From Meghimatium bilineatum (Eukaryota; Mollusca; Gastropoda; Stylommatophora; Philomycidae): a DNA stretch of 64,000 bases. The stretch covers positions 13,735,767-13,799,766 of the forward strand of contig CM067315.1 in the NCBI GenBank assembly GCA_034231615.1. Direction: 5' to 3'. This document shows positions 1 through 64,000 of the stretch, piece after piece. The notes under the pieces were generated by a model, which ran no database searches, was not told the origin of the DNA, and was given only the letters and a program-made list of their open reading frames with translations. A program made the translations under genes and the position numbers. Within the stretch, counting starts at the first letter, position 1. Every line of letters starts with the position of its first letter.

Positions 1-51
1 TTGGAAAAAAGTGAAGGTAAAATGTAGTAGGATAAATGATACGAGTGGTCT

Positions 52-110
52 TAATAGTTCATTCTCAAACTCCCGCTGGATCTTTTTGACCGAATAATTA
101 CTAGATTTTC
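52..110 (-). repeat. DR1 dispersed repeat, 3' tip
   Basis: The bases from about 54 carry the 3' end of a dispersed family that I call DR1, reading on the minus strand (agcgggagtttgagaatgaa). The same tip recurs near 48010, 53350, 57195, 60750 and 61605. Only the tip is recognisable here. Confidence 0.6.
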
Positions 111-141
111 AGAAGGAAAATGCGCCTTTGATAAGTATTGA

Positions 142-318
142 GTATATAGCAGAAGAGTATCTGGGCATAAGGCCAATGATAGACCAAGAAAGCGGTGGAT
201 AGAAAACATCAAGATAGCCATGAACAAACATGGACTTAATGAAACCATGAAGACACATCTGACTTTGGAATCAAAGCTGAAGCTCCCATCCCGACGCTTA
301 ACGGCAAGTGTGAATACC
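142..318 (+). pseudogene. LINE-C reverse transcriptase C-terminal tail fragment
   Basis: Reading from base 142 the plus strand encodes a LINE tail with DRPRKRWIENIK at 178-213 and LPSRRLTASV near its end. The second copy at 48.77-48.92 kb encodes the parallel DRPRKRWIDNI and LPPLRLTASV, so the two support each other. The basic R-PRKRW-DNI motif is known from the extreme C-terminus of many animal LINE reverse transcriptases, beyond the catalytic domain. No catalytic domain remains and a stop lies just upstream, so this is a dead 3' scrap. The exact LINE clade cannot be told from so short a piece. Confidence 0.7.
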
Positions 319-414
319 ATCAACCATCGTTTATATGGGGACAGACAATAGATAAGTATTGATAATAGGTAGCAGGAAAAATGATACATACAGATAAGAT
401 GTACGCTCTCCAGG

Positions 415-530
415 GCTCGAACGGGAAACAAAGAATAGCACAACGTTTACATTCGATGCATGTCATAAGAGGCGACTAGGATGTTTTGGAGTGGTGTTGA
501 CTATTCAATCCCATATAGGGTCACGATTGG
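415..530 (+). repeat. DR1 dispersed repeat, 5' part
   Basis: This is a plus-strand DR1 5' portion. It has the hallmark cataagaggcgactaggat and the following cccatatagggtcac, which also occur at 32.87, 54.03, 57.0 and (reverse) 53.1 kb. Confidence 0.65.
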
Positions 531-540
531 CATTAATGTG

Positions 541-632
541 GTTGTACGACGACATCATTATGTTTGTTATTGGTTGTACGACGACATCAGTGCAATGTGG
601 ACAAATACATAGGTGTTCAGTATCTTCTAGTA
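541..632 (-). pseudogene. LINE-D tail fragment with EHLCICPHC motif
   Basis: The minus strand encodes TEHLCICPHCTDVV. It resembles the cysteine-rich tail after the RNase H domain of LINE-D at 52.33 kb (RSEHLWTCPVCES). A 32-bp segment starting ttgtacgacgacatca is duplicated in tandem at 541 and 573. The piece abuts the 35-bp minisatellite that follows. Too short to assign a clade. Confidence 0.55.
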
Positions 633-918
633 ATTGTTGAAAGGTTTGCAAGCTTATAATTCCTGTAATTGTTGAAAGGTTTGCAAACTAATAATTCCTG
701 CAAATCATGAAACGTTTTCAAGCTTATAATTCCTATAAATGGTGAAAGGTTTGCAGGCTTATAAATCCTATAAATGTTGAAAGGTTTGCAAGCTTATAAA
801 TCCTATAAATGTTGAAAGGTTTGCAAGCTTATAATTCCTATAAGTGTTGAAAGGTTTGCAATCTTATAATTCCTATAAATGTTGAAAGGTTTGCAAGCAA
901 ACTTAAAATTCCTGTAAA
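632..918. repeat. minisatellite, 35-bp unit, about 8 copies
   Basis: Copies of gttgaaaggtttgcaagctt start near 636, 671, 706, 741, 776, 811, 846 and 881, giving an exact 35-bp period with scattered substitutions. It lies directly between a LINE-D tail scrap and a DR1 copy. Confidence 0.9.
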
Positions 919-1155
919 GTTTCTTCTTCTGCTCTCGACCTCCTGCATATTAGCAGAATGCAGTCCGGAGGACGGAAGCCATGTTTGATGGTTTACAGTT
1001 TACGGTGTAGCTGTGATAGCTGCGCACTTCGGCCTGACAGATCAGACTTCACCATGTCTTCTGGATCACTGACCATGTATGGGATGGGATAGCCAACTCC
1101 AAACCCAAAACCTCCTCGTCTTAAAAATATTCCCCTTAGTTGTCTCTTACATCAT
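918..1155 (-). repeat. DR1 dispersed repeat, nearly full, minus strand
   Basis: Read on the minus strand this copy has the 5' hallmark (taagagacaactaagg), the middle segment (gtcaggccgaag) and the 3' gagaagcagaagaag-like end. The plus strand shows ttcttcttctgctctcgacc, gcagtccggaggacgg and cttcggcctgacag in the reverse order. The next array starts exactly at its 5' end. Confidence 0.7.
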
Positions 1156-1853
1156 GAGTTGAAAGTAAAATCTCTATTACATGAGTTGAAAGTAAAATCT
1201 CTATTACATGAGTTGAAAGTAAAATCTCTATTACATGAGTTGAAAGTAAAATCTCTATTACATGAGTTGAAAGTAAAATCTCTATTACATGAGTTGAAAA
1301 TAAAATCTCTATTACATGAGTTGACAGTAAAATCTCTATTACATGAGTTGAAAGTAAAACCTCTATTACATGAGTTGAAATTAAAATCTCTATTACATGA
1401 GTTGAAAGTAAAATCTCTATTACATGAGTTGAAAGTAAAACCTCTATTACATGAGTTGAAAATAAAACCTATATTACATGAGTTGAAAGTAAAACCTATA
1501 TTACATGAGTTGAAAGTAAAACCTATATTACATGAGTTGAAAGTAAAATCTCTATTACATGAGTTGAAAGTAAAATCTCTATTACATGAGTTGAAAGTAA
1601 AATCTCTATTACATGAGCTGAAAGTAAAATCTCTATTACATGAGTTGAAAGTAAAATCTCTATTACATGAGCTGAAAGTAAAATCTCTATTACATGAGTT
1701 GAAAGTAAAATCTCTATTACATGAGTTGACAGTAAAATCTCTATTACATGAGCTGAAAGTAAAATCTCTATTACATGAGTTGAAAGTAAAATCTCTATTA
1801 CATGAGCTGAAAGTAAAATCTCTATTACATGAGCTGAAGATAAAATCTCGATT
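1151..1853. repeat. minisatellite, 27-bp unit, about 26 copies
   Basis: The unit catgagttgaaagtaaaatc plus seven bases repeats with a 27-bp period. Because 27 is a multiple of three and the unit lacks stops, a 251-residue frame (1159-1914) reads LKVKSLLHE over and over. I take that frame to be an artefact. The array begins where the neighbouring DR1 copy has tctcttacatcatgag, which resembles the repeat unit's tctctattacatgag, so the unit may derive from the DR1 5' end. Confidence 0.9.
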
Positions 1854-2149
1854 ATTTGCTCACTTTCCAGACCCTGTCAACACTATGGCGGTTTCTGTGA
1901 CTAAGCACAAGTGACAAATATGATGACAATCCTACCGGTTGAAATGCATCATTAAGTAACGGTCTCACAGAGTATACTGCACATATAACAAGGGATGGAA
2001 TCTTTAGATCAATTTGTAGCCAACCTTGAACACGAGAACACACTTAAGACATTTCTTGTAATTGTATCTCATTAATTCATATTCATTGCATCCATTATTT
2101 TCTGTGAATTCCACTCCTTCATCCACTCAAGCTAGTTTACATATAACTA

Positions 2150-2300
2150 CAGATCAACAAGATTTTCATGTATGTCGTAGCCTACTCGTGCATGTAAGGT
2201 TGAGCCAGTGCTATCAAGGATTTCTAGATACAAGGGTGTGCTACTGGATTTACAGCGTCACGATAACAGTTGGTTGTAAACTCAAAAATTGATGAGAGTT
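2150..2300 (+). repeat. DR3 dispersed repeat copy
   Basis: It contains ggatttctagatacaagggt and later agttggttgtaaac. The same pair recurs at 63.20-63.30 kb (plus) and at 5.22-5.30 kb (minus), defining a small dispersed family of unknown class. Confidence 0.55.
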
Positions 2301-2332
2301 TCGTTACAGTTTAAAAAAATATTTTCTAGCTA

Positions 2333-2476
2333 TACTGGTGAAAGCTGTCTTATGGATGTAAGGACTAGTTTGACAATTGATACTGGTGAAAGCTGTCTCA
2401 TGGATGTAATGATTAGTTTGACAATTTATACTGGTGAAAGCTATTTCTGGACATAATGATTAGTTTGACAATATTT
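2333..2476. repeat. short tandem array, 48-bp unit, 3 copies
   Basis: The string tactggtgaaagct begins at 2333, 2381 and 2429, an exact 48-bp period with a few substitutions. Confidence 0.85.
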
Positions 2477-2496
2477 CACCTTATATAATACAGATT

Positions 2497-2508
2497 AAGG
2501 GGGGGGGG
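2497..2508. repeat. poly-G run
   Basis: A homopolymer of G of about ten bases. Similar short G runs occur at 7.07, 9.41, 27.03, 29.45, 40.43 and 47.69 kb. Confidence 0.8.
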
Positions 2509-2712
2509 GTGGCCCTATTTCAGTGGAGTCTGAGGTGCGTGTATTTCTCCTCGAGAACTCCAGGGAAGGAGACACGATTATATATACACGGTGGTTCGGT
2601 TGTTAGACATGCGTGCAGTGCTTCATATCATTGTTATACCATTGATGACGTAGTGCTGCAGTTTGCCAGGAAGACTATCGCAGAAGAGAATAGGGTACTT
2701 GTGACTACAAAC

Positions 2713-3599
2713 AGCATGTCTATGGGGAGTACAATGGATGACTCATGTCTATGGGGAGTACAATGGATGACTCATGTCTATGGGGAGTACAATGGATGAC
2801 TCATGTCTATGGGGAGTACAATGGACAACTCATGTCTATGGGGAGTACAATGGATGACTCATGTCTATGGGGAGTACAATGGACAACTCATGTCTATGGG
2901 GAGTACAATGGATGACTCATGTCTATGGGGAGTACAATGGATGACTCATGTCTATGGGGAGTACAATGGATGACTCAAGTCTATGGGGAGTACAATGGAC
3001 AACTCAAGTCTATGGGGAGTACAATGGACAACTCATGTCTATGGGGGAGTACAATGGACAACTCATGTCTATGGGGAGTAAAATGGACAACTCATGTCTA
3101 TGGGGGAGTACAATGGACAACTCAGGTCTCTGGGGAGTACAATGGACAACTCATGTCTATGGGGGAGTACAATGGACAACTCATGTCTATGGGGGAGTAC
3201 AATGGACAACTCATGTCTATGGGGAGTAAATGGACAACTTATGTCTATGGGGGAGTACAATGGACAACTCATTTCTATGGGGAGTACAATGGACAATTCA
3301 TGTCTATGGGGAGTAAATGGACAAAACATGTCTATGGGGAGTACAATGGACAACTCATGTCTATGGGGAGTAAATGGACAAAACATGTCTATGGGGGAGT
3401 ACAATGGACAACTCATGTCTATGGGGAATACAAAGGACAACTCATGTCTATGGGGGAGTACAATGGACAACTCATGTCTATGGGGAATACAAAGGACAAC
3501 TCATGTCTATGGGGGAGTACAATGGACAACTCATGTCTATGGGGAATACAAAGGACAACTCATGTCTATGGGGAGTACAATGGACAACTCATGTCTATG
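2713..3599. repeat. minisatellite, 29/30-bp unit, about 30 copies
   Basis: The unit catgtctatggggagtacaa plus nine bases repeats with a 29-bp period. Variants with an extra G make 30. The 5' copies carry tggatgact and the 3' copies tggacaact, so the array has a gradient of unit types. Late in the array pairs of variants alternate. Open frames of up to 231 residues on both strands are explained by the unit having few stops; none resembles a protein family. Confidence 0.9.
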
Positions 3600-3861
3600 T
3601 CACTCGTGATCTAATGAATATAATCGTAAATAAAAATGGTCGAACTCGAGATCAGTGGCTTGAGGCAATCGTAAGCTCAAATTCAAATTCCTTTTCGTGT
3701 ATGGTCGCGTGGGTGTTTATTTCAACGAACGATCAGACCGGTAGGCTTGTATTGCTGCTGTATATGACGGTAGAACAATGTATCATGCAGGAATATCTAA
3801 CCATCTGCGAGACACAACACGGGCAAATGAAATTAATGAGGGGGATAATTTAATTTACTGG

Positions 3862-4214
3862 CTCAGAGTGAAGGAGCCGGGCGTGAAATACCGCCCAGAG
3901 TTGAGGAGCTGGACGTGAAATACTGCCCAGAGTGTAGGAGCCGGACGTGAAATACCGCCCAGAGTGAAGGAGCTGGACATGAAATACCGCCCAGAGTGAA
4001 GGAGCCGGACGTGAAATACCGCCCAGAGTTGAGGAGCCGGACGTGAAATACTGCCCGGAGTGAAGGAGCCGGACGTGAAATACCGCACAGCGTGAAGGAG
4101 CCGGGCATGAAATACCGCCCAAAGTGAAGGAGCCGGGCGTGAAATAGCGACAGAGTGAAGAAGCCGGACGTGAAATACTGCCCTGAGTGAAGGAGCCGGG
4201 CGTGAAATACCGAA
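3862..4214. repeat. minisatellite, 32-bp unit, about 11 copies
   Basis: Units starting gtgaaggagccggacgtgaa occur near 3868, 3900, 3932 and 3964 and onward, a 32-bp period. The GC-rich unit stands out from its AT-rich neighbourhood. Confidence 0.9.
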
Positions 4215-4365
4215 ATTCGAGAAATGAGCGCTACTTTTGGCATAGAAGAATGTTTGTCAACCAACACAAGACTAAAACTGTCAATCGTCATATATTAATG
4301 GACACACTCACGAGGAGATTGGAGCTCAAATGGGCGTGTTCGATGAGCATTGATGATGATCTGAC

Positions 4366-5160
4366 GACTGGTCAATCAACCGACCAAACAACCAACCAAC
4401 CGACCAAACAACCAACCAACCAACCAAGAAACAAACAAATCAACCAACTAACCAACCAACCAACTAACCAACCAACCAACTAATCAACCAACTAACCAAC
4501 CAACCAACCGACCAACCAACCAACCAACCAACCGACCAAACAACCAACCAACCAACCAAGCAATCGACCAACCAACCAACCAACCAACCAACAAACAAAT
4601 CAACCAACTAACCAACCAACCAACCAACTAACCAACCAACAAACAAATCAACCAACCAACTAACCAACCAACCAACCAACCAACCAACTTACCAACCAAC
4701 CAACTAACCAGCCAACCAACCAACTAACCAACTAACTAACCAACCAGCCACCAACCAACTAACCAACCAACCGACATACCGACCCACCAACCTACCAACC
4801 AATCAACGAACCAATCAACCAATCAACCAATCAACAAATCAACCAACTAACCAACCAACCAACAAATCAACTAACTAACCAACCAACCAACTAACAAATC
4901 AACTAACTAACCAACCAACCAACTAACCAACCAGCCAACCAACCAACTAATTAACCAACCAACCAACTAGCCAACAAACCAATTAACTAACCAACCAACC
5001 AACCAACTAACCAACCAACTAACTAACCAGCCAACCAACTAACTAACTAACCAACCAACCAACTAACCAACCAACCACCCAACCAGCCGACCTACTGACC
5101 AACCAACCAACTATCAAATCAACCACCCAACCTACTGACCCACCGACCCACCAACCAGCT
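4366..5160. repeat. imperfect (CCAA)n / (CTAA)n tract, about 0.8 kb
   Basis: This is nearly continuous ccaaccaacc with ctaac, gacc and aaatc interruptions. Shorter tracts of the same motif occur at 6.12, 29.29 and 30.47 kb. Two of these follow gg[at]tc..gctggatcagca or ctggatcagca, which looks like a retroelement 3' end, so the long tract may be a greatly expanded element tail. Confidence 0.9.
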
Positions 5161-5224
5161 AACTAATGAAAAATTTTCACCACTAAAACTCAAATACGTA
5201 TAGGATATGTATAATTCTATAAAG

Positions 5225-5300
5225 TAACTTCAGGCAATGTTAGCTTACAACCATCTGACATCATAGCAGGTTCGGTAGTGTATCCCTGTATCTAGAAATC
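5225..5300 (-). repeat. DR3 dispersed repeat copy, minus strand
   Basis: The reverse complement reads ggatttctagatacagggat and then ggttgtaagc, matching the copies at 2.2 and 63.2 kb. Confidence 0.5.
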
Positions 5301-5437
5301 CGTGGCTCTATCTTAAGGAAAATCTGAAAAAAACCCAGTAAAATCGATGGAAGGTGACATTTTTCCCAGGCGGAATTTCTGAAACATTTGTGTGTGTCAT
5401 CAATCACCTTTCGTAGATATTATACCGGCCAGCAAAT

Positions 5438-5486
5438 ACACACACACAAGTACGCTCGTTCGCAAGCACACACACACACACACACT

Positions 5487-5523
<37 letters not shown>

Positions 5524-5524
5524 T
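5438..5524. repeat. (CA)n microsatellite ending in (TA)n
   Basis: About 85 bases of cacaca with short interruptions, ending in tatatata. Confidence 0.9.
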
Positions 5525-5744
5525 CTTTGAACACTCCGCGATTCTGGGCGAGTTGACCTGACGCAGTTAGAGACATTTTTAGCTAAATAATCTGTTATAT
5601 CAGTGTACCATTGTCATCTTGACTGACTCTTCCCCTGTTGCTGCTAACTCATCATTCAGCTATTAATCTTTCCTTGCTGTTGTCTCTTTATATGACCAAA
5701 TAAACCACATATTTCTTGTTAAGATGTTGTTGAGTAGACAACCC

Positions 5745-5843
5745 TCTTCGACATTTATTGATCGTAACACTTCTTGATCTTCGACATTTATTGATCGTAA
5801 CACTTCTTGATCTTCGACATTTATTGATCGTAACACTTCTTGT
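5745..5843. repeat. 33-bp tandem array, 3 copies, inside LINE RT
   Basis: The string tcttcgacatttattgatcg starts at 5745, 5778 and 5811, an exact 33-bp period. On the minus strand it continues the LINE frame after VLRIPWTAKK as NKKCYDQ, so the unit is an amplified piece of the adjacent reverse transcriptase. Confidence 0.85.
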
Positions 5844-6110
5844 TCTTTTTAGCTGTCCATGGTATACGTAAAACTCTTCTGTAGTATTATCTCATTTCGA
5901 AATCAGCGAGTCTCTCTGCTATATTTTTATTTAATGTCCATGCCTCGCAACCGTATATTGCGAATGGAAGGACACATGTTCTGATCAAAGAATAGTTTAG
6001 CTATGCTGCTGGTACCTTGACAAAGATTTTTCTTTTGAGCAAGTTTCAATGTCGCCATTTTAATTAATCTCTTGCGCATTAGGTCAATGGGCATGAGCCC
6101 ATGGATCGCT
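5745..6110 (-). pseudogene. LINE reverse transcriptase C-terminal fragment
   Basis: On the minus strand, just below 6000, the sequence encodes RTCVLPFAIYGCEAWTLNK, then ERLADFEMR, a stop, and YYRRVLRIPWTAKK. This is the post-catalytic connection region typical of RTE-like and related LINE reverse transcriptases (LPxxxYGCExWT followed by RRxLRIPW). A stop and frame changes make it dead. Its 3' end runs into the 33-bp array, and a CCAA tract follows at 6118-6141. The catalytic core is missing. Confidence 0.8.
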
Positions 6111-6195
6111 GGATCAGCAACCAACCAACCAACCAACCAATTCATCTCTTCCTGATTTATATAGTGCAGTCTCTTGAACTATTTATGTTTCTGCC

Positions 6196-6201
6196 CAAAT
6201 A

Positions 6202-6253
<52 letters not shown>

Positions 6254-6295
6254 CAACAACTCAGCAGCAGCAGCAATAATAATAATAATAATATC
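6196..6295. repeat. (AAT)n microsatellite with CAA and CAG stretches
   Basis: Trinucleotide repeats aat/taa, then caacaacaac and cagcagcagcag, then aat again, over about 100 bases. It sits immediately before an S4 SINE head. Confidence 0.9.
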
Positions 6296-6430
6296 AGGTT
6301 CTGTGGCGGCGGGACACAGAGCACGTCTGTGATGGTCAAGGTACCGGGTTTTTGGAATCCCGCTGTAGGCGGTTGTGCATCCGTACCGTTCATAAAGCTC
6401 GGCAAACTGCTGAACATATTATATTGCGTA
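6296..6430 (+). mobile_element. S4 tRNA-derived SINE head, plus strand
   Basis: The sequence has acacagagcacgtctgtgat as an A-box-like segment and ggtaccgggtttttggaatc at the B-box position, followed by gcggttgtgcatccg. Related copies lie at 8.31, 22.30, 23.34, 25.56 and 34.34 kb. The B box is degenerate, so this copy is probably inactive. Confidence 0.6.
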
Positions 6431-6493
6431 GACAATAACTACACTCAAAAATGCTGGATTGATGGCTACATTCTGAATAGGATATGCTACCAA

Positions 6494-6545
6494 TACACAT
6501 ACACGCACGCACGCACAGACACACACACACATATATATACTCCCA
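6494..6545. repeat. (CA)n/(CACG)n and (TA)n microsatellite
   Basis: Alternating cacacgcacgcacg and cacacacaca, ending in atatatata. Confidence 0.85.
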
Positions 6546-6869
6546 CAAGAATCATTACTTTGAATGGTTCATTACGTTATCTAATGTGACCATATCACGT
6601 GATTTAATTTCAACTTTTTAATCTTTGGCCTGCAAAATATACAGCTTCTGCTACGAGGAGATAACAAAAACACGACTCCTGTACTAGAGATCAATCGATC
6701 TGCTCGCAGCGCACTGAGAGTGCCTCTCCCAAAGAATATGCTAGGAGAAGGGAAGGAGGACCTCTCAGTGGGTTGCGCGCAGATCAATAGATACTGCGCT
6801 ATATTATATGTGATCTTAGCGGAAGTTCGTTTCGTTAAATAATATATCGTTTATTTCGTTAAAAGTATG

Positions 6870-7060
6870 GACACATTAGCCAATACGGTACCCTTTCAAT
6901 AGTGAAACGACAAAAACGTTCATAATTTGAACATGTATGCCAACATTATTCTTTGTCAAATCAACACTACATTTAGCTACCGAAGGTGGAAGAAGCAGAG
7001 GAGGTGACAGAAAATCATGGGACATGTCGAAATATTTCTCACTCATCCACATCCCTAGAT
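6870..7060 (+). pseudogene. LINE-B 3' region, highly decayed
   Basis: It aligns by eye with the better LINE-B copies at 31.08-31.25 and 59.33-59.50 kb. Shared strings are tttcaatagtgaaacgac, acatgtatgc and gtggaagaagcagaggaggt. The reading frame is destroyed by substitutions and deletions. It is the oldest-looking of three LINE-B copies in the window. Confidence 0.75.
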
Positions 7061-7069
7061 AGAAATAGA

Positions 7070-7089
7070 CGGGGGGGGGGGGGGGGGGA
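7070..7089. repeat. poly-G run, about 20 bases
   Basis: An uninterrupted G homopolymer directly after the decayed LINE-B copy. Confidence 0.85.
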
Positions 7090-7569
7090 GGAGGAATGTG
7101 TTTTGATGCATACGAGGTATTCCTGCATGACCGATTCTAGCTTATGGATATGATTCCGGTCCCACTTTTGTATACATTTATATACACTGGCGCCACATTA
7201 TTTATTACATTTTAATATTAATTATTATTATTTATTAATTTCTATTGCTATATATAGTCCTGGTCGATGCTAGTTCCTTGGCGAGAAGATAAAAAATAGC
7301 ACTGGGTCCAAAACAGCACTGGGTCCAAAACTAGCACTCGGTTCTATACCTTGAAAGGGCCCACCTCTTGCTACCGGAGGTACTCTTAGATTGCCTTGTG
7401 GAGATAGGAGGCACATGAGTAATATCACCGACCAATAAATATTACCAACCAATGAGACACCACTTACAATAATGAACCGGAATGCTGAGTGTGTAAATAG
7501 AACCCCAAAAAAAAAGACAGCTTTAGCAAGAAATTAGAATGAGAGAATACCTTTTTTAAGGAACGGATC

Positions 7570-8285
7570 AGTATTTTCTGCATACAAGAGACACGCCTCA
7601 GCACAGATGTAGCCTTTAAAATTACTGGTTACCAGTGCTTTAGAGTTGATCGAATAGAGAGAAGAAAAGGAGGTATACTTACACTAGTCAAAAAATGATA
7701 TCGAAGCATAACAAATTGAACTATACATGGAAGGAGCGGAATACCTTGCCCTCCAGCTAAGAGTAAAAACACCGACTTCCACCTACAAAATGACTATTGT
7801 CCAAATGATCAACTCCATGCCCTGGACACAATACCATACAGACGAAGATTGATAGTTTGTGAAGATTTTAGCAGTCACTTACAGAGCTGGGATTATTACT
7901 GATAGTTTGTGGAGATTTTAGCAGTCACTTACAGAGCTGGGATTATTACTGATAGTTTGTGGAGATTGTAACAATCACTTACAGAGCTGGGATTATTACT
8001 GATAGTTTGTGGAGATTTTAGCAGTCACTTACAGAGCTGGGATTATTACTGATAGTTTGTGGAGATTTTAACAGTCACTTACAGAGCTGGGATTATTACT
8101 GATAGTTTGTGGAGATTGTAACAATCACTTACAGAGCTGGGATTATTACTACATGGATAAAAAAGGAGAAAAACTAGAAAACTGGTAAGATAATACAGGT
8201 ATTTTATCACTTAATATGACGAAAGATCTTCCAACATACTATCCAATAGTATAGCAGACCACGTCTACACTAGACTTATGTAGGC
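7570..8285 (+). pseudogene. LINE APE-type endonuclease domain, broken
   Basis: In shifting plus-strand frames the sequence encodes CIQETRLSTDVAFKITGYQC, FRVDRIERRKGGILTLVK, LIVCEDFSSHLQSWDYY and then DKKGEKLENW and LPTYYPIV. These are in the order of the apurinic-like endonuclease of non-LTR retrotransposons: the QETRL glutamate metal ligand, the GDFNSH-type catalytic block, the RGEE-x-W block and PTFYS-type loop. In live elements this domain nicks target DNA for reverse transcription. Here the GDFNSH block is repeated about six times in a 50-bp array, and stops and frameshifts occur, so it is dead. The RT part is not attached. Confidence 0.8.
7847..8153. repeat. 50-bp tandem array, about 6 copies, of LINE endonuclease motif
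   Basis: The string gagctgggattattactgat recurs every 50 bases (7884, 7934, 7984, 8034, 8084, 8134). Each unit encodes the CGDFSSHLQSWDYY block of the surrounding LINE endonuclease. The first copy has gaagatt where later ones have ggagatt, and two units share gattgtaacaatc, suggesting duplication of blocks. Confidence 0.9.
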
Positions 8286-8309
8286 AATGTTTACGTTTAG
8301 AAGGTTGCC

Positions 8310-8400
8310 ATTGCTTATTGAACGGTCCGGATGCACGGTTTCCTGCGAGATTGAATATGGTACCTTGGACGTCCGAGATGCCCTCTGCCCCTTTCTGTCA
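8310..8400 (-). mobile_element. S4 tRNA-derived SINE head, minus strand
   Basis: It matches the other S4 copies: ccggatgcac, then gattgaatatggtaccttgg as the reversed B-box zone, then gtcacagagt. It lies just downstream of the LINE endonuclease piece. Confidence 0.5.
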
Positions 8401-8404
8401 CAGA

Positions 8405-9560
8405 GTCGGACTAACATAGAATAGATGTACTTAAAACATAGACTAGGAAGCTGAAATACCCAAGCTGGTAGATAACGGTCAGTTGTTTGAGGAGATTTTC
8501 AACCCCTAACCCCTTTTAGAAAGTCGAAAATCATATTTAACACTAGGAAACAGACCAAAAAAGCGGCAACATCTCACCCACCATCCTCCCACCCCCTCAT
8601 GTTTTATTAATTCTCAACAATGGTCACCAAAAACAATTTGGTGACACAGATGTTTTATTTCGTTAAAGAAGACATATACTTGAACACAAAAATAATCACT
8701 TTTTAAGGTAACCCCCATCCCACAATCTCCTTTACCGAAGACGTATCGCTGACTCTAGAAACATCCGTGGAACATACTATAAAGAGCGCGAATATATTAT
8801 TTCTTGTCATAAAATTATACACATTTCATCGAATGGCAAATAAGCCGATTAGTACTTCCGGTCCTACATAGAAAGCAATATACAAATGGCCAGCTAAGCC
8901 TGTCACCGTATGCTTAATTCTATCTGGCTTAATGTTGTTTTGGATGGAATTTTGGGAAATATCGTTTGTATCACGTTGCAGAAACAGGCGTTGGAAGAAT
9001 AGAAATAAAAATATTGATTTATTGACTGAATATTTGGGAAAACTCTTTCGTGGTTTCTCGGATCTGCCCTACCGTCCATCGTGGACATACATACATACAT
9101 TGCTTAAAAGAACATTTCGTTACTGCATGTTTTCCTGTGAAGGAGTGTTTTTCTATGGCCTGTGGAAATATAGGGAACTTTGCCATAGCAGACGACGCGA
9201 CATGTACAGGAAGAATATTGATTGTACATTCGAAAGAAAACAATTAAATACATTGCTTTAATGGGAGCAATACAATGGAGGTCACAGATCTGTGGTTCAA
9301 AGAATTGAAAAAAAATCACAGCAGTTTCAAATGTGTTTGAGAGTGGATTGTCTGTTCGTCATATGTCGTCAATTTCTATGGTACTTTGGTCGCAGATACA
9401 ACGGAAAAGAAAGGGGGGGGGGGAGAGGTGGTGATGTTCACATTAAGCATAGCATATGTGCCATAGATAAATAGCATATTTTGGGATCTTTGTGGCACAA
9501 GTGTTAAGTTGTTCGTCTTGCGCGTTCGCTTCTAGCGAGAATCCCAGCGGTATGCTGTTC
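8405..9560. other. no feature recognised
   Basis: I see no gene, RNA or clear repeat here apart from a 9-bp hairpin (gtcaccaaa / tttggtgac) near 8623-8645 and a short G run at 9412-9422. Open frames of 60-109 residues on both strands overlap one another and show no family resemblance. Confidence 0.5.
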
Positions 9561-9564
9561 CGTT

Positions 9565-9591
9565 GAGAGAGAGAGAGAGAGAGAGAGAGAT
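9565..9591. repeat. (GA)n microsatellite
   Basis: About 26 bases of gagaga. Confidence 0.9.
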
Positions 9592-9699
9592 ATGGAGATA
9601 ACTGTGTACGATGAAGTCAGTCCTCTAGTCATTTTCACTGCTTTTCGAATCTGTCTATCTATCTATTTATCTATACACTTTGGCACTTGTTTGTCTTGA

Positions 9700-10650
9700 G
9701 ACGTCAGGGGTAGAAGAGTTCTCTGGACATGGTCTTCTTGTGCACTGTTTGTACGCTTGTTCCTATGGCTTCTTTGATTTCTGTAATCCATCTTTTATCT
9801 TGTCTTCCTCTGACTTTATAGCTGTGATGTCTATGTGTCATGGCCATCTGTGGCATGCTATCTGTTGGTTGTCTAGAAGTGTGTGAAAACCACTTGATCT
9901 GTTGTCTTTTGATGTGTTCCAATACTGGTATTGTTTTGGTTATCTGTCTGATGTTACAGTTTCTAATTCTATCTGACAACCCGAATATTCTTCGTAGACA
10001 TGTCATTTATGCTGTCACTATTTTTCTTTTGTCTTGTGCTGTTATTGTCCAGGTTTGGCACTGGTAGCATAGTGATGGGATAATAATAATCTTTTATAAT
10101 GCAACTTTAATGTCTATGTTTTTATTCTTAAAAATACGTGACATCTGTCCAAGGATCGGAAATGTTTTGTTACATCGATTTAGTATCTCGTTACTTTTTC
10201 CCCCTTCACTCGATAAAGTGCATCCTAAGTAAGTGAACTCCTTTACCTGTTTAAGGTGTTTATTATCGATTTATATTGTGTAATTTCTTTCTTTCTTTGC
10301 TGCTGTCATTATTTCGATCTTTTCAATATTGATCTTCATGTTGAATTTTTGACATATTGTGTGGAGTCTGTTCATATGTTCTTGCAATTGTTCTTCTGAT
10401 GTCGCTATTAGTACTTGGTCATCTACAAAGAGTAGTTCGTTCAATTTGTCTTTCATGTTATCTTCTTCGTTGGTACCTGTTAGTTTAAAGATGTGGTCCA
10501 TATATGTTATAAAAAGTAGAGGAGATAGGACACATCCCTGGCGAACTCCTAATTGGATTTGAAACTTATTGGACACTCCTGCATTTGTTCTTACTTCACA
10601 TTGGCTGAATAGAACACAATTTTCCATTTTCAAATAGAATATCATAATTA
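9700..10650 (-). pseudogene. LINE-A reverse transcriptase, C-terminal half
   Basis: The minus strand encodes, in order, LGVRQGCVLSPLLF (RT motif B), KLNELLFVDDQVLIATS (motif C, FVDD in place of the usual YADD or FADD), then EFTYLGCTLSSEGG and CLRRIFGLSDRIRNCNIRQI, KRQQIKWFSH and WITEIKEA, ending at a stop near 9705. This is the palm-to-thumb and tail part of a non-LTR retrotransposon RT, which copies RNA into DNA at a nicked target. The catalytic aspartate pair is kept, but stops and a frame change around 10.0-10.2 kb break it, and motif A and everything upstream are missing. Two further copies lie at 19.98 and 33.0 kb on the plus strand. Confidence 0.9.
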
Positions 10651-11039
10651 CAGGGGCGACGGAATAGGAACAACAGATAGAAATTCATTTGTCTACGTTT
10701 ACACGTTTACACGTTTACTATAATGCGATTAAGGAAAATATGGATGTCTGCAAAAATATTCTAAGAATCTCCCTTTCCCCCACTTCAAATTCCTTAGCAA
10801 ATTCGCATCAACGATCCTTGTTCCTTATATTTCTGTCAATCAATCTATTCACTGAGCTATCACCGTGCTGTGCTGTTTATTTTCTCAATGGAGAATTAGT
10901 TATTTTAAAAATGATAGAAATGTAGGCCTATGTATTCAGACTGATACAGCCATTGATTTGTATATCGTTATATGAGATATGTAGCGTCTTCGTTACTAAT
11001 TCTTTACTGTGTCATCATTTCAAGCAATCCAATATTCTG
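10651..11039. other. no feature recognised
   Basis: Unique-looking AT-rich sequence. A small cgtttacacgtttac duplication is at 10697-10720. No coding signal is evident. Confidence 0.5.
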
Positions 11040-11639
11040 TCTTTCACTCACTCACTCTCTCTCTCTCACAAACTCTCTCTCACTCTATCTCACACTCTCT
11101 CTTACTCTATCTCACACTCTCTATCACTCTATCTCTCACTTTATCTCACTCTCTCTCACAGTCTCTCTCACTATCTCTCTCTCTAACTCTCTCTCACTCT
11201 ATCTCTCACTTTCTCGTACACTCTCTCTCACTATCTCTCTCTCTAACTCTCTAACTCTCTCTCACTCTATCTCTCACTTTCTCTCACACTCTCTCTCACT
11301 ATCTCTCTCTAATTCTCTCACTCTCTCTCACTCTCTCTTTCTCTCTCACTCTCTCTCACACTCTCACTCTATAACTCTCTCACTCTCTCTCTCACTTTCT
11401 CTCACACACACATACTCTCTCTCTCACTCTCTATTTCTCTCTCACACACTCTCTCTCACTTTATCTCTCTCTCTAACTCTATCAGTCTCTCTCTCTCTCT
11501 CTCACTGTCTCATTATCTCTCTCTCTAACTCTCTCTCACTCTCTCTCACACTCTCTCACTCTCTCTCACTTTATCTCTCTCTCTAACTCTCTCAGTCTCT
11601 CTCTCTCTCTCTCACTGTCTCATTCTCTCTCTAACTCTC

Positions 11640-11673
<34 letters not shown>

Positions 11674-11695
11674 ACATCTCTCTCTCACTCTCTGT
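11040..11695. repeat. polypyrimidine (CT)n tract, about 650 bp
   Basis: Nearly pure ctctct with regular ca, at and aact interruptions. The plus strand is almost all pyrimidine with adenines. It encodes long serine-leucine-histidine frames that are an artefact. A second, more regular tract of the same kind is at 14.68-15.66 kb. Confidence 0.95.
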
Positions 11696-12125
11696 CGCCA
11701 TCTCTTGTTGATTCTAGCCATTTTTACACTGTATTCCAAACCCCCTTCTTCTCATGATTGTTGTCAACATGTGGACTTTTTCTGTCTGATAATAAGTAAC
11801 TTTCTCTTGGTGTCAAACTCTCACCTACTTTATAATTGATTATTTTGTCTACCATTGGAACGTCTCCACGTTCTTATGTAAGCTCAGGTCGGTATACAGG
11901 TGACGGAGAAAGTGTTGAATTCTTTAAACCCCTAGTTTTAGGAAAATATAGCACGTTATTTATGTACTACAATACATAACAAGTAAAAACAAAGAAGGTT
12001 AGTCCCCTCTTGTACGATAAAACTGATGAAAATAAAGTAGTTCTCTCTCCAAAAAGAGGTTTTCCAAAATTAAGTGAAAAGGTTTTCTAAGGTAGACTAC
12101 TCCCAACTATATTTTTCTTTTGCAT
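11696..12125. other. no feature recognised
   Basis: Low-complexity AT-rich sequence without a recognisable gene or repeat family. Confidence 0.4.
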
Positions 12126-12262
12126 AGCGGTATCTATGGTTCTAACCATGATAATCAGCAAAGACACAGAAGAACTAGAGCTAAACATAAACATACATGG
12201 AGAGGAACTACAACAAGTAAAATATTATCAATATCTTGGACTTGTGTTTTTATCCTTTCCAC
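12126..12262 (+). pseudogene. LINE reverse transcriptase thumb fragment
   Basis: The plus strand encodes MIISKDTEELELNINIHG followed by EELQQVKYYQYLGLVF. This is the stretch just after the YADD box of LINE RTs, where K-M-I-S-x-x and then Y-x-YLG-x-x-F are conserved. Only about 45 residues are preserved. A 50-bp minisatellite begins about 40 bases downstream. Confidence 0.75.
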
Positions 12263-12303
12263 TGAACGATGGACGTCTGTAAGTAACTATATCGCTAGTA
12301 TAG

Positions 12304-13530
12304 TAAGCTAGTTGTACGAGATATCTAGTTCTAGTACTTAAACACTGGTAACCAAGCTAGTTGTATGAGAGAAATAGTTCTGGTACTTACAACACTGGTA
12401 ACCAAGCTAGTTGTACGAGATATCTAGTTCTAGTACTTACAACACTGGTAACCAAGCTAGTTGTACGAGATATCTAGTTCTAGTACTTACAACACTGGTA
12501 ACCAAGCTAGTTGTACGAGATATCTAGTTCTAGTACTTAAACACTGGTAACCAAGCTAGTTGTATGAGAGAAATAGTTCTGGTACTTACAACACTGGTAA
12601 CCAAGCTAGTTGTACGAGATATCTAGTTCTAGTACTTACAACACTGGTAACCAAGCTAGTTGTACGAGATATCTAGTTCTAGTACTTACAACACTGGTAA
12701 CCAAGCTAGTTGTACGAGATATCTAGTTCTAGTACTTACAACACTGGTAACCAAGCTAGTTGTATGAGAGAACTAGTTCTGGTGCATACAACACTGGTAA
12801 CCTAGCTAGTTGTATGAGAGAAATAGTTCTGGTACTTACAACACTGGTAACCAAGCTAGTTGTATGAGAGAAATAGTTCTGGTACTTACAACACTGGTAA
12901 CCAAGCTAGTTGTATGAGAGAAATAGTTCTGGTACTTACAACACTGGTAACCAAGCTAGTTGTACGAGATATCTAGTTCTAGTACTTACAACACTGGTAA
13001 CCAAGCTAGTTGTACGAGATATCTAGTTCTAGTACTTACAACACTGGTAACCAAGCTAGTTGTATGAGATATCTAGTTCTAGTACTTACAACACTGGTAA
13101 CCAAGCTAGTTGTATGAGAGAACTAGTTCTGGTGCATACAACACTGGTAACCTAGCTAGTTGTATGAGAGAACTAGTTCTAGTACTTACAACACTGGTAA
13201 CCTAGCTAGTTGTATGAGATATCTAGTTCTAGTACTTAAACACTGGTAACCAAGCTAGTTGTATGAGAGAACTAGTTCTGGTGCTTACAACACTGGTAAC
13301 TAAGCTAGTTGTACGAAATAGCTAGTTCTAGTACTTGCAACACTGGTTACCAAGCTAGTTGTACAAGATAATTAGTTCTGGTACTTACAACACTCGTTAC
13401 CAAGCTAGTTGCTCGAGAGAACTAGTTCTGGTACTTACAATACTGAATACCTAGCTAGTTGTACGAGATAACTAGTTGTGGTACTTACAATACTGAATAC
13501 CTAGCTAGTTGTACGAGATAACTAGTTCTA
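12304..13530. repeat. minisatellite, 50-bp unit, about 24 copies
   Basis: Units beginning aagctagttgtacgagatat alternate with units beginning aagctagttgtatgagagaa. A four-unit block (short-spacer type, agag type, two agat types) occurs twice in succession at the left end. Type strings later in the array are also reused, so the array grew by block duplication. The last copies near 13.3-13.5 kb are the most diverged. The unit has stops in several frames and no coding interpretation. Confidence 0.92.
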
Positions 13531-13714
13531 CCTTTTTCCTTAGACATCCCATTTCACATTTAGTAAGCTTTCTCTCGTGTTCTTTTGTTAGTTCCCGTGT
13601 TTGACATTGCTAACACAATGTTGGTTTGCAGATTAAATTTATGTTTGTTTTTTTGGTTTCCAATTTGATAGATTTTAGTGTCCAATTTTAAAATTAGTTT
13701 AAGTTCATAATTTA

Positions 13715-13830
13715 CATAGTTGATTTGTTTTGAATTTTCGACTCCATCTCTCTGTCTCTTCTTCCGTCGTCTGTAAAAATGCTCTCAAGATATTTCAATT
13801 CATTCGTGTGGGGTAACAACCCTAAACAGG
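13715..13830 (-). pseudogene. LINE-F reverse transcriptase thumb fragment
   Basis: The minus strand encodes NELKYLESIFTDDGRRDRE followed by MESKIQNKS. This is the Y-L-GS-I-T-D-DGR-x-x-x-EI-x-x-RI block of RTE-like elements. The better copy at 40.70-41.24 kb begins just C-terminal of this block, and both probably belong to the same group. Confidence 0.7.
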
Positions 13831-13875
13831 AAGTAGGTGGCTGGGGTAACACTGGGAAAATGTCAAGATATACAA

Positions 13876-14268
13876 AAATAGGTAGGTGTGTTACTAAAAT
13901 AAAACAACTTAACAACGAGATACAGGGACAGACGACGTTTCGACTATAAAGCCTTCATCAGGACAAACATAAGACCACAGTAAAACAAATCTTCACCCCA
14001 TACGTTTTTCTCACCTGTCATGCTTCCACATCTTTGCTTTCTCCATTACCTATCTGCTATTGTCCTCATCTCCTCCTTATTATAACCCTATTTGTCTCCA
14101 TGTAAGATTTGTTTTATTGTGGTCGTTTGTCCCGATGAAGGCTTTATAGTCGAAACGTCGTCTGTCCCGATGAATGTTTTATAGTCGAAACATCGTCTGT
14201 CCCTGTATCTCGTTGTTAAGTTATTTTATGTTTTATTTTGGTAACACACATACCTATTCAATTCATGC
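13876..14268. mobile_element. large inverted repeat with GAAAC core boxes (Penelope-like?)
   Basis: The left arm (13876-13990) and right arm (14104-14268) are reverse complements. They share ggtaggtgtgttac / gtaacacacatacc at the tips and the segment gatgaaggctttatagtcga. The right arm holds this segment twice. On the minus strand of the left arm the order is CTGATGA, 13 bases, GAAAC, which are the invariant boxes of a hammerhead ribozyme. Animal Penelope-like retroelements are known to carry such ribozymes. Stem II pairs poorly here, so ribozyme activity is doubtful. No Penelope protein is visible nearby. Confidence 0.55.
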
Positions 14269-14274
14269 ACTTGT

Positions 14275-14681
14275 TTCAGTAATTAACCATTTATCTTGAA
14301 ATGATCTGAAGGCATTGAAGGTAATAAACCACCACGACACACGGCCTACACAAACACAGTATCAGTTCATCTTGTGATGTGGAACTTCTCTGAGTACGAA
14401 GTTTTCACTTAAGGTATTGCATACCGCTAAGACTACACATCTTCTGGGTACCAGAGAAGATATAGAAAAGCAATCTCACTGTACGTACACAGGAAGCCAG
14501 CGATAATCTTTCCTAATTCCCGGGATCATAACATTCAATCATTTATTTAATTGTTAATGATTCACTTACACATTTTATAGAAATATTTTGTAATGAAAGA
14601 CTATATGTCAGAAAAGCAACACACACGCACTCCAGCACATACGTTCACACCCCCCCACGCATCGCCTACGTACCCCCCTCT
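14275..14681. other. no feature recognised
   Basis: No gene, RNA or repeat family recognised. Confidence 0.4.
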
Positions 14682-15660
14682 CTCTCTCTCTCTAACTCTC
14701 TCTCTCACTTTCTCTCACACACACTCTCTCTCACTCTCTCTCTCTAACTCTCTCTCTCACTTTCTCTCACACACACTCTCTCTCACTCTCTCTCTCTCTA
14801 ACTCTCTCTCTCACTTTCTCTCACACACACTCTCTCTCACTCTCTCTCTCTCTAACTCTCTCTCTCACTTTCTCTCACACACACTCTCTCTCACTCTCTC
14901 TCTCTCTAACTCTCTCTCTCACTTTCTCTCACACACACTCTCTCTCACTCTCTCTCTCTCTAACTCTCTCTCTCACTTTCTCTCACACACACTCTCTCTC
15001 ACTCTCTCTCTCTAACTCTCTCTCTCACTTTCTCTCACACACACTCTCTCTCACTCTCTCTCTCTCTAACTCTCTCTCTCACTTTCTCTCACACACACTC
15101 TCTCTCACTCTCTCTCTCTCTAACTCTCTCTCTCACTTTCTCTCACACACACTCTCTCTCACTCTCTCTCTCTCTAACTCTCTCTCTCACTTTCTCTCAC
15201 ACACACTCTCTCTCACTCTCTCTCTCTAACTCTCTCTCTCTCTCTCACTTTCTCTCACACACACTCTCTCTATAACTTTCTCTCTCTCTTTCTCTCTCAC
15301 TTTCTCTCACACACACACTCTCTCTCTCTAACTCTCTCTCTCACTTTCTCTCACACACACTCTCTCTCTCACTCTCTCTCACACTCTCTCTCACTTTATC
15401 TCTCTCTCTAAATATCTCACTCTCTCTCACTCTCTCTCTCTCACTCTCTCTCTCACTCTCTCTCTCACTCTCTCTCTCTCACTCTCTCTCACTTTCTCTC
15501 ACACACACTCTCTCTCTCACTCTCTCTCTTTCACTCTCTCTCACACTCTCTCTCACTTTATCTCTCTCTCTAAATATCTCACTCTCTCTCACACTCTCTC
15601 TCACTTTATCTCTCTCTAAATATCTCACTCTCTCTATCTCTCTCATCAAGATCTCTATCT
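14682..15660. repeat. polypyrimidine (CT)n tract with roughly 54-bp superunit
   Basis: The segment aactctctctctcactttct then ctcacacacactctc recurs every 52-56 bases about ten times, so this is a minisatellite built from a CT microsatellite. Toward 15.4 kb the regularity dissolves. The frame of 140 serine-leucine-histidine residues is an artefact. Confidence 0.95.
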
Positions 15661-15664
15661 CTAT

Positions 15665-15696
15665 CTATGTGTGTATATATATATACACACACATAC
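15665..15696. repeat. alternating gtgtgtatatatatacacac palindrome
   Basis: A near-perfect palindrome of alternating purine-pyrimidine steps, able to extrude a cruciform. Confidence 0.7.
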
Positions 15697-15699
15697 ACT

Positions 15700-16210
15700 T
15701 ACCAATTTATTTTAATATTGATTGTATATTGTGTGCCTTATTCACAGTCCCTCCATTGGCACCTTCTCAGAAACGTGCCATATCAAAATATACCCAAGTT
15801 TCTTAATTATGAAACTTATCAATCCTAGAGAAAGTATTACACATCGCCAAGTTTCTATATTTTAATAGGATCACATATGAACATTCTAGATATTTGAAGA
15901 GAGACAATCCGATTTGGTGATTGTGTAATAGTACAGGAGAGATGTTTTACGTTACAGAGTTGATTACGTTATACGGTGACGGGGAATGGTGTCCTGCACG
16001 CGAGGATGACAAATTATTCGAATATACAGACCGTATAACAGATGATTTAGATTGAGTTATGAATGAGTGACAAGAGTCCCCCGTGTGTTATTGGGGCATG
16101 AAATGGGACAAAAAGAACGTAAAAGTAACATTTCTCATTTTTCGCTACATTGAAGCGTAGTAGGTAATACAGTGTTACGACTGGATTCTTATCATGGCCA
16201 ACAGCCCATC
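15700..16210. other. mostly unrecognised; decayed DR1 5' end at 16.08-16.13 kb
   Basis: The only hint is ccgtgtgttattggggcatg at 16081, which resembles the DR1 5' end near 56.96 kb (catgtgttgctggggcccga). Nothing else stands out. Confidence 0.35.
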
Positions 16211-16216
16211 GTACAT

Positions 16217-16650
16217 AGCCTAGATATGATTGTACCTAGATATGATTGTACCTAGATATGATTGTACCTAGATATGACTGTACCTACATATGATTGTACC
16301 TAGATATCATTGTACCTACATATGATTGTACCTAGATATCATTGTACCTACATACGATTGTACCTAGATATGACTGTGCCTAGATATGACTGTACCTAGA
16401 TATGACTGTACCTAGATATGACTGTACCTAGATATGACTGTATATAGATATGATTGTACCTATATATGACTGTACCTACATATGATTGTACCTAGATATG
16501 ACTGTACCTAGATATGACTGTACCTAGATATGATTGTACCTAGATATGACTGTACCTAGATATGACTGTACCTAGATATGATTGTACCTAGATACGATGT
16601 ATCAAGATATGATTGTACTTAGGTATGATTGTACCTAGATATGATGTAAT
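16217..16650. repeat. minisatellite, 16-bp unit, about 27 copies
   Basis: The unit tagatatgattgtacc repeats with variants carrying gact for gatt and tacatatg for tagatatg. Confidence 0.95.
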
Positions 16651-16892
16651 TAATAAATAATTTATTAATGTCCATAAATAATGTAAATAATTGATTACCA
16701 ATGTTTAACCTTCCCCCAACGTTAACAACTGACAAAAAACAGGAACACTTAGGCTTAATTATTTCAACAATAAAAAATGTTTTAACCCCACCACCACGCT
16801 CTATAAACATATGTTTGCATAAAAATACGAAAACAATATATGTTTTGTTACATAATTTAAAAAAAATGTTTACCGTTAAACAAGTTTAGTGG

Positions 16893-17370
16893 TGCATTAA
16901 AAACACAAATGTTGACATCAAATTTGTGCTTAAAGGCAGTAACATTGACATCAAATTGGTGCATAAAGCGGTAATGTTGACATCAAATTGGTGCATAAAG
17001 CGGTAATGTTGGCATCAAATTGTTGCATAAAGCGGTAATGTTGGTATCAAATTGTTGCATAAAACGGTAATGTTGACATCAAATTGTTGCATACAGCGGT
17101 AATGTTGGCATCAAATTGTTGCATAAAGCGGTAATGTTGGTATCAAATTGTTGCATAAAACGGTAATACTGGCATCAACCTGTTGCATAAAGCGGTAATG
17201 TTAGCATATTATTGGTGCAGAAAGCGGTAACGTTGGCATCAAATTATTGCATTTAACGGTAATGATGGCATCAAATTGTTGCATAAAACGGTAATACTGG
17301 CATCAAACTGTTGCATAAAGCGGTAACGGTGGCATCAAATTGTTGCATAAAAGCATTAATGTTGACATCA
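16893..17370. repeat. minisatellite, 32-bp unit, about 14 copies
   Basis: Units starting taatgttggcatcaaattgt and continuing tgcataaagcgg repeat every 32 bases with moderate divergence. Confidence 0.92.
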
Positions 17371-17475
17371 ATTACTTTTCCGTGATTTTCATTGCTCAGT
17401 TTGTATATGCCGTGTACCAATAGACAATGTAAAATCACAGTAAAAGTCAAAGTAAAAGTCAAATATCATCTCTGT
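17370..17475. mobile_element. MT2 foldback element copy
   Basis: The left arm ccgtgattttcattg and right arm caatgtaaaatcac form an imperfect hairpin with ctttga-type outer arms. Related elements are at 17.62, 26.81 and 45.28 kb. It directly follows the 32-bp array. Confidence 0.5.
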
Positions 17476-17619
17476 ATAAGGATTATCACTGGACTGTGTA
17501 ATTGAGGGACTCGGGAAACGCACCCAGGTAGATATTCTTATGTCCCACTTAATCATTGTATATTCATGCTAAAACTGTCCCTAGACAATATAGCCCTAGG
17601 GACACATTGGGAATCAGTT

Positions 17620-17735
17620 TTCTAAAGTAAAACACACACATCAGTTTGACTTTTCTGATGATTTTATTGGCTGTCACAACACAAAGTGAACTATGACAAT
17701 CACATAAAAAATCAAATGAGATGTTAGAAGGATGG
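17620..17735. mobile_element. MT2 foldback element copy
   Basis: It starts with agttttctaaagtaaaac, as the 26.8-kb copy starts with agctttctaaagtaactc, and contains ttgacttttctgatgatttt then the antisense aatcacataaaaaatcaaat. No protein is encoded. Confidence 0.5.
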
Positions 17736-17953
17736 TTTTAAATGAGATTAAAGGTCTTATATTGATGATTGATCACGCTTGAGATGTAGTGTTAAGTCAT
17801 TCGCCCCCCGAACAGCCGACTATGGTTTCGAATACACTCACTATTCGTAGTTTGAAAATGTGTTTTTTTTTCGGATTAAAACAAAATTAGTAATACTTTG
17901 ATATGATTACAAAGCCAAACTTCCTGTTTGTTGCAGCCGAGACTGTCTGGGGA

Positions 17954-18167
17954 TATAGAAGTACCTGTTCGCTAAATGAAGTTGGACCCCACTCGTTACT
18001 TGTGATTATAATTTGGCTTTTAGTTGGTTACTATTTATATACTTGGAATCGCCTTGACTATTTCTGACATGTGGTTAGAAGTATATAAATAGTAACCAAC
18101 TAAAAGCCAAACAATAACCACAACACGTAACGCATAGGGTTCATTATCATTTAGCGAACATGTCTTC
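17954..18167. mobile_element. MT1 foldback (MITE-like) element, best hairpin
   Basis: The arms tttggcttttagttggttac and its complement near 18085-18110 are perfectly inverted through tatttatatactt. Outer arms tgttcgctaaat / atttagcgaaca complete a hairpin of about 210 bp. Such gene-free foldback elements are normally mobilised in trans by a DNA transposase. I could not assign a target-site duplication or superfamily. Related copies lie at 18.37, 37.46, 43.64, 49.21, 54.29, 56.01, 61.45 and 62.04 kb. Confidence 0.75.
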
Positions 18168-18371
18168 TAAACCGAAGATGGGTCACGGCTGTAGCACTAG
18201 TACAGGCAGACAGACAGACAGACATATCGACAAAGCTGAGATGTGAACATGTCTTGAACGTTGTGACGTATACGTCACATGACATCTGAAGATAGAAACC
18301 AAGACAAGACAAGATAAGTAGAAAGTATAACATTTTGTTACAGTCCTGGCTCGTGACCTGCGACATCCTGT

Positions 18372-18558
18372 AAGACCTTTCAACAAAAATATAAACGTGA
18401 CCTGAAATGCCCATTTTGATTATTTCCGTGCATTTAATTTTCGACCTTGACTCCTTTTGGCAAGCGGTTGAAGTATATAAATATTGACCAAGGAAAATCA
18501 CGACAATAATAAAATACGTAACAAATGAAGTCATAATTAATAATGTACAGAGGTCTTC
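18372..18558. mobile_element. MT1 foldback element copy
   Basis: It has ttgattatttccgtgc, then agtatataaatattgacc and aaaatcacgacaataataaa, ending tgtacagaggtcttct. The right arm is well kept and the left arm diverged. Confidence 0.65.
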
Positions 18559-18559
18559 T

Positions 18560-19150
18560 AACCAACGCAAGTCACGCTCCAGGCAAGGTAACTGAAGTCA
18601 ATGACCTATTTAGATAAGTTATCTGGATTGACAGAAGCACAGATGAGACATTCACATCACAGTTTTGTTGTTCCGTCTGTCTGTACTAGTTACGCAACAA
18701 AACGAGACGTTTAGCAGTCAATGTGTTCTTGGATTTGTTTGATCCTGGATTAGGCTGCGGAAACATTTGTTTATTGTTTTTTAATTGGTAGAATCCAGAA
18801 TTTGTAATTTGCTTCCAATTTTGTTGCTTGTGTCAAGTAAACTTCTTTTGTTGTGAGGTTGTTTACCTGTAGAAGAAGAGGTGAAGAAACGATAATGATA
18901 AGCCGCATATGGCAGAGAGAAAGAAAGAGAGAGAGAGAGAGAGGAGTAGGAGAATGGAGGGAGTGCAGAGAAGAAAGCAGAAGTGAGAAAAACGAAAAAG
19001 AACGTAAGAATAAAATTGATAATGAGAGGAAATGAGAGGAAAAGAGAAAAGGAGGAAGGAGATAAGAGATTAAGAAAGAGAGTGTGCGAGGAATAGTACA
19101 GAGGAAACGACGCATTATTTAAAAAAAAACACCCATTTTTTTGGATTAAA
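18560..19150. other. mostly unrecognised; purine-rich stretch 18.92-19.09 kb
   Basis: A GA-rich tract (gagagagagag and aggaaatgagaggaaaagag) lies at 18920-19090. No gene is recognised. Confidence 0.45.
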
Positions 19151-19152
19151 AT

Positions 19153-19972
19153 ATGTCTAAATATGTCTATGTCATTTTGTTTCCTTAATAACCTTTACTA
19201 AAATATGTCTATATCTGTCATTACTTTCCTCAATAACCTTTACTGAAATATGTCTATATCTGTCATTACTTTCCTCAATAACCGTCACTAAAATATGTCT
19301 ATATCTGTCATTACTTTCCTCAATAACCTTTACTGAAATATGTCTATATCTGTCATTACTTTCCTCAATAACCTTTACTGAAATATGTCTATATCTGTCA
19401 TTACTTTCCTCAATAACCGTCACTAAAATATGTCTATATCTGTCATTACTTTCCTCAATAACCGGTACTAAAATATGTCTATATCTGTCATTACTTTCCT
19501 CAATAACCTTTACTGAAATATGTCTATATCTGTCATTACTTTCCTCAATAACCGTCACTAAAATATGTCTATATCTGTCATTACTTTCCTCAATAACCGT
19601 CACTAAAATATGTCTATATCTGTCATTACTTTCCTCAATAACCGGTACTAAAATATGTCTATATCTGTCATTACTTTCCTCAATAACCTTTACTGAAATA
19701 TGTCTATATCTGTCATTACTTTCCTCAATAACCGTCACTAAAATATGTCTATATCTGTCATTACTTTCCTCAATAACCGTCACTAAAATATGTCTATATC
19801 TGTCATTACTTTCCTCAATAACCGGTACTAAAATATGTCTATATCTGTCATTACTTTCCTCAAAAACCGGTACTAAAATATGTCTATATCTGTCATTACT
19901 TTCCTCAATAACCCTCACTAAAATATGTCTATATCTGTCATTACTTTCCTCAATAACCGGTACTAAAATATG
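19153..19972. repeat. minisatellite, 45-bp unit, about 18 copies, LINE-E 3' end origin
   Basis: Units aaaatatgtctatatctgtc then attactttcctcaataacc repeat every 45 bases. Unit variants (ctttactg, cgtcact, cgtcact, cggtact) form a four-unit, 180-bp block that is reiterated. The unit matches bases 25733-25778, the end of the LINE-E frame: 17 of the first 19 bases agree, and about 35 of 45 overall in my hand alignment. A 278-residue minus frame is an artefact of the 45-bp length. Confidence 0.92.
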
Positions 19973-19979
19973 TGAACAT

Positions 19980-20445
19980 GAGCACCAAAATTGCACCATA
20001 TAAAACAATCAACATACCATCAATATGCTATCAGTGTCAAACGTGGACATTAATAATGAAAGACAAATAGAAAAAAATTCTACAACAGAAATGACTTGTC
20101 TAGGTTGAATTTTCGGAGTAATAATGAGAGACAGAAACAGATAATGAAACACTAAAAGACTAAGAAACACAATGTCAATCCCGGATTACACCAGAAGACA
20201 CCAGAATAATTGTTTCTCACGTGCTTCCAGACTACCAGCAGAATGTGCCACTAAAAAAAGTACAAAATCATTGCTATACATGTACAATGGATACAAAGTC
20301 AGAGGCATTACAGGAAAAAGATGGCTTACAGAAATTAAAAGAGTCCACAAAAAACCCCATCTATGAAGCACCTCCCCCCCCCCAATGTAATCTCCAGAGA
20401 ACTCTACTTCCTCTGACGCTGCAAGGCACAAATGATTAAATCGAA
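19980..20445 (+). pseudogene. LINE-A RT tail fragment
   Basis: It aligns with the LINE-A copies at 9.7-10.0 kb (minus) and 33.83-34.31 kb. Shared strings are caccatataaaac, acaacagaaatga, atgcttccagactacc-like cgtgcttccagactacc and agagaactct. Stops and frameshifts abound. It lies between two minisatellites derived from a different LINE, so it is either an insertion or part of a mosaic. Confidence 0.8.
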
Positions 20446-20474
20446 AACAAAGAAAAATAAAAGTCATCATCTGT

Positions 20475-21760
20475 TGAAGTATCTTGCAGCACATATAGCT
20501 TTGATTCTAGTGTTGAAGTATCTTGCAGCACATATAGCTTTGATTCTAGTGTTGAAGTATCTTGCAGCACATATAGCTTTGATTCTAGTGTTGAAGTATC
20601 TTGCAGCACATATAGCTTTGATTCTAGTGTTGAAGTATCTTGCAGCACATATAGCTTTGATTCTAGTGTTGAAGTATCTTGCAGCACATATAGCTTTGAT
20701 TCTAGTGTTGAAGTATCTTGCAGCACATATAGCTTTGATTCTAGTGTTGAAGTATCTTGCAGCACATATAGCTTTGATTCTAGTGTTGAAGTATCTTGCA
20801 GCACATATAGCTTTGATTCTAGTGTTGAAGTATCTTGCAGCACATATAGCTTTGATTCTAGTGTTGAAGTATCTTGCAGCACATATAGCTTTGATTCTAG
20901 TGTTGAAGTATCTTGCAGCACATATAGCTTTGATTCTAGTGTTGAAGTATCTTGCAGCACATATAGCTTTGATTCTAGTGTTGAAGTATCTTGCAGCACA
21001 TATAGCTTTGATTCTAGTGTTGAAGTATCTTGCAGCACATATAGCTTTGATTCTAGTGTTGAAGTATCTTGCAGCACATATAGCTTTGATTCTAGTGTTG
21101 AAGTATCTTGCAGCACATATAGCTTTGATTCTAGTGTTGAAGTATCTTGCAGCACATATAGCTTTGATTCTAGTGTTGAAGTATCTTGCAGCACATATAG
21201 CTTTGATTCTAGTGTTGAAGTATCTTGCAGCACATATAGCTTTGATTCTAGTGTTGAAGTATCTTGCAGCACATATAGCTTTGATTCTAGTGTTGAAGTA
21301 TCTTGCAGCACATATAGCTTTGATTCTAGTGTTGAAGTATCTTGCAGCACATATAGCTTTGATTCTAGTGTTGAAGTATCTTGCAGCACATATAGCTTTG
21401 ATTCTAGTGTTGAAGTATCTTGCATCACATATAGCTTTGATTCTAGTGTTGAAGTATCTTGCAGCACATATAGCTTTGATTCTAGTGTTGAAGTATCTTG
21501 CAGCACATATAGCTTTGATTCTAGTGTTGAAGTATCTTGCAGCACATATAGCTTTGATTCTAGTGTTGAAGTATCTTGCAGCACATATAGCTTTGATTCT
21601 AGTGTTGAAGTATCTTGCAGCACATATAGCTTTGATTCTAGTGTTGAAGTATCTTGCATCACATATAGCTTTGATTCTAGTGTTGAAGTATCTTGCAGCA
21701 CATATAGCTTTGATTCTAGTGTTGAAGTATCTTGCAGCACATATAGCTTTGATTCTAGTG
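20475..21760. repeat. minisatellite, 39-bp unit, about 33 near-identical copies
   Basis: The unit gtgttgaagtatcttgcagc acatatagctttgattcta (39 bp) repeats almost without change. I see only two variant copies (gcatcac for gcagcac, near 21424 and 21658), exactly six units apart. The part cacatatagctttgattcta gtgttg matches LINE-E bases 25802-25827 at 22 of 26 positions. Because 39 is a multiple of three, frames of 507, 494 and 454 residues run across it on both strands; I regard all as artefacts. Confidence 0.97.
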
Positions 21761-21769
21761 AATATGAAT

Positions 21770-21945
21770 ATATGGTTGTCCTGCCTGTCCATATGTACAC
21801 ATGGCTGTGCTATCTGTCCACATGTACACATGGATGTGCTGTCTATCATCATGTATATATGGTTGTGCTGCCTGTCCATATGTACACATGTCTGTGTTGC
21901 ATGTCCACATGTACACATAGCTGTGTTGTCATTCCTGAATTTTGT
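21770..21945. repeat. 29-bp tandem array, about 5-6 copies, LINE-E origin
   Basis: The string gtacacatgg or its variant recurs at 21795, 21824, 21853 and 21882, a 29-bp period. The copy tgtgctgcctgtccatatgt acacatg (21864-21890) agrees with LINE-E bases 25899-25925 at 26 of 27 positions. Translated on the minus strand it gives the Cys-rich MCTCGQ motif repeatedly. Confidence 0.85.
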
Positions 21946-22015
21946 GTACATATGACTGCAGAGTCGGTTGTGAAATAGAGATATCTTGTTTCGTTTGTTA
22001 ATATCCTATAGTAAT
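21937..22015 (-). pseudogene. LINE-E remnant flanking the arrays
   Basis: After the 29-bp array the sequence aattttgtgtacatatgact gcagagtcgg continues the same LINE-E alignment (25947-25977: gaactttgtatacatgtgac tgcggagtcgg). The minus strand encodes MYTKFRNDNTAMCTCG, against MYTKFKISNTAMCTCG in the copy at 25.9 kb. Confidence 0.75.
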
Positions 22016-22019
22016 TATG

Positions 22020-22300
22020 AGAAATAAATCTCTTGTATCCTTTTATGCAATGTGAATATTTCTCCAGAGTTTCATTTTATACTCAGAAAACTTTAATTTT
22101 CAGTAACCAGGAATGCTGCGAGAGCCTCCGACTCAGAGGTATGCGAATTGTGGAATTGTACACAGCGGTAAAATGAGGATTTAGACAAGTTTTTAAACAT
22201 ATCTTATTTAGGTTCAGGACGCAGCTATCAATTCAGCATTTTATGGCTGTAGAGATATTCTATGAAATTTACTTTCGTTCACTAGATTGGCATTGCGTTA
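22020..22300. other. no feature recognised
   Basis: No gene or repeat recognised in this stretch. Confidence 0.4.
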
Positions 22301-22392
22301 TAAACGGCCCGTTTGCATTATTGCCTACGGCGGGAATTGAAACTGGTGACATTGCTGCCCGAGAAGAGCTATGTACCAGTCCGCCATAGATT
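22300..22392 (-). mobile_element. S4-like tRNA-derived SINE head, minus strand
   Basis: The order cggcccgtttgcattattgc, ggcgggaattgaaac (reversed B box) and agagctatgtaccagtccgc resembles the other S4 copies in reverse. It runs into a short-period array. Confidence 0.45.
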
Positions 22393-22562
22393 TGGAGTAC
22401 CACAGAGTCTGACTACCACAGATCCGGAGTACCATAAAGTCTAACTACCAGATAACCTGACTACCAGAGAGCCTCAATACCACAGAGCCTCATTACTATA
22501 GTGCCTGACTACCCCAGAGCCTTATTACCACAGCGCCTCATTACCACAGATCTGAACTACCA
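22393..22562. repeat. degenerate tandem array, about 16-bp unit
   Basis: Variants of ctaccacagagcctga repeat about ten times. Confidence 0.8.
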
Positions 22563-22714
22563 AAATTAGAATGATAGGGAAAGTAAACACAAAGGGGCAC
22601 GGAGAAATGAGAGAAATGGAATGTGGGTAAGGGCAATAAATAAGAGAAAATGAGAGATGGAGAACAGACGTGGAGAGGATAATTAATGTGGGAGGAGAAA
22701 TTGGATTGAGAGGG

Positions 22715-23000
22715 AGACTGGATATGATATGTGGATTCTATTAGTATTGGGGATGTGATATGTGCATTCTAATCTCGACAAAATATGTGGATTCTAATTG
22801 TAATTTGGACGTGATATGTGGCTTCTAACAGCAAAGTGGATGTTATATCTAGATTCAAATATGCATGTGGAATGTATATTTAAATCTCGATACAATATGT
22901 GGCTTCTAATAGTAATATGGATATGATATGTGGATTCTAATGTGGATGTGATATGTGAAGTCAAATATGGATGTGATATGTGGATTCAAAGATATGGACA
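22715..23000. repeat. degenerate tandem array around gatatgtggattctaat
   Basis: The phrase gatatgtggattctaa recurs irregularly with 20-50 bp spacing and many substitutions, indicating an old array. Confidence 0.7.
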
Positions 23001-23344
23001 ATATGTAACATCGGAAGTGATCCCCAACAGTTCTGAAATACTTGGGGAAAACCGTCATTGCAAATGTCAGCAAGTATGTAACAGGAAGAATAATTCTAAG
23101 AAGTTTTTCCAAGTTCGTTGCGTACACCATATGGGAAAACACTGACTCGTCGAACAGATGCAGGCATCGCATGCAGGTAATGCTCACACAGGTGTGTCTG
23201 TTTATATAATGCAGTCAGGTTTATGTGGATTTATTCCCATACAGATTGTCGAACGACATAACACTGTTTCTTTTATTCTTAATATTTTTTCCTCGTGTCT
23301 CCTAGCCTTATCTATTCTCTTTCTGTTTGGCTTTGTGATTGTGA

Positions 23345-23470
23345 TATATTGAGCGCGTTCGGACTTTCAAGGTGGCAGGTTCAATTCCTACCACAGCCAG
23401 TTGTACATCTGTATCGTTCAGAAGAAATATCAATCTACTAAACGTAAATATTGCTTAGAATATCATTATA
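23345..23470 (+). mobile_element. S4 tRNA-derived SINE head, plus strand
   Basis: The B box is well kept (ggcaggttcaattcctacc, with a 5-bp T-stem). The following gttgtacatctgtatcgttc matches the S4 copies at 6.38 and 25.6 kb. The A box is weaker. A full tRNA fold cannot be drawn, so I do not call a tRNA gene. Confidence 0.6.
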
Positions 23471-23487
23471 GATAAAAATATTCTAGG

Positions 23488-24072
23488 CTAGTCTTTGACG
23501 TTGTCTCATAGTTTACCAAAGTCTTTGACGTTGTCTCATAGTTTACCAAAGTCTTTGACGTTGTCTCATAGTTTACCAAAGTCTTTGACGTTGTCTCATA
23601 GTTTACCAAAGTCTTTGACGTTGTCTCATAGTTTACCGAAGTCTTTGACGTTGTCTCATAGTTTACCAAAGTCTTTGATGTTGTCTCATAGTTTACCAAA
23701 GTCTTTGACGTTGTCTCATAGTTTACCGAAGTCTTTGACGTTGTCTCATAGTTTACCAGTCTTTGACGTTGTCTCATAGTTTACCAAAGTCTTTGACGTT
23801 GTCTCATAGTTTACCAAAGTCTTTGATGTTGTCTCATAGTTTACCAAAGTCTTTGACGTTGTCTCATAGTTTACCAAAGTCTTTTACGTTGTCTCATAGT
23901 TTACCAAAGTCTTTGATGTTGTCTCATAGTTTACCAAAGTCTTTGACGTTGTCTCATAGTTTACCAGTCTTTGACGTTGTCTCATAGTTTACCAGTCTTT
24001 GACGTTGTCTCATAGTTTACCAAAGTCTTTGATGTTGTCTCATAGTTTACCAAAGTCTTTGACATTGTCTCT
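23488..24072. repeat. minisatellite, 30-bp unit, about 19 copies
   Basis: Units gtctttgacgttgtctcata gtttaccaaa repeat with a 30-bp period. A few units lack three bases (accagtc) and several have gatg or ccgaaa variants. Open frames of 74-103 residues on both strands are artefacts. Confidence 0.95.
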
Positions 24073-24119
24073 CACTTCTATCCGCGCCCTTTCCTTTCTC
24101 TGGTCATAAATCAACTGTT

Positions 24120-24385
24120 ACTTGTCTTACAGCTGACGGAAATTGAACCTTGTCCGTTCTAACGGTACTGAATCGCCTTGACCTCAAGTAAACATGTTTT
24201 CCGTACTTTACCAACCACATCCCTCCCACAAGATGTGATCTCGTCAAGACATTCAACCTGTGTGCTCACGTCTATGAGAATTATTGAGCTGTAAGAATTA
24301 TTTTCATTTATCCTCATGCTTCCTACTTGAATTTACGTGTTACTTGTATCTGTAGTTAGTGCACTAATTTGATTACAAGTGTTGA
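24120..24385 (-). mobile_element. S5 tRNA-related SINE copy
   Basis: It shares with the 45-46 kb copies the reversed B box (attgaacc), atcgccttgacctcaagtaa, the phrase ccgtactttaccaac, gtcaagacattcaacctgtg and cttcctacttgaatttac. The tRNA-like head would read on the minus strand. Confidence 0.55.
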
Positions 24386-24733
24386 ATTTTTAGTTCTACG
24401 GAACAAATAAATACCAAAAAATATCACCAACATCTCATAGGGCAATTAGGCTTCAGGAAATAAGTTTGAGATTTTCTCAGAAAGTAATGGCAACACTGAC
24501 TTCATCATCCCTAGAAATGTTGTTGATTTATTAAAAATACATACTTAACGCCGTACTCTCTAATCACGCTTCAATGTAGAGGAAAATGGAGACGCTTGAA
24601 CTAACAGGTACACGATACGGGTTAAAGAAAATATCATACCCTTCCGAGGTTACGTCGAGTGTAAATAAATAAGATGATTTTTGGATAGTACTGATAGTGT
24701 AGTTACACAGTAAGAGCTGCTGCAGCATGCACT

Positions 24734-25023
24734 TAGAAGTGGTAAAGTAAAGTAACTCATAGCTTTTATTAATGCCGTAGGGGTGTGAGATGTTAGCGAT
24801 CTCACATTTCACAGGCTCTGCAAATGAGGGCGGTAGCCATCTCCTCTCCCTCGAAGTCTTTACTTCCCGGATTAATCCGGTACCCATTTAAGGCTGGGTC
24901 GACCTGGGAGCCGTTGCGATCTGAAAACATTTCCGCCTCAACTGGGGAATGAACCCAGGACCACTCATAAATGCGAAGCCAGTGCGCTAACCACTGCGCT
25001 AACGCGGCTCCCTAGAAGTGGTA
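24734..25023 (-). mobile_element. S1 tRNA-derived SINE with target-site duplication
   Basis: The body (24745-25012, minus strand) is bracketed by an exact 11-bp duplication, tagaagtggta, at 24734-24744 and 25013-25023. On the minus strand it opens gggagccgcgttagcgcagt ggttagcgc, a good polymerase III A box. It continues to cctgggttcattccccag, a B box with a perfect 5-bp T-stem. After the tRNA-like head come a body of about 190 bp and a short tail of ttactttactt. SINEs of this kind are copied in trans by LINE machinery. This is the cleanest SINE in the window and looks relatively recent. Confidence 0.88.
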
Positions 25024-25559
25024 GTTTATGTTGACTGGTAAGTCACATACTGTATATCGTTAATGTAATAGTTATTCAGAGTTTGGTGACTGATCCCATT
25101 ATGTCAAATTGACTCAAAATACCCATGCCGAATAAACCGTATATACTACTGGGGATGGGCACCAGGCCCATAGGTATAGGAGTGGGGTGTGGATTGAAAC
25201 AACCGACCCCCCCCCCGGCCTTAACAAATCGGAACATGACTTTATTTCAGTACTAGGAACTTGACCTAAACGAAACCCTACACTCTTCGTGATTTTTCAT
25301 AGAAAATTCATGGAATATTTCATGAAAATTATGATCTGACACATGAAATATCTACGGCCCTGGTGGAGTCGCTTGAGGAGTTCAAACTCATTCCTTTTTC
25401 TCTGGTTAACTAGACCATCATAATTAATACTACAGGGTTAAAAAATATGGAGAAAAGGCAACAGAAACCAGAACTCCCCTACATATTGGTGGCGTATCCT
25501 ATTCGTGATGTAACCATCAAAACAATATTTTTTTTGGCTGCAGTGATTTTCTAGGCAAT

Positions 25560-25695
25560 ATAAATACATTCAGTAATTTGTCATTGTTTTTTGAAAGGTT
25601 CGGATGCACAATTGCCTGTAGCAGCAATCGAACTCGGTACCTTGAAGGCATAAACGTGCTCTGTAGCCTTCCGCCAAAACGCCGGACATATAAGC
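25560..25695 (-). mobile_element. S4 tRNA-derived SINE head, minus strand
   Basis: On the minus strand: ggcggaaggctacagagcac, then ggtaccgagttcgattgctg (B box), then gcaattgtgcatccgaac. It matches the plus-strand copy at 6.30-6.43 kb closely in order. Confidence 0.65.
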
Positions 25696-25734
25696 ACAAT
25701 GTACATTCTTCTTCTTCTTCTTTCGTTCACTTGA

Positions 25735-26450
25735 AACATGTCTATATCTGTAATTCTGTCTCCTTAATAAAACTCACTGTCTTTTGTAGTTCATACAGTG
25801 TCCCATAAAGCTTTGTTTCCAGTGTTGTTCCCTCTGGCCAATATGTCTGCCTCAGCGTTTCATGCTCAGAACACTCTTGAAGTATATGTTTGGCACTCTG
25901 TGCTGCCTGTCCACATGTACACATGGCTGTGTTGCTAATCTTGAACTTTGTATACATGTGACTGCGGAGTCGGATGTGTCCTGTTCTGAGATGTAGAATT
26001 ATAACTTGTTCTGATCTGTTCATAATGTGATAGTCATCTTGTGTTGGTGTTTGTGGCTTTCTTATTGACTTTATCATCTGTTTTTTCTGATGGTAGGTGA
26101 TTGGTATATCTGGTTGGTCTTCGGCAGCACCTTCCGTAGCCAGTTGGTCTGCTTTTTCATTTCCTGGTATTCCACAGTGAGAGGGTATCCACTGCATGGT
26201 TACCCTATACTGGTACGACAATTCGCTAAGTAGTTTTTGCAAGTCTGTTAGTTTTCCAGACTGGAGAGCTTGAAGCATTGACCTTGCATCTGTCAGGAAT
26301 ACCACAGGCTGTAGGCCAGAGTTGGAGTTCAGCAGTTTTTTAGCTGCGACACTAATTGCCTGGATTTCTGCATCATAATTATTGCAGAATTTTCCTGTCG
26401 GTGTTCTGATTGTATCTCTAGGCTTGTGTGGATATTCTATATATATACAC
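25735..26450 (-). pseudogene. LINE-E RNase H domain and C-terminal tail
   Basis: A minus-strand frame of more than 200 residues encodes an RNase H-like domain: NYDAEIQAISVAAKKLL (catalytic Glu), PVVFLTDARSMLQAL (catalytic Asp), then QWIPSHCGIPGNEKADQLA (WxPxHxGxxGNExAD with the last Asp). After it come TGHIRLRSHMYTKF, NTAMCTCGQAAQSAKHILQE and YGTLYELQKTVSFI before a stop near 25746. In I, Jockey-like and related LINEs this domain degrades RNA in the RNA-DNA hybrid and follows the RT. The first catalytic Asp (usually in YTDGS) is missing because the copy is 5'-truncated near 26.45 kb. Segments of its last 200 bases match the arrays at 19.15-21.95 kb in order. Confidence 0.92.
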
Positions 26451-26574
26451 CACAATGTACATAAAGTAATTGTTGATTTACAAAAAGGACATAAAATAGA
26501 AAATGAAGAGTTTTTTTTGTACTCCTTTACCATTTTACAAACTCATATCTGCTACACTGATGTCAAATATTTCG

Positions 26575-26650
26575 GACCAAAAGTGACCCACATCGCAGCC
26601 AAAAATATGAACCGTAATACAGTGTATTCCGTTTTCTGGACTACTTACTG
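26575..26650 (+). repeat. DR1 dispersed repeat, middle fragment
   Basis: The phrase acatcgcagccaaaaatatg then cagtgtattccgttttctgg matches the DR1 middle (atatcgcag...tgtaaaccatgacacaacgaattccgttctcc). Confidence 0.5.
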
Positions 26651-26806
26651 TTAGCAGGCAGGGATGTGAACCTGAACACGACAGAAGAAATGATGATTGA
26701 TTTCATCGATGATGTAGAAAAAAATCATTTGTCAACATAATCGGAAGAAATCGATGAAGTAATCGATCAGTGACCAATCACAATATATGACACTTGAGCT
26801 CATTGG

Positions 26807-26937
26807 AAAACAGCTTTCTAAAGTAACTCTTTTGACTTTTATCGTGATTTTCATTGGCCGTCGATGCAAAGTACACACAATGTGACCAATGTAAATTCGG
26901 GAAAAGATAAATGAATCAATTTAGAAAGCTGTTTAGA
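26807..26937. mobile_element. MT2 foldback element
   Basis: The arms aaacagctttctaaagtaac and tttagaaagctgttt are inverted at the ends. Inner arms atcgtgattttcattggcc and gaccaatgtaaattcggg continue the hairpin. About 130 bp, no coding potential. Confidence 0.65.
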
Positions 26938-26939
26938 AC

Positions 26940-27735
26940 AATAAGCAGCATGTTTTATATTGACGAATGGTCACGTACGATCAGAGATAAGATCGTTCAT
27001 GTTATGTTCTGTAGAGTGGACAGGGACTGGGGGGGGGTGGTGGAGTAGAGTGTGGAGCCATGGTCTTTCAAGAACAGAAAGCGTTGTGGAACAAAACAAC
27101 AGATGTATCAATTATGTGTTTACAAATATGTATCATGTTGTGTGTGCGTGTGTGTATGTGTGCGCGCGTGTCGTGTGTGTATGCTTGTGTTGGTGTTCGA
27201 ATCCTTGAAGCAGAAAAAAAACCTCAGATATATAATGTTGGTATTGCCCTCCAACGTTGTACAATAATTACCTGACTTCCGTCTTACCTGTGGTAAAAAG
27301 TTCAGGTGAAATTTTTTCTCAATTACTTATTTTTTTTCCACTTGTTGTTGCGTAGATCGGCTTTTTTTTAAAAACCTGGTGTTCACAGTGTTCGAAAAGG
27401 GAGCACAGTACAGTAACACTGTGTCATGAGTATGGTGCAAGTCCCTCGCAATCGAAAAGGAGCATCAACCATATCAGGGCCGTAGAAACATTTATGCTAA
27501 GGTGTGTGGTATATTTTAATTTCAAATATAAAAAAACCCAACTTGGAGCAGTACATAGGTACAAACATACACCATATTCTCGGTGTATATGACATTTACT
27601 TTCTGGCCACGACCCGGTGTGGTTATACAAATCTACAGATTCCCCAAGAGATGAGATTAATGCGAGTAAAAAAATGTTTCTCATTCTAGGGTTAAATAAA
27701 TAAAATCATACTATATGGAATATCAAATGGATTAA
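26940..27735. other. mostly unrecognised; (GT)n at 27.13-27.19 kb
   Basis: It includes a G run near 27031 and a gtgtgcgtgtgtgtatgtgt microsatellite. I recognise no gene; short overlapping frames have no family resemblance. Confidence 0.45.
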
Positions 27736-28040
27736 CAACGAAACTTTAGAAGATCTGCGTTTCGCAGATTACATTGCACTACTGAGTTCAACGCATACAG
27801 ACTTGCAGGAAAATAAAACGAGGCTACAATATTTTTCAGAACAAATAGGCCTACAAATCAACGTGTCCAAAATAAAAATTATGGACTTTAATTATGTAAA
27901 CAATGTGATACAAATAAATAACAATAGACTAGGAAAAGTAGAACATTTCACTTATTTAGGAAGCAGAATAACAGTAAATGGAGACTCAGGAACAGAAATT
28001 ATGACCAGAAATGCTCTGTCATCAAATGTATTCAATTGAC
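27735..28040 (+). pseudogene. LINE reverse transcriptase fragment with FAD box
   Basis: The plus strand encodes EDLRFADYIALLSST (RT motif C, FADY where FADD is expected), then LQYFSEQIGLQINVSKIKIM and KVEHFTYLGSRITVNG, ending at a stop near 28037. Order and spacing match the palm-to-thumb region of LINE RTs. The change of the second catalytic Asp to Tyr would inactivate it. The tandem array just downstream is made of the tail of a LINE of this general type. Confidence 0.85.
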
Positions 28041-28083
28041 TATCAACATTTGGAGATAAAAAACAACAACTCAGCATTAATCT

Positions 28084-28540
28084 CAGAGAGTTATGGCATC
28101 TGTCCTATGTGCCAAGACTGGCTGTTGATCGACAAGCATGGAGAGTTATGGCATCTGCCCTATGTGCCAAGATTGGCTGTTGATCGACAAGCATGGAGAG
28201 TTATGATATCTGCCCTATGTGCCAAGATTTGCTGTTGATCGACAAGCATGGAGAGTTATGATATCTGCCCTATGTGCCAAGATTTGCTGTTGATCGACAA
28301 GCATGGAGAGTTATGGCATCTGCCCTATGTGCCAAGATTTGCTGTTGATCGACAAGCATGGAGAGTTATGATATCTGCCCTATGTGCCAAGATTTGCTGT
28401 TGATCGACAAGCATGGAGAGTTATGGCATCTGCCCTATGTGCCAAGATTGGCTGTTGATCGACAAGCATGGAGAGTTATGGCATCTGCCCTATGTGCCGA
28501 ACTTGAATGTTAATCGACAAGCATGGAGAGCTATGCCATC
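28084..28540. repeat. minisatellite, 55-bp unit, about 8 copies, LINE-tail origin
   Basis: Units gagagttatggcatctgccc tatgtgccaagattggctgt and on repeat every 55 bases. Each unit encodes DRQAWRVMASALCAKIG, the D-R-x-x-W-R-x-x-x-x-ALCA signature found at the very C-terminus of many LINE RT proteins. The last unit reads on into NRQAWRAMPSSICVWHK. Confidence 0.92.
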
Positions 28541-28949
28541 TTCCATATGTGTTTGGCATAAGAGAAAAATGACGATGATAATGATATGGAACAGAAACAC
28601 AAGCTTCCAAGCCGCAATGCTCATCAAAAATGTGTAGAGAGTCGGACTTGGACGAGAGGTTCACGATGCTGGTGAATGACATGTCTGCTTAGAGTGCGAA
28701 CGAACTTGGGCACAACTCTCCCCTTGATGCTTTCCTACATCGGAATAATGGGCAGAAGCACAATACGTCTAAGTACGCGAGACAAATTCACTGGAACTGG
28801 AACACCCCGTGCGAGATAGGCGTAGTCGACCCAAGCCTAAATCCCCGAGTACCGTCACCACGGAGACTGCCACCCAGAGACATGTTTTGGATTGAAATGT
28901 TCAAGGGTTAAATTGGTGATAAACCGCCATGGCGTAGAGTCGACACACA

Positions 28950-29215
28950 TTCTCCGTCTGCCGACAGATAGCAAGGCTGTCACAGAGTAGGGAAGCCCAC
29001 TACGTGAATTAAATGCATGACGAAAACGAATGTGGTGGGCCTCAGATGTCCAGGCCTCGGATGTCCAGGCCTCATATACGATGGGCCAGCCAAGGTGCAA
29101 ACAACACAGCTCTGCCGTGGAACTTGCAGTGCAACGTAGTTCACGTTCCCCAGCGGAAATCACACGAACTTTCATGGTGGTTATCAGAGAGTGCACGCAG
29201 AAGAAGAAGGATAGC
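28950..29215 (+). repeat. DR2 dispersed repeat, copy 1
   Basis: It shares with 31.42-31.60 kb, in order, gtcacagagtaggg / gtcacaggctaggg, gcatgacgaaaacgaatgtg / gcatgacgaaatcggatgtg, cacgttccccagcggaaatc / cacgttcccggcggaaatcg and catggtggttatc. It ends agtgcacgcagaagaagaag, like the DR1 3' end (gaacgcagaagaagaag). Confidence 0.65.
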
Positions 29216-29216
29216 C

Positions 29217-30080
29217 CACAAACGCATGAATATATCACATAATAGCATTGGGTCAACAAGCATGATCTAATGGACCTCTGGATCAGCAGTCAACCAACCA
29301 ATCACCAACGAAATATATTTTCTACTTTTTCTTGGGATTTGTGACTACCTTTTTATCTTGCGGAGAAAACCATCTGGGAGGGGCAGTGCAGTTTATCCAC
29401 GTTTTTATATGTGCTGAATTTCATGTTTGGACTTTCTTACGTTGGGGGGGGGGGGGGGAATGGAAAGAAGAGGTTTGAACTCAAAATCATCTCTCTATTT
29501 TCACAGGTTTTCCCGTTAAGTTAGCAGATTACCAAGAAGTGCAATCCAATCTAGGAAAAGCCTATGCAGTGTGAGCAGCGCAAGGAACTGAGTGCTTGAT
29601 GATAAGAATTGATTGTGTGCACATTCCTGATATCTTTTGAAGTGTCTACTGTCTTCTATTTTTTTGAAAGCCCTCACTTTAATCATTCTTTCCAATAGTG
29701 CTTGCTTACATAAAACACAAGTTTTTGAATGTTTCACTTGAACCAGACGGACTATCGCTAAGGGGTTATAATGTTTAAACACATGTCTACGTGTTTCCAC
29801 ATACATCATTGTCACCTTGAACTTTGTTATGTTTACATATTAATAGTGTATCTAGTGATTCTGTTGAGGTAACATCGTTTTTACTGTTTTCATTGTTTTT
29901 CACTGTTTGTTTTGTATATTCTTGGGAAAGACTTAACGGTTCGAAACGTTGAAAGTGTCTTGTGTAATGGTATTTGTTTGTTTTCGTGTGTAAACCTCAT
30001 AACTGTGTAGCGATGTCCATCTTGTTGAAATGAAACATTCAAAAACCTGTGTTTTACGTATGTACTATTATGCATGTGGT
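29217..30080. other. mostly unrecognised; inverted repeat 29.70 / 30.06 kb
   Basis: Besides a G run at 29446-29458 there is an inverted repeat: aaaacacaagtttttgaatg tttca at 29710-29735 against its near-complement at 30028-30058. Between them lies aacggttcgaaacgttg, a phrase reminiscent of the GTCGAAACGTC box at 14.15 kb. Open frames of 77-99 residues overlap the arms and are not recognised. Confidence 0.45.
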
Positions 30081-30207
30081 TGTGTCTGTGGGTCTCACAC
30101 CAATGCCTCACTAGACATACCACACATGCAACAGAAAACCTTAGTGGATGACATGCCGTTATAATGAGATTATCTTCTTAGAGAAGCTTCATGGCATGTC
30201 ATCTATA
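30080..30207. repeat. DR4 dispersed repeat, copy 1
   Basis: The sequence gtgggtctcacaccaatg, then gatgacatgccgttataatg and agaagcttcatggcatgtca, matches 43.31-43.43 kb at most positions. The phrases gatgacatgcc and ggcatgtcat are inverted, giving a small hairpin. Confidence 0.65.
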
Positions 30208-30466
30208 CAATTATGCTTTTATTTTGTTGTTGAAATGTGTTTCATGTTTACCTGAATATATATGTATGTGGTTGGGAGGGAGCCAGAGATGTACTGTGCA
30301 GCACTGAGGAGGAGGAAACTGACAGCACTGTTTTTTCCTATGGCTGAAGCACATCATAGAGGCACAGTGACTCAGGACGTGACAATCCTTTTGACTTGAA
30401 CATTTGGTTGCATGCCTGGAGCAATAGAGAAGTTTGGCATAACCAGTAGTCAATTGGTGACCCCCA

Positions 30467-30612
30467 AACAACCAACCAACCAACCAACCAAACAACCAAC
30501 CAACCAACCAACCAACCAACCAACCAAACAACCAACCAACCAACCAACCAACCAACCAACCAACCAACCAACCAACCAACTAACCAACAAACCAACCAAC
30601 CAATCAACCAAT
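30467..30612. repeat. (CCAA)n tract, about 145 bp
   Basis: Nearly perfect tetranucleotide ccaa with a few aaca and ctaa variants. The frames of tryptophan-leucine-valine-glycine or proline-threonine-asparagine-glutamine are artefacts. Confidence 0.95.
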
Positions 30613-30689
30613 GTAAGTACTATTGTAGTTACGTTTCACGAAGTATTACCTTATATTGACTGGAATTATTTTAATAGCCCTATTTTGTA

Positions 30690-30808
30690 ACATTCTCAAA
30701 CTCCAGGCTGTATGGTTGATGTTGTAATTATCAGCAGGACAATGGTTCTACTAGATTCCTATCAGGATGTTGTCCATACAACCGTTCATACAATTGTATA
30801 TACGTTGT
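30690..30808 (-). repeat. DR1 copy, left half, split by LINE-B
   Basis: Minus-strand DR1 3' half: cattctcaaactcc, agcaggacaatggttctact and aggatgttgtcc occur in the DR1 order. The remaining DR1 sequence resumes at 31378 (gtcgccgttttact) after the inserted LINE-B. Confidence 0.65.
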
Positions 30809-31377
30809 AAGGCTGGAGATGGCTTTAGCGTCATTGTCAAGGCTAACTGTGATTTGGAAAAGCAACATCAGTGTTGGAGTGAAAATCAAACTGTATAAGT
30901 CGCTGGTGCTTTCTGTTGTGCTGTATAGTTGTGAGAGTTGGACACTCACTGCGGACATGGAGAGAAGATTACAGGCTTTCGAGTACAAATGCTACAGACG
31001 AATTCTACGAATTTCTTATAGGGAACATAAGACCAATGTGTACGTAAGAAATAAAGTAGAGATGTGTGCAGGTGTTCAGGAGCCATTGCTTTCAATAGTG
31101 AAACGACGAAAACTAGCATGGTTCGGACATGTATGCAGGCACGATTCCTTGTCAAAAACAATACTGCAGGGAACTGTCGAGGGTGGAAGAAGCAGAGGAG
31201 GTCAAATATAGGCATGGACAGACAACATCAAGGAATGGACAGGGCAAGATATTTCCACACTCATCTGCATCGCTGAGGATAGAATTCGCTGGAGGACTCT
31301 GTGTGCTGAAGCTTCCAATGTGGTACCCCTACGACCCTGAAGGGTTACGGGTTTATTGATTGATTGATATACGTTGT
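30798..31377 (+). mobile_element. LINE-B, 5'-truncated insertion with 11-bp target duplication
   Basis: The insert (30809-31366) is bracketed by atatacgttgt at 30798-30808 and 31367-31377. It encodes MALASLSRLTVIWKSNIS, VVLYSCESWTLTADMERRLQ, KCYRRILRISYREHKTNVYV and AWFGHVCRHDSLSKT, then after a one-base shift WTDNIKEWTGQDIS and IAEDRIRWRTLCAE, and ends in ttgattgattgat. This is the RT thumb and C-terminal tail of a non-LTR retrotransposon. Severe 5' truncation and the short tandem 3' tail are the normal products of target-primed reverse transcription. It sits inside a DR1 copy. Confidence 0.9.
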
Positions 31378-31420
31378 GTCGCCGTTTTACTTTAAAGAAA
31401 GAGTTGAAATTTAGGACAGA
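31378..31420 (-). repeat. DR1 copy, right part
   Basis: The phrase gtcgccgttttactttaaag continues the DR1 sequence interrupted at 30808, compared with gtcaccgttttattttcgcc at 61698. Confidence 0.5.
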
Positions 31421-31421
31421 T

Positions 31422-31600
31422 AGGGAGACTGTCACAGGCTAGGGTAGTGCACCCGAATTGTCAAGGCATGACGAAATCGGATGTGCTAGGCCTACAAGGC
31501 GCATAACGGTGGCACAACCTTATCACGTTCCCGGCGGAAATCGCATGGATAACCATGCTGGTTACAATGGAGCGAACGCAACAAATAGAAACAGTACAAA
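31422..31600 (+). repeat. DR2 dispersed repeat, copy 2
   Basis: It aligns with copy 1 at 28.95-29.21 kb but lacks about 60 bases in the middle. The 3' end gcgaacgcaacaaatag is degraded relative to the agaagaag tail of copy 1. Confidence 0.6.
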
Positions 31601-31689
31601 TCTTTAGAAGATTGACATAATTGTATTCGGTTTACTTATATGTATTCTATCCCTTTCAACAATGCTGCACGCTGATTGCCTAGAGTACC

Positions 31690-31848
31690 ACTTATAGCAC
31701 GTAGCTCTGTAGTTTCAAGTAATACTCTCAAGGAATCTGAGAAACAACCTTGTAAATAAGACGTTTAGAGCATGATTCGAACCCATGTCCTCTTAAGCAC
31801 AATGCGAACGGATTAACCACTACACTAGAGAGATTCCCGCTGTTTTAC
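31690..31848 (-). mobile_element. S3 tRNA-derived SINE, minus strand
   Basis: On the minus strand: ctctagtgtagtggttaatc (A box), then gacatgggttcgaatcatgc (B box with a 5-bp T-stem). The acceptor stem does not pair, so it is a SINE head and not a tRNA gene. The body continues to about 31690. Confidence 0.7.
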
Positions 31849-31849
31849 T

Positions 31850-32454
31850 TTATGTATTGGCGCTATTTTACTTGGGTGAATGGTCCGACATACTCGACTT
31901 CGACCGTTGCCAAAGTACTTGACACGAGAACAAAACTTGATAGGAGTATGAACTAAGATATACTCCAACTGTGTCAGCTATTATCAAAATAAGGGAATTT
32001 GCATAACCATTCAATAAACTTCTACGCAAAATAGAAAATTAGAAGACGTATTAAACACTCCCGACACAGAGATTTGAACTCATTTCTTTCGGACGACGAC
32101 CCTTCTTATGCAAGAACTCAATAAATGTTATATTAACTGCTGGAAGAACTTGCCAAAGGATTGAGCAATGCATAAATAAAACATATTGTGTTTGTTTATT
32201 TAGTCGATACTTTAAAAAATGTTTCTTTACTATAGCAAGAGAGATGTAACATATTAATGTAGATTGGGTTCGTGCCTTCAGTGTGTCGCTACTTTAAAAA
32301 AATATATATATATAAATATGTCAACGTATGTTGGAAACAGGCCTGCGAAGAGGATTCAGCGTGGAGATACTCGTTTTGCACTCTTCGACTTAGTGTTTGT
32401 TTCTTTGTCGTGGCACATCTTACCCAATTTTACATTTTTATTAACTTCTACACG
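31850..32454. other. no feature recognised
   Basis: AT-rich sequence. A weak tRNA-like phrase (gagatttgaact) is near 32069, too poor to call. No gene recognised. Confidence 0.4.
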
Positions 32455-32740
32455 ACATTATCTATAACATGGGTGTACTGTATGCGAGATTAATTATCAC
32501 CTGAGTGCAAAATGATCTATCACCTGGGTGTACTCTACAACATTATCTATCACCTGGGTGTACTCTCATCTATCACTTGGGTGTACTCTCTACGACATTA
32601 TATATCACCTGTGTGTACTGTCATCTATCACCTGCGTGTAGTCTCATCTATCACCTGTGTGTACTCTCATCTATCACCTGTGTGTACTCTCATCTATCAC
32701 CTGCGTGTTCTCTCATCTATCACCTGTGTGTACTCTCATG
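32455..32740. repeat. tandem array, about 23-bp unit, 11 or so copies
   Basis: The phrase atctatcacctgtgtgtact ctc repeats. The left copies carry an extra tacaacatt or tacgacatt, and the right copies are regular. Confidence 0.88.
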
Positions 32741-32861
32741 GTAGGACAGTGTTTCTAACAAATATTGAGCAAACTGCACCAGGACTATATTTAGAGGGCG
32801 CACTCGTCCTTGTGTTGTCAGATCCATACATGGAAGTAATGAATAGCAACAGATTTAACAC

Positions 32862-32990
32862 TGTTACCTGCTGCACTTGTCGTAAGAGACGACAAAGTAC
32901 GGTCTGGGGTGTAGTTGGCTGTCCCATGCCAAAGAGGATCAAAGTGACCGAGAAGCCATGCTGAGGTTGGATATGTCAGGCCTGACTACT
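32862..32990 (+). repeat. DR1 dispersed repeat, 5' and middle part
   Basis: It has cttgtcgtaagagacgacaa, gtagttggctgtcccatgcc, aagccatgctgaggttggat and gtcaggcc in DR1 order. LINE-A starts right after it. Confidence 0.7.
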
Positions 32991-32999
32991 CAGATATTC

Positions 33000-34320
33000 C
33001 TATCTGCAAGAAAAAAGGTAGCAAAAGACATTGTAAAAAGTACAGAGGTATTTCACTTCTATGTCCCACTGGACAGATTTTCAACAGAATTCTACAGAGA
33101 AAATTACGAGCATTCATAAAACGCTTAACAATACTCAAATGGGATTCCGTAAGAACAAAAGCTGTAGAGATGCCAATTTCACACTCAGATAACTTGCATG
33201 AAAAAAACAACAATGAAAACAACAAAGAATTGAATTTCGCGTTTGTTGACCAAGAAAAATCTTTGGACAGAGTAGACAGACAATAACTTTGGAAAATATA
33301 ATTACAATATGGGGTTACACATCTAATCAACTTGTGTGGAAGTAGTTACACATGAAGTCATTGTGCAATTAGAATGAGCGCTGGACTTTCAGATAAATTC
33401 CACATACACTCTGGAGTTCGACAAGGATGTGTTTAATTTCATTTGTTATTCATCACATATATCGATTTCATATGTAAAATTACCAACACTAATGAAGAAG
33501 ACAATCTAAACAACCTCCTGCGCGAACTTCTTTATGCAGACTATTAAACAACAATATCAACAACAAAATAACAACTACAACAATGTATATATAGGCTTCA
33601 CACAACACGTAGGGACTTTAATATGAAGATAAACAGAAATGAACGGAGGTAATGTCAATCGCAAATACAGAAACAAACACAACTATTCTAATCGGGGACC
33701 AGCAACTTAAACAGGTGAAAGAATTCACTTATATTGGAAGCAGCATATCATCGCATTGGAAAAACGTCAAAGAAATATAACATAGCATACAGGATCTTGA
33801 GGTAGATGTCTCCTATTTTCAAAAACAAATATGTGAGCATGAACACCAAAACTGCACCATATAAAACGATCATTATACCATCACTATTCCAACAATATCA
33901 GACGTGGACACTAACAGAAGCCAGAAAACTTGTTACAACAGAAATGATTTGTCTACGTACAATCCTCGGAGTAACAATAAGAGAGAAACAGAAACGAGAA
34001 CATCAGAAGACTAACAATCACAATACCAATCCTAGATTACATCAGAAGACTAACAAACACAATACCAATCCTTGATTACATCAGAAGACAACAGATTAAG
34101 TGGTTTTCACATGCTTCCAGACTACCATCAGACAGTGTCCCTCAAAAAGCATTTCTATACAGACAAGATGGATACAAAGCTAGGGGTGACCTTGCAAAAG
34201 ATGGATTACATAAATAAAAGAGTCAACAAAAACAAACATACATGAAGCACAATAAAAAACCTCATCTAGAGAACTCTTCTGCTACGGACGCCGGAAGGCA
34301 TAAAATGTATAAAGCGAAAA
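33000..34320 (+). pseudogene. LINE-A reverse transcriptase, longest copy
   Basis: In several frames the plus strand encodes KKYRGISLLCPTGQIFNRIL (RT block 1-2), NFAFVDQEKSLDRVDRQ (motif A, F-x-D-x-x-KAFDRV), HSGVRQGCV (motif B) and NTNEEDN and LLYADY (motif C region). The tail region matching 9.70-9.95 kb follows. Stops after GCV and after YADY and many small indels make it dead, but all three catalytic blocks are in the right order over 1.3 kb. Inside it, a 39-bp segment (gactaacaaacacaatacca) is duplicated near 34012-34089. It begins just after a DR1 copy. Confidence 0.88.
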
Positions 34321-34339
34321 GAAAAAGAAAGAAAAGATA

Positions 34340-34440
34340 GTGTTACAAAGAGGTGCAGAGTACGTCTCTTATGGTCAAGCTACTAGGTTCAAATCTCCCT
34401 TTATGCTTCTTAGCCATTCTGTTTTCTCATTATTACACTG
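34340..34440 (+). mobile_element. S4 tRNA-derived SINE head, plus strand
   Basis: The phrase aggtgcagagtacgtctctt atggtcaag then ctaggttcaaatctccc places an A-box-like and a B-box-like motif at the S4 spacing. It follows the LINE-A 3' end. Confidence 0.5.
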
Positions 34441-34499
34441 CATTCATTTCCAGTCGGTTACAGGTTAACTGGATGCATTCCATAGAATTCCATAGCAAT

Positions 34500-35385
34500 G
34501 ACGATTAGTAGGACAAAAGAAACGTTAAACATACAATTGGAAGAGAACACTCTAAAACAAATGCAAGAGTTTAGATATCTGGAAGTATATTTACCGAGGA
34601 GGGAAAATTTGATCTGGAAATAGAGACACGTTGTCAGAAAGCAACTGCAGTCCTATACCAAATGACGCCACTACATACGCACACGCACGCACACACACAT
34701 AAATATGGCAACCACACGTACGCTTATAAACTCTATTTTTACTCCACTTTTGTTTTATGAATGTCAAACTTGAACTTAAAAAAAAATACTCGAGAGATAG
34801 ATCGCAGTATGTGAGAGGTGCACTTTTGACAAAAATACTCCAGAGAAAGATCGCATTATGTGAGAGGTGGACTTTGACAAAAATACTCCAGAGAAAGATC
34901 GCATTATGTGAGAGGTGGACTTTGACAAAAATACTCCAGAGAAAGATCGCATTATGTGAGAGGTGGACTTTGACAAAAATACTCCAGAGAAAGATCGCAT
35001 TATGTGAGAGGAAATTCTTCAGAAAGATTTGGGGAATCACACGTAGAGATAAAATCCCCAATGACACCTTGCGGAAATGATGGACACTGAACCACGGTTG
35101 CTGATACTATATATCTAATACTACATAGAGAGACAAAATATAAAATGGCTCGGTTATCTAACAAGAATGAATTCCATCCTACTCCCGGCAGCAGAGTAGG
35201 ACACGAGAGTGTCCGGCTTTAGACAGAAAGGCCGCCCAAGATGCAGATGGATAGACAACATCAAAGATATTTTAAAGAGACCACCTAAATTTAACTGAAG
35301 TCGCCCAACTGGCAAAGAATAGCCATCATCGGCTCCCCATGACGTCTCACGACACGCATGACTAGACAAGACAAGTCAATATTCC
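34500..35385 (+). pseudogene. LINE-G RT C-terminal part, interrupted by a 48-bp array
   Basis: It encodes KQMQEFRYLEVYL (thumb block), EIETRCQKATAVLYQMTPL, then, after the array, RKFFRKIWGITRRDKIPND, and lastly GRPRCRWIDNIKDILKR and LTEVAQLAKNRHHR. This order (FRYLG, EI-x-x-RIQKA, then KF-RKI-GIT-RDKI-N, then GRP-x-RWIDNIK) is that of a LINE RT from the thumb to the C-terminus. Frameshifts separate the blocks. The array sits exactly where the CESWTLT block would be. Confidence 0.85.
34798..35010. repeat. 48-bp tandem array, about 4.5 copies, of LINE-G RT sequence
   Basis: Units tttgacaaaaatactccaga gaaagatcgcattatgtgag repeat every 48 bases and encode WTLTKILQRKIALCER each time. The last unit runs straight into RKFFRKIWGITRRDKI of the LINE, so the unit is the local RT sequence amplified in frame. 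Confidence 0.92.
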
Positions 35386-35550
35386 ATAGAAAAGAATGCG
35401 TTCTGCATGGTTTACAGTTTGCAGCGACGTCTGTGTATTTCGGCCTGACAAACACGACTTCATAATGTCTTCTGGATCAACCAACCCCCAAACCTCCTCA
35501 ATCTCTTCGAACACCACACCTGGGAGGTAACAGTTGTGTTATTCTTTATT
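35385..35550 (-). repeat. DR1 dispersed repeat, minus strand
   Basis: The plus strand shows gaatgcgttctgcatggttt, atttcggcctgacaaacac and cataatgtcttctggatcaa, the reverse order of DR1. Its 5' extension (aataaagaataacacaactg) abuts the next array. Confidence 0.65.
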
Positions 35551-35589
35551 CCTATTTCTAGAACAGAGTAACACATAGTCGAGAGTTTT

Positions 35590-35770
35590 CTTTATAGCAA
35601 ATTGTTGGTTGAAGTATTTCTTTATAGCAAATTGTTGGTTGAAGTATTTCTTTATAGCAGATTGTTGGTTGAATTATTTCTTTATAGCAGATTATTGGTT
35701 GAAGTGTTTCTTTATAGCAGATTGTTGGTTGAAGTATTTCTTTATAGCAAATTGTTGGTTGAAGTATTTC
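35590..35770. repeat. tandem array, 30-bp unit, 6 copies
   Basis: Units gaagtatttctttatagcaa attgttggtt repeat every 30 bases. It follows a DR1 copy closely. Confidence 0.92.
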
Positions 35771-35949
35771 TGTGACTTATTTTGTGCCGTGTGCGGCATT
35801 AAATTGTGTTTGTACATTTCTATGTTTTTTTTGCTGAAAACGGATATTTGGGACTGAACGGCGCACATACCGCATTCACACGGTAAACTTTGTCATATCA
35901 TTATCAAAAAACCTCTTAATATTGATGAAAGAACTGGAGCGTTGTCATT

Positions 35950-36255
35950 ATCATCAAGTGCCGTCTCCGCAACGAAGGTTGGCTGCAACAGATCTCCAAC
36001 ATCCACTGTCTCTTGTTTTGGTGGTGCACTCTGCTAGACTGTAACTTATCCATCTTGTGATGTTACTCTCCCACTTGTATCTCTGCCTACCTCTTGCTCG
36101 CTTCCCTTTGACTTTACCCTCAAGTAAGGTCTTCAATAAGGTGTCATGTCTTTTAATGTGTCCAAAATATTTTATTTGCCTGATCTTTATTTCTCTTAGT
36201 AATTCTTTCTTCATATTAAGTGTTTTTAGAATCTCTTTGTTTGTTTTCACTCTAT
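35950..36255 (-). pseudogene. LINE RT C-terminal tail fragment
   Basis: A 98-residue minus frame includes LLREIKIRQIKYFGHIKRHD, LLEGKVKGKRARGRQRYKW and WRSVAANLRCGDGT. The blocks FGHI-x-R, G-x-KGKR-x-RGRQR and WRS-x-x-AN are the standard C-terminal signatures of RTE-like LINE RTs. No catalytic part is present. It is distinct from LINE-F at 40.7 kb, which ends in YASRHGT. Confidence 0.85.
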
Positions 36256-36734
36256 TTCCACGATATTCTCCCTATTCTCCTATATACCCACATCTCAAAG
36301 GCATCAATTCTGTCTGTACCTTGAGTCAAACATGTGGAGCGCAACAAAGCGCGTGAAATGATGTCACTGACGTCATAATGACATTGTTATTGTAAGCAAT
36401 GTTTACCCAATGTCTTTGAAATGGAACAGTCCGTGGCATTGTTTTTTCTTGCAAGGTTACCTCATTGAAACGAGTTCAGGCAGGACGGGAGAACTCAGTA
36501 CGCTCTGATAACCTGTTCAGGTGAGCAATTCAGGTGAGCAGTTCAGAAGGTGCACGTGGAAAGTCTATATGAGCAGTTCAGGTAAAATGTCCAGGTGACC
36601 GGCGCAAGTCCTTCTCTGGTATAGTTCTTCGCATTGATAAACAACGTCATTGACAGTGCCTGATTCGACTTATTGAACGCGTTGACATTTCTGGCGACAT
36701 GTAGATATTTGTTTCTGCTCATAAACCTTCTATT
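36256..36734. other. no feature recognised
   Basis: A small duplication ggtgagcaattca / ggtgagcagttca is near 36521-36545. No gene recognised. Confidence 0.4.
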
Positions 36735-37312
36735 TAGGAGAGACAGGATGGACAAGGAATAGAGACAGGGTGGACAAGGAAGAGAGACAGGGTGGACAAG
36801 GAAGAGAGACAGGGTAGACCAGGAAGAGAGACAGGGTGGACAAGGAAAGGAGACAGGATGGACAAGGAAGAGAGACAGGGTGGACAAGGAAGAGAGACAG
36901 GGTGGACAAGGAAGAGAGACAGGGTAGACCAGGAAGAGAGACAGGGTGGACAAGGAAAGGAGACAGGATGGACAAGGAAGAGAGACAGGGTGGACAAGGA
37001 AGAGAGACAGGGTGGACAAGGAAGAGAGACAGGGTAGACCAGGAAGAGAGACAGGGTGGACAAGGAAAGGAGACAGGATGGACAAGGAAGAGAGACAGGG
37101 TGGACAAGGAAGAGAGACAGGGTGGACAAGGAAGAGAGACAGGGTAGACCAGGAAGAGAGACAGGGTGGACAAGGAAAGGAGACAGGATGGACAAGGAAG
37201 AGAGACAGGGTGGACAAGGAAGAGAGACAGGGTGGACAAGGAAGAGAGACAGGATGGACAAGGAAGAGAGACAGGTTGGACAAGGAAGAGAGACAGGTTG
37301 GACAAGGAAGAT
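36735..37312. repeat. minisatellite, 22-bp unit in 110-bp higher-order repeat
   Basis: The unit gggtggacaaggaagagaga ca (22 bp) is organised in five-unit blocks marked by gggtagacc. That marker starts near 36812, 36922, 37032 and 37142, exactly 110 bases apart. Each block also has one aaaggaga and one aggatgg unit. Open frames up to 246 residues on both strands arise because the unit has no stops in any frame; I do not believe they are genes. Confidence 0.95.
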
Positions 37313-37460
37313 GGTCAAGATTTCCACTGTGTAGTCGTGCGTGATAATCTCAAACAAGTTACTCATTTCTACTGATGCGACAGAACAACAAGCGTAGTCC
37401 AAGTCTGACCAATACGTGAAAGGATAGAACAACAAAGCAGCTCAACCGTGACCATAACTA

Positions 37461-37592
37461 TTAGAAAACCTCTGCACAGAATTAAGACTTCATTCGTTCC
37501 TTTTCTTGATTATTGTTGTGATTCCGTTGGTCATTATTTATATACTTGGAATCGCATGCCAAAAATAGCCACGGCGACTCCTGCGATGAAAG
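37461..37592. mobile_element. MT1 foldback element, left half
   Basis: It has acctctgcacagaattaaga cttcattcg, tgattattgttgtgattccg and tggtcattatttatatactt ggaatcgcatgcc. The complementary right arm is missing. Confidence 0.65.
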
Positions 37593-37663
37593 TCTACTGT
37601 TAAATCAACACACAGACATGATTGTACTGTTGATATCTGTAAGGAGACGAACCGTTGCATAGA

Positions 37664-39375
37664 CTCACACACTGTGCCCCTGTAAGCTGATACCCACACA
37701 CTGTGCCCCTGTAATCTATTACCCACACACTGTGTCCCTGTAATCTATTACCCACAAACCCTGCCCCTGTAATCTATTACCCACAAACTGTGCCCCTGTA
37801 ATCTATTACCCACAAACTGTGTCCCTGTAATCTATTACCCACACACTGTGTCCCTGTAAGCTGATACCCACACACTGTGCCCCTGTAATCTATTACCCAC
37901 ACACTGTGTCCCTGTAATCTATTACCCACACACTGTGCCCCTGTAATCTATTACCCACACACTGTGTCCCTGTAATCTATTACCCACACACTGTGCCCCT
38001 GTAAGCTGATACCCACACACTGTGCCCCTGTAATCTATTACCCACACACTGTGCCCCTGTAAGCTGATACCCACACACTGTGTCCCTGTAATCTATTACC
38101 CACACACTGTGTCCCTGTAAGCTGATACCCACACACTGTGCCCCTGTAATCTATTACCCACACACTGTGTCCCTGTAATCTATTACCCACAAACTGTGCC
38201 CCTGTAATCTATTACCCACAAACTGTGCCCCTGTAAGCTGACATCCACACACTGTGCCCCTGTAATCTATTACCCACACACTGTGTCCCTGTAAGCTGAT
38301 ATCCACACACTGTGCCCCTGTAAGCTGATATCCACACACTGTGCCCCTGTAAGCTGATATCCACACACTGTGCCCCTGTAAGCTGATATCCACACACTGT
38401 GCCCCTGTAATCTATTACCCACACACTGTGAACCTGTAAGCTGATATCCACACACTGTGCCCCTGTAAGCTGACATCCACACACTGTGCCCCTGTAATCT
38501 ATTACCCACACACTGTGAACCTGTAAGCTGATATCCACACACTGTGCCCCTGTAAGCTGACATCCACACACTGTGCCCCTGTAATCTATTACCCACACAC
38601 TGTGAACCTGTAAGCTGATATCCACACACTGTGCCCCTGTAAGCTGATATCCACACACTGTGCCCCTGTAAGCTGATATCCACACACTGTGCCCCTGTAA
38701 GCTGATATCCACACACTGTGCCCCTGTAATCTATTACCCACACACTGTGCCCCTGTATGCTGATACCCACACACTGTGCCCCTGTAAGCTGATATCCACA
38801 CACTGTGCCCCTGTAAGCTGATATCCACACACTGTGCCCCTGTAAGCTGATATCCACACATTGTGCCCCTGTAAGCTGATATCCACACACTGTGCCCCTG
38901 TAATCTATTACCCACACACTGTGCCCCTGTAAGCTGATATCCACACACTGTGCCCCTGTAAGCTGATATCCACACACTGTGCCCCTGTAAGCTGATATCC
39001 ACACACTGTGCCCCTGTAAGCTGATATCCACACACTGTGCCCCTGTAATCTATTACCCACACACTGTGCCCCTGTAAGCTGATACCCACAAACTGTGTCC
39101 CTGTAATCTATTACCCACACACTGTGCCCCTGTAAGCTGATATCCACACACTGTGCCCCTGTAAGCTGATATCCACAAACTGTGCCCCTGTAAGCTGATA
39201 TCCACACACTGTGCCCCTGTAAGCTGATACCCACACACTGTGCCCCTGTAATCTATTACCCACACACTGTGCCCCTGTAAGCTGATATCCACACACTGTG
39301 CCCCTGTAATCTATTACCCACAAACTGTGCCCCTGTAATCTATTACCCACAAACTGTGCCACTGTAAGCTGATAA
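37664..39375. repeat. minisatellite, 29-bp unit, about 59 copies of two types
   Basis: Units with the core cacacactgtgcccctgtaa come in two types. One continues gctgatayc and the other tctattacc. They are interspersed in a pattern with repeated sub-blocks: the run with gtgaacctgtaag recurs about every 116 bases near 38428, 38515 and 38602. No frame of the minus strand has a stop within the unit, so frames up to 253 residues result; these are artefacts. Confidence 0.96.
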
Positions 39376-40440
39376 ATTCCCAATTCTTATAGAGATTTCT
39401 GCATCAATTACAACAGGAAAGGAAAGCTCTTGTAACAATACAGAATTAAAGGAAGAAGAGATACGTGTGTTCAATTCCCGGTTATGCGATAACTTCAGTT
39501 CACTGATAAAATACCACCAGGATGAAAAAACTACGAAGATACAGAGTTCAGGAAGAAAATATAAATGTGTTCACGTCCCGTTAAGCCGATGTAACTCATA
39601 GAGTGACCGACATGGTTCCTAAGTTCTATTTTTATAGAATGACCGCAACGACTAAGTCAATTTACAAGTTCATTATTTAATAGAATCACCGCCATGATAT
39701 TCTTAAGTAGAGAAAATTTGACATCGATGACACAACTGATATGTAAATGTGAAAACGCTGATACTTTCAGCGATATGAAAGGGACTGAGGGCCGATTATT
39801 GTTCAGATAATTCAATTATGTTTAGTTTATCTGCTGATTTTGTACTGAAATCCTTGAATGCAGTAAGTCAATACTTATTTAACCCCCGGGCCGCGGCAAA
39901 ATGTCTACCGGGACGCAGGAGCTTCTCCATGAATTGTAGCTATTTGTGAGTATACAGATTCTTTTTAGTTCCTTGCCCTGGTCTTACAGCGTATTTTTTA
40001 TAGACGGCCAGTGTCTTATAAAGCTTGAGAATCCCTGCAGTAAACATTTGAAATGTCTTGCCGTAATACTGGTGTTGGCCACCGAGCAGACAGTCTCTAG
40101 CAACAAATGCATGATGAGATCAATAACACTGATTGAAGTCACGCTGCATGACTTGACCAGTCCCGGGCTGACCTCACGAAGTTCAATGTTTGGAAATATC
40201 TCGATTTTTCCAGATTTTGGGGGGCTACCTTCCGCCCCTAGACGGCGAGACGAGATGAATCAGGTACCGCGTGTAATCTTGCCTTGTAACAACGGTGCCA
40301 CAAATGTTATGACTTTTTAAGGGTTCAGAGAATAAATGGTGTCTTTCTAGAGGTCAAGAAATAAGGGGGTATCTTTTTTAGAGGTCAAGAAATTAGGGAG
40401 TTTTTTTTAAAGTGGTCAAGAAATAAGGCGGGGGGGGGGG
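39376..40440. other. mostly unrecognised; two-copy diverged segment 39.42-39.60 kb
   Basis: The phrase acagaattaaaggaagaaga tacgtgtgttcaattcccgg is echoed about 110 bases later (acagagttcaggaagaaaat then gtgttcacgtcccg). Nothing else is recognised. A G run is at 40430-40443. Confidence 0.4.
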
Positions 40441-40444
40441 GGGG

Positions 40445-40690
40445 AATTAGTAAAAAATTTGAAAAAATCCAACAATGTCATACTGTATTTTTCCAGTTTG
40501 GAAGTTACAAGGATTATTCGAGTGGTTTGTGTGGTAAAGGCTGCATGCCCTTGCTGTCGCCACGTCATGTTCAGGGTTTTAAATTTTTTACTCCCACAGA
40601 AAAAGCCCCAGATCATACCAGGGATCGAACCTTAGACCTTACATGCGTGAGACCAACGTTCTAACCTCTAGGTCATGCGCCACTCTTTTT
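40445..40690 (-). mobile_element. S2 tRNA-derived SINE, minus strand
   Basis: On the minus strand it opens gtggcgcatgacctagaggt tagaacg (A box) and continues ggtctaaggttcgatccctg (B box). The 3' body runs to the poly-C at 40443-40430 (plus-strand G run). It abuts the end of the LINE-F fragment. The tRNA fold is not complete, so it is not called as a tRNA gene. Confidence 0.72.
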
Positions 40691-40699
40691 AGTCACCAT

Positions 40700-41240
40700 C
40701 ACCATCATCATCAGGTGCCATGCCGACTGGCGTAGACGATCATGGCTCTCCACATCTCTCCATTTCCAGCATTGTGTATCAAGATCGTTGTTGTTTCCCT
40801 GCCGTGCCAAATTGTCAAACTGTCTAATATTTTCTCACGTTGTCGCCCTCTGTGTCTGGTGCCTTCAATCTTGCCTGTTGTGACTATGTTCTCCACACCT
40901 CCCTGTCTCATGATGTGGCCAAAAAATTAAGATTGTCTTTTTCTTATATTATTGATTAATGTTCGAATCACATTTAACTCTTTCAACACCTCCACATTAG
41001 TTTTTCTGGCAATCCTTGGTATTCTCAGCATTCTTCTATAGAACCACATCTCTATTGCCTCTAATTTTCCACTTTCCTGTTTGTTTATTGTCCACGACTC
41101 GTATCCATATGTTAGTATAGGAGTTATATAGCACTGCAGAACTCTTTTTCTCACTTCTAATGACAAGGTCATATTACACAATATAGTGTTCATTTTTCTG
41201 AATGTTGTTTTTACCTGTCCTATTCTTCTTCAAATTTCTG
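40700..41240 (-). pseudogene. LINE-F (RTE-like) reverse transcriptase C-terminus
   Basis: The minus strand encodes, from about 41230 down, MNTILCNMTLSLEVRKRVLQ, CYITPILTYGYESWTINK, LEAIEMWFYRRMLRIPRIAR, KTNVEVLKELNVIRTL, then after a single frame slip MRQGGVENIVTTGKIEG, HRGRQREKILDSLTIWHGRE and WRAMIVYASRHGT before a stop. This is the whole post-catalytic part, about 185 residues, of an RTE-like non-LTR RT. Only one frameshift near 40.92 kb breaks it, so it is among the better-preserved pieces in the window. The catalytic domain is absent. Confidence 0.92.
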
Positions 41241-41889
41241 TTGAACTTCTACTCTTTTTAGAACTACAGATATAAATGTTTTTTTAAAAAAAAGAGTTGA
41301 TGAAATAAGAATATTTTTCCCTGTTAGGGAGAAAAAAAAAGTGGTAGTCTTTTAATATGTAACCAAGAAATGTCCAACCTCCATTTTATGCATCAAACTT
41401 TCAAGTGTTAGTAGTGGAGCAATGAAAGCTATGTTGAATATAAATAACCAAATGGTCGGAGGGTGTCCGACAAAGTGGAGGGTGCCGCAGTAACCGAATG
41501 AACAAATAGTAAAGCATAATGAATTAAACACGTTACTATAAACACTTACCTTGCCTATGAATAAAAATATATAAAAAAGTATATATAAAAAAAACATACA
41601 ATAAAAATAAACAGGACAATTCTCCACGTATCGGCTCAAATGGAACCCTTTTCAAGAGACAAACAACAGTAAACAACACAATAATAAACAAAATAGATGA
41701 CTTAGCCTGTCTAAAGCCACGTCTCCAAAACATAAAGCCACGTCTCCATGACGCAGGAATGGAAACACATCTAGTAAAAGACAAAATGCGTGCATTCATT
41801 ATAAACAAACTAGAAAGTGGGAAATTAGAGACAATAAAGATGTGCTTGGGGTGTTTATAATGAATGCAAGAATAATATAAGAAAAAGAC
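41241..41889. other. no gene; short inverted repeat 41.79 / 41.87 kb
   Basis: The phrase cattcattataaac (41792) is inverted as gtttataatgaatg (41855). The 173-residue minus frame across this region overlaps the LINE-F scrap and the hairpin and is not recognised. Confidence 0.4.
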
Positions 41890-42068
41890 CCCTTTTGTCA
41901 CTTTATCAGACAGGCAGGTTTTAAAAACAGTCACAACAGGCAAGACTGAAGGGAACAGAGACAGATGGGGACAACGTGAGAAAATATTCGTGTGACAACC
42001 TAGCATGGCATGGAAACAACAACGATCCTGATAACAATACTGTGAACAGAGAGCCATGGTCGCCTACG
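41890..42068 (+). pseudogene. LINE-F C-terminal fragment, decayed
   Basis: The plus strand encodes, with frameshifts, FIRQAGF then TGKTEGNRDRWGQREKIF, matching MRQGGVENIVTTGKIEG and RGRQREKIL of the copy at 40.7-41.2 kb. Its end forms one arm of the hairpin 41997-42104. Confidence 0.7.
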
Positions 42069-42104
42069 CCATGGATCGTTGTTGTTTCCATGCCATGCTA
42101 GGTT
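41997..42104. repeat. perfect 32-bp inverted repeat, 44-base loop
   Basis: Bases 41997-42028 (starting aacctagcatggcatgg) are the exact reverse complement of 42073-42104. The left arm is LINE-F tail sequence. Confidence 0.9.
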
Positions 42105-42214
42105 ATATATCAAGAAATAAGGTGTTTATTTGTGTGTGGGGAATATATCAGGAAATAAGTACTCGTTTGTTATGCATTAAGAAATAAGTGTGTTTTTTAA
42201 ATATGTATCCAGAA

Positions 42215-42290
42215 AAATGTGTCAGACCGAAATGCGCAGATATCGCATCTAAGCTGTCAACCATGGCACAACGCATTGCGTTCTCCAATG
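42215..42290 (+). repeat. DR1 middle fragment
   Basis: It contains tgtgtcagaccgaaatgcgc agatatcgca and ccatggcacaacgcattgcg, which is the DR1 middle. Confidence 0.6.
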
Positions 42291-42354
42291 CGATCTTGCT
42301 AATGTGCATGAATTTAAGAACGAACTCACAAGAAGTTATGAATCACGAAATAAG

Positions 42355-42512
42355 TGCTTTTTATTATAAATGAATGCGTTTTATTATAAATGAATGTTTT
42401 TTATTATAAATGAATGCTTTTTATTATAAATGAATGCGTTTTATTATAAATGAATGATTTTTATTATAATTGAATGCTTTCTATTATAAATGAATGCTTT
42501 CTATTATAGATT
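42355..42512. repeat. tandem array, 20-bp unit, about 8 copies
   Basis: The unit ttttattataaatgaatgcg repeats about eight times with small changes. Confidence 0.9.
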
Positions 42513-42711
42513 AATAATTAAAAAAATTATAAATGAATTATGCTTTTTCTTAGGATTCAAGTGAAGAAGCGAAACATATCAATCTTTGTGTACGTTGTTT
42601 TGTACACCAGTCATATGTTCTTAGTGAACGAGGAAAACATTCGAATAAATAGAACATCCCTCTATGACGATGCATTATACTTAAAAATAATCCCACGCAG
42701 TGAAGTAAACG

Positions 42712-43243
42712 GGTTCTTTGTTACCTCTAATATTTTATGGTAGTGCGTACTGAAATAACGAAACTTGACTTTGTTACCTCTAATATTTTATGGTAGTGCG
42801 TACTGATATAACGAAATTTGACTTGGTTACCTCTAATATTTTATTGTAGTGCGTACTGATATAACGAAACTTGACTTTGTTACCTCTAATATTTTATGGT
42901 AGTGCGTACTGAAATAACGAAACTTGACTTTGCTACCTCTAATATTTTATGGTAGTGCGTACTGATATAACGAAATTTGACGTTGTTACCTCTAATATTT
43001 TATGGTAGTGCGTACTGAAATAACGAAACTTGACTTTGTTACCTCTAATATTTTATGGTAGTGCGTACTGAAATAACGAAACTTGACTTTGTTACCTATA
43101 ATATTTTATGGTAGTGCGTACTGAAATAACGAAACCCGACCTTGTTACCTCTATGTTATGGTATTTGTTCTGAAATAACGAAACTTGACTTTGTTACCTG
43201 TAATATTTTATGGTAGTGCGTACTGATATAACGAAACTTGATT
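42712..43243. repeat. minisatellite, 53-bp unit, about 10 copies
   Basis: Units ctttgttacctctaatattt tatggtagtgcgtactgaaa repeat every 53 bases, and one shortened copy near 43150 has a deletion. Confidence 0.93.
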
Positions 43244-43304
43244 TTGTTGTCCGGTGGTTGAAAAGGGCGCCACATGCCAAAGGAGAGGTAAACTCATAAC
43301 TACC

Positions 43305-43432
43305 TTCGTCTGTGGGTCTCACCAATGACCCACTAGATAAACCACCCATGTAACAGAAAAGCTTAGTAGATGACATGCCGTTATATTGAGGCTCTCTAAA
43401 GAAGCTTTGTAGTATGCCATTTATGCAATTAT
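43305..43432. repeat. DR4 dispersed repeat, copy 2
   Basis: It matches the copy at 30.08-30.21 kb: gtgggtctcaccaatga, gatgacatgccgttata and agaagctttgtagtatgcca. Confidence 0.65.
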
Positions 43433-43636
43433 AGACCCCCTCTGAGTAGAAAGCTCATTCAATAGGCATTCACACTAAACCAAAAGCTGAAGTCTTCTGG
43501 GTATGGAAGAAATCTCGGAAAAATAACCCTATTGCACATAGGAATTAAGAGCTAATTGCTCGCAATTCCGGGGGTTCTCAAACAAACACACAACTACATT
43601 CACATACAGTAACAGTTATGCCCAGTCTCCGGTATG

Positions 43637-43828
43637 GAAGACATGTGTACAGAAAATGTAAACATGACCTGAGTTGCCAATTTTCATTATTTTCGTGAAT
43701 TGCGTTGGTCAGTCTTGGCAATTTTCGACACGCGACACCGAGTATATAGATTATGCAACGAAAATTACGACAGTAATAAAAAAACGTAACGAATGATGTC
43801 CTAATTAGTTCTGTACAGAGGTCTTACC
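43637..43828. mobile_element. MT1 foldback element copy
   Basis: Ends gtgtacagaaaatgtaaac and ttctgtacagaggtctta are inverted. Inside, gcgttggtcagtc and gaaaattacgacagtaataa are kept, while the centre has diverged. Confidence 0.68.
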
Positions 43829-43905
43829 GTAAAGTCGAAGGTCACGGTACCAAGGTATCGTTTTAGTAGAGTGAGATTGTGACACGTGAGAATACATGGT
43901 TTAAT

Positions 43906-44672
43906 TATTTGCTCCCTCCTACAACACAGCAACAACTGGGGAATATTTGCTCCCTACTACAACACAGCAACAACTGGGGAATATCTGCTCCCTCCTACAA
44001 CACAGCAACAACTGGGGAATATTTGCTCCCTACTACAACACAGCAACAACTGGGGAATATCTGCTCCCTCCTACAACACAGCAACAACTGGGGAATATTT
44101 GCTCCCTACTACAACACAGCAACAACTGGGGAATATCTGCTCCCTCCTACAACACAGCAACAACTGGGGAATATTTGCTCCCTACTACAACACAGCAACA
44201 ACTGGGGAATATCTGCTCCCTCCTACAACACAGCAACAACTGGGGAATATTTGCTCCCTCCTACAACACAGCAACAACTGAGGAATATTTGCTCCCTCCT
44301 ACAACACAGCAACAACTGGGGAATATTTGCTCCCTCCTACAACACAGCAACAACTGGGGAATATTTGCTCCCTCCTACAACACAGCAACAACTGGGGAAT
44401 ATTTGCTCCCTCCTACAACACAGCAACAACTGGGGAATATTTGCTCCCTCCTACAACACAGCAACAACTGAGGAATATTTGCTCCCTCCTACAACACAGC
44501 AACAACTGGGGAATATTTGCTCCCTCCTACAACACAGCAACAACTGGGGAATATTTGCTCCCTCCTACAACACAGCAACAACTGGGGAATATTTGCTCCC
44601 TCCTACAACACAGCAACACCTGGGGAATATATGCTCCCTCCTACAACACAGAAACAACTGGGGAATATTATT
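43906..44672. repeat. minisatellite, 38-bp unit, about 20 copies
   Basis: Units caacaactggggaatatttg ctccctcctacaacacag repeat every 38 bases. In the left part, units alternate regularly between atttgctccctacta and atctgctccctccta, forming a 76-bp dimer. In the right part only one type remains. No stop occurs in any plus frame, so frames to 266 residues are present; I regard them as artefacts. Confidence 0.95.
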
Positions 44673-45060
44673 TTTCTAAAGAAAAGAAACATACAAACCA
44701 AACATATTCGTTGCCGGGGCTGTTGTGCTAGTGATATTGCGTAGTTGCATAAAACAGAAGCGAATTGGGAAATTGGCGTAGGAAGAGTCCTTGCATCCTG
44801 TGTCCGTTCCAGCGATTGTTACGGTTTTCAGCATGCACTTGGTTGAACTTTATATATAAGACTCTGATGTTAAACTGACAACAGAGTTAGAACAATACAG
44901 GTATATAGATCACACGCCTGCGGCAGGTACGGTACATATGGCAACTGTTTACAAGAGTTCCTACCTGTGGGAATTACGTAAAAGGTGCGCAGTGCAAGAC
45001 GCCCTAACCTTACCCACAACGAACTCAACCCAACGTATTTTAACTGATTATAATTTCAGG
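44673..45060. other. no feature recognised
   Basis: No gene or repeat recognised. Confidence 0.4.
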
Positions 45061-45260
45061 ACTCCAAGAATGATTCTACTTTTGGCTTAAACAAGTAAAT
45101 TTATAGGAAGCCAGAGGACAATTTTTAAAAATTCTTGAGACTAACGGGAATTAAACCAGTCCGTTCAACGGCACAAAATCGCCTAGCAACTATTGAACAC
45201 GCGTTCTTCAGTACTTGACTAATGCTTGACATGCCTTAACCAAGACAATCAACAATAGCA
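45060..45260 (-). mobile_element. S5 tRNA-related SINE copy
   Basis: It shares with the next two copies aaacaagtaaatttataggaagc, aattcttgagactaacggga, the reversed B box attaaaccagtccgttc and cagtacttgactaa. Confidence 0.6.
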
Positions 45261-45274
45261 GACATCGGAATAGT

Positions 45275-45390
45275 CTTCTGAAACAACCCATTTGACTTTG
45301 TACTTGATTTTATTGGTCACTATTATTATACTTTGTGTTGCCAGCCAATGAAAATCAAGGGAAAAGTCAATTGAGTCACTAACCAATTTG
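45275..45390. mobile_element. MT2 foldback element copy
   Basis: The arms catttgactttgtacttgat tttattgg and ccaatgaaaatcaagggaaa agtcaattga are inverted around about 40 bases. Confidence 0.6.
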
Positions 45391-45629
45391 TTTATCAACC
45401 AATGAAATGATTGTTAAAAATTCGGTGACTCTAGATTCATATATTCACTCAAAAGCAGTCAAGATGCGTGACACATTCCACATGCCCTACAACCTGTAGT
45501 AAGAACTAGTATGCAAGTAGCCTGGGTACCGTCGTGGAATCTAGAATCACCCACTCTAGAATTTGTGTAGTATAATCTCAAATTAGCTGATAACAACGAC
45601 ACTGTCCCAGGCAACTAATGGTCCTATCT

Positions 45630-45790
45630 ACACCTGCGACTAACGGGAATTGAACCAGGTCTGTTCTAACGACACCGAATCGCCTTGCAACTTGAGGAAA
45701 CCAGTTTTTCCGTACTTGACTAACCGTATCTCCAAAAAAAGATTTTGTCAAGACATTCAAACTGTGTACTCAAGTCACTGAGAACGGACC
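45630..45790 (-). mobile_element. S5 tRNA-related SINE head, minus strand
   Basis: On the minus strand: gttagtcaagtacggaaaaa (A-box-like), gcaaggcgattcggtgtcgt and acctggttcaattcccgtta (B box). Spacing fits a tRNA-derived SINE head with a slightly enlarged D-to-T interval. Confidence 0.6.
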
Positions 45791-45869
45791 AATCGAGACA
45801 AGGATTATTACAACAATGAACATCCCGTACAAATATTGAAGTATCCATAGAACATAGAACATCCGTATT

Positions 45870-46205
45870 CATACTACAAGGACCAATATGTCTTCTTGTA
45901 AACATAAATAACATAAAGACAGTGTACTCTTGCTTCAAATAATAGCTTATACAAGTAAATTCAAGTAGGAAGTAAGAGAATAAATTAAAAATTCTTGAGA
46001 CCAACGGGAATTGAACCAGGTCCGTTCTAACGAAACCTAGTCTAATGCATATGGTTCAATTCCCGCTATTCTCAAGAATTTTTAATTTATCCTCTTACTT
46101 CCTACTTGAATTTACTTGTATAAGCTATTATTTGAAGCAGCATTGTACTGTCTATATATGTTTATATTTACAAGAAGACATATTGGCCCTTGCAGTACAA
46201 ATACG
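45870..46205. mobile_element. two S5 SINE bodies in perfect head-to-head inversion
   Basis: The left arm (about 45875-46030) and right arm (about 46048-46200) are reverse complements. Both contain the B box (ggttcaattcccg), then ctcaagaatttttaatttat, cttcctacttgaatttactt and acaagaagacatattgg. The centre is near 46037. Arms are about 150 bases with few mismatches. Confidence 0.8.
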
Positions 46206-46484
46206 GCTGTACAAAATGCACACCCATACATTATTACTTAGAATATTCAAGCTCTATGGACAGTTGCTAGACCACCATTGTATGTACTGATATGACAGAA
46301 AGAGTAAAATAGGCTGCTGATTATGCGAGCGGTGCAACTATGTCTACTTTGACACTATAATAGGTTTTTTGGTATACTAGGAGTTAACAAATAAACAATA
46401 TAATAGGTTTATGGTTTAGTAGGAGTTAACAAAATAAACAGCCTGTAATCTGAAGGTCTCACCAGTGACGCAGCTGACAAACAA

Positions 46485-46710
46485 TAATGCAAATTCCTAT
46501 ATAGCAAGACCTTCCTCTTGCAAATTCCTATATAGAAAGGCTTTCCTCTTTTAAATCCCTAAAGAGTGAGGCTTTCCTCTTCAAAATCCCTATATATTAA
46601 GTTTTTCATCTTGCAAATCACCATATATTGAGGTTTTCCTCTTGCAAATTCCTATAATGGGACGCTTTTCTCTTGCAAACCCATATATAGGGAGCCATTC
46701 CTCTTGTGGA
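46485..46710. repeat. degenerate tandem array, about 30-bp unit, 7 copies
   Basis: The phrase ttcctcttgcaaattcctat atag recurs about every 30 bases with heavy divergence. Confidence 0.8.
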
Positions 46711-46861
46711 AACACAAATGCATTTAAATCAGAGGCAACATTTTGGAGTTGATAGATCGGATGGAGTTTGTTTTCGTGCGAAATAGGGCAAAATAATGTT
46801 GTCTTTTCTTTTAGACCTTTGTAGCTCCACGTAATGTTATCTGAGACATGGACATTCTTTA

Positions 46862-47175
46862 ACATCTAGATGTCTGAGTTCTGAGTCCAACAATGGACAA
46901 ATAGATGTCTGAGTTCTCGGTCCAACAATGGACATCTTATGTCTGAGTTCTCGGTCCAACACTGGACATCTATGTCTGAGTTCTGTGTCCAACAATGGAC
47001 AAATAGATGTATGAGTTCTGGGTCCAACAATGGACATCTATATGTTTGAGATCTTGGTCCAACACTGGACATCTATATGTCTGAGTTCTCGGTCCAACAA
47101 TGGACATCTATATGTCTGAGTTCTGGGTCAAACAATGGATATCTATATGTCTGAGTTCTGGGTCAAACAATCCAA
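46862..47175. repeat. minisatellite, about 35-bp unit, 9 copies
   Basis: Units gtctgagttctgggtccaac aatggacatctatat repeat. Part of the unit (ttctcggtccaacactggacat) resembles the 63.4-kb array (gctctaggtcccaacactgg). Confidence 0.88.
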
Positions 47176-47917
47176 CATCACCATGATTTCTATGTTACTT
47201 TGATCCATTGTTGAATGGAACATCCAATTCCAGCTGAAAATCTCCTTAATCGCATATCACAACATGTATGGCATATAACAGTGTTGCTATTCTGTGTTTC
47301 CCATTTTTGAACCAGATAAAACACATGAAAGGTTACAACCATGTTCTCCACTAACCCTCTCTTTTGATCTCATAATTTGTCCACAACATAAACAATGCTT
47401 TATTCTGATGTTAGTAAGCAATTCCTGTTTTGTATGCGTATTTTCCAGCACATCCTCATTAAGTTTTTCTATCTATCGACTCTAACCTTATAATTGTTCT
47501 TTTTTTGTGTTTCATTGTGTCTGACTATCATTATTGAACCCTGTTATTATGTATTCAAAGTGTTTGCTCCGGTTTTTCCCAAGGACGCTTTGTCCGGCTT
47601 CCATCCTTCTAAATTATCACATCCCGCGAGGAAATATGTGTGCAATAATAACATTGTTTACTATTATCTGTAACAGATGTCTCAAGGGGGGGGGGGGGGG
47701 TAGAGGGAGACGTGCAGTTCTGTTAATGGCACAATCCAGGTGTAGATATGAACTTCGGGGTTGTTAAGTGCGCGTGATAGAGATAGCTTGTAGCGTGGGT
47801 CTCGACAATACTGCCGACGATCGCGCTTGTAGTTACTAGGTGCAAACTCCAAAAGGTAAACTTTCGAAACCATTTCCCCACCGAAGAGGGATGTATCGAG
47901 CCATTGGCGCAAATAAA
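47176..47917. other. no gene recognised; poly-G at 47.69 kb
   Basis: A G run of 14 lies at 47687-47700. Frames of 60-98 residues in this stretch overlap on both strands and are not recognised. Confidence 0.4.
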
Positions 47918-48045
47918 ACGGCGATACAATGCATTTCCTTCTCTGGACTACATCCTGCTGGAAATCTAGTGGGGCCATTGTCCTGCTATAAGAGAGAACC
48001 AGCGGGAGTTTGAGAATGAACGCTGAAGGAGAAGAAGAAATTTTG
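47918..48045 (+). repeat. DR1 dispersed repeat, 3' half
   Basis: It has ggactacatcctgctggaaa tc, gtcctgctataagagagaac and cagcgggagtttgagaatga acgctgaaggagaagaag, the complete DR1 3' end. Confidence 0.75.
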
Positions 48046-48084
48046 CTTGGTTTATAAGTAACAATTTTCTCTGTAAAGATATTA

Positions 48085-48310
48085 CTTTGTTACTGTGCTG
48101 TAATAAAAATGGTCTCTCTTGTTACTGCGCGGTAAGAAAATGATCTCTCCTGTTACTGCGCGGTAAGAAAATGGTCTCTCTTGTTACTGCGCGGTAAGAA
48201 AATTGTATCTCTTGTTACTGTGCGGTAATAAAATTGTATCTCTTGTTACTGCGCGGTAAGAAAATGGTCCCCCTTGTTACTGTGCGGTAAGAAAATGGTT
48301 TCTCTTGCAG
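48085..48310. repeat. tandem array, about 31-bp unit, 7-8 copies
   Basis: Units ctctcttgttactgcgcggt aagaaaatggt repeat, starting just after the DR1 3' tail. Confidence 0.9.
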
Positions 48311-48342
48311 CGATCGAATACAGTATAATATTGATCAATTTT

Positions 48343-48390
48343 AACCTATCAATGTTAACCAATCAATGTTAACCAATCAATGTTAACCAA
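48343..48390. repeat. tandem array, 14-bp unit, 3 copies
   Basis: The unit aaccaatcaatgtt is repeated three times. Confidence 0.85.
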
Positions 48391-48765
48391 TTATTTACAC
48401 AATAAAGTATTTCTTCGTTTATGATTGTATGTTTTCGCGGAAACAAAAAGAGCAGACAAGACGTGTATCAAACATCAATGATAATTGCAATCTTTGATTG
48501 ATATTCGGGTTGGAAAATTACGATCTGCGGGGTCAAAGCTGACTTTTCAAGATACTTGCTGGCCACGTTGTTTTAATTAAAATTACTATACTCTGTTCAC
48601 TATATGATTGAAGTGGGTCAAAACACATCCATATATTACTCCGCGACAACAGGTGATTGTTATACAGCTGGTGACATTTAAAGACAATCAATCAATTATT
48701 CAGAACTTACGTCATAGCAACCCTTTCCTCTCCAAAGAGAGCTTATAACAAACGATCAGTGGATA
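48391..48765. other. no feature recognised
   Basis: No gene or repeat recognised. Confidence 0.4.
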
Positions 48766-48767
48766 GA

Positions 48768-48922
48768 TAGTCAAAGATAGACCAAGAAAGAGATGGATCG
48801 ACAACATCACGACCACCATCCACAAACACGGACTCAGTAGGACTCAGGCGTCACATCTGGCCTTGAAAAGAAACTTACAGCTCCCACCCTTACGCTTAAC
48901 AGCAAGTGTTTTTAGCATTATA
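48768..48922 (+). pseudogene. LINE-C RT tail fragment, copy 2
   Basis: From 48777 the plus strand encodes DRPRKRWIDNITTTIHKHGL, then ASHLALKRNLQLPPLRLTAS V. It is collinear with the copy at 142-318. Both end soon after the LTASV motif, suggesting a common LINE 3' end. Confidence 0.75.
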
Positions 48923-49205
48923 AAGTGTTAAAAGTTTAAATCTGCTTATACAGAACAATAGACACGTGTTGTATGAAAAGCCAAGTATGTCGGTACTTCC
49001 GGTATATTCTATGAATCTTATCTTATTGTCCGTACTCTATTTACATACAGGGCGCTTGGTAAAAGTAAAATAGCTGTGAGCCGGTGCATAGCATTGGTTT
49101 TCTCATAAGTGCTCAGGCACAGCCGATTAATGGTCCCAGGTATTCCAACTACCACTCCTGTTGGTTTGTTCAAGCGTGACTCTTGACAGTACATTCCTTC
49201 CATCC

Positions 49206-49405
49206 GAATTAATAAGACCTACATTAGGTATGTTTTTGATTATTGTTATAATTTTCATTGATTACTTTTTATATTCTTGGAGTAGCCGTGGCTATTTTTT
49301 AGCATGCGATTCTAAGTATAGAAATATTGGCCAACGAGGGACACAGGAATAATAAATCAGGAACGAATGAAGGTCTCATTTATTCAGAGAACAAGTCTTC
49401 TATAA
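49206..49405. mobile_element. MT1 foldback element copy
   Basis: Left arm gtttttgattattgttataa ttttcattg, centre cgtggctattttttagcatgcg, right arm ccaacgagggacacaggaat aataaatc and gaacgaatgaaggtc. The outer right end (attcagagaacaagtcttct) is shared with the 61-62 kb copies. Confidence 0.65.
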
Positions 49406-49452
49406 CTACCGACGGTCGTGGTTCAAGACTGTACTTCACTGTATATAACCTG

Positions 49453-49458
<6 letters not shown>

Positions 49459-49485
<27 letters not shown>

Positions 49486-49486
49486 C
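49459..49486. repeat. poly-A run, about 26 bases
   Basis: A long uninterrupted A run, the longest homopolymer in the window. No upstream gene is evident, so it cannot be assigned as a retrogene tail. Confidence 0.85.
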
Positions 49487-49860
49487 AACTGGTCCTGCGT
49501 CAATTAATCTTGGCGCATTTGAGTAATCCAATATTGAATTGGTTACTTTGCGTTTTTTTGTTTTTCGTCCTTGACAAGTAATAATGACCATTTGTTACAT
49601 CCACTTTTGACATTCTGTTAGTGTTGCGTTCTTAATTATGCGTTTGTAAATGGCTAACAAGTCTTCTTCTGGCAACAAATATCATTGGACAGTTCGGGAA
49701 TGGGGTGATCACTAGATTGTTTCTGGTCTATCCGTGACTTTCTATCTACTCTTCTCTGTTGATCTACTGAATTTCTCATATTTTCACAAGATGCTGTGTT
49801 TGGTTGTTTTTTTTACTGTGGAGTGCCATGTAGCTGTATTTTGTGCATACCTTCCCGTGT
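49487..49860. other. no feature recognised
   Basis: AT-rich; possibly the far 3' part of the LINE-H copy that follows on the minus strand, but I cannot show it. Confidence 0.35.
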
Positions 49861-49861
49861 A

Positions 49862-50330
49862 TCTTGGTCTATTTCTAATTGCTTTCAACGAGGTCTTTAA
49901 CGAGTGAGACATTGTAGCGCTTCATTTGGCGACTTTGAGAAAGTATGCCCTTCTGTAACTCACCGAAGACAAGTATATTTGGCGGGTGATCTTCTGGCAT
50001 GCGTACCAGATGATCTGTCCAACGAATGTGTGTTTGCATTTTAGAATAGTGTCAATGCTAGGGATACCAGAGCTCTCAAAGACAGTGGTATCTGGAATCT
50101 TATCTTGCCATCTGATATTCATAACTTTTGTTTGAAAGTGATTGAGCTGCCTCATGTCTTCTATACACAGTCAATGTTTTACCAACGTAAAACAGCGCTG
50201 GAAGCACCACTGATCTGTAAACTTTCTGCATAGTTTGTAGGTTAAAGGTCATGGATGTGAACATGAACTGCGCTGAACAATTTTGATTTAAGTGAGTAAG
50301 AGTTGTGTAAAGCGTCGACCTCACTCTCTT
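49862..50330 (-). pseudogene. LINE-H reverse transcriptase C-terminal fragment
   Basis: The minus strand encodes MQKVYRSVVLPALFYVGKTL TVYRRHE, then QLNHFQTKVMNIRWQDKIPD TTVFESSGIPSIDTILK, then GQIIWYACQKI and GILSQSRQMKRYNVSLVKDL. The order VY-SVVLP-LLYG-ETWTVYRRH, LNHFH, RWQDKIPDT-V and GIPSI-T-L is a well-known LINE RT C-terminal block. It has frameshifts, and the catalytic core is missing. Confidence 0.88.
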
Positions 50331-50618
50331 GTCGGACCTAATTTGAAACCAGTGGCACGACGAATCGAGACGACTGGAAATTAAGTTTTATGCAGGGGAT
50401 GACCATATTTTTTATCTACGCGTCTCACCATGTTCGGTCCACATCGTACTGCTGGAATTCTCCTACATACCGACTGGGCCGATACATTATTGTGCCTCAT
50501 ATGCGTGCAGACACAGGTATGAACAGCACGGGTCTATTGCCTGCCAATGGAGGTGCGGATCAATTAAAGGTCAGCCAACAGTTACCAGCAATTGTTAAGT
50601 CTTAGTAAATCTCTCCTT
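50331..50618. other. no feature recognised
   Basis: No gene or repeat recognised. Confidence 0.4.
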
Positions 50619-50619
50619 G

Positions 50620-51090
50620 AGTGTATCCGCCATTAAACGTTGACTGACGATCCCAGTACGCCGTTGATTGACCATCAATCTTCCTCGCCCATGAAACAAT
50701 TATTTTCTTGCGACACAACATTTCAAGACAAGCTCCCTTATTCTAGTCATGGAACAAGAGTGATTGTGACTTATACAGTCATTTGTTCGTGCGTTTTCCC
50801 GTAGAGTGTTCAAAATATCTGCCCGATTGATCGCTCCGCCAACAGCCGTAGTAGCTGCGTGTGCAGCCAAACTATCTGCTCTCTCATTGAACCCCCACCT
50901 GCACTGTCACAATCATGCTCATCGAGTCACTGAGTATACAGGCATGTGTCGCAGTCTGCGAGCACACCCAATTCAGAGCTTTGGTTACTGCCAAAATCTC
51001 CATTGCCATGCTGCTTGTCGTCTGGGTGAGCACACCACATTCCTCTGATGGTCTTCTCCCATCTTTGTGCCGCGAAGGCTCAGGCACTCC
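50620..51090 (-). pseudogene. LINE-D RNase H fragment with internal deletion
   Basis: The minus strand encodes RRPSEECGVLTQTTSSMAME ILAVTKAL (catalytic Glu in AMEI), ATHACILSDSMSMI (catalytic Asp), and then, directly after VQVG, FNERADSLAAHAATTAVGG and INRADILNTLREN (last Asp in ERAD). About 25 residues that normally lie between, including the H-x-G motif, are missing. The function in a live LINE would be hydrolysis of the RNA strand of the hybrid. The same family supplies the piece at 52.33-52.69 kb. Confidence 0.85.
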
Positions 51091-51094
51091 TGGT

Positions 51095-51378
51095 GTATAT
51101 ATATGTGATTTATGTATATATGAGATTTATGTATATATGTTATTTATGTATATATGTGATTTATGTATATATGTGATTTATGTATATATGAGATTTATGT
51201 ATATATGTGATTTATGTATATATGGGATTTATGTATATATGGGATTTATGTATATATGTGATTTATGTATATATGTGATTTATGTATATATGTGATTTAT
51301 ATATATATGGGATTTATGTATATATGGGATTTATGTATATATGTGATTTATGTATATATGTGATTTATGTATATGTTT
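51095..51378. repeat. minisatellite, 17-bp unit, about 16 copies
   Basis: The unit tgtatatatgtgattta repeats, with gagattta, gggattta and gttattta variants. It begins at the 5' edge of the LINE-D RNase H piece. Confidence 0.95.
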
Positions 51379-51985
51379 CATTTTCATTGGATGGTGATAC
51401 AAAACGTATATAAGGTGATCAATAAATATCACGGATCAGCCAACATGAGTGATCAGTTGCAAGGCCTTTTCTCTAGTGGACTGCGGTTCACCTGCGTAGA
51501 TAATGGTTGAACTGAGACCTCCTGACTAATGTCGACTTCGAATTTAGTAGAGATGACGACATTCCTCGACCTTTCCTATACCAATTTTCTGATGACTGAG
51601 TGAACTAGGAAAGCCCTTTGAGGGAGGGTGGGGGGTGGTGTTTGTAAACTCCCAGCTACCTAAAAATTTAGGTCATTATAGTAAACGAACCACTTAAGCA
51701 CTACATGGCCGTGGTTCGGTTAGGGATAGGGGGAATCGATTAATAAAATACATAATAGATGCTTTGAACGCACATCGATAACGTTAATGGACTTCCAGTC
51801 CAGGTTTTCTACTGACATCTCAAGCAGTTTAGATAAGTGGTGACGTCACTCAAACATGCGCTGAAATACAACAAACTTGAACGCTTTATTTTAGATGATT
51901 TTTGTCGCAATGTTTACATAACATGATTCCATGGTGAGAAATAGTGCCCAGATTGTCAGCCATTTGCAGTCAAGTGATAATATGT
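51379..51985. other. no feature recognised
   Basis: Near 51381 the phrase tcattttcattggatggtga tac resembles half of an MT2 element. No gene recognised. Confidence 0.4.
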
Positions 51986-51987
51986 TT

Positions 51988-52305
51988 GTATTATTGGAGT
52001 AACTGTGTAATAACATCAGGTACAGTACAAGTAACGTCACCAAGTAGTCAAGTTATATCCCTTATTTATGTAAATTTCATGTTTATAAATTAATAATTTC
52101 AATATTAATTTATTTTAGGGTTTGGGTTAGGATAGTTGGGTTTTACATAACTAACCCTAACACCAACTCTAAATAAATAATTATATCAATTTTTAAATGA
52201 TAAACATGAAATTTACAAACATAGACAAGGGAAATAATTAAACGTGTTGTGGAGCCTTCTTGTACTGTGCCTAACATTATTTCCTTGGGGTAACTGCGTA
52301 ATAAT
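51988..52305. mobile_element. foldback element of about 270 bp flanked by the array founder unit
   Basis: The arms caggtacagtacaag...tatgtaaatttcatg and catgaaatttacaaacatag ...cttgtactgtgcc are inverted over about 90 bases each. The centre has agggtttgggttagg and ctaaccctaac. Both outer sides carry ggagtaactgtgtaataa or ggggtaactgcgtaataa, a form of the 30-bp unit of the array at 52.70 kb. Confidence 0.65.
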
Positions 52306-52324
52306 TAGGTATTAGGCATGTTGA

Positions 52325-52692
52325 TTCGCACACTGGACACGTCCATAGGTGTTCAGATCTCTACTTCATTAAATCTCTCGGTGTATAGCGGCTGATAGTT
52401 CCGGTTCTATGTTGATTCACTGCTCTTTTTGAAATATTTGTCAGGGGTTCTCTACGGGCCAAACCCATCCTCACTCCCAATTCGCACATTCTCGATATTG
52501 ACTCATGCTCATTCATCTCAAAATCCTCAGATTGTGAGGACTCACGAAGAGTAATGAGTATTTCTGCTCGGTCCATATGCAAACCACCTGTTATGTTGGC
52601 GAGGCTAGTTAATTGGTCCTCCTGTTCGTTTCCCTCCACGCACTCGTGTCTGGGAACACAGATAAGCATGAATTTTCGTAGTGATTTGTAGT
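52325..52692 (-). pseudogene. LINE-D RNase H C-terminal part
   Basis: The minus strand encodes VPRHECVEGNEQEDQLTSLA (the P-x-H-x-x-V-x-GNE-x-x-D block with the last catalytic Asp), then MDRAEILITLRES, RAVNQHRTGTISRYTPRDL and, after a stop, RSEHLWTCPVCES. It is the C-terminal half of an RNase H and the Cys tail of the same LINE group as 50.6-51.1 kb. The N-terminal half lies at lower coordinates although both read on the minus strand, so the two pieces are not in native order. Confidence 0.85.
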
Positions 52693-52699
52693 AGTTTCG

Positions 52700-53025
52700 A
52701 ACTGTGTAATAACATCATGTTATTGGTGTAACTATGTAATAACATCATGTTATTGGTGTAACTGTGTAATAACATCATCTTATTGGTGTAACTATGTAAT
52801 AACATCATGTTATTGGTGTAACTGTGTAATAATATCATCTTATTGGTGTAACTGTGTAATAATATCATCTTATTGGTGTAACTGTGTAATAACATCATCT
52901 TATTGGTGTAACTGTGTAATAATATCATCTTATTGGTGTAACTGTGTAATAATATCATCTTATTGGTGTAACTGTGTAATAATATCATGTTATTGGTGTA
53001 ACTGTGTAAAAATATCATGTTTAAC
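52700..53025. repeat. minisatellite, 30-bp unit, 11 copies
   Basis: Units ttattggtgtaactgtgtaa taacatcatg repeat with a 30-bp period. Variants of the same unit occur singly at 51990 and 52285, on both sides of the foldback element. Confidence 0.93.
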
Positions 53026-53039
53026 ACAATTTAGCCGTG

Positions 53040-53200
53040 TCCCGCGACAATACAATCCAAAACGTTTGGGTCACTGTCCCTATATGGGATGGGAGATCCA
53101 ACTCCACCCACAGACTCCCTTAGTCGCCTCTTACAATATGCATGGAAAATAACGGTGTCACTATTCTTTGCTCCCATTTCGTACTCCGACAACACACAAT
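53040..53200 (-). repeat. DR1 5' half, minus strand
   Basis: The plus strand has gtccctatatgggatgggag, cccttagtcgcctcttacaa and attctttgctcccatttcg. Read in reverse this is the DR1 5' end and its upstream extension. Confidence 0.7.
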
Positions 53201-53224
53201 GGAGACAAAGTGATCAATGATCAA

Positions 53225-53390
53225 TCATACCGTCCTCCGCTGAAGACGGATATGTCGGTCCAATGATGAAAATAAAAAGATGATACAGCTCATTTCTCTG
53301 GACTACATTATGCTGGAAATCTAACAGGATAATGGTTCTCCCACTTAAAGAGATCCAGCGGGAGTTTGAGAATGAATGAAGAAGAATGTA
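53225..53390 (+). repeat. DR1 3' half, plus strand
   Basis: It has ctctggactacattatgctg gaaatc, aggataatggttctc and ccagcgggagtttgagaatg aatgaagaagaatg. With the previous entry it forms a tail-facing inverted pair. Confidence 0.72.
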
Positions 53391-53705
53391 TCGACCAGAA
53401 ATAAGTAAAGCTTTGTTGGATCTGAGTCCAGAACTATTCCGGAGAACGAATTTAATGATTGAACATCAGGTCATTTCTGCAGATTCCATTCGCAGGGTCT
53501 AACATCTCAACTATAAATATACAAGTATTTCACTGGTACAAAGGCTCCCACGCGAACGTCAACGGTTATGGAGCTTGTCATTAAGGCTGCTAACCCAGTA
53601 GTGTGACGTATGAACTAAATAAAGCGCTACATGCATTTGCTCAATCATCTTGATCCATGTTTAACTGGAATGAGGTCAGTAGCATGACGAAATGTGGAGA
53701 ATATT

Positions 53706-53992
53706 CAATACGAAAGTAAAGTCGCTGATGTCAGTGTGTTGAAAGGGTCCGAAAGTAAAGTCGCTGCTGTCAGTGTGTTGAAGGGGTCCGAAAGTAAAGT
53801 CGCTGCTGTCAGTGTGTTGAAGGGGTCCGAAAGTAAAGTCGCTGCTGTCAGTGTGTTGAAGGGGTCCGAAAGTAAAGTCGCTGCTGTCAGTGTGTTGAAG
53901 GGGTCCGAAAGTAAAGTCGCTGCTGTCAGTGTGTTGAAGGGGTCCGAAAGTAAAGTCGCTGCTGTCAGTGTGTTGAAGGGATCCGAAAGGGG
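53706..53992. repeat. 39-bp tandem array, 7 copies, DR1 5' end origin
   Basis: Units gtccgaaagtaaagtcgctg ctgtcagtgtgttgaaggg repeat every 39 bases. The last unit passes without a break into ggatccgaaaggggagtaaa gaatagtg, which is the DR1 5' end; the DR1 copy at 56.96 kb has gtgttgctggggcccgaaag gggagcgaag. So the unit is an amplified DR1 5' end. Confidence 0.92.
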
Positions 53993-54215
53993 AGTAAAGA
54001 ATAGTGATATTGTATACTGTTCGTGCATGTCGTAAGGGGGGGATAAGTATGTTTTGTAAATCGGCCTGGCTGTCTCATAGAAGATCAAAGTAACGCGGAA
54101 GCACTTATGAAGTAGGATGTGTCAAGCCGAAAGAGGTAGATATCACAGCCAAGCTGTAAACCATGACGGAGTGAATTCCGTTTTCTGGAATACATCATTA
54201 TTCTTCTTGTTCGTT
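53985..54215 (+). repeat. DR1 dispersed repeat, 5' to middle
   Basis: It has catgtcgtaaggggggga, cggcctggctgtctcatag, gtgtcaagccgaaagaggta gatatcacagcc and accatgacggagtgaattcc gttttctgg in DR1 order. Confidence 0.75.
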
Positions 54216-54287
54216 TGTTGTGAAACTCCTGAATTGTCAGCAGTAAACCACTACTAGATAACTTGTCCATGTAGTCGAGATCGTCAG

Positions 54288-54402
54288 CAGTAAAGACCTC
54301 TGTAAAGAAAGTAAACAAGACTTCATTCATGACGTTTTTGATTATTGTCGTGATTTTTGTTGGTCATTATTTATATACTTGGAGTCGCATGCTTAAAAAA
54401 AA
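54288..54402. mobile_element. MT1 foldback element, left half
   Basis: It has aaagacctctgtaaagaaag, aacaagacttcattcatgac, tgattattgtcgtgattttt and ttggtcattatttatatact tgg. The right arm is missing. Confidence 0.65.
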
Positions 54403-54607
54403 TCTAAGAGAATATTCTTTTTATATTCAAAGAAAAAGGCGATGTTCACTGAATAAGTAAAAAAAAATTTTCCTTTAAATTCATGTTTACTTTTCTGCAC
54501 ATAATCTAGTCCTTACCAGAGCCCGATAATGCTATAGTGATGCTCTACTCTGGTAGTAGCCCTGGTATGACACCATCTATACAATGACGTTTTATCCCCT
54601 GTGAGAA

Positions 54608-54986
54608 TCACTTCTGAGAACACTCCACTCCTTTGAGAGTTGGAACCTTCCTGAACTACACTCTGTTGAGTGTTGGAATCTTCCTGGACTACACTCTGTT
54701 GAGAGTTGGAATCTTCCTGGACTACACTCTGTTGAGTGTTGGAATCTTCCTGGACTACACTCTGTTGAGAGTTGGAATCTTCCTGGACTACACTCTGTTG
54801 AGAGTTGGAATCTTCCTGGACTACACTCTGTTGATAGTTGGAACCTTCCTGGACTACACTCTGTTGAGAGTTGGAATCTTCCTGGACTACACTCTGTTGA
54901 GAGTTGTAATCTTCCTGGACTACACTCTGTTGAGAGTTGGAATCTTCCTGGACTACACTCTGTTGAGAGTTGTAATCTTCCTGGAA
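54608..54986. repeat. minisatellite, 33-bp unit, 11 copies
   Basis: Units ttggaatcttcctggactac actctgttgagag repeat every 33 bases. It reads QEDSNSQQSVV on the minus strand and YTLLRVGIFLD on the plus strand, both stop-free because 33 is a multiple of three. I regard neither as a gene. Confidence 0.95.
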
Positions 54987-55146
54987 TGAAACAGAGCTTC
55001 GGAGAAACCGATCATTGCACAAAAGAATACAGGAGAATTATTGTTCGCAATTGCTGAACAAATAATAATAAATATAGGTAGGGATACAGACATGTATAAT
55101 CATGACGCGATCAATACCGTCATTACATTTAATAGAGTGTACAGGG

Positions 55147-55319
55147 AGTGTAATCAGTGCAGGATTTACGTACAAGCTACACAAGCTATAGCTTAGGGCC
55201 CCCACTTTCCTGAGCAATTGTCATATATACTTAAATATATTGCAGCATTATTTGTCCCAATGTCGCACGTCCGGAAAGCTTAGGGTTTTATCAAGTCTAA
55301 ATCCGGCCCTGAGTGTAAT
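55147..55319. mobile_element. hAT-type MITE, 157 bp, with perfect 8-bp target duplication
   Basis: The body runs 55155-55311 between exact 8-bp duplications agtgtaat (55147-55154 and 55312-55319). Its left end cagtgcaggattta and right end (reverse complement) cagggccggattta are inverted. Starting with CA-G and making 8-bp duplications is the hallmark of the hAT superfamily. It has no coding capacity and would need a hAT transposase in trans. Confidence 0.9.
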
Positions 55320-55590
55320 CCTGGGAATGTGGACACAGAGGTCAATATACTCATTTACGAAAATAGTGATATCAGCGGTGTTGTGATTTGCATAGATCGG
55401 TCGGTCATGCGACACCAACGATGGGCATGTTCCACTACTGCCAGATAACGTGGAATAGAGCACGAAGTCCTTGGGAGTCTTCGCCGCAACAACAAGTAGT
55501 CTAACGATGGAGGTGTTTGAGGTAACCACAGTCTTAAACTAGTTGAAGTCGCAAGGTATAACTGCGAAATATCACCAACTTCTTTATTCC
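55320..55590. other. no feature recognised
   Basis: No gene or repeat recognised; overlapping frames of about 93-142 residues are not recognised. Confidence 0.4.
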
Positions 55591-55591
55591 G

Positions 55592-55685
55592 GGACACGCA
55601 TACAAGATTGTAGGACACGCATACAAGATTGTAGGACACGCATACAAGATTGTAGGACACGCATACAAGATTGTAGGACACGCAG
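55592..55685. repeat. tandem array, 21-bp unit, about 4.5 copies
   Basis: The unit gacacgcatacaagattgta g repeats with no visible change. Confidence 0.93.
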
Positions 55686-55839
55686 GTGTGGAAAGAATCG
55701 AATGAACAGACAATATGTTCTGCTACAATAACAGGTGGCCAACCAATTGACATATCAATACTTACGGATCTGCGAGAGGGCACTGTCGGAGAAGTTTTAG
55801 GTCAATGAGTATGAGGTGGTATGGAGAATGCGCATATTT

Positions 55840-55965
55840 AGGCGTAGCATGGAGAGATCCCCCCAAGAAAACTGGGAGTAAGGATATGCGTAGCATGGAG
55901 ATATCCCCCCATGAAAACTGGGAGTGAGGATAGGCGTAGCATGGAGAGATTCACCAACGAAAATT
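55840..55965. repeat. tandem array, 46-bp unit, nearly 3 copies
   Basis: The phrase gcgtagcatggagagatccc starts at 55842, 55888 and 55934. Confidence 0.88.
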
Positions 55966-56007
55966 TCATGAAGAATACTCAACCACGATCGGGTTGTGGA
56001 TCGGGCT

Positions 56008-56205
56008 GTGACCTGTGTACAGAAAGGTAAACAAGACCGGAAAGGTTGTATTTGATTATTTCCGTGAGTTTCGTTGGTCAGCCTTGGATTTATGTGCAAG
56101 CAAATACAAGTATATAAATAGTGACCAACAAAAATCATGACAATAATTTAAAAATGTAACGAATGAAGTCTTGCTCAGGTTCTGTACAGAGGTCTTCTTT
56201 ACTGC
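56008..56205. mobile_element. MT1 foldback element copy
   Basis: Ends acctgtgtacagaaaggtaa acaagac and gtcttgctcaggttctgtac agaggtc are inverted. The inner arms gagtttcgttggtcagcc and tgaccaacaaaaatcatgac are kept. About 195 bp. Confidence 0.72.
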
Positions 56206-56285
56206 CACCAGCCTCGACTCAACCAATTCGGAATCGGAACCACCAGCCACTACTTCCTGACAGATTAACTGAAACGAGGACCGAA

Positions 56286-56692
56286 GCACATATGGAGAAG
56301 TCCGGCGTGCACATATGGAGAAGTCCGGCGTGCACATATGGAGAAGTCCGGCGTGCACATATGGAGAAGTCCGGCGTGCACATATGGAGAAGTCCGGCGT
56401 GCACATATGGAGAAGTCCGACGTGCACATATGGAGAAGTCCGGCGTGCACATATGGAAATGTCCGGCGTGCACATATGGAAATGTCCGGCGTGCACATAT
56501 GGAGAAGTCCGGCGTGCACATATGGAGAAGTCCGGCGTGCACATATGGAGAAGTCCGGCGTGCACATATGGAGAAGTCCGGCGTGCACATATGGAGAAGT
56601 CCGGCGTGCACATATGGAGAAGTCCGGCGTGCACATATGGAGAAGTCCGGCGTGCACATATGGAGAAGTCCGGCGTGCACATATGGAGAAGC
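56286..56692. repeat. minisatellite, 23-bp unit, about 17-18 copies
   Basis: The unit acatatggagaagtccggcg tgc repeats every 23 bases; two copies have ggaaatg for ggagaag and one has cgac. Palindromic catatg is in each unit. It is open in all three frames of both strands, giving frames to 222 residues that I regard as artefacts. Confidence 0.96.
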
Positions 56693-56949
56693 ACATGCGA
56701 TGACGATAATCAGCATACCTAAATCTAAACCAGTGGTTTGCAAACCTTTTTTTGCCCGCAGGCCACTTGCCGATTATTATGTTTTCCATAGACTCCCTAT
56801 CTGCCGAATATTGTATTTACCTAAACAATAATTTAAAATGTGTTTTTGACAGCTGACACAGTACTGCTCACTTTGATATGTTGTGTTTTTGTAGAGTAGA
56901 CAATTGTAAACTAAATATATGTACAATTGTTATTTATATCTTTATTGAG

Positions 56950-57240
56950 AAGACCGCCCATGTGTTGCTGGGGCCCGAAAGGGGAGCGAAGAAAAGCAAC
57001 ATTATTTACCTTCTACGCATGTTGTAAAAGGCGACTAAGGAGGTTATGGTATGGAGTTGGCTGTCCCATACCATATAGGGTCAGTGACCCAAAGCCATGC
57101 TGAAGTCGGACGTGTCAGGCCGAAAGGCGCAGATATCGCAGTAATACTGTAAACCATGACACAACGAATTCCGTTCTCCGGACTACATCCTGATAATCTG
57201 CAGGAGTTTGAGAACGAACGCAGAAGAAGAAGATTGAGAA
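56950..57240 (+). repeat. DR1 dispersed repeat, most complete copy
   Basis: In order it has gttgctggggcccgaaaggg, gcatgttgtaaaaggcgact aagg, gttggctgtcccataccata, aagccatgctgaagtcggac gtgtcaggccgaaaggcgca, ctgtaaaccatgacacaacg, ctccggactacatcctg and caggagtttgagaacgaacg cagaagaagaag. It serves as the reference for the family. No A or B box of a tRNA is evident, so the promoter type, and whether it is a SINE or a LINE 3' end, is unknown. Confidence 0.8.
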
Positions 57241-57299
57241 GATACACAGTGAAAATACATATTTGAATTTAGAACGCAACAAATCAGAACCTAGTAAAA

Positions 57300-58790
57300 C
57301 GCTTACACAAAATTAATACACAAATAACGCTGTTAACGAGAGGGATGTACCTGATGCTCTGATAGCAATTGTTGAATATTTTATTCACATTAGTCAGGTA
57401 TAGTTTTAAACCTCCACGTCGAATGATTTGTCCTCGGTTTAGTTTTATCGTAAGAAGATTGGCAGCCCCGCTAAAACCTCTTTCCACAAGGTATGAAGAT
57501 GGAAAAGTTATCAACACATTTTCTACGATAGTCCTTTATGCGGGATAAGCAACAGGTATTTCTTTCTGAAGTTAGAACTGATGATTGCACTTTCTGAACT
57601 GCACCTTATGTTTTACGTTCGTGCTTATTCCGATGAGCTCTTCGTATTATGACACCCGATTCTTCAATCTCAAGTATAGAATGATAACCCACTGTGGTAT
57701 TTATATAGTCAAAATATCATCTAACCTGGTTTTAAAATCTGCATGAAGGACATGCATTTCAATGATGAGCGTAGACAAATATGTCATCATCCTGGGCGTT
57801 TGTCAGTGACAAGTTGAAGAACTGGGAAAGTTGGCGACGTCCAATTTTGTGCTTCATGAGATTCATTCTGGCAAGAAAAACTGCAATGATGAACTTTGTT
57901 TTTATTAAAATCAGACTTCCATCTTGTAACTGCAAATTAACCTCATTAAATTTACTAAAACATCTGTTAAATAGGCAATACTTGGTTATCACTTGATTAC
58001 ATTATCGTTCAAAATGGGATCTTTAAGCACCCAAACACGTTAAAACGGTCTCAAAATATGAAAATAATCTTGTCAACCATACGTCTTTCGAGAGCCAGCG
58101 AACTTCATTGTGAAGGAGAATTTCATGAAAGTCATCGTAATTTTCTTCATACAACTGCCCAAATAACCTAGAATTCAACGCGCTGCTACGAATCTTGTTT
58201 ACTTCGTTTTTGAGGAATTGAAGAGATTGATGCAATCTGGTACTCATATTTTTTAGCTACTAAATGTTCCCATGAATGACACAGTGAATTGCAAACACTC
58301 CGGGTACATTTTGTTTTAAATACCTTAAAGGACCGCGATAGCGCCCAAAAATTGATGGTGATCCATCTACTGCTACCGATATTATATTTGATAGAGAGGT
58401 CGCTTGTTCAATAAAATAATCTTTCAAACATTTAATACTGATTCACATTTAGTGCCTGTTGCCAAAGTTCTAGGAAGGAGCAGTTCTTCATTGATTTCAT
58501 GGTCGATAACAAAATGAACATATGCCAATATTAGTTCTTCATTGATTTCATGGTCGATAACAAAATGAACATATGCCAATATTAGTTCTTCATTGCCAGT
58601 CAATGTAGACTCGTCTAGTTGAATAGTGAAATGATTCGCTTGAAGATAATTACACAAGAAGCTCATCAACACCACGACTCATTTCATCAATGCGTCTTGG
58701 AACTGTGTTGATGCTCAAAGGAATTCTTTTGAGTATAACATATGCAGACTTCTCTAGTCCTGACTATAAAACCTCTTCAATAACGGCTGA
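57300..58790 (-). pseudogene. hAT transposase pseudogene (ZBED5/SCAND3-like group)
   Basis: Read on the minus strand, from 58.79 to 57.30 kb: KRIPLSINTVPRRIDEMSRG, then NYLQANHFTIQLDESTLTGN EELILAYVHFV (LDEST carries the first catalytic Asp of this group), EELLLPRTLATGTKCESVLN, LFGQLYEENYDDFHEILLHN EVRWLSK (the H-x-EVRWLS block), FSKFNEVNLQLQDGS and FPSSYLVERGFSGAANLL (the hATC dimerisation block). These are the landmark motifs in the right order for domesticated-like hAT transposases of the ZBED5/FAM200/SCAND3 kind. Several stops and frameshifts split it. A 51-bp piece (58484-58586) is duplicated in tandem, repeating EELILAYVHFVIDHEIN. The N-terminal BED finger is not found. Confidence 0.9.
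58484..58586. repeat. 51-bp tandem duplication inside the transposase
   Basis: The segment starting ttcttcattgatttcatggt cgataac occurs twice in direct succession. It keeps frame (17 residues). Confidence 0.9.
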
Positions 58791-58864
58791 TACAATCAGC
58801 TGCTCCCTGATAGTATGAGACTTTACTGATTTCGGTATTTGTAGTGAGATATTGCAGAGACACA

Positions 58865-59611
58865 GAAAACCAGACTAATATCGTGATGAATGGACATAAA
58901 CTTGAGGAGGTGAATACCTTCAAATACCTCGGATCCAGTATATGCAAAGCAAAACTAAAAGTAAGGCTGGAGATGGCTTTAGCGTCATTGTCAAGGCTAA
59001 CTGTGATTTGGAAAAGCAACATCAGTGTTGGAGTGAAAATCAAACTGTATAAGTCGCTGGTGCTTTTTGTTGTGTTGTATAGGTGTTATGGTTGTGATAG
59101 TTGGACAAAATGAACATATGCCAATATTAGTTCTTCATTTCCAGGCAATGTTGACTCGCCCAGGTGAATAGAGAAAGGGTTCGCTTGCAGATAATTACTG
59201 CTTGCGAACATGGAGAGAAGATTACAGGCTTTCGAGTACAAATGCTACAGACGATTTCTACGAATTTTCTATAGGGAACATAAGACCAATGTGTACGTAA
59301 GAAATAAAGTAGAGATGTGTGCAGGTGTTCAGGGGCCATTGCTTTCAATAGTGAAACGACGAAAACTAGCATCAAAAACAATACTGTCAAAAACAATACT
59401 GCATGGAACTGTCGAGGGAAAAAGAAGCAGAGGAGTGCAAATAAAGACATGGACAGACAACATCACGGAATGGACAGAGCAAGATATTTCCTCACTCATC
59501 CGCATCGCTGAGGATAGAATTCGCCGGAGGACTCTGTGTGCTGTGACATCCAATGTGAAACCACTACGACCCTGAAGGGTTACGGGTTTATTTATTGATT
59601 GATTGTAAGAC
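58865..59611 (+). pseudogene. LINE-B copy inside the hAT element, carrying a hAT patch
   Basis: It encodes NGHKLEEVNTFKYLGSSI, MALASLSRLTVIWKSNIS, then (after a foreign segment at about 59105-59205) MERRLQAFEYKCYRRFLRI, HKTNVYVRNKVEMCAGVQGP and TWTDNITEWTEQDISSLIRI, ending gggtttatttattgattgat tg like the copy at 30.8 kb. The foreign segment replaces the CESWTLTAD block and is nearly identical to hAT transposase sequence at 58.52-58.65 kb (caaaatgaacatatgccaat). It is the thumb and tail of a LINE RT, and inactive. Confidence 0.88.
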
Positions 59612-59978
59612 GCCAGCAAACCATCATCGTGACTATTTGAAATTGAAGCGATCATACTGTCCACCGTTTAAAATGTTGAGTGGTAACTATGTTTGCTACA
59701 GGTCTGGACAAGTGTTATGCGCACGATGCGTTGCTGCTTGTATGAAAACTTGTAAACACTATAAAGTAATTTCGATGTCTATTATAATTGTTATGTACAT
59801 ACTATCTGTGTTATGTGTAATAAGACATTTAGGGAATGGCTAGCTGGGGTCCGTTCACGTGGACCCCCATTTACATTTCTTGCACCCCCAATTTTTTTCG
59901 TTGACATATACACCCCTTGAAGTCAAAATCGACTCCTTGGGGTCTACATAGACCACTTTGGGAAACACTGATCTAAAC

Positions 59979-60544
59979 TTAAACTGTACATATACAGACA
60001 CAATTGAATGATGATTCAGAAGCAAGACAAGACAGTTTATAAAATAAATCAAAGATGTTTATTTTGAAAGTAAGAAAATGGAGAATAGCCCCGGTTTACA
60101 ATGAACATCCATAGTGAGTGATCCAAGGGTGTGCCTAAATTTCAAGTCAACATTCAGTATAGAACAAACTTCGCCCAATCCTGGTTGGCACATAGCATCA
60201 ATTTTTCAGATCCGTTGTGGAGATGTGACTAATGAACATTGTGAGAAACAGTGCGTCTGTGTTCAATTCCTAGTTAATAATAAAACGAATATTTATCGAT
60301 AAATGTCAAAGTCTTATCCTGGAGCCTGCACGTGGATTACGCGACATTTAAAAATTAAGGATGCACATGTGTATACAAAGAATATTTATAAACACTGTCC
60401 ATGAAAGCAGATAGAAGATAGGATTGTAGCCTGTAAGTCGTGGATTTATTTTAGAATTTGGCGTTTTTATAATTTTACAAGAAGCGATATATCTTTGAAA
60501 AATCGTCTATTTCGCCCCGGGGATTAACAGGGAAATAAATAATA
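59979..60544. other. no feature recognised
   Basis: No gene or repeat recognised; a 62-65 residue frame on each strand is not recognised. Confidence 0.4.
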
Positions 60545-60782
60545 ATAGTGCGGCATGCTTTGCATGTCGTTAGTGGTAAGGAGGATTTGCACATTGCGTT
60601 GCTGCCCAGCCAGGAAAAGGTTAATGACTCATGAATGCCTTGATGAAGGTGGATGTTCTAGACCGAAAGGTGCAAATATCACAGCCAGGCTGTAAACAAT
60701 GACACATTGCAGTTCGCTATTTGAACTGTTTCCTGTCAACCAGTCCAAGTTTGAGAACAGACGCAGAAGAAGAACAAGACAT
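60545..60782 (+). repeat. DR1 dispersed repeat, near full
   Basis: It has gcatgtcgttagtggtaagg, gaccgaaaggtgcaaatatc acagcc, ctgtaaacaatgacacattg and gtttgagaacagacgcagaa gaagaa. It is more diverged than the copy at 57 kb. Confidence 0.7.
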
Positions 60783-61440
60783 TTACAAAATAACATTGAC
60801 AGTAAAGAGGCGTATTGACACTGATACCAAAAATAACATTGACACAAAATGTTTGTTTTATTGACCAATTACAACAGAGGACACAACATCGTTTAATTAT
60901 GCTATAATACATATACATTTCTTTAAAGAGAGCAATAGATAACGTAAAGTTCCAAGAATATCCAACAGCAGTGATTCTGAGATACGATTCAGGAGATAAG
61001 ATCTCACAAAGATTTTTGATAATGAGAAAAAACAACAACAACAGAACAAACAAAAAATGGAGTCGGCGTAAACAGGAAACGGATGGCGATGGTTTAATCG
61101 ATGTAGGTAAGCACTGCAATTATACTAACAAGCAATTAAGGTGATAATACAGAAAATAACAATAAATAATATGAACTAGAGGCACGGGTGAATTGAGACA
61201 CTAAGATACAGAGGAAATAACATGAGTGAGTGTGGAGCTTCTTCACCACTCACTGCACACCGCTGATAGTTGAAGTATTCTGGGTATGAAATGAAGCTAG
61301 GAGAGACGACCCCCATCCCAAACCAATTGCACAAAAAGGGACTACATATTTCGTTTATTGTAATTCCTGGGAATCCAAAGAAAAACAACAAATAAACAAA
61401 CAGGTAACATGATCACGGTGGTAATCATGTTATGACCGAT
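60783..61440. other. no feature recognised
   Basis: AT-rich sequence without recognisable gene or repeat. Confidence 0.4.
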
Positions 61441-61446
61441 CTCGGT

Positions 61447-61830
61447 AGAAGACCTGTTCTCTGAGTTAATGAGGCCTTCTTTCGTTCATTTTCTGGATTA
61501 TTACCTTGTCTCCCGTTGGCTAATATTTATATACTTGGAATCACATGCCATAAATAGCCAAGGATACTCCATGTATATTCTTCTTCTTCTTCTTCAGTGT
61601 TCATTCTCAAACTCCCGCTGGATCTCTCTTAAAGCAGGACCATGATCCTACTAGACTTCCAGCAGGATGCAGTCCAGAGAATTGAAATGCGTTGTGTCAC
61701 CGTTTTATTTTCGCCAATGCCCCAACACATCCGTCTTCTGCGGTCTCCAAGTATATAAATAGTAATATCAACGGAAAGCGTGACAATAATCATAAACGGA
61801 ACGAATGGAGGCCTGTTTATTTTTCGCAGT
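61447..61830. mobile_element. MT1 foldback element interrupted by DR1
   Basis: The left arm (61447-61572) has agacctgttctctgagttaa, ggattattaccttgtctccc gttggc and tatttatatacttggaatca catgcc. The right arm (61741-61830) has aagtatataaatagtaatat caacggaaagcgtgacaata atc and gaacgaatggaggcc. A DR1 copy fills the loop. Short actcca / tctcca flanks may be a target duplication, but this is weak. Confidence 0.7.
61575..61740 (-). repeat. DR1 copy nested in the MT1 loop, minus strand
   Basis: The plus strand reads ttcttcttcttcttcagtgt, tcattctcaaactcccgctg gatc, agcaggaccatgatcctact and atgcgttgtgtcaccgtttt, the reversed DR1 3' half. Confidence 0.75.
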
Positions 61831-62039
61831 TATGTCTTATATAACGCAGTCGATGGTAACGAGCCTGTTCAGTCTTCTACACTAAAACTTTGTAATACCC
61901 GAGAGGTAATGTTTTTTTTTTTAGCTAAGCTGTCCGCAGCCGTTTTGTCAATCCAGCCATTAGTCCTACCAACAGAATTCAAACAAGCCGTTTGTGCCAT
62001 GTTTTCAACGTCACTATCAACGATACCATAAGACCTAAC

Positions 62040-62345
62040 TGCAAAAAGTAAACATGCTTAATTGGAGACGCCTTTGATTATTGTCACGCTTTCCAATGGT
62101 TACTATTTATACACGCGGGGAAGCCTTAGCTATTTTTTTTTACATGCGATTCCAAGTATATAAAAGTTAACCAAAGGAAAACACGGGAATAATCAAGAAA
62201 AGAACGAATGAAGGCTTAATTAATTCAGAGAACAAGTCTTTTACTGCCGTTCGGTCGCGGTTTTCGATTATTCCCGTGCGTTTCGATGTTCCACGTTATC
62301 AGGTGACACAAAGTATATAATCGAATAATAAAAAACATGACCCAG
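62040..62345. mobile_element. MT1 foldback element copy and partial second copy
   Basis: The first hairpin has ttgattattgtcacgctttc, ggttactatttatac, agctattttttttt, gcgattccaagtatataaaa gttaacc and aatcaagaaaagaacgaatg aaggc. A second partial copy (cgattattcccgtgcgtttc, aagtatataatcgaataata) follows at 62266-62340. Confidence 0.68.
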
Positions 62346-62985
62346 ACACTTATTTAAATTATGTTGATTAGTCTTATACTAACGATTGATCACGATCCAC
62401 TCTATCTATATCTACATGATATAACGACGTACTTTAAAAAAGTGATGAGTATTGACTTCATTTATGCAGAAATAAATACTATATAAAGCATTAAGGTTAC
62501 TGTTAAAACCCACCTATCAATGTAAAAAATAAATAAATAGAAATAAACAAAACAACACGGACTTTTATGAAATTAGTCAAAAATTTTGCTTCGTTCACTC
62601 AACAGAGGCTAACAACTAAGACTGATCAGGTCCTCATAAAATGACCAATTAACGAGTCGCAAGTAGAGATACTGAAGACGAGGCAACCAGCCAAGATGCG
62701 CATCATAGCAATCATGACGCCACACACCAACCCAGACAATGGGAATATGCTTATATCTCATGTAACTTTAGACCAAGCGAACGAAAGACGGAAAAGAAGA
62801 TATATAGATATACATATACATATAGATGTATAAATAGACAAATAGATAGAACAATTTACTTCATAGTACCCAGGTTTTCTCTCTCCTCTTAACAGATATC
62901 AACAGGTGTTCTGCCACTAGAATATCCAGATTATTTGCTAGTTTGTTTTCTATCTCAAAGAAATTCGAGCAACTTTTGCTTTTAC
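62346..62985. other. no feature recognised
   Basis: AT-rich; a tatagatatacatatacata stretch is at 62800-62830. No gene recognised. Confidence 0.4.
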
Positions 62986-62994
62986 TTCTTACGT

Positions 62995-63155
62995 ACATTT
63001 AGTGGTTTCTCAGAGTTTCTTATGTGCAGTTTTGTCGTTTCTCAGAGTTTCTTATGTGCAGTTTGGTGGTTTCTCAGAGTTTCTTATGCGCAGTGAGGTT
63101 GTTTCTCAGTATCTTCTTGTGTGCAGTGGGGTGGTTTCTCAGAGTTTTCTTTCAT
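62995..63155. repeat. degenerate tandem array, about 30-bp unit, 5 copies
   Basis: The phrase ggtttctcagagtttcttat gtgcagtt recurs with 27-31 base spacing. Confidence 0.85.
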
Positions 63156-63194
63156 ATCCAGGAGACTTCAGCTGTAAGAAATGCCTATTGAAGT

Positions 63195-63300
63195 AGCCCC
63201 CAATCCTGAGGTGTTCTGATTTCTAGATACACGAGTATATTACAAGATTTGTCACGTCACAATAGCAACTGGTTGTAAACACAAGAAAACCAGATTCAGT
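63195..63300 (+). repeat. DR3 dispersed repeat copy
   Basis: It contains tgatttctagatacacgagt, tgtcacgtcacaatagcaac and tggttgtaaac, matching 2.2 kb. Confidence 0.55.
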
Positions 63301-63431
63301 AACGGCTAAGTTCCTGGAGTTCCAATGGTTACTTGGCCAAAGTTCAATTATGTTACGCACGACACACAAATATTGACAAGCTCGTGAAAATGTTAAATAA
63401 CTAACATGTGTTTCTTAAAACGAATAATGAA

Positions 63432-63690
63432 CACTCGAGACATGCCTTCTTTTCTTGGTGGCTTGATGATTCAGTTCTAGGTCCCAACACTCGAGACATG
63501 CCTTCTTTTCTTGGTGGCTTGATGATTCAGCTCTAGGTCCCAACACTCGAGACATGCCTTCTGTTTTTGGTGGCTTGATGACTCAGCTCTAGGTCCCAAC
63601 ACTGGAGACATGCCTTCTTTTTTTGGTGGCTTGATAACAGCTCTAGGTTCCAACACTTGAAACATGCTTTCTTTTTTTGGTGGCTTGATG
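63432..63690. repeat. minisatellite, 56-bp unit, about 4.5 copies
   Basis: Units cactcgagacatgccttctt ttcttggtggcttgatgatt cagctctaggtcccaa repeat with small length changes. It abuts a DR1 copy, and its core resembles the 46.9-kb array. Confidence 0.92.
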
Positions 63691-63714
63691 ACAAATTCTC
63701 GTTCTCAAATTTGA

Positions 63715-63998
63715 AATTCTGGTGGCTCGTTCTCAAATTCCTGTAGATTAGCAGGTTGTAGTCCGGAGAAGAAGCGGTATGCGTTGTGTCATAGTTTACA
63801 GTTTAGCTGCGAGTTGTGCGCTTTTCGGCATTCACAATTGATTCTGGGAAACTTTGATCTTATATGGGGTGTAACAGCAAACTCTGTCCAAAAACATTTT
63901 TAGTCGCTACTTGCGACATGCATGTAAGGTAATCAGTGTTGATATTCTATACACCGCTTTCGGTCCTTTCCAATACAGGATCGATATATTGCCTGATA
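63715..63998 (-). repeat. DR1 dispersed repeat, near full, minus strand, runs off window
   Basis: The plus strand has cgttctcaaattcctgtaga, gtagtccggagaagaag, atgcgttgtgtcatagttta cag, cgcttttcggc, cttatatggggtgtaac, ttttagtcgctacttgcgac atgcatg and attctatacaccgctttcgg, the reversed DR1 from 3' to 5' end. Confidence 0.72.
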
Positions 63999-64000
63999 AG

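Follow-up and report, generated by a model that had tools for sequence, protein, structure and literature searches.

Most inferences about how minisatellites are born start from a single array with no known precursor sequence. For the retrotransposon designated here LINE-E the precursor is known from unexpanded copies, amplification of the same segments has taken place at many loci and with several joints, and the expansion states found side by side range from one joint through a few units to over 20 units. The family allows one to ask directly which short repeats start arrays, what length the first unit has, and in what way arrays enlarge and become homogenised. Three neighbouring arrays in the window (the whole 64,000-nucleotide stretch of DNA analysed here) raise the question as to whether a single LINE copy underwent expansion at three distinct points, each with its own unit length, as an earlier note on this DNA had proposed. 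We consider it likely that this is an old LINE-E copy in which three segments turned into minisatellites in place via short direct repeats, and that the same segments were amplified repeatedly in other copies.

Three arrays collinear with the LINE-E tail

LINE-E is a non-LTR retrotransposon with an RNase H domain upstream of its 3' tail (PF00075, 40 bits against a cut-off of 25.8, in the copy at 25742-26533). The window holds a young reference copy (Table 1), and at least 39 further copies at 98-99% identity were scored among at least 3602 candidate places. Tandem Repeats Finder (TRF) recovers all three arrays. Local alignment to 25690-26460 places their units on the young copy at 25732-25778 (45 bp, site A), 25804-25827 (39 bp, site C) and 25898-25937 (29 bp, site B), on one strand and with the order of the LINE kept, in agreement with the earlier note.

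Table 1. Window coordinates of the three arrays, the sequence around them and the young reference copy.
Feature	Position	Strand	Description
Site A array	19159-19973	-	45-bp units; TRF 19180-19973, 17.6 copies, with irregular copies at left; source LINE-E ~25732-25778
Insert, mostly LINE-A-like	19974-20455	.	Splits the LINE-E copy; 19995-20457 matched; no LINE-E match of note
Unamplified LINE-E, right flank of site A	20456-20471	-	LINE resumes; alignment to older consensus
Site C array	20472-21760	-	39-bp units, 33.1 copies (TRF), almost identical; source LINE-E ~25780-25827
Site B array	21772-21925	-	29-bp units, 5.3 decayed copies (TRF); source LINE-E ~25898-25937
Unamplified LINE-E cap, right end	21926-21972	-	Aligned stretch 21891-21972 overlaps last repeat unit
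Young LINE-E reference copy (L001)	25706-26440	-	RNase H reading frame; minus-strand (GAA)n tail; sites A, B and C each with a single unit

The scores against the young copy are 55 for the 29-bp unit, 45 for the 45-bp unit and 33 for the 39-bp unit, none of which was reached in 1000 dinucleotide shuffles of each unit. The other 40 arrays of the window score 14-30, and only these three of the 43 beat all of their shuffles against the LINE-E tail; the next, at 12305-13530, is reached by 2 of 1000. The tail of old LINE-E copies is diverged. Against a consensus of 15 old copies, from which the window was left out, the three units score 62, 50 and 43 (maxima of 35, 29 and 35 in 2000 base shuffles per unit) and the 40 other arrays at most 25, with the core of the 39-bp unit matching at 23 of 24 positions. 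To judge from these alignments, the source of the window arrays would resemble this older LINE-E layer more closely than the young copy at 25.7 kb. Since 14 of the 15 consensus copies were found via the window's 45-bp unit (L034 was found via the 29-bp array), the independence of the older reference is incomplete at site A. Short units, and a match of the 39-bp unit to the young copy that is of modest strength, would fit a chance similarity between units and LINE-E, but the shuffles and the 40 other window arrays, which act as controls, allow us to dismiss this explanation.

LINE-E sequence lies alongside the arrays at 20456-20471 and in the right-hand cap, which aligns to 25897-25978 over 82 bp at 85%; the left end of the copy is decayed, and inspection by eye showed no clear TTC tail or target-site duplication. 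The cap had been described in the earlier note, as had the LINE-A-like insert that splits the set, where 19995-20371 matches L003 at 73% and 20043-20457 matches L005 at 70%. LINE-E resumes at 20456 straight after this insert, which makes one interrupted copy the best reading. With the older consensus, the left edge and the 39-bp array (20456-20515) form one alignment across the LINE stretch beyond the 45-bp site, so that the site A and site C units are almost adjacent in the LINE. Three LINE-E fragments could instead have inserted side by side, or have been brought together, each then being amplified; this would fit the gap of about 70 bp that the window copy has, relative to LINE-E, between sites C and B, and the fact that no target-site duplication was seen. 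Order and orientation are kept, however, and LINE-E runs on from the site A flank into the 39-bp array, which makes such an assembly very improbable. The arrays have the properties of transposon-derived minisatellites, with head-to-tail units within 10-100 bp, homology of each unit to a stretch that the transposon carries once, and a position inside the element.

The histories of the three arrays within the interrupted copy differ. Mean pairwise unit distance is 0.207 for the 29-bp array (5 units), 0.047 for the 45-bp array (17 units) and 0.003 for the 39-bp array (33 units), ranking site B as the most decayed, then A, then C. Such strong differences in homogeneity suggest that the arrays turned over at different times, and with unit lengths and joints differing as well, the three births are best seen as separate. 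Shuffles, older consensus and unit distances together support the proposal that three distinct points of a single LINE copy were expanded, with different unit lengths.

The same segments in other LINE-E copies

Other LINE-E copies expand at all three sites. Site A (LINE-E ~25727-25778) carries arrays at no fewer than 39 other loci in the same genome (40 of 63 candidates scored), comprising 32 loci read for this site, L034, L039 and 5 unread ones; an array was confirmed in all 32 loci examined. In twelve of the 32, all of them LINE-E copies, the unit is 49 bp and the joint essentially the same (L076 and part of L088 differ by one base), and L075, with 8 units of 49 bp, is 97.9% identical to the young consensus. 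The remaining 20, all old copies, have 39-43 bp units and a joint different from that of the 49-bp class, and the window's 45-bp array has a third. As an exact 16-mer the 49-bp joint occurs 472 times in the genome vs. 5 for the reversed control; among 100 places listed, many stand alone and some lie in rows of 20 or more. The old 42-bp joint occurs 94 times vs. 1 for the control, with 36 of the 94 within one array. We also observed that, among the 100 places listed, 2.4-8.8 Mb of G000:C5 has 13 loci of the 49-bp joint vs. 5 on the whole of C1 (136 Mb), and that some arrays start no more than a few bases from where LINE-E ends 3' (L024:2235-2730, 33 bp; L011:2240-2399, 32 bp; L022:2232-2320, 44 bp).

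In a tree, 49-bp copies are interspersed among single-unit copies (the trees omit L074; no body hit was obtained for L092, and L093 contributed only 94 columns). Inheritance of the 49-bp duplication within LINE-E lineages, with later growth, seems the best reading, and the position of 49-bp copies among single-unit copies means that the duplication may have originated repeatedly. Array-bearing old copies are slightly closer to one another, at 0.244 vs. 0.260 (P = 0.096, not significant), in a clade test that dropped rows under 80 columns and kept L104 and L105 despite their partly matching a nested young LINE-E; the 42-bp duplication may be shared by descent among them.

Site B (~25898-25937) gives matches over more than one unit at 20 other loci, 9 of which were read. 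The period is mostly 29, with 30 in L034, 31 in L039 and a mixture of 21 and 29 in L038, and L081, found through site A, has a 50-bp period here. (Among the rows, L033 duplicates L032, L041 duplicates L036 and L051 duplicates L034; L043-L050 are the window's own array.) As a separate observation, L035, L036 and L042 are similar loci at 24.30, 24.48 and 24.61 Mb of G000:C5 with 31-bp and 29-bp arrays in a row, followed by a 62-bp array in L035 and L042 that is absent from L036; they look like segmental duplicates. Site C (~25780-25827) has two or more tandem matches at 7 or more other loci (14 of 14 candidates scored), in a search that would overlook any locus where the unit does not include the core of the 39-bp window unit. 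All six loci read are tandem, with periods of 35, 36, 39, 39-40, 43 and 47 and no fewer than five clearly distinct joints (possibly one and the same in L135 and L138), and further site C arrays occur in L070 (15 bp), L089 (54-57 bp) and L100 (30 bp). The window's 39-bp joint was found at no other locus among the site B and site C candidates. Sites are expanded in mixed combinations, with an array at A and a single unit at B, an array at B and a single unit at A, or arrays at both.

How often this happens was approached through copies collected without regard to arrays. No array of at least 2.5 units lies inside LINE-E in any of 44 unselected copies, most of them young. For old copies, a 26-base pattern taken just to the right of site A matched 475 places when 3 mismatches were allowed (control 0) and 66 when 2 were allowed; 34 of the 66 were read, in the order of the list, the rest being one skipped young-type place, three loci already known (L068, L085, L102) and 28 unread places. 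L106-L133 were read over 100 bases each, which covers site A and not B or C, and L121 and L122 share the same 126 bases. Site A is an array in 2 of the 34 (L072 and L089) and a single unit in 32, L100 has its array at site C, and at least 4 of the 66 places carry site A arrays.

These results bear on the possibility that the arrays, or their first duplications, were already present in the LINE RNA inserted here, as with Ogre tandem repeats. The 16-mer counts of the 49-bp joint, often present once per locus, and of the 42-bp joint fit a duplication carried by RNA. Against this, the window has its own joint at site A and a 39-bp joint of its own at site C, nearly all array-blind old copies have a single unit at site A, and sites A and B expand in different combinations. 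One joint common to many copies, the mark of an Ogre-type origin, is found for the 49-bp site A duplication elsewhere and not for the window arrays. For the window, we consider RNA-borne arrays unlikely. A single master element already bearing the three arrays was dropped as the principal explanation, given that joints, periods and site combinations differ.

Array density and the hotspot question

To the earlier note a collinear triplet in one element had looked unusual, which the array density does not support. The window (1-64000) is 27.6% minisatellite, with 44 merged arrays. With arrays collapsed to one unit each (44 births on 47.9 kb), three births within 165 bp would be found somewhere in the window with P = 0.34. 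The flanks of 45 LINE-E copies chosen without regard to arrays are 6.3% minisatellite (27 arrays in 131 kb), and the same test at flank density, for three births in 245 bp, gives P = 0.00002. Among the copies read, L040 is another LINE-E copy with three arrays, and seven others have two each (L034, L039, L070, L071, L079, L081 and L089); together with P = 0.34, these rule out a unique triplet. The arrays of L040 (401-2235) are 29 bp x 23 (~26161-26189 of the LINE), 29 bp x 5 (site B) and 33 bp x 12 (next to site A). Flank array density is 0.81 per kb for seven site B loci, 0.27 and 0.42 for site A loci and 0.21 for unselected copies (the flanks of L001 are counted in the 131 kb and left out of the per-kb comparison, the last value being 0.21 either way), which indicates that array-bearing copies tend to sit in array-rich DNA.

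Other arrays of the window also touch on LINEs. A 50-bp x 6 array at 7850-8150 reads VCGDFNSHLQSWDY in one frame, which we take to be a LINE endonuclease-type motif, and this array too seems to derive from a LINE. At 28086-28551, a 55-bp array matches (up to 93%) L007:3421-3502, a short stretch interrupting a LINE-A-like match in L007, and a 39-bp x 2.4 array at 34000-34093 lies within a LINE-A-like copy (33856-34332).

A related question is whether the LINE-E tail is a hotspot. A flank density of 27 arrays per 131 kb and at least 3602 candidate LINE-E places mean that recurrence is partly expected from copy number. In array-blind old copies, the two site A arrays compare with 0.34 expected at flank density (P = 0.047), and the LINE beyond site A has further arrays at 5 of 32 site A loci (6949 bp) vs. 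1.43 expected (P = 0.015), both counts being small; a 20-bp x 2.0 repeat at the tail of L056 is under the array threshold. A true hotspot beyond high copy number is suggested by these values, but the hotspot claim was not accepted, since copy number explains part of the recurrence and the enrichments come from small counts. More tentatively still, the LINE-E tail might hold three duplication-prone segments, each new copy seeding possible minisatellites at the same three places, so that the family would be a natural replicated assay of minisatellite birth that supplies part of the genome's large minisatellite load.

Direct repeats at the joints and comparison with known systems

In the preferred reading, an old 5'-truncated LINE-E copy at ~19.15-21.98 kb, its 3' end on the left, would have had three segments of its last ~250 bp become minisatellites in place. 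Short direct repeats native to the LINE and spaced about one unit apart would have mispaired in replication or repair, yielding a first tandem duplication that further slippage or unequal exchange would have enlarged, and the LINE-A-like insertion would have interrupted the copy between A and C. In other LINE-E copies the same segments turned into arrays repeatedly, and the 49-bp site A duplication would also have been transmitted by retrotransposition, growing after insertion in some copies.

The unexpanded sequence can be searched for such repeats. At the 29-bp joint there is a 10-bp direct repeat with 9 of 10 bases matching at a spacing of exactly 29 in unexpanded LINE-E (P = 0.010), and at the 42-bp joint an ACTT direct repeat at a spacing of 42 (P = 0.047). 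The window's site A joint is borderline (P = 0.050), its direct repeat being spaced 47 instead of 45, and the 49-bp joint has none in the strict sense (P = 0.93; P = 0.054 if 2 bases were inserted). Most tested joints would fit short direct repeats as in the slippage model of Haber and Louis, with weak support at the window's site A; the strict 49-bp joint would not. The first duplication might alternatively have arisen by reverse transcriptase slipping on its template at integration, with only growth following later in DNA. The position of site A, ~25-70 bases from the 3' end at which the reverse transcriptase begins, and joints that vary between copies would fit template slipping, which is possible at site A. 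Sites B and C are further in, however, and L040, L071 and L079 have arrays at still other places deeper within the LINE body; the differing homogeneity of the window's three arrays also speaks against it, though later turnover could cause that. Overall we judge this improbable.

Titles and the openings of abstracts mention no case in which a single LINE tail carries several arrays and the same segments are affected repeatedly, which is not proof of absence. The closest known systems, as far as excerpts of the cited sources describe them, share parts of the LINE-E pattern. Human AluS and LTR12 give rise to tandem repeats, some element regions yielding more than others (Ahmed and Liang 2012, PMC3389668, citing Jurka and Gentles 2006). 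As there, LINE-E minisatellites are born inside transposon copies, apparently more from some element regions than from others and with short direct repeats at some of the joints; unlike there, the element is a LINE tail, three arrays lie in one copy, and the same segments are traced to several joints and periods in one genome. Ogre/Tat LTR retrotransposons carry tandem repeats of varied monomers in their 3' untranslated region (PMC7004042, citing Macas et al. 2009). Common to both are repeats that differ in sequence and length, lie near the 3' end and can expand once inserted, and the 49-bp duplication behaves in this way, whereas LINE-E is a non-LTR element, its unselected copies are single-unit and the window's joints are not shared.

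In the model of Haber and Louis (1998), short direct repeats around the later unit allow a first duplication by slippage or unequal exchange, followed by growth (PMC6947457). The LINE-E anatomy would fit this scheme in part, with clear short repeats around the later unit at only some joints, and the starting sequence is a known multi-copy LINE. Finally, two mouse minisatellites of similar origin lie in MaLR-type LTRs (Kelly 1994, as listed in PMC6947457). There too one element family gave more than one minisatellite, at two loci, as opposed to dozens of loci and three sites for LINE-E.
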